DNA from: Brachionus koreanus
Lineage: Eukaryota; Rotifera; Eurotatoria; Ploima; Brachionidae
Direction: 5' to 3'
Length of the DNA stretch: 45,779 nucleotides
NCBI GenBank assembly: GCA_016987375.1
Contig: PJRA01000274.1
Coordinates: 1,393-47,171 of the forward strand
Numbering within the stretch: position 1 is the stretch's first letter; each line of letters opens with the position of its first letter. The notes under the pieces are model-generated. The model was not told the DNA's origin. It did no database searches and saw nothing but the letters and a program-made list of their open reading frames with translations. This document shows positions 1 to 45,779 of this stretch, piece after piece. The position numbers were made by a program, and so were the translations under genes.

Positions 1-328
1 TAGAAAAAAAAAACTAAAAAAGTGAATAATTTTTTTGGCTGTATATTTTAAAAATAACCAAAATGCAGTTGAACGTTTTTCTGTGATTCTTTCTTCGATA
101 CCATTAGTCTAGGCCTTCATAAATTAGTCTAAAATTTATATAAAATTTATAATATTTTTGCAAATTATATCTAAGAAATCTAGAAATAAATGATTATTAT
201 CAAGGCTAAAATAGAAGAATATAACTCACTGCTCTCTCAAACAAGAGTTTGAAGCTTCTAAAAATAAATTTTATTAAGACATGCATTTACTAGAACATTT
301 TATTTAAGTATTTCTACATATTAATAGA

Positions 329-3150
329 TTAAAAGTAATATATCCCCACCTGGCTTTGATCAGATCTTGCTGCCGGACCAGTTTGATTAGCATTTTGGGT
401 CGCATTGGTCATCGCATAAACCGGATTACTTTCCAAATTTTCATTTAGTTGTTTTTGCCTAACAGATTTGTCCAATTCAACTGAAAAATTATTTAATTTT
501 TCACCTAAAATTTTTCTTTTTTAAATTTCTTATATACTATTATTAATTACAACTTTTTTTATAGCTGCCTGATCTTCTACTTATAGTGTAAACCAAAAAT
601 ATCAAGAGTAGAACCACAACCAGAATCAGAAAACATGCCACTGCAATTACCACTATCAGCCAAGTTTCCATTCCATTTTCTAAAAATCAATTAAGTTCAT
701 TACAAAAATTAAATCTATTTATTAGCTAAACTTAATTAAAAAAAAAAGAAGAAAACCCGTAATAAATAAAATAAATAAAAAGCATGCTTTAAATAATAAA
801 TAGTCTTAACAGTTACGAAGTAAATGCTGAGAAAAGACTCTTCATTTTTTTTAAAAATGATAAAAATTAATATTTTTCAAGAAAAAATATTTTTTAATTT
901 TTTAAGTACACAACTTTTCTCAGCATATAAAATGAGCAATGTTAAGTCAAGCAAAGAAAAGTTCCAGTACCAACTGGGGGACATGTCGGATGGCCAGTAC
1001 TATTGCTAATAGAAGTTGATTCTAAAATTGTTGTATATTCTGTCGAATTACCTGTACTGGTAACATAAGTACTATCTGTACTATTATCTTCAGATAGAGA
1101 GATCGTGGTAAAAAAATTTTCAGTTGTTAGAGCTTATTTTTAAAAATTTAAAATTTAAAATAATGTTTAAAAATGTGACCCCCTTAGTCAAAAGAAAAAA
1201 ATTTCAAAATATACCTTCAGTTGACGATTTGGAGTGTAATAAAAATCGAGTTTGTGATTCATTTAAGTGTGTTGAATCAGCTATAATTGAATTGTAAACA
1301 GTACAAATTATCTCAATCACATCTTCATCTGCTTGTAATTCATAATTAAACAAATTGGAAGAATCATTTCTTAGAACAAGTTTGTTCAAATTGTCGAGTT
1401 TTACAAACTCGTACACCAAATTTTGGGACGGGTTAGCACACTCTATTTCACATAAAAGCTCAACTGAAGTATCAGTGTCTTGAAATACTATATTTTTTTG
1501 TTTAATTTTTGTTTGAGGTGGATCTTAAAAAAAATAGAATAAAATCTTCAAATTTTTTATTCCTTTCCCAACAGAATTAAAGCTATAGGTAAATAAAAGA
1601 CAAGCTGTAAAAAGAATATATTGATATTAGTGCATTCTCTATTTTTCTGATTGTTAAAAAGATTTAAATTAGAAGACAAAAATTTACATTCATCAAGATA
1701 TGGGTCTTGAAAATAAATAAAATTAAAGAATCACCAATTTAAAGATGAAAAAAAATTTAATAAATTTAAAAGTCACTCTGGATAAAGCATTCATTCACAT
1801 AGATGACTCAAGAATCTAATGATTAGCTTCTTTACTATTCAGGTTGTGAATTATTGGAACAGATTGTCACAATAGAGCATTTGAAATTAAGTTTTAAACC
1901 AAAAAATATTAGATTTTAAACAAACATTTCAAACAAAAAATAATAATTAAAATAAACTATTGCAGCTAAAGTGAGTTAATTTAATAAATTTTAATAATTT
2001 TTATAACGGATTTTTCTTGCAGTGAATAAAAATTGTCAAATGACTATAGATAAATATTGTTCATAATTCTACTTTTTGCAGAAATTTACAGGCTTAAAAA
2101 AATTAGTGAAAAAAATTGAATGTTTACTTTCAAAATTTGCTTCTACAATAATTTTTTTTGCTCAAAAATATTTAAAAATCTATTTTTAAATATAATTTTT
2201 TGAGAGCAATAATTTTAATTTCATCATTAATTAATAAACACTTCACATATTTTATAAAAGAGAATAAAAATCAAAGCTAAACATATATCAACATATCCTC
2301 GTGCTTCGTTACAGCATATTTTACATAATTTTCCTATAGTTTTATCTTTTTATATTATTAAAAATGATTCAAAGCTAGTTTTTGAATTTGAAAATATGTT
2401 TTAAAATAAGCTTTTTTCGCAAAATATATTTTTTTTATTTTTAAGCTTACAGGAAAATAGAATGGTATGAGTGTAATTTCTTGACATTAAATTCATTACT
2501 GGTGAATAGTCACTGTCGTAGCCATACCCGACAGTGTAGCTTACATTATTGACACATTTACCAACCTCAATTTGAAAATCTGCTTCTAGACAATTTAGCC
2601 AAGGTGAGCTACTCGTGCAATCGGTTGATTCTAGCCTAGAGTCATTGAATGTCAAATATTCCATTGGCAATGCTTGGTATTTATACATAATTGGAATATC
2701 TTTGTTGAATGTCTTAAGTTGAACATCAAAACTTTCGGTTGAATTTACCAATTTAGCTTGACCCGATATTGAAAGTGTACCATTCCAGTTTTCTAGGTCA
2801 TATGCAAATACACTAAATTTACAATAATTATTGTCTCTAATAGCGATAAAAGTATCTAAACCAGAATCAATTGCTTGAACTGATAAAATAGTTAGTAAAC
2901 GAAATGAATTAGTGCTATAAGAATTTGGAAAATAGTTCATTGAGTTCTCAATCAGAGTAACATTTGTTTGATTTGATTGACGGATCCAAGTTGGAAGGTC
3001 CTTTACTTCATCACATTGCAAAGTTAAACAATCTTGAGCTTTTATGTAACAAATGTTCGTTGAATTATTTTTGTCGTATTTACAAATATTGCTGCATCCA
3101 AAAGCTTGACGTATAAAAAATCCAATTAAAAGTGCATAAATCTTTAACAT
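329..3150 (-). CDS. Single-pass membrane receptor with Ig-like ectodomain
   Basis: Five exons: 2451-3150, 1215-1523, 971-1132, 551-679, 329-480. All junctions are GT-AG and phase 1, giving 483 residues. Exon 1 opens with a signal peptide (MLKIYALLIGFFIRQAFGC) and is rich in Cys and N-glycosylation sites. Exon 2 (103 codons) looks like an Ig C2-type domain: a PP start, a first Cys in VELLCEIEC and a second in IICTVYNS. Phase 1-1 exons are usual for Ig modules. Exon 3 is a Ser/Thr/Asn-rich stalk. Exon 4 holds one membrane helix (TWLIVVIAVACFLILVVVLL) followed by the stop-transfer residues SRRSGSYKK. Exon 5 is a short cytoplasmic tail with NPVY, a possible phosphotyrosine-type motif. The intron between exons 1 and 2 is long (about 930 nt). 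A CAG/GTGGGG site at 350 could be a donor, so the tail might continue off the window. Ligand and function are unknown. Confidence 0.75.
1524..2450 (-). other. Long first intron of the Ig-like receptor gene
   Basis: AT-rich sequence between two phase-compatible exons. I see no coding stretch in it. The intron is far longer than the other introns of the gene (about 70-90 nt), so it may hold regulatory sequence. Confidence 0.5.
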
Positions 3151-6116
3151 TTCTAAAAAAATTTAAATTTTTTTTTGAAATTAATTCAATAAAAAAACAG
3201 AAGCTTGTTTAACTATCTAAAATAATTAAGATTAAATTACTCATCACGGGTCTATATAAAAGATGATTTTCTCAAAGTTATCTAATAAATAAAGCAATTA
3301 AAATAGTATTTAAATTTACAAAATTAATCATTGCATTAGTTTATTCATAAAGTCATTAAAAAAATCTCATCAACTAGAAAGAGGAGAGATGATATAAATC
3401 ATTAGGACTATGGCATCTGTCTAAATTACACCACATAGAAAGATTTTGAAAAAATTCTTGATTAATATTTTTTTCTTCAAATCATTCAAGTCAGTCAATT
3501 TGGCTTAGAATATAAACTCCAAACATTTATTTGTGATTTTTTAATTTTTTAAAAAATTAATGTAATTTTACTTAAAGATAAATTTTTTTTTTAATTTTAA
3601 GAAAAATTTAAAATTTAGAAAACTCAAAAAACATCTGTTTCTATCCGAAAAATATTTTCAAAAAACATAAGAATCTCTAATTTTTTTTTAGAAGAGTCAA
3701 ACTACTCGTTTGGTTCTTCTAATGCTAAAAACTGAAAAAAATTAAAAAAATAATTTTAAAGAATTTAAGCTATTTTATATTAAAATAAAACTAAATTTCT
3801 TTATTTATTTAGAATTAATAAATTTCAAAACTCAAAGCACAAAAATTATATGCTCAATTAATTTTTTTATGAAAAAGAAATGAATGACATAATAAAATTT
3901 ATTTTTAATGGAAACTTGTTTCTTAATCTTTTGACTGAAATTTTTGAACAATTTAAATTAGAGTTATTCAAAAAAAAACATTAGTTAAAATTATTTTATT
4001 TTTACTCTATTTTAAACAAAACAAAAATAAAATACAGTTGACTTATTTAGTTAATAGATAATTTTGGTTTACGTTTGTAGCTTAATTTGAACATTTCTAT
4101 CAATTTCTTAATCTCAATTTACTAAACGCGCTTCGAATTATTGAAGCTAAAAGTCAAAAATTTGGCTATCTTTTTTCTATAAATGAACTATTCAAATATT
4201 AACAAAACAAAACATTTAAAGCAAAATGTTTGGCCATTTTGATCTCGGTTTAAGAAAACGGATTTGTTTGGCTTGCTAATTACAGCAAAGCTTAAAACAA
4301 AAGATCATTAGTGAAAGTACTAAGACCTTTATTAGCTAGCGACCAAGTCATTTAATATTAGGCTAAATATATTTTAATGAAACAAAACTATGATTTAACT
4401 TGTAATTAAGATAAGAATGTTAGAAAAAAAATTTTTTTCTTTATCTACAACGAATAGATATTGGACTCGAGCTAATTTTATTAATGTAATAAAATTGATT
4501 GATCCGAGCAACATGATAAGCGTTTGTGGCTTAACAAAGTCTCAATAAAATCCGTAACCATGTGATTGCAAATTCTTAAGGGACAATTTTTGATCAAAAG
4601 CTAACGAATTTTACTCGAAATAAATTTGAAACAAAAAAAAAGCTTATCATTAGTAAACATAAATTTATAATCTCTGTGTTTCTAAAATTTTCTTGCATTG
4701 AGCAAAATCTTTTAAATAAATTTTAGTTAAAATTGATTTACCTACGCCTAATCTTTTTTTGTTAGTTTAGCTTAGTGCAGTGTAAGCGACCATCTGTTTA
4801 AAATAGAATTAAAAATGATGATATAATATTTTTTTTATGATTTTAATCATAAGAATAGAGGATGACTAAAAAAATTATTTTTAGTTTTTAATTCGATTTA
4901 AACTTTAAGAGAGATTCAGAAACATTTAAAGAATAAATGTTACCATTCATTCTTTAAGGATATGACAAATTGAAAAAATAAATAAATATTTTTTAATATT
5001 CTTTCTTAAATGATTTAGAATAAAATTTGCTCAGCTCTCATAAGTTAATTAGACATTTTAAATTGATCCATTGACTTTATGATGTTAGCAGAATTATTCT
5101 AAATTAAAACACAGTCAATAGCAATAGATTTATTTATTTTATATATTTTTTTTATAGAGTAAAAGCAATAAAAATAAAAATTCAATTAAATCTATTATTT
5201 AAATAAAATAAAGCTAATATTTGTACACTTGCATAAAAAATGCCATTGGTGTTTGAATTAAATGCCATCGTCGGAAAAAGCCTTTTAGATTTTTATTATT
5301 TTAAAGCAGATATTTGAAAGAATAAATGTTCGACTAACATGATATGAATTTTTTTGTTCGATCTATTCAAATTTGTTAAACTTATCGAGAATCATTTTGG
5401 CTTTTTATATTAAAATAAACAAAATAATCAATATTTTTTTTAGAATTCTCTATTACGGTCAATAGAAGTTTATTTTACAAAATTTGTTAATCTATTTTGT
5501 TTTTCTCTTACAATCATTTTTATAAATTGATATTTTTTCCTCTGTCAAAAATTAAAGAATAACTAAAAATTAGGTATGATTGTGTCAATATTTAAAAAAA
5601 AAAAAAGATTTTTTTTTATTCTTAGTGAAAATTTTATTTAAAACAAAATATAGATCGCGTTTAATTAGCGATTAGTAATGAAAATTTTAGAATATAACCC
5701 TTTTAATTGCATTTCTTTAATAAATTTATTTATTTTTTTCTTAAGCTAACATTGATATCTAAAATTCTTTTTTTTTTAAAGATTATGCTTAAGTAAACTA
5801 GAAAATTAAGCTTAAATTTAATTTTATTTAATTAAAATATTAATTTTAAAGTATTAAAATAAATAAATTTTATCAATTTGATATATATCAAAATTTTTCA
5901 AAGTAAAAATGTCTCTAAATCTATAATCAATACGATGAAAAAAAAAGTTTTTTCAAAATTAATATTTTTATTTGCATCAAATTTATCTTAAAATGTTAAC
6001 TTTGAAGTTTTAAAAAAATAAGATAATAAATTATCTCCAAATTTAAAAAACTATCTTATAAAAAACCTTAAATAAAGTAAAAGAAACAAAAACAAAAATA
6101 TAAAAATTGAATTCAA
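3151..6116. other. Intergenic, AT-rich, no gene seen
   Basis: Nearly 3 kb between the divergent receptor and glycosidase genes. Every frame is closed by frequent stops. The one structured element I noticed is the hairpin at 3688-3722. A TATAAAAA at about 6100 lies just before the glycosidase start. Confidence 0.5.
3688..3722. repeat. Short hairpin
   Basis: Inverted repeat with arms at 3690-3702 and 3708-3720 around a 5-nt loop. If transcribed, all 13 positions can pair (two as G-U), and flanking T-A pairs extend the stem to 15. It is not next to a gene end, and the loop is small for a microRNA precursor. Function unknown. Confidence 0.5.
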
Positions 6117-8982
6117 ATGCTAAATCAATCGCTTAAACTATCAATTTTTTTTCTTGGTGTCACATTTTTTTGTGTTCATGGTAAATTTATCTAATCTCTA
6201 TGAAATTAAATAACACCAAACATTAAAGGCTTGTCATATGACTTAATCAATGACGGAAAATACATTCACCGTTCTTTAACAGATGGAAAATTCAAAATTT
6301 TATTAGTCACGAATGGTTCATACTTTTTATCAATTGAAAACAAAACATGGCTGGCCAGTTCTCCAGGAACATTTTTGAGAGCAAATGGTTTTAAATATTC
6401 AACTATAGACAAAACATTAATTCTCAACCAAACAAGTTCTTCATCGGGAAATGATACTCTAGGAAGATATCAAACTTTTAAACTCCACTACTCACTTTAC
6501 AATGATCCCACTACCATAGTTGATTATACTATATATACGTATGAAAATTACGATATGGTCAGATTTTCTCAAGTAAAATTTAGGAATATTTTATCAAAAT
6601 AGGAATGTTTTTTGATTTTTGAATAAAATATTTTATAGAAATTTCCTAATGGTGCTCGACGAACATCAATTAACAATTTTGATTCAGTTCTATCAGCATT
6701 TCCTTCATTTAAAGTTCAATCCATTTATCCGCAAGATGTCGGCTATTTAAGCTTTGGTGGCATGATGGCTGGAGATATGGAAAAAATATATGGAAAATGG
6801 AATTATTTAACTTTGAACATAAATGATGGTATCGGAGCTGGACCAATTGTAATGTTCGACACTTCTGGAAATACTTTAATTATATCTCAAATGAGTGAAT
6901 TTATGTCAACTTCACTTCAAAAAGAAGGAAGAAGTGGTGCTAATTTAAATTATGGTGTAATGAGTGGAGTAGACCAAATACCTGCCAATTATTCGGCTGA
7001 TTTTGTGGTGTTCTATAGTGACAAAGGTATCAATAAGGCAATGAAAGCTTGGGGAGACATGTTGATTAAATTTCATGGAAAAAAATTCAATTTAGTTTCC
7101 AACGACGTTACTAGTAAATATTTGTCTTATTGGATGGACAATGGAGCCTATTATTACTGGATTACTGAGAACGGCAAGACCTATCAAGATACAATAATGG
7201 ACATAGTTTCCGATTTTAATAGGAACAAAATTCCATTTAGATCGCTGCAATACGATTCATGGTGGTATGGGGCCCAAAGAGGCTTTAGACAAGGGTGTTA
7301 TGAATGGAATGGAAATAAACCTAGTGATAGATTTCCTCAAAGTCTTGAATATGTTTTTAAAAATACAGGTTTACCTATCACAGCTCATAATAAATTTTGG
7401 GATATCAAAACAGTTTATGCTAAACAATATGGTGGCAACTACAATTTTGTCTTAGATCAATTTACGGGTAAATCTCTTCCTGACGATCAAAAATTTTGGG
7501 ATGATCTTTTTCTTAATGGCACTCGATGGGGTTTGAGCACCTATGAACAAGACTGGCTTAACCATCAAACTTTTGATTTTACGCCATTAATGTCCGACAT
7601 TGCTTTGGGAAAACGGTGGCTAACACAGATGGGTAATGCTGCCTTAAAATTCAACATGACTTTACAGTATTGTATGTCTCTAAGTAGACATGTTTTACAA
7701 AGCTTAGAAATTGAAGCAGTAACTCAAGTCAGAGTTACTAACGATTATGCGACCAATTGGCAGTATGGTGGACAACAATGGAGACTTGGAGTATCAAGCA
7801 TTTTTTCATCTTCTGTTGGCTTAATGCCTTTCAAAGATGTTTATTGGACAACAGCTGTTCAAAGTGAAAATCCCTATGGCTCTAAAATTGTCAATCCTAA
7901 TACCGAATTGGACTCTTTAGTCTCAATACTTACAGGTTATTGATATTATTAGATTATTTTTTCTGAGTATAATAAGTCATTAGTAAAAATTACAGTCAAA
8001 TTTGTGATTAGACTGTTAGTTTTTTTTTATTGATTTTTAAAACTTTACTTATTGACTGAATATTTTCATTAAGAAATAAGTTAGGATACAGATTTATGTT
8101 GTGGTCGTAAAAATCATAAGAAAAAAATATGCATTTTATTATTTAATTTTTTTTAGTTATTCTTTATAAAATTTTGAAATAACAATTACGATGAATTTTA
8201 TGAAAAAAGTGAATTTTTTTATTTCTTTAATAAATTTAGGTGGTCCGGTTGGTCCGGGCGATAAAATTGGACTAATGAATCGCACGCTGATAATGAAATC
8301 TTGTAATGATGAAGGCTTGTTGTTGAAACCCAGCAGACCTGCTACTGCAATTGATGCACAAATTTATGCCAAAGCTCTGGGTGTCGCTTATGGTCCAAAT
8401 GGAGAAGTTTGGTCTACTTACACAAAAATTGGAAATTTTACTTTTGGAATTATTTTTGCTGCTGACATTAAATTGAGTTATACAGTTTTGCCAGAACAAA
8501 TGGGTTTTGAAGTTCAAGTAAATTAAATTTCGATTATTTTTAGAGCATTTAAATACCTTTATTAAGAATGAATCATATTTTTGGAGTTTTAGAAACTATG
8601 CAAGAGTTAAGCCCATGAAAAATATTACCATAGATAATGAGTGTACGATAAATAAATTTTGCTTGTTCCATATAACGCCAGCTATAACACTCAAGTAACT
8701 TTTTCAATGAAAAATTATCAGTTAAGATTTTTTTTAAGTAATAATCAAATTGTACTATTGGGTGAACAAGAAAAGTGGGTTCCAATGTCACCTCAGCGAA
8801 TTACTTCAATAAACAAAAATACAAATGCATTGACAATTGGATTAGATGGAGTTCCAGAAGAAAAAGTTTCAATTTCATTTTTGATAAATCAGGCATTTAA
8901 AAAAATTGACTGTAACTTTGGAGTTAATCAGCGAAAAATGACTGTATCTATTGATGAAAAGTTGAACTTAATTTGTTCCTAA
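6117..8982 (+). CDS. Secreted glycoside hydrolase, GH36/raffinose-synthase-like
   Basis: Proposed exons: 6117-6180, 6229-6572, 6639-7935, 8240-8517, 8546-8694, 8739-8982 (791 residues). The signal peptide is MLNQSLKLSIFFLGVTFFCV. The large third exon holds the TIM-barrel region. Recognisable pieces are YEQDWL, the stretch from QYCMS to TQVRVTNDY (compare the SDD acid/base motif of raffinose synthases), and GGPVGPGDKIG across the exon 3/4 junction, which parallels the SGGP...SD.VG motif of Sip1/raffinose-synthase proteins. The C-terminal VLLGEQEKWVP belongs to the final beta domain. The first Asp of the usual SDD is Asn here (TND), so catalysis needs checking. The junction between exons 4 and 5 would need an intron of only 28 nt, so the true splice there is uncertain (a GTTCAA donor at 8510 is one alternative). 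Clan GH-D membership is likely; substrate unknown. Confidence 0.6.
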
Positions 8983-9192
8983 TTTTTGGTGAAATGTTCT
9001 AAGATAAATTTTGGTAAATCTTAAAATAACTAGAAATTCAAGTGAATAAAATAAAATTTTTATTAAATAAAATTTTCAATCAAAAAAAATTAGTTAGCTT
9101 AGTTAGTAAATTTAAAGTTTAATTTGCTCATACTTTTATTTATTGTTGATTATTAAAAAATTGACTTAAAATTTAAATAAATTTAATTATTT

Positions 9193-9541
9193 TTAAAAAA
9201 TAAATCGAAAATCTGATGCTAAGATTATGATTATAAAATTAGAAAATAAAATAAAAAAATTTATCTTAAAAACACAAGAAGATGCTGATTTAGCAGTTGT
9301 TGTCGTTTCATTTTTAGATAACTCAGTAATTAAACTAGGTGTTGTCGAAATAGTTATGTTTCTTTCTGTAACTAGAAATTATTTCAGTTAATAATGATAT
9401 AAAAAGAATAAAATTACTTATTGAGACGGTCACTTCCCCAAAATTTGAAATTTCATTATTTTCACTAAGAGATACTTCATTCTCAATTAACGAAGCACTC
9501 ACTATGAAAGCTTGAATACAAAAAAGTAAAAAAAAAATCAT
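9193..9541 (-). CDS. Small secreted or GPI-anchored Thr-rich protein
   Basis: Two exons, 9418-9541 and 9193-9371, joined in phase 1 by a 46-nt GT-AG intron, give 100 residues. The N-terminus is a signal peptide (MIFFLLFCIQAFIVSASLIE). The middle is short, Thr/Ser/Asn-rich and carries possible N- and O-glycosylation sites (ERNITISTTPS, KNETTTTAKSASS). The C-terminus is a hydrophobic run (INFFILFSNFIIIILA) after a small-residue stretch, which fits either a GPI-attachment signal or a membrane anchor. It converges with the glycosidase gene, about 210 bp between stop codons. I do not recognise a family; a mucin-like surface coat peptide is a guess. Confidence 0.5.
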
Positions 9542-10017
9542 TCGAATAGCCTAAAGCTTTGCTTTTAATATTTTAAAATTATAAAACAAAAAGATAATTA
9601 ATTTTATTAAATTTAGAAATTTATAAATTTCGAGTTGCCGATGAATAATATTTTTCAATTTTGGAAATAAATAACATGTCAATTCATTTAAATTTACATT
9701 TCTCTTTTGATAGCTAATTGTTTTGGATTTATCGATAGACGAAGAACTCTTTTTAAAAAAAAAAAAGCATAACTATTTTACAGACAATTCTAAAATTAAA
9801 AATATGTCTAATGTAAAATTTTCTTTTTAACATAAATAATTAAAGTAACATTTATATTTTAAATATTTTTTATAAGTTAGCTTATTCCAGTCAATTAAGA
9901 GAAAAACTTTATCTATTAAAATTGATCATAGAAAATATCTTCAGGTCTATTAAAAATAGAAATAGAGATTTCTTATTACTCAAAAATTAATTTATTTATT
10001 TAGTATTTATTCTTATT
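9542..10017. other. Intergenic, no gene seen
   Basis: AT-rich sequence upstream of the small surface-protein gene, with no coding signal on either strand. Confidence 0.5.
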
Positions 10018-10787
10018 GAATAAATATAAATGGCACAGTTAGTGACATACACCTTTTTTTACTTTTGTTCTTCTATTAAGAAGTGTAGAAAAAAAATGGC
10101 GCAAAAGTTAAGTTTAATTTTCTATAAGTGTGGACAAGATCTTTCCAAATTTTTTTCAAAATTTAAAATCAGACTGATCCTAGCTTTAAAAAAAAATCAA
10201 TTCAAAAAGTTGAATTTTCGATAAGTTTCGATAAGTTGTATGTGAAAAATGTACGAAATCATCAGAAAAGATTTGTACAACTTGTAAAAAGTATGTTTAA
10301 AGCTGAAGTTAAAAGGCAATTCATTAGTCTTGGATAAAAAAACGTTGGCTAGAAATTATAGAAAAATATATAACTTTCAATAGAAAAAAAAAGGAAGTGG
10401 TAGACCTACGAAAATAGTGAGTTGACCCAAGAAACGAGTTGAACCAATGATTAAAGATCAGGTTGGCAATTATGTATTTTGGCCCGACTTAGTATCATCT
10501 CATTATCATTTCAATATGGTACAGAATTATATGTTAGATAAAAATATAAGTAATGTTGCCAAAAAAGTGAATCCAGCAAACGAAGATTGAGACCAATTGA
10601 AGATTTTTGCGGAAATTTGAAAGTTAANNGCTCTAGGCTCGATATCATATGTCGTCATGGAGTTCAATACCTTAAGTGATATTATTTTTTCAAAATAGGA
10701 AGGTTCAGTTATAATTTAAAAAAAATCTAAAGCCTTTGTTAAATAAAATTTTTTTATGAAAAAATAAATTTTGTGCCATTTTTATTC
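10018..10787 (+). mobile_element. Decayed Tc1-like DNA transposon
   Basis: Imperfect terminal repeats (10018-10037 and the reverse complement at 10772-10787) share GAATAAA...AAATGGCACA. Between them on the plus strand, about 10385-10640, broken frames still read GSGRPTKI and then FWPDLVSSHY...NISNVAKKVNPANED, the pattern of the Tc1-type transposase C-terminus (FWPDLASSHY...NFVPKEMNPPNVPE). In-frame stops and a length of about 770 bp, against 1.2-1.6 kb for intact elements, show it is dead and internally deleted. Two ambiguous bases (NN) lie at 10627-10628. Confidence 0.65.
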
Positions 10788-10997
10788 TACACCCGTTAGA
10801 ATATCAATTTTATCTTGTGTGGATGGCGTTGTTTGTCGAAGTCATCTCTTAGAGTTCGTAAGCATTTTTATATTATTCTGTCGTTGTAGATTTTTGTTCT
10901 TGCTCTGTTTGTTTTAATGAATCATAAGTGAAATTTTTATTGATATTTTTAGACAAAATAGAGAAACTTATTTTTAATTTTTTTTTGCATATATCAA

Positions 10998-11270
10998 ATC
11001 TGTTTGTATCAATTAAATTTAAATACCGATGAATCGTCTCCTGAGATAGACAGTAGTAAAAAAACTAAAATATATTGTAAAAACAATATTTGCTTATTAT
11101 CAATAATGATGTTCAATAACTTATTATTCAATTTAGATTTTTTTTGTGTTTTTTAGAATTAAGAAATAATATTCATTTTCAATGATAAAGATAAAAAATA
11201 AATAAAGCAAAATTTAATTTCAAATTGTAAAATTTATTATAATCAAATTTTAAATAAAAATTTTCTATTC
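10998..11270 (+). repeat. Dispersed repeat, copy 1
   Basis: Begins with ATCTGTTTGTATCAATTAAA and continues through AAATACCGATGAATCGTCTC. The same series of motifs returns at 15905-16140. Similarity is strongest over the first 45 bp and patchy afterwards. It lies between two transposon remnants and may be a non-autonomous element or a terminal piece. Confidence 0.5.
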
Positions 11271-11329
11271 AAAAATCATTTTAATTAATAATATTAAGAT
11301 TTTTGAAGCATAAACAAAAATAATCTCTC

Positions 11330-12080
11330 TGATGTTCTAGTGCTAATCAGAAGGAGAAAGTTCTGAAAAGATCTGGGCAATATGCCGGATGAGAAAGAAG
11401 TTTGTTAATTTTTTCGATTTTTTCCATTGTTCATACATTGTACAACTCTATGAAGTCTAGTGTTATCTTGAAGAGACAAACCTAGCTTTCGGTTGACCAA
11501 AAAAGAATATTTTTTTGAAGTGAATCATACATTCATTCGAATTGTTTAGAATAAAGATCAGAATTTACGATCTTATAGAAACCAGCTAAAAGTCTATTAC
11601 CCCTTGGTAATTTCACCCAACATACAACATCACCTTTTTATCAAAGCGTTTTCTTTGCACGACAGACTATACTTTTCAAGATGAATTCAATCATTGATTT
11701 CTGTTAATGAAATTTCGAAAAAAGATCCACTTCTCATTACAAATAGTTATCCGTCTGAAAAACCTTGAAACTAACTTTGAATATTAAGTAGTTTCTTACA
11801 AATTTCAATGCCTCGTTGAATATTATAATCTATCAAATCATGAGGAACAACTCGGCAACCTCTGTTTGCTTCGTTAATCAAACCAAGGTGACGAGATATG
11901 GTTCATTGTAAGGTCATTTAATAATACTAAGCTTGAGGCTGCTCTCAACAGACGCTTAGCATTCTGATCCAAAATGGCTGTTCAACCCTTTCTTTTTTTT
12001 CCTCTAAAGACTCGTATCACCACTATTATATTTTTAAACCAATTTAGTACCCTTCTTACTCTAAGCACATTTTCATGAGT
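11330..12080 (-). pseudogene. Degenerate mariner-family transposase
   Basis: On the minus strand, in shifting frames, I can read mariner landmarks in order: WFKN near 12040, ILDQNAKRLLRAASSL near 11960, ISRHLGLINEANRGCRVVPH near 11870, then KKVMLYVGW near 11640 and a HPAYCPDL-like end near 11380. The last corresponds to the HPPYSPDLAPSD box of mariner transposases. Many stops and frameshifts interrupt it. It is related to the fragment at 31960-32160, with which it shares ILDQNA and CRVVP. No clear terminal repeats were found. Confidence 0.65.
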
Positions 12081-12392
12081 TACTGCTTTTGCTCTAAGGC
12101 CTTTTTTCCAATATTTCTTTTGTATTCAAATTTCCTTTATCCTTTCTTTAAATGAGTCATTGATAAATGGCTTAATTTTTTTTTTGATGAATTTGTCAAA
12201 AAGTTTTTGAAATCTGTTAAAACAAACATTTTAGAGATTAATAAATCTTTATTTAAAAAAAAAAAGGTTTTTTTTCAACAACAAATTATACCAAACATTT
12301 TAATTACAATTAACTCCTAAAAAAATATTCGTTCAACATTTGTAGAAAAAATAAATAAAAATATTATTGGTTATCTTAATGAGTAAAAAATA

Positions 12393-13994
12393 TCAATTCG
12401 CTTGCATATCTTGTTCATCATCATCATATTCATCAAACTCATCATCATAGTCCTCATCATCATCTTCAGCGTTTTCATTATCAAAAGAAAAGGCTTTTTG
12501 ATTTTTTCCCGCTTTTCCATTCATTCCACGCGATCGCTTCCATTTCATCCGTCTATTTTGAAACCAAACTTTGACCTGTCTTTCGCTCAAATCCAGTGCC
12601 ACTGCAATCTCATATCTACGCAATCGCGTCAAATAATTGTGTTTGCAGAACTCTTTTTCCAAATCTTTAACCTGGGCTTTGGTAAAAGCTGTCCTCTCTT
12701 TACGAGACTTAGAATTAGCTGAGCTAGAATTTTTAGATTTGACTGGTTTAAGCAATCCGGCCTTATTTAAAACTTGATTGTTGGTCACTGAAGTGACACT
12801 AGTGTAATTATTTTGTGCGCCAATATTCGAAATGTGCTCATTGACTGGTGTTACTAGACTTTTGGCCGACAATGAGTTGTGGCCAAGGGCGTTTTGTTTC
12901 CCAAACGAATCGTTCAATTTATCTACAATAAAACATAAATATTTATTATTCTAAAATAGAAAAACACGCTACATAAAACGCTTGATTTCATTTTATGTTT
13001 TTGTTTGTATGAGAAACAAAAACATGTGTTTTTGCAATCAATGCTGCAAATCGACTCAAATTAGTCTAAACATAGTTTATTTATCTTTAAATAAGACTCT
13101 GCTATTTTGACATTTATACAAAAATTTACTACTATAATCACTGGGTTCTAATGCCTTAGATTGTTATTCAACTCAAAAATGCTAATTCGTTTCATCTTTA
13201 GAACTAATTACCTCACTTGTTCAGTTAATCTACAGAACACTAATTCAATGAATTAGTGAATTTTTTTTTTCTAGGACCAAAAATTTTTGCTCAAATAATT
13301 TTGAAAAAAAAATTGCCAAATTCTTACTTTTTAAATAATTATTATTTAGCATAGTATTGGGAGAAATATTTGAATTATTATCAAAGTTGGATTGGGTTTC
13401 ATCTGGTGTTAATGGGTGTGTTGGAACAGTGTAATTATTGTGCTCAATTGAGCTTGAAAACGATGAAGTAGACAAAGAAGAAATGGATTTGTTTAAATTT
13501 TTTTGGCTATTGATCTGATTGTTCTGATTGAGTTTGTTCCACCATGGGTTTGAATCAGTATACTGGTAATCATATGAATTGTAGCCTGGTTGGTATGTTT
13601 GCTGTGTGTAGTAGTTTTGTGGGCATTGGTTTGAATATGTGTGATTGAATTGACTATTTTGATAGTACAATTGGTTGTGTGTCTGAGTATTGGGACCAGT
13701 TGATCCATTGGCGTACACATTGGCCAAACTGGCCAGATGACAGAGTGCAGCAGCTGTTGATGAGTTAACGTCCACGTGGGAATTGTTGGGCGACACGTTT
13801 GACGACGAGGCGCTCGAGTTCAAGTTTGGCGAAGAGGACAACAGAGGTGATATTGTTGGCGATACTTGCGGATTCAGCAAGTATGTCTGATTAGTTTGTT
13901 TGCTAGGATAATAGTTGACATTCGGACTGCTAGGGGTGCCATTTGCGGCCGCTGCAACCGCTACTGCTTGCATATAAAAATGCTGTGCTTCCAT
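12393..13994 (-). CDS. Mox: Mox/Meox-type homeobox transcription factor
   Basis: Two exons, 13328-13994 and 12393-12922, joined in phase 1, give 398 residues. Exon 1 is a low-complexity Ser/Asn/Gln/Tyr-rich region ([18 protein letters not shown]). The homeodomain occupies about residues 295-354. It begins [19 protein letters not shown], continues [18 protein letters not shown] and ends with the recognition helix [16 protein letters not shown]. The [14 protein letters not shown] signature is diagnostic of Mox/Meox (Gax/buttonless) among ANTP-class genes. In other bilaterians these act in mesoderm and muscle patterning. Unusual here is a C-terminal tail of about 30 mostly Asp/Glu residues. A TTTATT (AATAAA on the coding strand) near 12250 could be the poly(A) signal. 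Confidence 0.9.
12923..13327 (-). other. Mox intron
   Basis: The single intron of about 405 nt, with GTAAGA donor and TTGTAG acceptor, lies upstream of the homeodomain exon. No coding signal inside. Confidence 0.7.
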
Positions 13995-14926
13995 TTTTTT
14001 GGTTTTATTCTAAAATTTAACAAATATTTAAATAAGGTCTATCGGTTTATCTGTCTAGTATAGATTTTTCTCATCTAGATTGTAATCCGACTCAATCCAT
14101 AAACCGGATTGAGTGGTAAGATGCCAACCAGGAATAAAGGCGGCAAGTCATGTGAGAGAGAGAGATGTTCTATCTTAATTATGATGAGATAATAATCATG
14201 AAATAATTTGAAATGCAATTATAAAGTAATAAACTCGTTTCTTTTTTTGTTTCTCTGTTAGCTTAAAAAATAACTCCTTTAGAATCGAATCAGCAGTAGA
14301 GTTTTTATAACTTAGATTGCTGTTTAGCAGCCAATTGAATTTTAACTAAAGATAATTGATTCTGATTAGTCGATGGTATTAGAAGATAAATGAAAAGTTC
14401 TTCTAACCTACCCAATTATATTTTCTAGTCGATTTATCTATTAGAAAAATAGAGAATGAGATTAAATTGAAATTAGGTTTAAGCACCGGCGACTTGGACT
14501 AGTAGTTTTCCTTGACTTTGTTTGTTTAATCTCAATAAATATTTGACTTGGTGTTTTGACTATAGAGCATACACGCACATGTGAGCTTTTTGCAAAATGG
14601 ACACAACTCGGATCTTGGGTTTTATCTTCCTATCGAATGCCATTTTTAAAAGACTCTGTACGCCCCAAGTCATATCCTAAATATCAATGCTTTTAAAAAT
14701 AAAATGAATTAGCATTTAAATTTTTTTACAAATCGGTATGCTAACCTTTATGACTTTAGAGGAAATTAATAGATTTTTTTTTCGATCTGAGGCGATTAGA
14801 TTCAAAGTTAAATTTTAAATTTTCAAAATTTTATTCAAATAACTATCTATCTAATAAATGCACCTTTTTTTTTAAATAGTTTAACGTATATCCTTGAATA
14901 GTATTTTTTTTTAAATAAAATTAGTA
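13995..14926. other. Mox upstream region
   Basis: About 930 bp 5' of the Mox start, with somewhat higher GC than the surrounding intergenic DNA. It contains the inverted repeat at 14090-14114 and a GA-rich run (GAGAGAGAGA, about 14155). Probably promoter and enhancer sequence, but no factor site can be named with confidence. Confidence 0.4.
14090..14114. repeat. Perfect 9-bp inverted repeat upstream of Mox
   Basis: ACTCAATCC at 14090-14098 and its exact reverse complement at 14106-14114 flank a 7-nt spacer, about 100 bp before the Mox start codon. It could be a dimeric transcription-factor site or a hairpin in the 5' leader. Confidence 0.5.
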
Positions 14927-15138
14927 TTGGCTACCGCCAGTGGCGGCCACTGGACCGTCAAAAAATGGTGCTGGCCATTATGATAGACACGGGCAATAGA
15001 TTTTTTTTCTATAAATTTACTCAATTCTTTTATCTATCAAATTTTCATTTTGAAATTATTTTTAATTTCTGTACACGGTCATCAAAACAGCCAACATCAT
15101 TTTTTGATGGTCCAGTGGCCGCCACTGACGGTAGCCAA
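14927..15138. mobile_element. MITE with long GC-rich terminal inverted repeats
   Basis: A 212-bp element whose ends (14927-14975 and 15090-15138) are inverted copies of about 46-49 bp starting TTGGCTACCG. They differ at only a few positions, all transitions. Each arm contains a second palindrome, CCAGTGG-CGG-CCACTGG. The arms are strikingly GC-rich against an AT-rich background, and the middle is AT-rich filler without a reading frame. I could not settle the target-site duplication. Confidence 0.75.
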
Positions 15139-15904
15139 CATTAAATAAATTTTTTGTCTAAATAAACAAATAATTTAAAATTTTGGTTAAAATAAAAAAT
15201 TAGCTCTTTCTCGACTGGTAATGTCTAGATTTAAATAAAGAAGAAAAAAAATGTAATTGTATTGAATTTATAATTTTGGAAGATCATATGACTTAATTGA
15301 TTATGAAAAAATACTTAAAACAAGTAGTTTGACTCGGTTGTCGAAGAGATGATCTTGTTTAGATTTCGATTGAGTAGGAAATTAGCATTTGCATGTCGAA
15401 ATTTGTATTTTATCAAAGAATATATTAGCACACATGTGCCGGACTAGGCAACAATCAGATTTCAAGCTTAATTTAAAAATTGAATAAAAACTTGCATTCA
15501 TTATCTCAAATTCAAAGGTTATTTGAATAGAAATAGCTTAACAGCATATGATAATCGGTTTTCATATTTAAACTTTTGTTCAATTCAAAAAACCAAAGCT
15601 GAAATAACATGAATGAATTTATAAAAGTATAGTCGTGATTAAGTGTGTGATCAAGCGACCATGAAATAGATAGGCATAGATTGGAGTAATTTATTTTTTT
15701 TTGCAATCTAAATAGATCTGTATGAGAAAGTTTATTTTTTATCCATGGAGAATTATCGATCAGATAATTAGGCTGGCAATTTGTTATTGTTATTTTTAAA
15801 AGCTAATAAAAATATTGAAATTTTCCGATTTGTTTTTCTTTATAATTTCGCTGGAAATGCTAACTATAATTGAGCCAATTATTTGGGAATATTGATTGAA
15901 ATTT
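15139..15904. other. Intergenic, no gene seen
   Basis: AT-rich, stops in all frames. Confidence 0.45.
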
Positions 15905-16140
15905 ATCTGTTTGTATCAATTAAAATTTTAAATACCGATCGAATCGTCTCTAGAGGACTCTTGTAAAAAATTATAATATCATATCAAAAACTGATGCTTA
16001 ATATTCTAATATTGAATTTAGACTTTTTCATTTCTTGAATTATAGAATTAAAAAAATAGGAAAAATTTTCAAGTTGTAAAATTTGTTATTTCTAATACAA
16101 AAAAATAATTTGATTTACGAAATAAAAATAAAAGTTTTTA
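15905..16140 (+). repeat. Dispersed repeat, copy 2
   Basis: Same orientation as the copy at 10998-11270. The first 46 bp match it apart from three single-base gaps (ATCTGTTTGTATCAATTAAA ... ACCGAT(C)GAATCGTCTC). Later shared blocks include AATTTAGA(C/T)TTTTT, AGAATTAA and TTGTAAAATTT. Confidence 0.5.
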
Positions 16141-18098
16141 CAAATTGAAATTTTTTATTATCTTAATTTTTCTATTTTTTATACTTAGCACTGAACTTAA
16201 ACCTAATATTTTTTTTAAACTACTAGAAAATTTAAATTTTCAAATTCTCAAAAAAAAATTTTGATTTTTTATAGCTTTTCTTTATTAAAATTTTTAGATT
16301 GCTCTTATTTCGAAATTTTGATTTTTGAGATATGAGCAAAGTCTTCAAAAATATCTTTTAGCTAATACTCTTATATAAAAGCATTAAATCATGTAAGAAA
16401 TAAATTGTTATATATGTACTTTTTCGCTTTCATACAAAGCTAAACAGTGAAAAAAATTAAATACCATAGAATTCTCAACAAAATCCTGAATGTGAGAAAT
16501 TTCAAAAATTTTGAGTCAAATTATTTTAAAATAAAAAATTAGATTGTTAGTATTGAATAAGAAAAATAATATCTTTTATTTATTTGTAATTAATTACACC
16601 TCATAAGTAGCGTTGGATGTGGTCTAAATTTGAAAAATATTAAGAATCAAAAAATTTTTAGATAACTTTTATATAGCTTTTGAAAAATTTTTTTAATACA
16701 AAAACATCGTTTTTTATTAACAAAATAAATTCTGTTAAAATATTTCAAAACTGAGTTGATAGCACTTTTTTTTTTAAATATTTTTTAAAATTTCAATCAA
16801 AAATAATTCAATTTTACAAATAAAACCCGCATACAAGTTGGCTCACGTATATGTTTTTTTGCCATTATATAATAAATTTTTAATATGAAGCAATAAAAAT
16901 TAATTGAGATATTTAGAGCGTTTAAATTAATATTTTTTTTTTTTACATATAAGTCAATTTTATTTTAGTCATTATAAATATCAAAATCTTTTAAAAGCGT
17001 AAAAGGAAAAATAACTGAAAAAAATTTCACAGCAAGTTAGAACGATTTATTAATCTTAATAAAAACATCAAGAAAGAAAGACAAAAATTTAATTCAAATT
17101 AAAAAATTATTTTTGACAAAAGATTAATTTTTGTCATTCATTTATTTATTGAAATAATTTAAAAATTTAATATATTTTGCAACTTTTTCGATTCAGTAAA
17201 TAAAACTTAATAGGTTAAATAGCATGAATTTTCTTATACAAACATAAATCTATAAATTTCTGATTGTGTATTTTTATAATTAGAAAAATTTAGTATTTAA
17301 AAAAATTTAAAAATATTTTATTTATAAGATATTTTACAACCATTGAGTTAACATGGAATATTTTTTAACTTTAAAATTCTGATCTCTAATTTTTATTTTA
17401 TAAAAATTCATCCTGTATTGCTGATTAACTTACTAAGCCAAATTAATTTTTAAAATTCCAAATTGAATTTCTAATTTATTTTCCTGAAAAACAAAATCAA
17501 GAAGATATTTGTTTAAGTTTTATTTCTTTTATCTTTTAAATGCTATAGAGATTTAGTTCATGTGTTAGTAATAAACTATTTATTCATTTGATATTCTGAG
17601 AATTGGAAAGCAATTGATTTAGAACTTAGGATTAAAAAAATTTAAAATATGGGTAAGCAAATCTTTTTATGCGAGTAACGAAATGTTAGACTTTTTTAAA
17701 AATCAAATTTTTTTTAATAAAATTAATAATGAAATAAATAATTAAAAAAAAAACATTATTTTGTTTATGAAAAATTCATTTTTTGTAATGAAATTAGAAA
17801 TTTCTAAAAAGAAATTGACCAGCTTCGATTTTTTTCATGCTTTCATTTAATCTTTCATTTTTGTAAGTTCATATTTTAATGGGTTGTTTGCTGCTTAAAT
17901 TATTTTTATTGCCTGTTGCTCTATTTAGCTTTTTTTAATTAGATTAACTGAGAAAGAAAAATAGTAAAAAGTTATGATTTATTTGCAAATTTTATTTTTT
18001 TTAATTAGCAAACTTAAAATAGTAAATTTTAGGATTTTATCTAAAATTTTCATCCTGAAAATTGTTTTGAAATCGCGTCTTCAAACTTTCAAATACTA
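16141..18098. other. Intergenic, no gene seen
   Basis: Nearly 2 kb of A/T runs with stops in every frame. No repeats or RNA genes recognised. Confidence 0.5.
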
Positions 18099-18176
18099 AT
18101 CAATTACAAAAAATTTATTACGTTTTCTCTTAATTTATTGAAAAAAAAGTATAAGCCATAAATTCTTGAAAAAACA

Positions 18177-18248
18177 AGGGGGCATCCGGGATTGAACCGG
18201 AGACCTCTCGATCTGCAGTCGAATGCTCTACCACTGAGCTATACCCCC
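18177..18248 (-). tRNA. trnC: tRNA-Cys (GCA)
   Basis: A 72-nt cloverleaf read on the minus strand. The acceptor stem pairs GGGGGTA with TGCCCCC (one G-U), the D arm is AGCTCAGTGGTAGAGC, the anticodon loop CTGCAGA gives GCA, and the T stem TCCGG/CCGGA is fully paired around TTCAATC. The discriminator is T and there is no intron. A T6 run just downstream (minus strand) is a Pol III terminator. This looks like the intact member of the pair. Confidence 0.95.
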
Positions 18249-18377
18249 TTACGAATCTATTTAATTGAAGACACTAAAAGAAAATATTATAATAACACCT
18301 TTAATTTAAAATATGTCACAAAAAAATTGTCAATGAAAAAAATTTTTTTTTGAAAACTACAACTATATTATTTTGAG

Positions 18378-18449
18378 GGGGGTATAGCTCAGTGGTAGAG
18401 CATTCGACTGCAGATCGAGAGGTCGCCGGTTCAATCCCGGATGCCCCCT
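18378..18449 (+). tRNA. trnC: tRNA-Cys (GCA), second copy
   Basis: Same 72-nt fold and anticodon as its inverted partner. One change puts G at the first T-stem position, giving a G-A mismatch at the base of that stem (GCCGG/CCGGA). A T6 terminator follows at 18452-18457. Probably functional or only slightly weakened. Confidence 0.93.
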
Positions 18450-18451
18450 TG

Positions 18452-18457
18452 TTTTTT
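18452..18457 (+). terminator. Pol III terminator of tRNA-Cys
   Basis: Run of six T three bases after the tRNA 3' end, the standard RNA polymerase III stop signal. Confidence 0.8.
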
Positions 18458-18530
18458 CAAGAATTTATAGCTTATACTTTTTTATCAATAAATTAAGAGA
18501 TAACGTAATAAATTTTTGGTAATTGATTTT

Positions 18531-19666
18531 TAATTAAAATTTTTGACGTCAATCGATGAAAAAATTTCAATACTTCTTTAAGAATAAAATCACAATAATT
18601 AAATATTGATATTGTGATTTACTTTTTTAAAAGATTTTGAATTTGAAAATCATTTTAATTTTTATAAATATTTATCAAGATCCATCATCCATTTTTGAAT
18701 AAAAAATTAATTTAAAAGGTTGAAAATTTTCACACAATTTCATCAAAATAAAAAATTACTATTAATTAGGAGAATATGTGAAAACAAATGATAACAAACT
18801 ATGTTTTTTACATAAATAAACAAATTTATAAAAAAATTTTTCTTTTAAAAATTTTCCAAATATATTAAAAAATAAACATGTATCTTCGATGTCAAATAAT
18901 CTATCAGTTTTAATTAATTCACAAAATTTGATCTAACTTAAATGTAATTATAAATAGTATGTAAATATACATGTAATTATTTTAAACTAATTAACAAAAA
19001 AATTGAAATTCAGTTTTTTAAATCTTATTATTTTATTTTTTTGGTGGATTTTTTTGCACCCCCAGTTTACGTTTTCGAAATAAAAATAAAAAATACATAA
19101 TAAAAAGTGAATTTGCACGAGTATTATAAAGATATAATTAACATTTAAAATTTTTGTCAAAAATTTATTTTCATTAAAGGAAATACTGTTTTTTTTATAT
19201 ATTTTCTCATGTTTTCAAACAATAAAATTCAAATAATTTTTGTAATAGAAATGTAAGAATTTTTTTGAAATAAAAAAACTTCAACTAAATTACAAACTAA
19301 TCGAAAATTATATTTCTAACTCTTGTGTCTATAAACAATTTTTTTTTGATTGAGCTTATTTTCATAGAAAATAAAGGCCAATTTTTATGCCCTACCAATA
19401 AACTAAATGTTAGAATTTTCATTTGAAATTTTTTTTTAATATTACTTAATGGTAAACCATCGATATTTTTCTCTTGAAAACTATCAAACCGAAACAAAAT
19501 GAAAATTTACTTAGCATATTTTATTATTTCAGAAATTAAAAGGTGAGGTTTGTCAAATTGATTTGAAAAAGCCCCCTACACTTCTGTATACAATTTGAAA
19601 ATTAATTGAGAAAAATATCTATGATTATGAAATCATTTAACTATGAAGAATGCAAACAAAACTGCT
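18531..19666. other. Intergenic, no gene seen
   Basis: AT-rich. It contains an 11-bp perfect inverted repeat, AAATCACAATA (18587-18597) with its complement at 18610-18620. No gene found. Confidence 0.45.
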
Positions 19667-19674
19667 TATAAATA
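19667..19674 (+). promoter_or_regulatory. TATA box of first elongase gene
   Basis: TATAAATA, 68 bp before the start codon. The same octamer stands 50 bp before the second elongase and 58 bp before the ROCO-like gene. Confidence 0.6.
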
Positions 19675-19734
19675 CCCAAATTGGTTTAATTTGTACAAAA
19701 TTTTTTATTTTTTCAAAATTCAACTGGCTCCAAA

Positions 19735-20858
19735 ATGGAACGTCTTGTCAGTTCATATAACTACTACTTGTCCATTGCTGGTAACCTTCTAATTTGCTTG
19801 TCTTAATGTTTGATTTGAATAAATTCTCAATTAAAGATAAGCGTCTTGAAAATCGCTTCGGAATGAGCAGTATTTTGTCGCCAATTTTAACTTTGGTAAT
19901 TTATGGCATCATTCTGTTTATAATACGCAAAATTATGGAAAATAGAAAACCTTTTGAACTCAAAACATTCATGATATTTTACAATCTTTTTCAAGTTGTA
20001 GCCTCTTTTTATAACTGTTTTGAAGTAAATTCAATCAAAATTAAGATATTTTTTTGACTAAAGTAGATTTTTAGATTTTGTACCTAGTAATAAAAATGAA
20101 GTATAGTTTAACATGTGAACCAGTCGACTATTCAGACGATCCAGATGCGACAAGAGTAATTAATACTACAAAATAGATAATTATTAATTTCTTACTATTT
20201 ATGAAAGTTAGCTTATGCCATTCACTTTTATTATGTGATGAAGGTGACAGATTTAATGGACACTGTAAGATTAAAAAGATAGTTTGAGTTATTTTGTTTA
20301 TTTTTTTTCAAAATTTCAAGATTATTTTTGCATTAAGAAAAAAATCAAATCAAATAACATTTTTGCATGTGTTCCATCATTCATCAATGATTGTAACAGG
20401 ATGGCTCGGAACAAAATGGGTACCTGGTGGCCAATGTAAATTTAATTAAAGTTAATTTTAAAAAATAGTTCAGCAGATCTCTTTAATTAGCTTTTGTATG
20501 TGTTATGTTCAATTCATTTGTACATGGTGTCATGTATAGCTACTACGGATTGTCTTCAATGGGTCCATCTATCCAAAAATACTTATGGTGGAAGAAATAT
20601 TTGACTCAATTACAATTGGTATATTTGAGAATTCTAAAATAATTACTCAATTAAACTCTTTTATTTGAATAGTTTCAATTTTTATGTGTCGTATCCCATT
20701 CGATGGTGAATGCCATGCAAACCGAATGCACATATCCAAAAGCTTTTGTCTACTCGACTGCGATTTACACAACATTGATCGCCGGTCTTTTTGTTAATTT
20801 CTACAGACAATCTTACTTTAAAAAAGCAGCTAAAATCCAAGAAACTAAAACTGAATAA
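19735..20858 (+). CDS. ELOVL: Very-long-chain fatty acid elongase, ELOVL4-like (copy 1)
   Basis: Seven exons: 19735-19780, 19837-20024, 20102-20155, 20208-20264, 20321-20435, 20491-20618, 20673-20858 (257 residues, in-phase throughout). It catalyses the condensation step of fatty-acyl elongation in the endoplasmic reticulum. The catalytic histidine box is HVFHHSSM and the upstream KxxD motif sits in [28 protein letters not shown] followed by KYLTQLQL is typical of the ELOVL1/2/4/5/7 branch, most like ELOVL4, and not the HWYHH (ELOVL3/6) branch. Several hydrophobic spans fit a polytopic membrane protein. An AATAAA at 20881 ends a short 3' UTR. It is a tandem duplicate of 22211-23306 with the same intron positions. 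Confidence 0.93.
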
Positions 20859-22160
20859 TTTATTTCTTTTTAGCGATTTAAATAAAATTTAAATTTTTGT
20901 TACAAAGAAAATTTGGCTAATAAAAAAATTTCAAATATTGACCATTTTTTTTTTTGTGTCTAGCATGAATTTTAATTAGTTTTATTAAAGGATTATGTTA
21001 TGATTTATTTTAATTTTTTTCTTTTAAATGCACAAAAGATTTATTTTGATTTATCAAATAAACACTTACGTGATAAAATCCAATTTTAAATTCAAATTTA
21101 AATGAATCTTTATTAAAAAAAAAATAAGACAAAAATTAAGCATTTTTCCAGATTTTTCATTCAATTTAAATTTATTCACGTTTTTGAGAATGAAAAAAAT
21201 TGATCGTTTTAAAAATTTATTAAGATACATTATTATTCAGTTTTAAAGAATGCTTTTTAAAGGAAAAAAAATATATTAAGAATTTTCATGCTCTAAGCAA
21301 AAAATTTTAGAAGAAAAAGTAATTTTTTTGTAAATATCTTTTTAATTAATTCATTAATAGAAGCTTGTTTGTGGGTGTCAGCATTTTTTCGAAAAATAAA
21401 ATTTATCTAGAATTAATTCAATACTTGTTGATTTTAGAATAAATGAAAATTTATTAATAATTCTCTTTAAACAATGTTCAATCTTTTTTTATTTTCTATT
21501 CATTTTAAATTAATAAATCAAATTAATTTTTATTCATTCTATTATTTCAAGATAAAATTTTCAGCAAAACAATGAATAATATCACTATGTGAATTGATTT
21601 AATTTTTTAATAAAAAGTTCTTCGATAAATGGTGTATGGAAATTTTTTCTAAAAAACTTTTGTTTTTAGAATTTTAAAGAAAATTATGCATAGAAATAAA
21701 TTTTAGTTGTTAAATAAAAATCTTTCGTCTCCTAAGCTATGCAAAAGTTTCAGATTATAATCAAAATACTAAAAGATTTAGTTCAAAATTGTCGAATAAT
21801 TAGATTAATAACTCATAAATTAGAGATCAAATCTCAACCATGTGATATGTGTTCAGTATAAAGTCGCTATGCGCTTTTAAATAAAAAATATCATTATTTC
21901 AAATGAAAGTACAATTTTTTTAAAATTGAATTTTCAGAAATTTGATTAAGCAATTGTTTAACCAAACACTTTTTATAGAATATCGACTAAAATTTAACCT
22001 TTGAGAATGTTTTTTAAATATTAATAATTAATGAATTTTTTTAAAAAAGCTCTAAGAAGACATAGAGAGTACATTCATAATTTTTTCCTCAGAAAAATTT
22101 TAGTTTTATGCTCATACAACTTTTAGTCTAAATTTTCTAAATCACTAAACTGTGAAAATG
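20859..22160. other. Spacer between the elongase genes
   Basis: About 1.3 kb, AT-rich, no gene seen. It separates two co-directional duplicates, each with its own TATA box, so they are not co-transcribed. Confidence 0.5.
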
Positions 22161-22168
22161 TATAAATA
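22161..22168 (+). promoter_or_regulatory. TATA box of second elongase gene
   Basis: TATAAATA, 50 bp before the start codon, the same octamer as in the first elongase promoter. Confidence 0.6.
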
Positions 22169-22210
22169 GATAAGCTCAATTTTAAATTTGAGCCATAAAT
22201 TTACCCGAAA

Positions 22211-23306
22211 ATGAGCAATCTAATGGACCTTTTTTCTTATTGGGATTCAATAGCTGGTAATTTTAAAATTTATAAAAAATTTATTGATAAATAAATAAGA
22301 AATTATTTAAAGATCCCAGAATGAATGAAAAATTCTCTATGGATACAATAATGTCACCGATAAAAATTCTCGTTCTGTACATTATTCTTCTAATAGGAAT
22401 TGTAAAACTGATGAAATATAGAGAAGCGTTTGAGCTTAAAAATTTTATGATCGGCTACAATTTATGCCAAGTTATCGCTTCATTTTTCAATTCATTTGAA
22501 GTAATTGAGGGAAAAATTTTAATAGATTTAATTTTGAGTTTTTTTCAAGATACTTTTTCTTGCTATTCAAAGTAGATTTAGTCTCACGTGTCAACCGGTC
22601 GATTATTCCGAAAACCATTTAGCCAAAAGGGTAAATAGAATTTTTAATAATTGTAATTTTGTGACTATTTTTTTTAAGATGGCCAACGCAATTTATTTTT
22701 ACTACTTGATGAAGCTTGCTGATTTAATTGACACTGTAAGTTTGAAATTAAAATTTGTTTAATCTAATTTTAAGTTTTTAGATCATTTTTGCCCTTAGAA
22801 AAAAATCTAACCAAATTACATTTTTGCACGTTTACCATCATATATCGATGGTTTTAACTGCATGGTCTGGTACAAAATGGGTTGCTGGAGGCCAGAGTAC
22901 TTTGTTTTAAAAAAATCAAACATAAATTTTTCTAATTGAAAACCAAAGCTTTTCTAATTTGTGCTCTTAACTCACTTGTTCATGCCGTAATGTACAGTTA
23001 TTACGGACTGGCCGCTCTAGGACCCTCGGTTCAAAAATATTTATGGTGGAAAAAATACTTAACCCAATTTCAATTGGTAATCAAGATGAAATTTATATGT
23101 TTATTTTTTAATAATTTTATAAATTAAAGATACAATTTACAATTGTTATTTCTCATGCCATCGTAAATTTGTTCCAAAAAGATTGTACATATCCAAAAGG
23201 ATGGAGTTGGGCAGCAATTATCTACACTTCACTAATGGCTCTTTTATTTATGAATTTCTATAAAAATTCCTATGGAAAAAAAATGAAAAAAGTTCATTCT
23301 AATTAG
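22211..23306 (+). CDS. ELOVL: Very-long-chain fatty acid elongase, ELOVL4-like (copy 2)
   Basis: Exons by homology to copy 1: 22211-22256, 22313-22500, 22577-22630, 22679-22735, 22782-22896, 22949-23076, 23130-23306 (254 residues if exon 3 is included as drawn). The first six exons have exactly the same lengths as in copy 1; the last is 9 nt shorter. The histidine box is [16 protein letters not shown] carries the KxxD motif, and [20 protein letters not shown] is the branch signature. The Lys-rich end [11 protein letters not shown] suits ER residence. Odd point: exon 3 should begin at 22577 in phase 0, but the two bases before it are GA. All nearby AG acceptors put the exon in the wrong frame, so this copy may be damaged or mis-sequenced there. 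AATAAA at 23339. Confidence 0.85.
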
Positions 23307-23555
23307 GCTATTTTTTATGATAAATTTTTTATTTTAATAATAAAATTATTCATTTCTATATTTATTCAATTTTTTTGGTAAGTCTTATTGATTTTAGTTT
23401 TTAATTTTTGCTTGAGCTTATTTTTTTGTCGTTTTGATTGAATTAAATTAAATTTAGAATAAATTAGCCTGCTTTTTGAACTAAAATAGAAAATTTAAAA
23501 ATTCTCATTTTTGGAAAAAAAATTAAATGAATAAAAATTTATTGAATTTCATTAT
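23307..23555. other. Convergent spacer, elongase 2 / Rel A
   Basis: 250 bp between two converging stop codons. It carries the poly(A) signals of both genes (AATAAA at 23339 on plus; TTTATT at 23538-23543 read on minus). Confidence 0.6.
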
Positions 23556-25877
23556 TTAAAATATAGAATCAGCTAAACTTTGTAAAAAAAGGTCATTGGT
23601 ATCAATAAAATCTAAGTTGGTTTCGTCATCTTTTGAATTTACATTTTCAATTAGTTTTTTCAAGTCATTAATTTCGGGAGAATAGTTGTTGATTTGATTA
23701 ATTTCATCAAAAGAAAAATTTTCAATAATTATATTATCAAACATTAAGTTATTCGTTAGCACTGGATCATTGTAAATTAATTCATTCGGAATATTAGATA
23801 ATCGTGGATTGAAGCTTTTTAAATTGGTTAATTGACGTTTATGTAAATTTTTTCTTGATTGAGAACTAATATGACTGACAGCTTAAATGAAAAAATAATA
23901 AATAAGCTTAAAAAAATTATTTACGTCGAACCTTCTTTGTCAGCTGCTTCAGAAAATCCAAAAAAAGATTCTGTTAAACTTTTTTGGTCAGAAACGGTAT
24001 TTAAAACTTTAAAAAAAAAGAAGTTAAAATAAATATTTTTATTAAATGAAAATTTTTACCAGATGGACGATAGACAAATTCGATATCCCTGGACTCATAT
24101 TGACCTAGTTGTCGAGAATCCAAAGATGATACAGAAGAAGATGAAACTTGACCATTAAATTCCATGCTGTCTTCATCGTCATTATCTCTTTCTTCTTCCG
24201 ATTTAAAAGGAACAAATAATTTGATAGATACTGTTTCTTCTTTGTCTATTTTTTTTGGATATTTAGGTGCTTTAAACGAAAGAGCACACTTAAAAATGTT
24301 GATTAATTAATTAAAAAATTCTTTCTTATTTTTAAAAAATTTTTTCATACTTGATAGTGAATTTTTGAATCTTCAATGTCAACAATTGAACTCCATCCAT
24401 GGGAATCGTAAAATTTGGCTTTAAGTATTTTTTGATCTTTTTCTAATTTTTTTATAAAAATAATTACATCTGAACCTCCATCACATGAACCGCTCAAGTT
24501 AAATGCCGAAATTACTGACAAAGTTATTTTTCTAGAAGAATTGCTAATCACCTGAGAGACCACTGGCTTCAGAATGTGATATTTATCACGTATTATTTCA
24601 GTTGTTTCGAAAGAATCTCTCAAATAAATCTGAAAACATAGTCGAACGCATGATAAATCGATTAATTTTCTGTCAAAATTAAACCCGACTAATATTAATA
24701 TATAAATTAATTTAAATTTGAAATGAAAGCATTATTTTTTAATTCAGTTATATTTTCAGTCAAAATAATTACTAAATTAAAATTTTCATCATCAATTATT
24801 AATTGTCATTTTTATATTTCAATGCAATAGTTGATAACACTTACACCCAAAATTGTCCGAAAAAAAAACTAAAATAATTTTTTTATTTTGCTGATTAAAA
24901 TAACTGAATTTATTAAATAATTGGTGACCAAATATTTACGATTGAACGGATCAACATTTTTTTCTTTTAATTCCTTGATTCTTTCTTCAATATCACTTTT
25001 TTTTGTATACTGTATAGAAACACCTGATACACTTTTTAAAAATAAATTCATCAAAAATTATCTGATTTATTTTTCATTTAATTACTCAAAAACACTGCTT
25101 CCTTTTTCAATATTAAAAACAGCTACACCATGCTTGCAACTTGAACCCATCAATTTATGCGGATGAACATAATACGGCTCGTTTTTATTAACACAAGATA
25201 CAATCAAAGTAGCTGGACCTTCACCATTTATTATCTAATTTAGAATAAAAAATGTGTCAATATTTTGTTTAATTCAATTGATGGATATAAAAAATTTTAA
25301 AAATAAAAAAAAATGTTGAAGAAGTTACAATTAACACTCAAATTATCACTTTGTGTTACATCTTTTCTTATTTTTTAATTTTTTTTTCAATCAAAAATAT
25401 TGAAAAATATCGAATTTTTTAAATTTTTGCTGCTTATTTTCATGGAATAAAAAATAAAATGATAAGGTAGCACAAAGGCTCGAAAAAAAACCCTCTGGGT
25501 TTTGACTGATAAATAAAAAAAATTTATTTAATCTCAATTTTCATATGTATAAATAAATTAAAATAAAAATTGAATAGATAAAAAAACATATAAACATCTT
25601 TCTTATTAAAATAGATTATCGGATTTAATATTTGAAAAAAATATCTAAAATCTAATTTTGAAACAAAGTGTACCTTAACTCTTGGATATTGACCTTCAGT
25701 TGTTTGGCTTTTTTTTCTAGTTTTAGTATTCGATGGACTATCACGCTCTGGTAGATAATTTTCAGCAACTAAATGAGTTGATCTATTTTCAGCTTCATAT
25801 CTCATACGGTATACCGACGATGGCTGGTAGACAATTTCTGCATATGGTATTGGCCGTCCATTCGGTATTTCGCCCAT
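23556..25877 (-). CDS. REL: Rel/NF-kappaB transcription factor A
   Basis: Seven exons: 25674-25877, 25086-25234, 24940-25031, 24351-24688, 24060-24288, 23932-24006, 23556-23881 (470 residues). Exons 1-3 form the N-terminal Rel domain: PYAEIVYQPSSVYRMRYEAE, INGEGPATLIVSCVNK and HPHKLMGSSCKHGVAVF. Exon 4 begins the IPT/dimerisation half (IDLSCVRLCFQIYL, PVVSQVIS, GGSDVIIFIKKLEKDQK), and exon 5 ends it with HYQCALSFKAPKYP and IEFVYRPS. The tail is Ser/Asn/Asp-rich and probably activating, with no ankyrin repeats, so it is of Dorsal/Rel type rather than p105. The canonical DNA-contact RFRYxCEGR is RMRYEAENR here and lacks its redox Cys. The exon 6 donor (23932) was chosen to keep phase 1. Rel B is its paralogue. 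Confidence 0.85.
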
Positions 25878-26170
25878 ATTTTCATTTAAATTATTGCTTT
25901 ATATAAATTTGTTATCAAAAAAATTGCTAAAAAAAACTAGTAACATTAAAATTTAAGACTGATAATTTTATAATTTATTATTAAAATTTAAAATTCAGTT
26001 TTGGGAAATTTTTCATTCAGGGCAAAAAAACACGCAATTAAAACTAAATAATATTTCTATAATCTTCAAAATTTAGTGCAAAATTTTTTTAAAACTAAGT
26101 TTACTTTTTGTTCATTATTAAAAATTCAAATAAAAACAAATTAATTAAATTCAACTTAAAAAAATTGAAA
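25878..26170. promoter_or_regulatory. Bidirectional promoter, Rel A / Dph1
   Basis: 293 bp separate the divergent start codons of Rel A (minus) and Dph1 (plus), so both 5' leaders and promoters must lie here. AT-rich; no TATAAATA or kappaB-like site stands out. Confidence 0.5.
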
Positions 26171-27618
26171 ATGAAACGAGTTGTTTTAAATCAAATACCC
26201 ACCGAAATATCAAATGATCCCAAGCTAAAAGAGGCAATGAGTTCTTTGCCGAAAAATTACAATTTCGAAATACCTAAGACCATTTGGAAGATTAAAAGTA
26301 ACAATAGCAAACGAGTCGCTCTTCAAATGCCCGAGGGTCTTCTCCTTTATGCTTGTACCATAGCCGACATTATTCAAGAGTAAAATTTTAAAAATTTATT
26401 CAATTTGAAAAAAATTTAAATCAAATTCAAGTTTTACACAAGCCGAAACTTTGATTATGGGTGATGTAACATATGGTGCTTGTTGCATTGATGATTTTTC
26501 AGCTAGAGCCTTGGACTGTGATCTTATAATTCACTATGGTCATAGTTGTCTTGGTAATTAGAAAAAAAACGCGAGAATTCTTATAAAAATTCTTTTATTT
26601 TAGTCCCAATCGATATCACAAATGGCATTCAGGTTCTCTACATATTTGTAGATATTCAAATTGATCTCGACCACTTGATAGAAACCATTAAATTCAATTT
26701 TACTACCGACACTCGTCTTGCATTGGTAAGTACAATTCAGTTTGCTTCTTCGGTTCATGCTGCCAGTAGGATTTTACAAGATAATAAATATCTTGTTAAA
26801 TTACCACAATGTAAACCTTTGAGCCCTGGTGAGATACTGGGTTGTACTGCTCCCAAATTAATCGAAACTGATGCATTGATTTATGTTGGAGATGGTCGAT
26901 TTCATCTAGAATCAATCATGATAGCTAATGAAAAAGTTTCTGCCTACAGGTTAAAAATTACACATGAAAATTTTTTATTCTTAAATCTATTTTTATGCTA
27001 GATATGATCCATATAGTAAAATCTTTTCACGTGAATATTATGACTTTGACAAAATGAAGTCTAATCGTGAAAAACAAATTCAGAAGTCATTGAAAACATT
27101 AATTAAATCAGAAAATAGTTCAGAATTAAAATTGAGAAATTCCCAAAACTATGGTATTATTTTGTCAACTCTTGGAAGGCAAGGATCACCAAAAATTCTT
27201 GAAAATCTAATTAAAAAACTTGAAGAATTGAATAAAAATTATTTTATTGTTCTTTTATCTGAGATATTTCCCAATAAGTTGAAATTATTTGATGATCAAA
27301 TTGACGCGTAAGTTTAAAAAAAAATTTTATTAAAATTAATTTTGAATGTTTTTAAAATTTTGAAATTTTGAAAGATGGGTTCAGATAGCTTGTCCACGAT
27401 TGTCAATCGATTGGGGTGAATTTTTCGCTAAGCCATTATTGACTCCATATGAAGCTATGGTCAGTTTGAAGCAAACTACTTGGCAATCAGAATATCCGAT
27501 GGATTTTTACGCGAATGAAAGCTTAGGCAATTGGACAGTGAACAATCCATTTAACAAAACGAAGCCCAACTCAAATAAAAAAAATAAAATTAAAATAGAA
27601 TATGAAAATAAAAATTAA
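26171..27618 (+). CDS. Dph1: Diphthamide synthase subunit DPH1
   Basis: Five exons: 26171-26379, 26432-26553, 26604-26949, 27002-27307, 27375-27618 (408 residues). With DPH2 it forms the radical-SAM-like [4Fe-4S] enzyme that moves a 3-amino-3-carboxypropyl group from SAM onto the target His of elongation factor 2, the first step of diphthamide synthesis in the cytosol. Family signatures run the full length: [114 protein letters not shown] and PYPMDFYA-like SEYPMDFYA. The three cluster Cys (in YGAC, LGCT, ACPRL) are kept. A Met 63 bp upstream is in frame, but homology begins near the internal Met used here. The stop codon overlaps AATAAA (27617). Confidence 0.95.
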
Positions 27619-28233
27619 TAAAATAACCTCAATTAATTTTTTTCTTTTTTATTTTATTTGGATTATATATGTAATAGAAAAATTATTAAGAAAAACTTAA
27701 ATACTCTTTTATATCTAAGATTATTCTTTTCTTGAGCATGAGGCATCATAAAGCCAGTGCCTCCAAAAATTTTTGTCCAAGATAATTGAGAATATAAAAA
27801 ATAAACCAAAGAGATTTTTTAGTGAGTTGAGGATGTATTTAGAATTTTTTTCCATAGAAAAATCTTCATAGAAAAAAAAGTTTCTTTGTAAATAATGTTA
27901 TTAAAAAAAAACTATATATATAAAATTATCATTCTTTAATTTTAAAATTAATGGTAATTTTTTTTTAAATTTTTCAACTTCTAATAGCCTAAAGTAGTGA
28001 TTCTCAGCCAAAATAATCCATTTTCGTTACCTAGAATTTGTAAATTAACTATTTTTGGCCAAAATTATTATACAAATCAAACAACTTGTCAAACAAACCA
28101 AGCAATAAAAAGCAAAGAAGAATACTTTTTCTATGAATTTATTTCAATCAAATCAAAAATGTTGAAATGGAAGACTTGAGTACTCAATTTCTCATCTCTA
28201 TATAATTTTATTTTTTAAACTGTTAACTAACAC
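27619..28233. other. Intergenic, no gene seen
   Basis: AT-rich. A short plus-strand frame (27997-28179) has no recognisable features, and I treat it as chance. Confidence 0.4.
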
Positions 28234-28470
28234 TTAAATTTGTTTAAGCATAAAGGTTAACAAATCATAAGTATTTTTTAAAACAAAAATCAAATTTAAG
28301 ATTGAAGACTTATAATAGACAGAACATTTTCTTAAATTACCATGAACAGATATTGCTTTTGGATACTGCTTGAAAAAATATTCAAGTTTCACCGTAGAAT
28401 TAACTTTGGTCATAAAATTGTCATGCAAAACATGTATTTTCTTGTTTCCAATTTCTTTTATTTGAGTCAC
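28234..28470 (-). CDS. Unrecognised ORF, doubtful
   Basis: A 78-codon frame open further upstream, encoding a basic protein (MTQIKEIGNKKIHVLHDNF). I recognise no domain, signal peptide or membrane span. The upstream in-frame text reads somewhat like a transposase helix-turn-helix (SHQSVSSIRKYFS). It could be an old transposon scrap 3' of the galactosyltransferase gene, or chance. Confidence 0.2.
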   Translation of the reverse strand: MTQIKEIGNKKIHVLHDNFMTKVNSTVKLEYFFKQYPKAISVHGNLRKCSVYYKSSILNLIFVLKNTYDLLTFMLKQI

Positions 28471-28699
28471 TTTTTTAGACTAAAATATTTTCGAATAGAA
28501 GAAACACTTTGGTGACTAAACTTTCTTTAATTTTATGAAATACGGTAGTTGATGATAAATCAAATTTAAAAAACTTTATAAAAAAACACAGCAAATAATT
28601 TTTTTTCGTAAAAACTCTAATCAATTTGTCATTTTTTGGCAATCACATAATTATAAATATAAATTGTTAAAATAAACATTTTTTTATTAAATTATAAAC

Positions 28700-29949
28700 T
28701 TAATAATTTGTTTTAGTTTTTATATAAAATGATTCATCATATGAAACGATTATTTTTGTGAATAAATGTTCAAATTTAACTGATACAACCACATATTTGA
28801 TTGTATTCAAGCCATCAGTGCTAATTCTTTTTGCTGAAGTTTTCAAAAGCTTAAATCGCTTCGGATTAGGAAAATCTTTTTCATGGTTTAGCATTCTATA
28901 GCGGCCAGTTTCGAGGTTATTTCTAATCAATTTATATCCTTTGGAAATAATACTAAATAAATTCAGGAATTAAATTTTTAATTTTCTAGTTAAAGTAGCT
29001 CTTTTTTTCTAAATAGAGTTACTTAATAGCCAAAAAAAACAAACCGTTTCCGGAGATCATCATCTTCACCTAAATAAAACAACTTAAAAAAGTATTTGAA
29101 ATGACATAATCCGGTTAAAACCTCCCCATCCAAAGTACATATTTGAAAAACCATTAATTTTTTCCATGTGTTTTTTAGTCAATATTGTTACTCCACCAAA
29201 TAATCCTTTGTATGGAAGTCTATAAATTATAAAAATTACTTTTATTCATACAAGTAATTCATGCTTGTCTACTTGTAGTCAAATGTACTAACAGCTGATG
29301 ACATATGCTTGGGTAAGGGAGGACAATAATAAAAATTTTTTTCACTTTCAGGAATTAAATCGACATCATGAAAAACAAAGCAGTTCCATTTATCATTTGC
29401 TAGCTGAATTGACTCCAAAAAACCAATATTCAAAAGAAGACCTCGGTTAAATTTTACCGATTCAATCGGCTCGATTAAAAATATTGAATACTCAAGTCTT
29501 TGGTTTATTAAAAAAGGATGAATATTTTTCAAAAAAATTTTTAGATTTTTTTCTCTATTTCTATACGGAACTATAACTGCTATTTTGTATTTCGGTTCAG
29601 AATCAGTTGGTTTGAAACTACCGCCAAGACTAATATTCAAAGAAGATAACTTATTATTCAAAATTTCAAGCGATTCAAATGACAATGAATCTATTTTTTA
29701 CAATTAATGAATTTTATATAAAACCGAACAAAAATTGTTACCTTCTGATTCAGTTAAAAATTTATCTTCTTGTTGGAAGTTATTTTCTGTCTGTGATTTT
29801 GGATAAAAAATTGACTCCTTCACTATATGAGTTGAGTTAATAAGTCTCGAATTATTTCTTAAGTTGGCAAATATTAGAACAGTAACGAAACAAAAAATTG
29901 TTATCACTAAGGATATGTTGTTAATTCTAGAACGCTTTTTGTATTTCAT
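28700..29949 (-). CDS. B4GALT: Beta-1,4-galactosyltransferase (GT7)
   Basis: Five exons: 29742-29949, 29273-29690, 29122-29219, 29045-29069, 28700-28952 (333 residues, all phases agree). A type II Golgi enzyme adding galactose (or GalNAc in some invertebrate members) from the UDP-sugar in beta-1,4 linkage to GlcNAc on glycoproteins and glycolipids. The short basic cytoplasmic end MKYKKRSR is followed by one membrane anchor ([19 protein letters not shown]) and a stem. Catalytic motifs in order: [30 protein letters not shown] (Mn-binding DVD), FGGVTILTK and GWGGEDDDL, then NPKRFKLL and [10 protein letters not shown] near the end. Exon 4 is only 25 nt yet carries the essential EDDD. TTTATT at 28683 (AATAAA on the minus strand) gives a 3' UTR of some 20-40 nt. 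Confidence 0.95.
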
Positions 29950-30631
29950 ATGGAATATTTAAATAGTTTAGAGCTATATCTTTAGTTTGAAAACATTTTG
30001 AAATAATTTTTAAACAAGTGTACTTAATGCTTATAAAAAAAAGAGAAAATTAAATCTTTTAAAACAAAACTTAACTTTTATAAATTCAAATTGATCACGG
30101 TCTACTAGCCGAAACCAAAGAAAATAAAAAATTTGATTGTCATTAGTTAGAAATTTTTTCTTTAGTAATTGATTTAGTTTTAATCTAATTTTAAAATAAT
30201 TGATATTTCAATTAAAATTCTCTTTTTTTCTTCTAAAATGATTAATAAATTGAATTTTTTTTTTAAAGATTTACTTCTGATACAGAGTAAAAACGTCAGC
30301 AAATTTTTTCTAAATTAATCATAACAAATATGTTTCAATAAGAAATTACTCCTTTAAAATTTATGTAGATAAACTAAAAAAAATTCAGATATTCAAAGTA
30401 TCGTTTTTTATTTAATTTATTTAAAATTTAATTTTCCTTGAATTATTCTCAAGTTGATAAAATTTTTTTCATTTTAACCTGTAAATATGTTGTTTTTGAA
30501 AAATTTTTAAATTATTTTAATATTTTTGCTATTATTATTAATTCTACGCCTTAGCTGATCGCCGACCACTTGCTTAGTGACCGGTGAAATAAAGGGCAAT
30601 GTATTTGTAAAGGCTTTTTTTTCAAACCTAA
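29950..30631. other. Intergenic, no gene seen
   Basis: AT-rich region upstream of the galactosyltransferase. GACCGGTGA at 30579-30587 matches the terminal motif of the inverted repeat that follows. Confidence 0.4.
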
Positions 30632-30762
30632 AAAAGACCGGTGACAAATTGAAAATTTATTTATTCGGATATATCTTGTAAAGAATAAACCATATTCACT
30701 TAAAACTTTCGGAATCCGTTACTATAAATAATAAAATTGGATCAAATTGCCACCGGTCCTTT
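30632..30762. mobile_element. Short MITE-like inverted repeat
   Basis: AAAAGACCGGTGACAAATTG (30632-30651) recurs inverted at 30743-30762 with 3 mismatches, enclosing about 90 bp of AT-rich DNA. A third copy of the GACCGGTGA core lies 45 bp to the left. This suggests a small non-autonomous element or nested insertions. Confidence 0.45.
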
Positions 30763-31179
30763 AAGTATTAAATTAGTTTTTCTTTTAATCAAGTTTTAGT
30801 TTTTTTTTAAATAAATAAAACAAAAATCATATCATCTCTTCTTTTTAACTCGACTTAAAAACGTTATAGTAAAATTTTTATTATTAATTTTAAAATTCAA
30901 AACATGTCTAATTGCTAAACTCAAATTCGGTGTACTTGAAAATCGGTGAATTTAATTTTACAGTCAATAAATTCATTGAAATTTTGGAAAAAAAAAGTTC
31001 AAGATTTAACAAAATATTTTGAATTATTTTTTTGATTGTTGAGATTGAATCAACCATTGGTTTATGCTTCAATAATTTCGAAATTAGATCCATTTCTTAT
31101 CACAAATATTGATCTGCCTGAAGAACCGTTCATTAAGACGATTTTAACTAGTAAATTTTCAATGAGACGTTGGATATTG

Positions 31180-31513
31180 GGCAAATTGAAGTTTATTATC
31201 AAATTAAAATGATCATGCTCAAGAGTTATCATTGAAAAAAGATTTTAAAATATTTTTGAGTAAAAAATTTATTGCAAAAGCATGTTTTCAAAGTAAACAT
31301 TCAATGGTCAATTTGATTTTTTATGTCTGCAAGTTNNNNNNNNNNNNNNNNNNNNNNNNNNNNNNNNNNNNNNNNNNNNTTTAACATGATATGCTAAATA
31401 TGAAAAAATTTTTCTGCATTTAATTTTTCATTTAAAAAACTTATTAGAAATTTGTAAAAAAATTATATTTGAGCATGATCATTAAATTTTGATCGAAAAA
31501 CTTCAATATGCCG
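31180..31513. mobile_element. MITE-like inverted repeat spanning a sequence gap
   Basis: The arms (31180-31222 and 31469-31513) share TTGAGCATGATCATT and CTTCAAT(A/T)TGCC in inverted order, roughly 80% alike. The assembly gap lies between them. No coding content visible. Confidence 0.55.
31336..31379. other. Assembly gap (44 N)
   Basis: Run of N. It lies in the loop of an inverted repeat, which could explain the failure to assemble. Confidence 0.99.
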
Positions 31514-31959
31514 GATATTGGTATCGAAATTATTCGATTTTAACATGAGATTCATGACCACTTATATTATATTGAGAAATAAAATTTTTCTTTTTTTAAA
31601 AGGTTGAATATTTTTGATTTTGGCATCTTTTTAATTTTAAAACTTTAAGTCATAATAAATAATGATGATAGATAAACAGAATTGAATGCTCTTCCGAATG
31701 ATAGAAGTTTAACTCTTGTTTATTTAATTTTTTATTTAAATTTTTTTTGTCTACTAATTAATTTTATTTGCTATTTTTTTTTATTAAAATAATTAATTTT
31801 ATAAGCTTTTTTTTTTACTATTTTGTCTATCTAAGAAATAAAATTTGCTACGATAATAATTATTATTATTCTTTATCTAATTCAGAAAAATTTTATTTAG
31901 TCAAAGCTTTAGATGAAAATCTAAAACCTTCGAAAGAAGTCTTCAAAGAAAGATAAGTT

Positions 31960-32160
31960 CAGGTACCCCAGTCATTCTCGATCAGAATGCTCTACATATG
32001 GTTGCTGAAAGCAACCCCAATCTTACTACTCGCCAATAATTAAATGTCCTTTATACATTAAAATCAATGATAACTCATCACCTTAATTTTATTAACAAAG
32101 CTAACAAATATTGCCGAGTTGTTCCTACATACAACTTGGACAATGGCAAAATATTCAGCA
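31960..32160 (+). pseudogene. Mariner transposase fragment
   Basis: The plus strand reads SSGTPVILDQNALHMVAESN and then PNLTTRQ, a stop, and a helix-turn-helix-like stretch, FINKANKYCRVVPTYNL. This matches the N-terminal DNA-binding half of mariner transposases (GRP..vld.e.l...ve.nP..T.REla...v...tI..hL..I.k..k...wVPheL). It shares motifs with the remnant at 11330-12080. The C-terminal catalytic half is absent. Confidence 0.6.
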
Positions 32161-32330
32161 TTTAGCTGGTAAAAATATGTATTTAGTACATGCATCGAAA
32201 ATTTAGCTATAGCTCTTTGAAAATTTTTTACTTAAATAGCAAACAATTTCAAAACTTAATAAAAATGATGAAATCAGCAAACTTTTATTTTTGTTCATAT
32301 TTAAAATAAAATTTTTAAAGTTGTTTTTAA

Positions 32331-35300
32331 TCAACTAAATAAATTTTTTGATGGAATGGTAACTAGTTTTTCAATATCATCAACATTTAAGTTTGGAAGG
32401 ACATTCAAACTTGGTTGAAAAAACTGCATTGTTGAATCGTTTTGAATTAAATCTATAATATATATTTAAATTGAGAAAAATAATCAATCGACAATATTTC
32501 GAAATAATCAAAAACATACCTGATAAATCAATATTTTGATCATTTGATATAGCTTGTCTGCTTCTAATATAATTTAGATTGTTATCATCATAAAAATCAC
32601 AATTAACATTTGTGGTTTGATGAAAAGTTGTTGAATCTAAAAATATATTCATTAGTATTCAAAATTAATAGTTTAATTTAAAACAAATAAATTAGTAATT
32701 TGTTTTTTAAGTGAATAATAAACTATCTGAAATTGCTACGACTGAATTAACAAGATTAATAATTTGATAATTTCATTACCAAAAGTTGAAATTTGATCTG
32801 AAAAAATGCTTGAGGGATTCAAGTCGACTCCATGTTGATTATTGATAATATCTAAATTTGTAGTTGGCAGATCGCTTGGTAAACTTGAATTTGAACCTAT
32901 TTACAATAAAATTCAAAAATACAATCATAAAATTTTTAAAAAAATTGCTAAATTTTAGAGTAAAATTACATGAAAAAAAGATTATTTTTCTTATTTTTTT
33001 AAATTTTAACTTATGATGAACGCTTAGCCTAAAATTATTTTAAAAGAATTTATTTTTCTGTAAAATTATTCTATTTAGATTATCTAAAAGCTTAGCTGAA
33101 TTAAAATAACAATAAATATTTTGATTCAAATTAAAATTCAAATGAAAAAGTTTTTAACTTTAAAATGCCGAACTGATTTCTCATAATAATTTCGAATAAA
33201 GCTCTTAAGATAAATTAAAAATTTTCTTTAAAATTAGCTCATTTTCTAAAGGGCCTCGTTATCCAACACAAATAAAAATCTAACACCCACAAATAAATAT
33301 ATGTTCACCACATTGAAAAATTTTTCACCACAAAATTCATTTTTTATTCCAAATAAATCTTGAAAACACTAATTCTTTATAGAATAAAATATTTTCAGCA
33401 CATTTAAATTTTTGAAATTTTCCCTAATTCCAAATTAAACCTAATTAAAATTTTAGAATTAATTTTTACTTATTATTGCCACATAATGAAATTTCAAAAA
33501 ACAAAAAAAAAAAGAATAAAAGGAAAAAGAGTTAAATCGGGAGATGAGTCTTTAAATGACGCCGAACCAATAGAAACACGACCAACCACTACGACTCAGG
33601 CCGCCAATGCAAGTCCAACCCAGAGCACCAGTGCAAGTCAAACTAAGTCGAAAACTAAAACTGATTCTATTAATTATAATAAATTTGTTTCAAATTAGCA
33701 ATTAAGATTCTCAAATGTGATTTACAAAATGATATTTATGTTTACAAAAAACCTACTCATACAGGTTATGTCTTCAAATATTATGTTAACTTTTGATTCT
33801 CCAAAAAATTATATAATTATGGAAAATTAATATAAAAAAACTAGAGGACAGAATAAATCAATCAAAGATTTTATTAAACTCAATAATAAAATATGACTTT
33901 TTTATTCTTATTTTAAAAATACAATATTTTGTGATGTGCTATCGTAGCAAGAATTCTAATTCTAATTCAATTAAGTTAATTAAAGAATTAATAATGATAT
34001 AGGTTATAGTGCAACTAATTCCCTTATTGAGTCTTTTGATGCTACTGTTAAAAGGGAATTTATACGTCGGAAAAAAATTAGTGTTTATAGCTTTATTCAT
34101 ACATGCTTTGATATGGTAAATCATTTTCCGTTTGTTCAAAAAGGTTTGAAATTGAAACCTACGTCAACTTCAAGGGCCATAAAGCCAATTCAATGGTTAG
34201 TTGGAAAAATTAGAAAAAAATTGGCAAATTGAGCTATAGTTTTAACGAATATTGAGATTAAAAACAAAAAATGTGAGTGCAAGTATTTTGTTAAATATGT
34301 TTATTGTATTCATTATGTATTCACCAAATTGCAATATCTAAATTATTGGAAAGATGAGTTTGTGAATAAACCAAAAAAAGGACGTCCAAAGTTGACTGGT
34401 GAATGGTACTCATTAAATTAAATAAAAAGTTAACATTTATTTTTGTTTTTTTTTTTAATTAATAAAATTTTCAACACAATTTTTTTTAATAAAAAAAAAA
34501 TGTTTTTTAAACTTTTCATCGCATAAAACTTGTAACAGTTATTTAATTGTGTGGGACCAATAAACCCTTTCCTAATGAATTTCAATCAACATTCCTAGAT
34601 AATAAAAGTCATTTTTTGAAATTTTATTTACATGTGGATAAAACTCAAGTTTCAGTTTTCAAAAAAGGGGCCTACGAAACTCCTCGGGCTTTCAAGTGTT
34701 AAAGGCTTTTTTAATAAAATTTAATATTTATTTTTTTGATTTTGAATGTTCATATTGAAGACTTACTTTATGATTTAAGTAAAAAATTATATGAAAATAA
34801 TTTGTGTTATTAAATTGAATGTGAGAAATATTAACCTTATCTATTAATTGTTTCCTCGTCAATGTTATTAATCTGAAAAATATTTTTATATGATTTGAAA
34901 ATTTCTTCTCATCATTCAACATTCTGATACCTAGTTTAGCATCTAGAATTTCTTCAAATAGTACGTTGGAATATGTTCCAACGCCTATATGCTATCAAAA
35001 ATGTTTTGTAAATGAATAAATTTTAGAGAATATAAATTAATACTTGATGGATAGTAGACAAATTTAATCTCCTCTGACTCATATTGACCTAGTTGTCGAG
35101 AATCCAAAGATGATACAGAAGAAGATGAAACTTGACCATTAAATTCCATGCTGTCTTCATCGTCATTATCTCTTTCTTCTTCCGATTTAAAAGGAACAAA
35201 TAATTTGATAGATACTGTTTCTTCTTTGTCTATTTTTTTTGGATATTTAGGTGCTTTAAACGAAAGAGCACACTTAAAAATTTTGATTAATTAATTAAAA

Positions 35301-36303
35301 AATTCTTTCTTATTTTTAAAAAATTTTTTCATACTTGATAGTGAATTTTTGAATCTTCAATGTCAACAATTGAACTCCATCCATGGGAATCGTAAAATTT
35401 GGCTTTAAGTATTTTTTGATCTTTTTCTAATTTTTTTATAAAAATAATTACATCTGAGCCTCCATTGCACGAACCGTTCGAATAAAATGTTTCTTTTACG
35501 GATAAGGAATTGGTTGTGGAGCTTATAACCTGAGAGACTACTGGCTTCAGAATATGATATTTATCACGTATTATTTCAGTTGTTTCAAAAGAATCTCTCA
35601 AATAAATCTGAAAACATAATCGAACACATGATAAATCGATTGATTTTCGGTCAAAATCATATCCAACTAAAATACAATTTTTAATTAACTAGAATAATTT
35701 TTCAAAATAAATTTTTACGATTGAAAGGATCAACATTATATTTTATTAATTCAAGGATCCTGTCTTCAGTATGAGATTTTAAAGTTGGTTCAATTGAAAT
35801 TTCTGACAAACTTAAAAAAAAATAAACTCATCAAAAATTATTTAACAAATTTTTCATCAAATATACTCAAAAACAGTATCTCCTTTGTTAATATTAAATA
35901 AAGCAACGCCATGTATGCAATTTTCGCCCATCAATTTATGTGGATGAACATAATACGGTTCAGTTTTATTAACACAAGATACTATCAAAGTAGCTGGACC
36001 TTCACCATTAACAATCTTAAAAAAAACAAAATCTTATCTTTTACCTTTTAATTACAAAAAAAGCAGACAATAATTTTAAAAAAAAACTGAGAAATTAAAT
36101 TTTATTTTGAACTTAATTTTTACCATAACTTTTGGATATTGAACACCATTTTTTGTTTTTTTTTTTAAGTAAGCTTTTCTATTTTCAGACTTATATCTCA
36201 TACGATATACAGACAATGGCTGATGAACAATTTCTGCATATGGTATTGGCCGTGAATCTTCAGTAATTATGGTCAAATTTCGTTTGCAATTTTCATCACT
36301 CAT
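32331..36303 (-). CDS. REL: Rel/NF-kappaB transcription factor B
   Basis: Nine exons: 36124-36303, 35867-36015, 35719-35810, 35335-35666, 35044-35272, 34931-34984, 32780-32896, 32520-32636, 32331-32452 (463 residues, all phases agree). The Rel domain parallels Rel A exon by exon (PYAEIVHQPLSVYRMRYKSE, VNGEGPATLIVSCVNK, HPHKLMGENCIHGVALF, IDLSCVRLCFQIYL). Exons 2, 3 and 5 have identical lengths in both genes. Exons 6-9 are small phase-1 units coding an Asn/Ser/Asp-rich tail; there are no convincing ankyrin repeats. Intron 6 (about 2 kb) holds an antisense MULE remnant. At exon 6 the frame stays open past the chosen donor to a strong AAA/GTAAGT at about 34757, so an alternative longer exon or an isoform ending near 34728 is possible. 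The DNA-contact loop is again RMRYKSENR, without the usual Cys. Confidence 0.8.
33486..34421 (+). pseudogene. MULE transposase remnant with SWIM zinc finger
   Basis: From 33984 the plus strand reads TNSLIESFDATVKREFIRRK, the MULE pattern TNN.IE..N..lK, then continues in frame through one TGA (34230). It ends with a SWIM-type finger (CECKYFVKYVYCIH, CxC...CxH) and KPKKGRPKL before a stop at 34421. The separate frame at 33486-33698 (basic start MKFQKTKKKRIKGKR, then a Thr/Ser/Gln-rich linker and KFVSN) may be its N-terminal part. After its stop, an NDIYVYKK...GYVFKYY stretch is weakly FLYWCH-like. The catalytic core is missing or unreadable. It lies antisense inside intron 6 of Rel B. Confidence 0.6.
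35076..35457. repeat. Near-identical block shared with Rel A (24092-24473)
   Basis: 382 bp covering part of exon 4, the whole intron 4 and most of exon 5 match 24092-24473 with a single difference (T at 35282 against G at 24298) and no gaps. Flanking exon parts are much more divergent. Confidence 0.9.
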
Positions 36304-38550
36304 ATCTTAATTAAATTAATCTTATAGAATATTCAATAATGAAATTTGTTTAAAGTAAAATTAGATTTGTTCTAACAAAATTTAAATTTAAATTTTCTTT
36401 ATAGATGAATAAAATTAATAATAAATATTAAAATATTTTGTTGATAAAGTAAAATGATGAAATTCAAAAAAAAAATAAGCTCGCGTTCTAATGCTTATAG
36501 TATTTAATAAATTAAAAAAATTAGCTTACTAAAAATTAATTCATAATTATTTTTACTTTATAATTGATTAAAGTTTTTTAATTTTCTTAAAATAATTAAT
36601 AAATAATTAAAATAATTTCATTATTTTGTTGCGCACTATGACCAGCATTTATTTTTGTTTTTCTTACTTCTATTTTCCCAATGTTATATGAATCCATTCA
36701 AATATATTTTACCTTGGCAAAGAAAAAGATTTTCGATACAATAATAATTGATGTAGAGGATATCAAATCGATGCGGTAATCTTCGAATCAGATCGATTCG
36801 ATGCGGCCAAGGGGATGAACTTTGAGAATATAAATTTATACTTAATAATATTTGATAAATTTATATTGGATAATTGTTCTTCTATTATGATCATGTTAAG
36901 GATTAAATGAAACAAATAAATTAATTTTTTCACGCGTAAAGAAAATTGTTTTTGAGTCTGGAGATCAGTAATCAGTAACATGCTGGAACAATTATCCTAT
37001 AACTAACTTAAAATTTAAAAAAATATTTAAATTCGAATAGATCCAATTATTGATATTCACATTAAAATATTTGAATTTCATTCAATCAACAAAAGTAAGA
37101 AAAAAAAAAGTAATTTTACTTGACTTAAAACAAATAATCTTTTTTATTTGTTAAAAAAATATTATTCTTAAAATTTAATTTAAATAATTTGTCATGTTGT
37201 GAATAAGTCTTAATAATTTTCTAAATTTTTTATCTTAGAATAAAACTATTAGAAACTCTTTTTTTTTATTTTTATTAGCATTTATTTTTAAATCACTATT
37301 TTTTAAACTTTAAATTTTAATATAATCTTTCTATGAACTTATTACAGTTGGCTGAAAGGAAGGACTAAGTTCCATTCCAAACTGCCAGGGTTTATAACCC
37401 AAACAATATTTTTAATAATAAAATAAATTTTCTAAATCCGTTTAAGTTTTAATTTTGAATGTTAACTATTTTAAGAAATCAATCCTCTGCTGATTGAATG
37501 GCAGTCATCCATATAGGATAAGATACAAAATTTTCGAATAGAAAATAATAGAGCAAATTTTCGAAAAAACTTGACTTTGAAATTATGACTTATGAGCGTC
37601 ACTGTTTGAATCTACTGATTTTAAGAAGCATATATTTTTCAAGTTATGACACTATCAAAGTTTATTATGCTCAGTTTTAAAAAATTTTATATATTAAAAA
37701 GAACTTTTTTTTATAATTTTTTTTTTAATTAATGTCAAGAATTATTAGTTTGTTGGTCAAAAATCTATTTCAAAGTAAATAATATTAAAATTATGTAATT
37801 TATATATGTGTGTAAGTCGTGCAAGCAGAGGATCGAGGGTTCAAAATTATTTACATTTACTTATTACCCATTTAAAGTCAATAATTTTAATTTTTTTGTT
37901 CATTTTAAATAGCTTATTAAAGTCCAAGTTTTTCATCTTGTCGTAATTTTTCAAAATAAAATTACTGTTGATCCTGGTTTTCTTCTAGTGCCATGACAAA
38001 TAATCAAATTTTAAACAACACAAAAAAAAATTTTAAATAATGTTAAAAATTCTTAACGTTAAACCAAATTTTTGAAAAAAAAAATAATATAAATAAGCAA
38101 TTAACTAAAAAAATTAAAAAGAGACTAATTAATTTTTAATTAACTTTTTTTAATTTTTTAAGATTAATTAATTAAATTTTTTTAGTAACAAAATAAAAAT
38201 ATTGACAATAGAATATACAGGTAATAAACAGCCGAGAAATATGGCCTATAAGCTTTTCAGCATAGATTTGTGGACAAAATTTAATTATTCTCTTTTTAGA
38301 CAGTATTCTATCAAAACAAAGAATTTAAAAACTCAAGAAATCCTTCAAAAAAAAAGCCTTCAAAAATATCTGAGTTAAACTAATGTTAAACTAATGGTAA
38401 AAATTAATTGAGAAAAAAATTTGGATTGATGTGCTTTGTGATTAAGCGATCACATATCGGTATTGAAATGTGCAACTTTCAAAATTTCATTTTACAATAA
38501 TATCAATTTGAACTAAATTGATTTTATGAAAAAATTTATATGAATTTATA

Positions 38551-38617
38551 AATATTTTATTCTAAATATAAACTATTCTAAATATTTTATTCTAAATATA
38601 ATTTATTCTAAATATTT
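38551..38617. repeat. 30-bp tandem repeat
   Basis: Two 30-bp units (38551-38580, 38581-38610) plus 7 bp of a third, differing at three positions. Each unit is built from two ATTCTAAATAT-like halves. Confidence 0.7.
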
Positions 38618-38791
38618 AAAAGTAAAGCTTGATAAAAAATTGTTATTTATTTTTTTCAAAAATCTCAATTTTAAATATTTATTAGTTGTTTTTTTTTAAT
38701 AATTGAAGTGTTAATCAGTTGACTTTAAGGGCACAAGCCTGTTGAATAATCGTGAAATTAGAAGAATATTTTTTTTTGTTTTCTCAAATAC

Positions 38792-38813
38792 CTGAGGATT
38801 TTGAAATCCTCAG
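38792..38813. repeat. Perfect 10-bp hairpin
   Basis: CTGAGGATTT, a TG spacer, then the exact complement AAATCCTCAG. It lies about 250 bp upstream of the RING gene, in the orientation of that gene's promoter or 5' leader. Confidence 0.6.
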
Positions 38814-39064
38814 AAAAATATTTTCAGAATTATTTTGACAAAATTGCTTTTTCTTTACAATCTAATCTTGCATGATTTTTAAAAGCAGCTTATCAAAACC
38901 AGAACTGAGCCTTAAGATATTTTTAGATCTTAGATCGTAAATAAAGAGGAATGGTTATCAAAGATAAAATTAAAAAGTCAAAACTAAATTTTGTTATTTA
39001 TTTTTAATTCAAAATTCCTTAAACTGCATTATTTGTAAAAAAAAATTTAAAATTATTTTTTAAA

Positions 39065-40582
39065 ATGCTTTCAAATCAACAATTTCTATCATGTCCTATT
39101 TGTCACAAAGAATATAAATCACCCATTATTTTACCGTGTGGCGAGAGTATATGTTCAAAATGTGTCAGCCCAATTGGTCCTTTTTCTAAAAATTTCCAAT
39201 GCAAACTTTGCAATTCTGTTCATGAAATACCAGAAAATGGTTTTCCTCAAAACAAAGCGCTAGTTAATGTTATAAATATTAACAAAGCAACTTTAAGCGA
39301 GAGACAGGTTGAAAAAAGGCTAAAATGCATCTTGGAAATTGAAGCTGACTGGGTTTATTTGAGAAAAAGCTTTGAAACCTGCAAAGAAAAAATTAAAGAT
39401 CTTGTCAAAGAAATTATAAATGATATTGAGAATGAAGCTGATTTGAAATGTGACCAAATAAGTCAGCTACGCGATGATCTTGTTGAAAAAGTACTGAATT
39501 ATGAGAAAAATTGTCTGGAGAATTATACTAATTATAACACTGAGTATTATTATTTTGTTAAAGAATTAGAGCCTTACAAAAAAGACACACATGCTAAAGA
39601 GAATTTTCTCATTGCTGAATCAATCAAATCACGGCTCGGAATAGAAATTCAAAAATTTAAAAATCAAATTTCAAATTATGAAATATTAAGCTTCAAAAAA
39701 AATCCAGCTTCAATTGATCCAAGTACACTTGGTTTTATCCATGAACATCACATAGATCCTATCAAACTTTCGGAATATATAAAAATTGATTTTTCAAAGC
39801 AACTGGATGGATTAAACGAATTAAGACAAAATTTAAAAATTAAAAAATTAAATGAAAAATTTTTTTCTATTAGTTTTGTATTAACATCTTATGACATTGA
39901 TATAGCAACTGATTCAAATAGTTTGGTCTACAAGCTGGTGCTACAAGTTCATGATTTGAATCAATGTCAAAGACGTTTTGAATTAGAGTTAAGTGAAAAT
40001 CAAATGGATTATGAAATAGAGGCTAATGAAGGAATGATTGCACTAAATGTTGGTAACATATTGATTGGTTTTGATTATAATTTGAATGAGGTTTCTCGTA
40101 CTAATGTTGTTTCTATGATACAAAGTATTGTTATATCTAATAACTTAATATTGTGTCTTGGCAAATCTGAGTTTGGCTCTACTTTACAAGCTTATGATTT
40201 TTCCTTAAATTTATTTAAGATTTATTCTAGTGAGAATAAGACGTGTCTTTACTTGCCAGAAAATACGGAAAAAATTTTTGTTAATGATAGTTTTTTATTT
40301 TTCAAAGAAAAAAATCAAATAATTGTGGTAGACAAAGATGACGGAAGGTTTGTAAAAAGTATCAAAATCGATCAGGATACTAATATATTTGGAATTAATA
40401 ATCAAAATGTTATTGCTGTATTCAACAAAGCTCTTAAGATCATTAGTTTTTTAGATTTTGATGGAAATCGAAGGGACGAAAGAAACTTGGATGAGTACCC
40501 TAGTGAAAAAACTGAATTTATTTTAAATAATAATTATAGCATAGATTTAATTGATTCTCAAAATTTAGCTGTTTATTTTTAA
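39065..40582 (+). CDS. RING-finger coiled-coil protein (TRIM-like E3 ligase candidate)
   Basis: One uninterrupted exon, 505 residues, unusual among the intron-rich genes here. A RING lies at residues 10-49: CPIC (10-13), LPCGESICSKC (23-33), FQCKLC (44-49). The position normally held by the zinc-binding His (PCGHxxC) is Glu27, so either zinc site 2 is altered or another residue substitutes. Residues about 75-250 are Lys/Glu-rich and helical, probably coiled coil. The C-terminal half (about 275-505) is a run of beta-strand-like segments of about 40 residues (IVISNNLILCLGK, FVNDSFLFFKEKNQIIVVD) suggesting a beta-propeller, with no clear NHL or WD signature. RING-coiled-coil-propeller proteins are typically ubiquitin ligases; target unknown. 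The single exon could reflect retroposition. Confidence 0.75.
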   Translation: MLSNQQFLSCPICHKEYKSPIILPCGESICSKCVSPIGPFSKNFQCKLCNSVHEIPENGFPQNKALVNVININKATLSERQVEKRLKCILEIEADWVYLRKSFETCKEKIKDLVKEIINDIENEADLKCDQISQLRDDLVEKVLNYEKNCLENYTNYNTEYYYFVKELEPYKKDTHAKENFLIAESIKSRLGIEIQKFKNQISNYEILSFKKNPASIDPSTLGFIHEHHIDPIKLSEYIKIDFSKQLDGLNELRQNLKIKKLNEKFFSISFVLTSYDIDIATDSNSLVYKLVLQVHDLNQCQRRFELELSENQMDYEIEANEGMIALNVGNILIGFDYNLNEVSRTNVVSMIQSIVISNNLILCLGKSEFGSTLQAYDFSLNLFKIYSSENKTCLYLPENTEKIFVNDSFLFFKEKNQIIVVDKDDGRFVKSIKIDQDTNIFGINNQNVIAVFNKALKIISFLDFDGNRRDERNLDEYPSEKTEFILNNNYSIDLIDSQNLAVYF

Positions 40583-41489
40583 TTATTGATTAATTATAAA
40601 CAAGTTTTTTGTTTGAAGAAATTAATTTTTCTCACTTCTAATTTTAATAAAAGAATCGCATTTTAACAAAAAAATAAATAAATTACTTAATAGAATTTTG
40701 AAAGATTAATTATTAATCTCGAATAAAAAAATTTGCAATTTAACCACGATTTATTTTATAAAAGTAGTTTTCTTTTTCAATTTTGGCTTTGTAGCTATTA
40801 ATTCTCTTGACTGTTACTAATTGTTTTTATTTGATGCCTTATTCCATGTTTGCATAACTCTGTTTTTTGAATTATTTAATTTAATAAATTCATTAGAATT
40901 TAATTTAATTGAATTAATTATGAAAGTTTAGAATATTCAGAATTCTTAATATACAAGTTTTCAATCACTTCCTTTTTACCAATTGTTAAAAATAGTTGGT
41001 ATTGAAATAAATTACTCTGAAGAAAATTCGAGGATTAATAGCCTAGTGATACTATATTTTCTAGTCAAAATCATTTTTTTTTTGAAATTAATAAAAAAGA
41101 TATGCTAAAAAATTTCATAATTATGTTTTAAATAACTAATCCGTTGCAAAAATTCTAAATTTTGACCTTACGCTCAGTGAACAAAACCAAAGTAAAAACT
41201 GAACTTAATAGCAAATGGATTCTTTTAATGAATCAGAAGGTTTATTGGTATTCAAGGAGAATAAAGATTAAAAAGCAAATTTAAAATAAATTTAGAAAAA
41301 AATTTAAATTAGTAGCAGCCATAACTTATAAATTTTGTTAACCTAAAAAGAGAACCTTTTAAAAAAAAATAAAATAAATAAATTCAGAACTAATTTTTTT
41401 TACTTAGTAAAACACATTAATTTTAAAAATTTTTATATTAAACGGATTAGATTTAGACATTTTTAAATTGTGATACACTGGCCTGAGAC
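40583..41489. other. Intergenic, no gene seen
   Basis: AT-rich 3' flank of the RING gene with an AATAAA near 40646. Stops in all frames. Confidence 0.45.
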
Positions 41490-41826
41490 ACTGTCGAATT
41501 CTGAACCATAAAATAAGAAAAAATTCAGAGCCATTAAGTCAATCTATTAAGAACAAAAGATTACGATGGCTTGGACATGTACTTAGAATGAAAGAAAAAA
41601 GAATGCCAAAAAAAGTCCTTCAATGGACATCCCAAGGGCGACGTAATGTAGGAAGATTACCAGTGATTTTGAGTGATTGTCAACAATCACGAAAGAGTTA
41701 TCGAAATGGGAATGACATTGAGATTGACTTTGTAATGTTTACATATGTCGCTATATCACAGACTTGAGTGGAAATCAAAAGTAATGACCCTATTCTCCAC
41801 TAGGAATGAATAAGGAAAAAAAAAGA
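41490..41826 (+). mobile_element. 3' end of a LINE-type retrotransposon
   Basis: From about 41503 the plus strand encodes EPLSQSIKNKRLRWLGHVLR, then M..KRMPKKVLQWTSQGRRN and VGRLP, the well-known tail of non-LTR reverse transcriptase proteins (rRLrWLGHVlRM...P...L.w...G.R..GRP). After a frameshift it ends TLFSTRNE-stop, matching the usual ...STRNE ending, followed by an A-rich tail. The reverse transcriptase and endonuclease are missing, as expected for a 5'-truncated insertion. Confidence 0.75.
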
Positions 41827-42782
41827 TTAAGGTATTTTTAAATTACCTTTATTTTTGATGGTAGGTCTTTATCAAACTTGACAAAATTATTTTCTTATAC
41901 AAAGTGAATTTTATAGGATTTTTTCCAAATATTTATTAAAAGAAAATTTAATTTCGATTTTAAATTTTCATAAATTAAGCTTTCAATAACACTTTTATGC
42001 CTTCTTTAATTAAAAATTAAAATTTATTTTTTATTTTGTAAAGTAAAAGAGTTCAATTAGGTTATTTTTGATGAAAATTGTTTAGAAGAGAAAAAAAAAA
42101 GTTATTCAGAATAAACATTCTTTTCGCCAGATGACAGATAATTAAAAATAGAAATAGAGAGTGGTTCTTTTCTCTTAAAATTAGAAACGGACTAATTTCC
42201 AATTTTTTTCCATTATATCCTATACATAATTAGATATTTTCAAAAATTACAAATCAATTTATCTTTTAAAAAAAAATTTGTTTCCAAAAAAATTTCATTA
42301 TTTTGCAACATTTTCTTTAGTTCAAATCCCTAGTAACACTGCTAAATCAAATATTTGTTTTTATTTCAAATTTCAACATAGCAAAACATGCGATACGCTT
42401 TTAGTAGACTTAAATAACAAAATAAACTAAATGAATTATTGTTTTTTTCTGGATATTTAGAAATAAATTTCGATTTTTTTCCTTTTTTAAAATATTTCTA
42501 GTGTATTCTAAAAAATTAGCTTTATTTCCTTCCTTAAATCAATCTTTAAATTAAATTCAAAACAAACTTAATTTTTCACTTTAACAAAAAGAAATCTAGT
42601 TACTTAACTTTGTTTTAGAGTTCTTGATAGCGTAACCTTGAAAAAGAAAATTAATTATTTGTTGCTATGATTGCTAAATTTTTTCACATCGACTATAAAT
42701 TATCTAAAATTTTTAAAGACTAAAATTAATTTTGCTAACTAATCGATTTTTGAGTAGATTAGATGGTAAATTTTGTCAAACT
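41827..42782. other. Intergenic, no gene seen
   Basis: AT-rich DNA between the LINE tail and the ROCO-like promoter. No coding signal. Confidence 0.45.
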
Positions 42783-42783
42783 G

Positions 42784-42838
42784 TGACGTAATATTTGTTC
42801 GAGTTGCCAAGACAACCTTTTTAAAAAAAATATAAATA
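42784..42838 (+). promoter_or_regulatory. Promoter with CRE-like site, RFX X-box and TATA box
   Basis: Three elements stand in order before the ROCO-like start codon (42889): TGACGTAA (42784-42791, CRE/ATF-like), GTTGCCAAGACAAC (42803-42816) and TATAAATA (42831-42838). The middle one fits the RFX X-box RYYNYY-AT-RRNRAC at 13 of 14 positions (the spacer is AA instead of AT) and lies 86 bp upstream of the ATG, within the usual window for X-boxes of ciliary genes. The TATAAATA is the same octamer as in the two elongase promoters. Confidence 0.6.
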
Positions 42839-42888
42839 TTTGAAGATAAATCTTCAATTAAAAATAATAATAATTTGTTGTTAGTATT

Positions 42889-45198
42889 ATGTCAGATAAC
42901 GAAGTTACCAAAATTTTATATCTACCAAAAGAAGTTTTTTTTCGAAATGCGATACTGGATTTAGACACCTTGATCAGGTCAAATGAGTTCGAAAATGCAA
43001 ATATATTGGACTTTTCTGGTGTTGAGACCGCTAACGACTTGTTATTTTGGATTCTAAAATCTATTTTATCCAAACACGAAAATTTTAATAAAGAAAACTT
43101 AGACTATTTTCTTCTAAATGGCTGTGCAAATATTTCAATATGGACATTGCATCATTTGAATTCATTCAACGGGAAAAATCTATTCAGTTTTCCAGAGATC
43201 AAAGTAAAAAAAAGCTAAAAATAAAAAATTTTCAAAATTTTTCATAATTTTTATTAAACAAGTTGAATAAACGATTTTCATGCTGCCCAAGAATATCGGA
43301 GAGTTTAATGGTATCGTTGGATTGTGATGCTCAAAAAAAATTTTACAATGGTAAAATTTTTTAAATTAATTTATTTTAATAAATTTTAAAATTTAGAAGC
43401 TGCTTTTGATCAGACAAAGTGTGTCTTGATAAATTCAAATTCGTTTAATTCAAAATTAAGCGAAAATGTTTTTAATTTGAATAAAATTAGAAATGATAAA
43501 AATGAATTTTTTAAATATATGAAACTAAAATCACCTAATAAAAAAACAATCAATTTTTTTGAATGCTCACAAGTAATATCAAGATTCAGATTTAAATTAA
43601 GATTTTATTTATTTTGGTTTTATTAAAGTCAACTTGCGAACTATTCCTGAGCGAAAGAAATCTTGTCATATTGACATTTGATGCTAGCGTTGATGAAGAA
43701 ACGATCAAAAATTCTCTTTTACCACGCTTACTAATTGTGATGACAAAAAATATTCTACCAGTTAAAGTTTTGATTCTTGGCATTGGACAAGCTGAAGGAA
43801 CACTTTGTCAAAAAATTCAGTCGAATCTCAACAAAGCTTTAAGAAATTTGGAAAAAAAATTAAGAAAATCAGTTGATTTACACATGAAGTAGTTCTAGAA
43901 ATTTTTCAATTTTGTTTAAATTTAATTTTGCTAAATTTTAGAAATTATTTAAATCTAAATTTTAATCTTCAACTTGAATTGAGCGACATTCTAAACCTAG
44001 CTGAACATATAGGCTATCTAATCAATCTCTTGGATTATGGTTGCATAAATGTTGAGAACAATTCGGATAAAATAATGATTCTAAACAATTCTAATTTGAG
44101 GCAAGAGGCATCAAGTCACTCAGAATTTTATAAGAACGATGCTTATAGCATAGTTTCTAATATCACCAATGCTGATTTAGCCGAACTCAAGTCTCTTAAA
44201 GCTCCGCCTTCAGGAGTTCAAATTGTAGCTGAAGCTATGTGCTATCTGTTCGCTAAGCCAGCTAGTTATCAAAATTTTGTTCGACTCATCAATTCTCCAA
44301 GCTTTGTAAAACAATTGAAAGAATTCGACATTAATTTGGTAAATGAATACAAATTAAAGCATGTTAAGCAGTATGTAGATATGCCAAATTTCAATCCCGA
44401 ATACATTTCTAAAATTTCAAAAACAGCTTCAGTATTGTGTCAATTTGTTCGTTCTGTTTATTTCTATTGTTCTTCATTAGAGCCGGTAATAAAAATTAAA
44501 AAAAAGTATATAAATTTTTTTTTTATTTTTAAATAAAGACTGAAATCAATCCAAATGATGATGATTCTCCAAGTTTACAAAACGATTCAAATGTATCTTT
44601 AAGAAGCTACATTGCAGATAATTCGTTCTATATGTTCAAATGGAATTTGTTTTATGATGAAAAGCATGAAAAAAATGAACATGAAATTGATGAGCTTATA
44701 GATAGATATTTGAATTTGAAAACTAGATTTATTATAACTGTCGATGAATTCAATCAGTTATTCGAATCGAATAAAAAATTAAAGTATTATCAAACAAAAT
44801 TTTATAAGCAATTATCAATGAGATATGCAAAGGCTGAGAACGCCCGTGGTCACTTTTTTTACAATGAAAAAACACCTTACATAATTACTGATATAAATTG
44901 GCTAATGAATGTTATAAATATTTTGTCAAATGGAATAACCAGTGAATCAAAATTGAACATTATTTTTGGCTCGAATATTCCCATTTGGAATGGTTCTGAA
45001 CTGAGGGAAAAATTGAAAAATTTGTGTCCAAATGAGCAAATTTTTCGCTATCTAATTTCGTTTTTAAAAGAAAACAATTTACTAATTTTACCTGAAGAAC
45101 ACATAATGATACCTCTTTTTTGTCTAAGTAAAAATCAAGAATCATCTATGGTAAATATAAAATTATTGTATAATATTTTTTTTGAAATTTATGATTGA
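42889..45198 (+). CDS. ROCO-like pseudo-GTPase with dynein-type microtubule-binding stalk
   Basis: Six exons: 42889-43203, 43263-43350, 43397-43572, 43629-43888, 43942-44485, 44539-45198 (680 residues, all phases agree). Residues 1-105 are weakly LRR-like (NILDFSGVETANDLLFWI). Residues about 140-280 resemble a Roc domain: TKCVLINSN in place of the P-loop strand, INFFECSQ for the DFxGQ box, FLSERNLVILTFDAS, then VKVLILGIGQAEG where VGTHxD is expected. P-loop and base-recognition residues are absent, so no GTPase activity is expected. Residues about 350-460 match the dynein heavy-chain stalk/MTBD: ADLAELKSLKAPPSGVQIVA and NFNPEYISKISKTASVLCQF. Residues 462-680 are COR-like (ARGHFFYNEKTPYIITDINW, ILPEEHIMIPLFC). 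No kinase domain is seen. An ATG/GTAAAT at about 45150 could be a donor, so the C-terminus might extend further. Confidence 0.7.
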
Positions 45199-45779
45199 AT
45201 TAATTTTTATTTCTCTGACTTAGTCAACTTAATTTTATAAAAAATTTCATTAATTTTAAGAAAACAATTTAGGATTTGTATGCAAGCTAGCTTAATTTTT
45301 TTTTTAATTTTCAAATTTTATTAAATAAAAAATGAGTGTGTCATTTTTTAAATAAAAATTAATTTAGTTAATGATTTAATTTAGAAAAAAAAATTTCAAA
45401 GGATTGTCGAAAAATTTTCAAAATTTTCATCAAAAAGCTATCAAAAAATAAAAATATTTGAAATTTTTATGTCTCATTTTATGCATTCTAAAGTTCGGGC
45501 AATGCAAAACTTTCACACTATCTTCAGATTCAGTTTTCGGTCTCATTTTCAAATTCAACGCTAAGCCAAATTTTTAAGGGGGAAGTCAAATTTTTTTTGT
45601 AGGCTATTGGGGTCTGAAACTTATAATAATAATAATAGTTAATATTCTACGGTCAATATTGGTTTAACTAAATTGACAAAGCAGGAAGACTAACGTAGTC
45701 CCACTATAGTAGACTTCATTTTTTTTATTTCTACCGACATTGTCCAATCTGTTTTTGAACTGGTTCGGTGACCGAACCT
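45199..45779. other. 3' flank to window end, possible transposon terminus
   Basis: AT-rich up to about 45480, then noticeably less so. The window ends in GGTTCGGT-G-ACCGAACC (45762-45778), a perfect inverted repeat that could be the end of a DNA transposon continuing outside. A short (ATA)n run lies at about 45624. No gene recognised. Confidence 0.4.

Follow-up and report, generated by a model that had tools for sequence, protein, structure and literature searches.

A dynein-type microtubule-binding domain in a predicted TIR-ROCO protein of the rotifer Brachionus koreanus

The locus and its six exons

The stretch of Brachionus koreanus DNA analyzed here (45,779 nucleotides; the window) is predicted, from comparison with related sequences, to hold the first six exons of a gene whose product would be a TIR-bearing double-ROCO protein some 2,850 residues long. 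The window copy of this gene is called C27, and C2 is another copy in the same genome. The features of the window are listed below.

6639-7943, + strand: frame of 434 aa, which we take to resemble a glycoside hydrolase
12393-12950, - strand: homeodomain, presumably MEOX-like
13245-14009, - strand: serine/asparagine-rich frame, on the same strand as the homeodomain
39065-40579, + strand: RING-finger protein just upstream of the ROCO gene (zf-C3HC4, 21.4 bits; cut-off 21)
41474-41767, + strand: open frame with RLRWLGHVLRM, in our judgment similar to the end of a non-LTR retrotransposon reverse transcriptase
42889..43203, + strand: exon 1, start codon and LRR-like N-terminus (aa 1-105); exon lengths equal, and intact, in C2
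43263..43350, + strand: exon 2, end of the LRR-like part (aa 106-134); C2 agrees
43397..43572, + strand: exon 3, beginning of the pseudo-Roc segment; C2 (94% identical) has no P-loop here
43629..43888, + strand: exon 4, pseudo-Roc core; FLSERNLVILTFD is like FLSSRGVYLLVW of a canonical Roc
43942..44485, + strand: exon 5, end of the pseudo-Roc, then dynein microtubule-binding domain up to the exon end
44138..44485, + strand: dynein-type microtubule-binding domain (aa 346-461), PP motif kept, without flap insert
44539..45150, + strand: exon 6, linker, then COR-like segment (aa 462-665)
45151..45198, + strand: non-coding after correction of the model, the part of intron 6 that had been read as coding up to a TGA

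The six proposed exons join in frame through GT-AG introns of compatible phase to give 680 residues, which bears out the claim of an earlier, sequence-only reading that every junction is in phase. The same reading had the protein end at the TGA at 45196-45198, and here it needs correction. C2 has its exon 6 donor at ATG|GTAAAT, after which the frame is resumed in exon 7, 1496 bases further on. This donor is also present in the window at 45150/45151, which indicates that the residues after 665 (the last 15) and the TGA are intronic. The full protein is predicted to have about 2,850 residues. The C27 and C2 DNAs are 82-91% identical in aligned stretches from 39884 to 45530. Since this identity extends to the introns and into the RING gene upstream, the two copies are perhaps alleles. 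The 3' part of the RING gene and its flank also adjoin the C2 ROCO copy, at about 90% identity.

The microtubule-binding domain and its flanks

The single Pfam family found in the joined protein is PF12777 MT (residues 350-455, 38.9 bits, E 7.1e-10), and exon 5 alone matches it with 42.2 bits (E 7e-11); both scores exceed the family's cut-off of 24 bits. The proposal that exon 5 encodes a dynein microtubule-binding domain (MTBD) is therefore upheld, and the match is better than that to any other Pfam family; the sole other one for exon 5, DUF5068, reaches E 3.3e-4 and stays below its own cut-off. A PDB search returned 55 distinct chain sequences at E<=10, all but one of them dyneins by name or chain length. 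The best match (E 1.3e-13) is a Chlamydomonas doublet chain (8glv), and the exception is a designed protein (8v3b, E 0.45).

The PF12777 match covers only profile positions 97-210 of 344, indicating that the protein has the stalk head but lacks the two long coiled-coil strands. The base helices of the MTBD are about 13-26 residues long in predicted structures, and no long antiparallel coiled-coil stalk flanking the MTBD was found in these structures or in the extent of the Pfam match. There is hardly any stalk, so that the earlier suggestion of two stalk heads displayed on a COR dimer is unproven.

The upstream exons had been said to resemble Roc and the last exon to resemble COR. An HMM search of the 680-residue translation confirmed MT and returned neither Pfam Roc nor Pfam COR in the window's joined six-exon protein at E<=10. 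We compared the flanks by profile-profile alignment (hhalign), in which reversed controls for Roc and COR gave E values of 0.17-0.19. The COR-like flank aligned over 180 columns (E 6.5e-5, probability 64%), a weak resemblance to COR. The Roc-like flank gave E=0.0022 over just 23 columns (probability 12.8%), and a low-confidence AF2 model of a B. plicatilis relative, P0001, yielded G-domain-like structural matches for this segment. Five sequences other than the window's own, C2 included, were checked for GTPase motifs. Neither the P-loop nor DxGQ occurs in their first Roc-like segment, and all five carry each motif once in a second Roc, followed by THxD. Thus the Roc beside the MTBD would be at best a degenerate pseudo-G-domain, and the claimed likeness of the upstream exons to Roc would hold in that limited sense at most. 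Judged by these comparisons, a dynein MTBD sits inside a predicted ROCO-type protein, between Roc-like and COR-like segments.

The full gene and its relatives

A search of the 83.3 Mb genome found six MTBD copies: C27 in the window, C2, C15a and C15b (both on C15), C37 and C16. The models of C15b, C37 and C16 are without the first 25-29 residues, and a further stretch of C15 has the COR-like exon alone within the sequence covered. The interval G000:C15:1217000-1241500 is a tandem array of the gene that includes this COR-like-exon copy. All six MTBD copies have a canonical COR-A match 8-12 kb downstream on the same strand; that of C37 is interrupted by a stop, perhaps an intron. Spliced alignment of C2, C15a and C15b, in models that were fitted to one another and have stop avoidance built in, gave an 18-exon chain that starts with the MTBD half and continues through an MBT repeat, an LRR/EF-hand part, a Roc with P-loop, COR-A and COR-B. 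Pfam matches in the 3' half of C2 place Roc (4.2e-22) directly before COR (COR-A 3.1e-30, COR-B 4.4e-29). With a 19th exon, the C2 model comes to 2,846 residues and has TIR matches in two places (TIR_2 1.5e-14, TIR 2e-9), C-terminal to COR as in TIR-ROCO proteins. The second TIR contains a Cys-x-x-Glu that we take to be, putatively, of the type in NAD-cleaving TIRs. This architecture of the 3' half is read from homologous copies, as exons 7-15 of the window copy would lie beyond the sequence covered; downstream of that region, C27 has LRR, Roc and COR open frames with 94-99% amino-acid identity to C2.

ROCO-type proteins with an MTBD also occur in B. plicatilis and, as a single protein, in a flatworm. 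The distribution of the domain was determined with a profile of 14 MT-domain sequences from the same genome and outside the family, which are assumed to be dyneins, their AAA parts unchecked. This profile finds the domain in four of 122 homologues, namely P0001, P0002 and P0009 of B. plicatilis and P0053 of the flatworm Macrostomum lignano (E 6.1e-13 for P0053), the next-best homologue being P0024 at E 0.025. P0009 (1849 aa, named pats1) has MT and Roc in one predicted protein. P0001 (464 aa) and P0002 (615 aa) are shorter relatives. Their database titles, 'dynein heavy chain domain-containing 1-like' and 'dynein heavy chain axonemal', name them as dyneins, an assignment that we rejected because the sequences are parts of the MTBD-ROCO family. 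P0053 (2414 aa) has an LRR-like part, a Roc-like part, the MTBD (403-522), a COR-like part, a canonical Roc-COR and TIR, as here. It differs from the Brachionus gene in that the MBT family is not listed and its MTBD has diverged below Pfam's reach (MT not listed at E<=0.1); its top matches in the PDB are dyneins (E 4e-8). The combination therefore appears, from this predicted protein, to extend beyond rotifers. Within rotifers, the same order recurs in B. plicatilis, and no MTBD was found by profile search in three B. calyciflorus records (P0003, P0004 and P0024, the first two of which start past the MTBD site) or in three records of the bdelloid Rotaria (P0010, P0011 and P0060).

For three bivalve proteins (P0022, P0041 and P0062), the alignment to the N-terminal half of the rotifer protein extends over 546 columns (E 1.9e-13), and no MTBD was found in them (E 0.29 and 0.72). 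Likewise, five proteins of the annelid Dimorphilus match this half over 133 columns (E 4.9e-9), and none was found there (E 0.16 and 0.088). These matches suggest that the N-terminal half is older than its MTBD, which was added by insertion, or else that molluscs lost the domain. In a tree of MTBDs, the Brachionus sequences form one group (98/96) and the flatworm branch is unplaced. Two MT matches in the genome, G000:C37:286546-287592 and G000:C16:1576529-1577575, cover nearly the whole Pfam model and lie about 88-90 kb from the MTBD-ROCO copies C37 and C16. A locus of this kind is a possible donor of the MTBD, although in the tree the Brachionus MTBDs are not its neighbours.

The MTBD half and the canonical Roc-COR-TIR half are predicted, on gene models and homologues, to form one product of about 2,850 residues. 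The view that a single protein is encoded gains from the domain order, the phases and the homologue records that span both halves; the protein would be longer than proposed and would include another Roc-COR, this one canonical, as well as two TIR matches. A short MTBD-ROCO relative and a separate canonical LRR-Roc-COR-TIR gene some kilobases downstream could instead be inherited as a unit, as the annotation of P0001 and P0002 as short proteins might suggest. We find this improbable, given that the boundary has no conserved start or stop, that conservation of the linking exons reaches, or nearly reaches, the splice sites in the compared copies, and that intron phases of C2 and C15a match at 16 of 17 introns, the one mismatch falling in the MBT region, for which the model is uncertain. 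Moreover, both halves are covered by P0009 and lie within one predicted protein in P0053 and the three bivalve records.

Constraint, a proposed mechanism and known systems

Between C27 and C2, the dN/dS ratio is 0.036 for the MTBD (one nonsynonymous and seven synonymous changes) and 0.27-0.41 for the other parts (Fisher p 0.02). Between C37 and C16 it is 0.107 for the MTBD, 0.427 before it and 0.153 after it. In either pair of copies, no other part of the N-terminal half is as strongly constrained as the MTBD. Such purifying selection weighs against a decayed dynein fragment or gene-model artefact, in which a dynein exon was caught in an intron of a ROCO pseudogene. The automatic annotation of the B. 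plicatilis relatives as dyneins and the avoidance of stops in the spliced models would fit an artefact, but the same position is occupied in B. plicatilis and the flatworm, and the six originally proposed exons are free of stops. We consider a fragment or artefact very improbable.

Dynein contact residues are given here in what we presume to be yeast numbering, and were mapped by offset from the match to a 4092-residue cytoplasmic dynein chain (residues 3114-3219), taken as yeast. Among the MTBD contacts named in PMC7042235 are K3117, E3122 and R3124 in H1, R3152 and R3159 in H3, and R3201 in H6. In the window, by this offset mapping, E3122 is E, R3124 and R3201 are K, K3117 is N and the H3 pair is ambiguous. 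The fold could be a protein-protein module that does not bind microtubules and would either hold pseudo-Roc and COR apart as a stiff helical spacer or bind some other partner. In keeping with such a module, the first H1 lysine-contact position is N in the window and K, R or Q in 12 of the 13 MT domains of the genome that cover the site, C37, C16 and P0009 no longer have the H1 glutamate, family copies differ at the H6 contact, and the bivalve relatives of the N-terminal half manage without an MTBD. Against it stand the constraint on the MTBD in both copy pairs, the retention of the H1 Glu/Lys, PP and H6 lysines in the window copy, and the variation of the contact positions in the genome's other MT domains as well as in the family. 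We regard a non-binding module as rather unlikely, and docking of the protein on microtubules as likely.

That the protein is a TIR-ROCO protein whose dynein MTBD makes it a microtubule-tethered, immune-type signalling switch seems to us reasonably probable. The MTBD would sit on tubulin as dynein's does and, lacking both an AAA ring and a long stalk, the protein would be unable to step. Changes in the stalk set MTBD affinity in dynein, according to results described in PMC7042235 and PMC6629372. Here the short helix pair at the MTBD base would be clamped between pseudo-Roc and COR. Since these helices run directly into both segments, GTP-dependent rearrangement of the ROCO portion could displace the first MTBD helix and turn grip up or down by dynein's register change. 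The driving force for the change in affinity would be GTP turnover by the second Roc-COR, and the TIR tail would be the output. An Aplysia survey lists TIR-ROCO proteins among TIR-bearing receptors with immune genes (PMC9334734), and by analogy an immune role is suggested. The fuller account, in which the MTBD was taken from dynein into an immune-type TIR-ROCO GTPase whose GTP switch controls microtubule grip and release and so places or triggers TIR signalling, is more tentative. The architecture itself, an MTBD in a predicted TIR-ROCO protein, is well supported as a real and conserved combination. It would mean that a signalling GTPase of Brachionus and a flatworm has the MTBD as a conserved module, offer a motor-free setting for asking how helix register determines MTBD affinity and a natural test of whether ROCO GTPases use microtubules at all, and possibly connect TIR signalling with the cytoskeleton in animals whose immune systems have received little study.

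To our knowledge, dynein MTBDs are known by sequence only from dynein heavy chains, and their combination with a TIR-ROCO protein is undescribed in the literature listings searched. The helical MTBD with its ELKS..PP motif is common to the protein here and to dynein heavy chains (PF12777; DNAH2, DNAH6, cytoplasmic dynein-1), and aligns to axonemal DNAH2 and DNAH6 without the flap insert. In contrast to a dynein heavy chain, with its AAA ring, linker and long antiparallel coiled-coil stalk, the ROCO protein is without these, and Pfam found no AAA or other dynein motor family in the 2228-residue C2 model or its 618-residue tail. The 3' half matches mollusc TIR-ROCO proteins in having MBT, LRR/EF-hand, Roc-COR and TIR; the Aplysia examples LOC101848126 and LOC101845043 are given as MBT or EF-hand, LRR, Roc, COR and TIR (PMC9334734). 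The bivalve relatives share the N-terminal LRR, pseudo-Roc and COR half, but without an MTBD between. With LRRK2 and LRRK1 the protein shares the LRR-Roc-COR order. In contrast to them, no kinase or WD40 family was found by Pfam in the C2 model; the protein adds a dynein-type MTBD, a second Roc-COR-like unit and TIR domains. LRRK2 is among the proteins reported to associate with microtubules (PMC9290818; PMC6337361), and a GTP-controlled microtubule grip, if true, would be a natural counterpart of this debated link.
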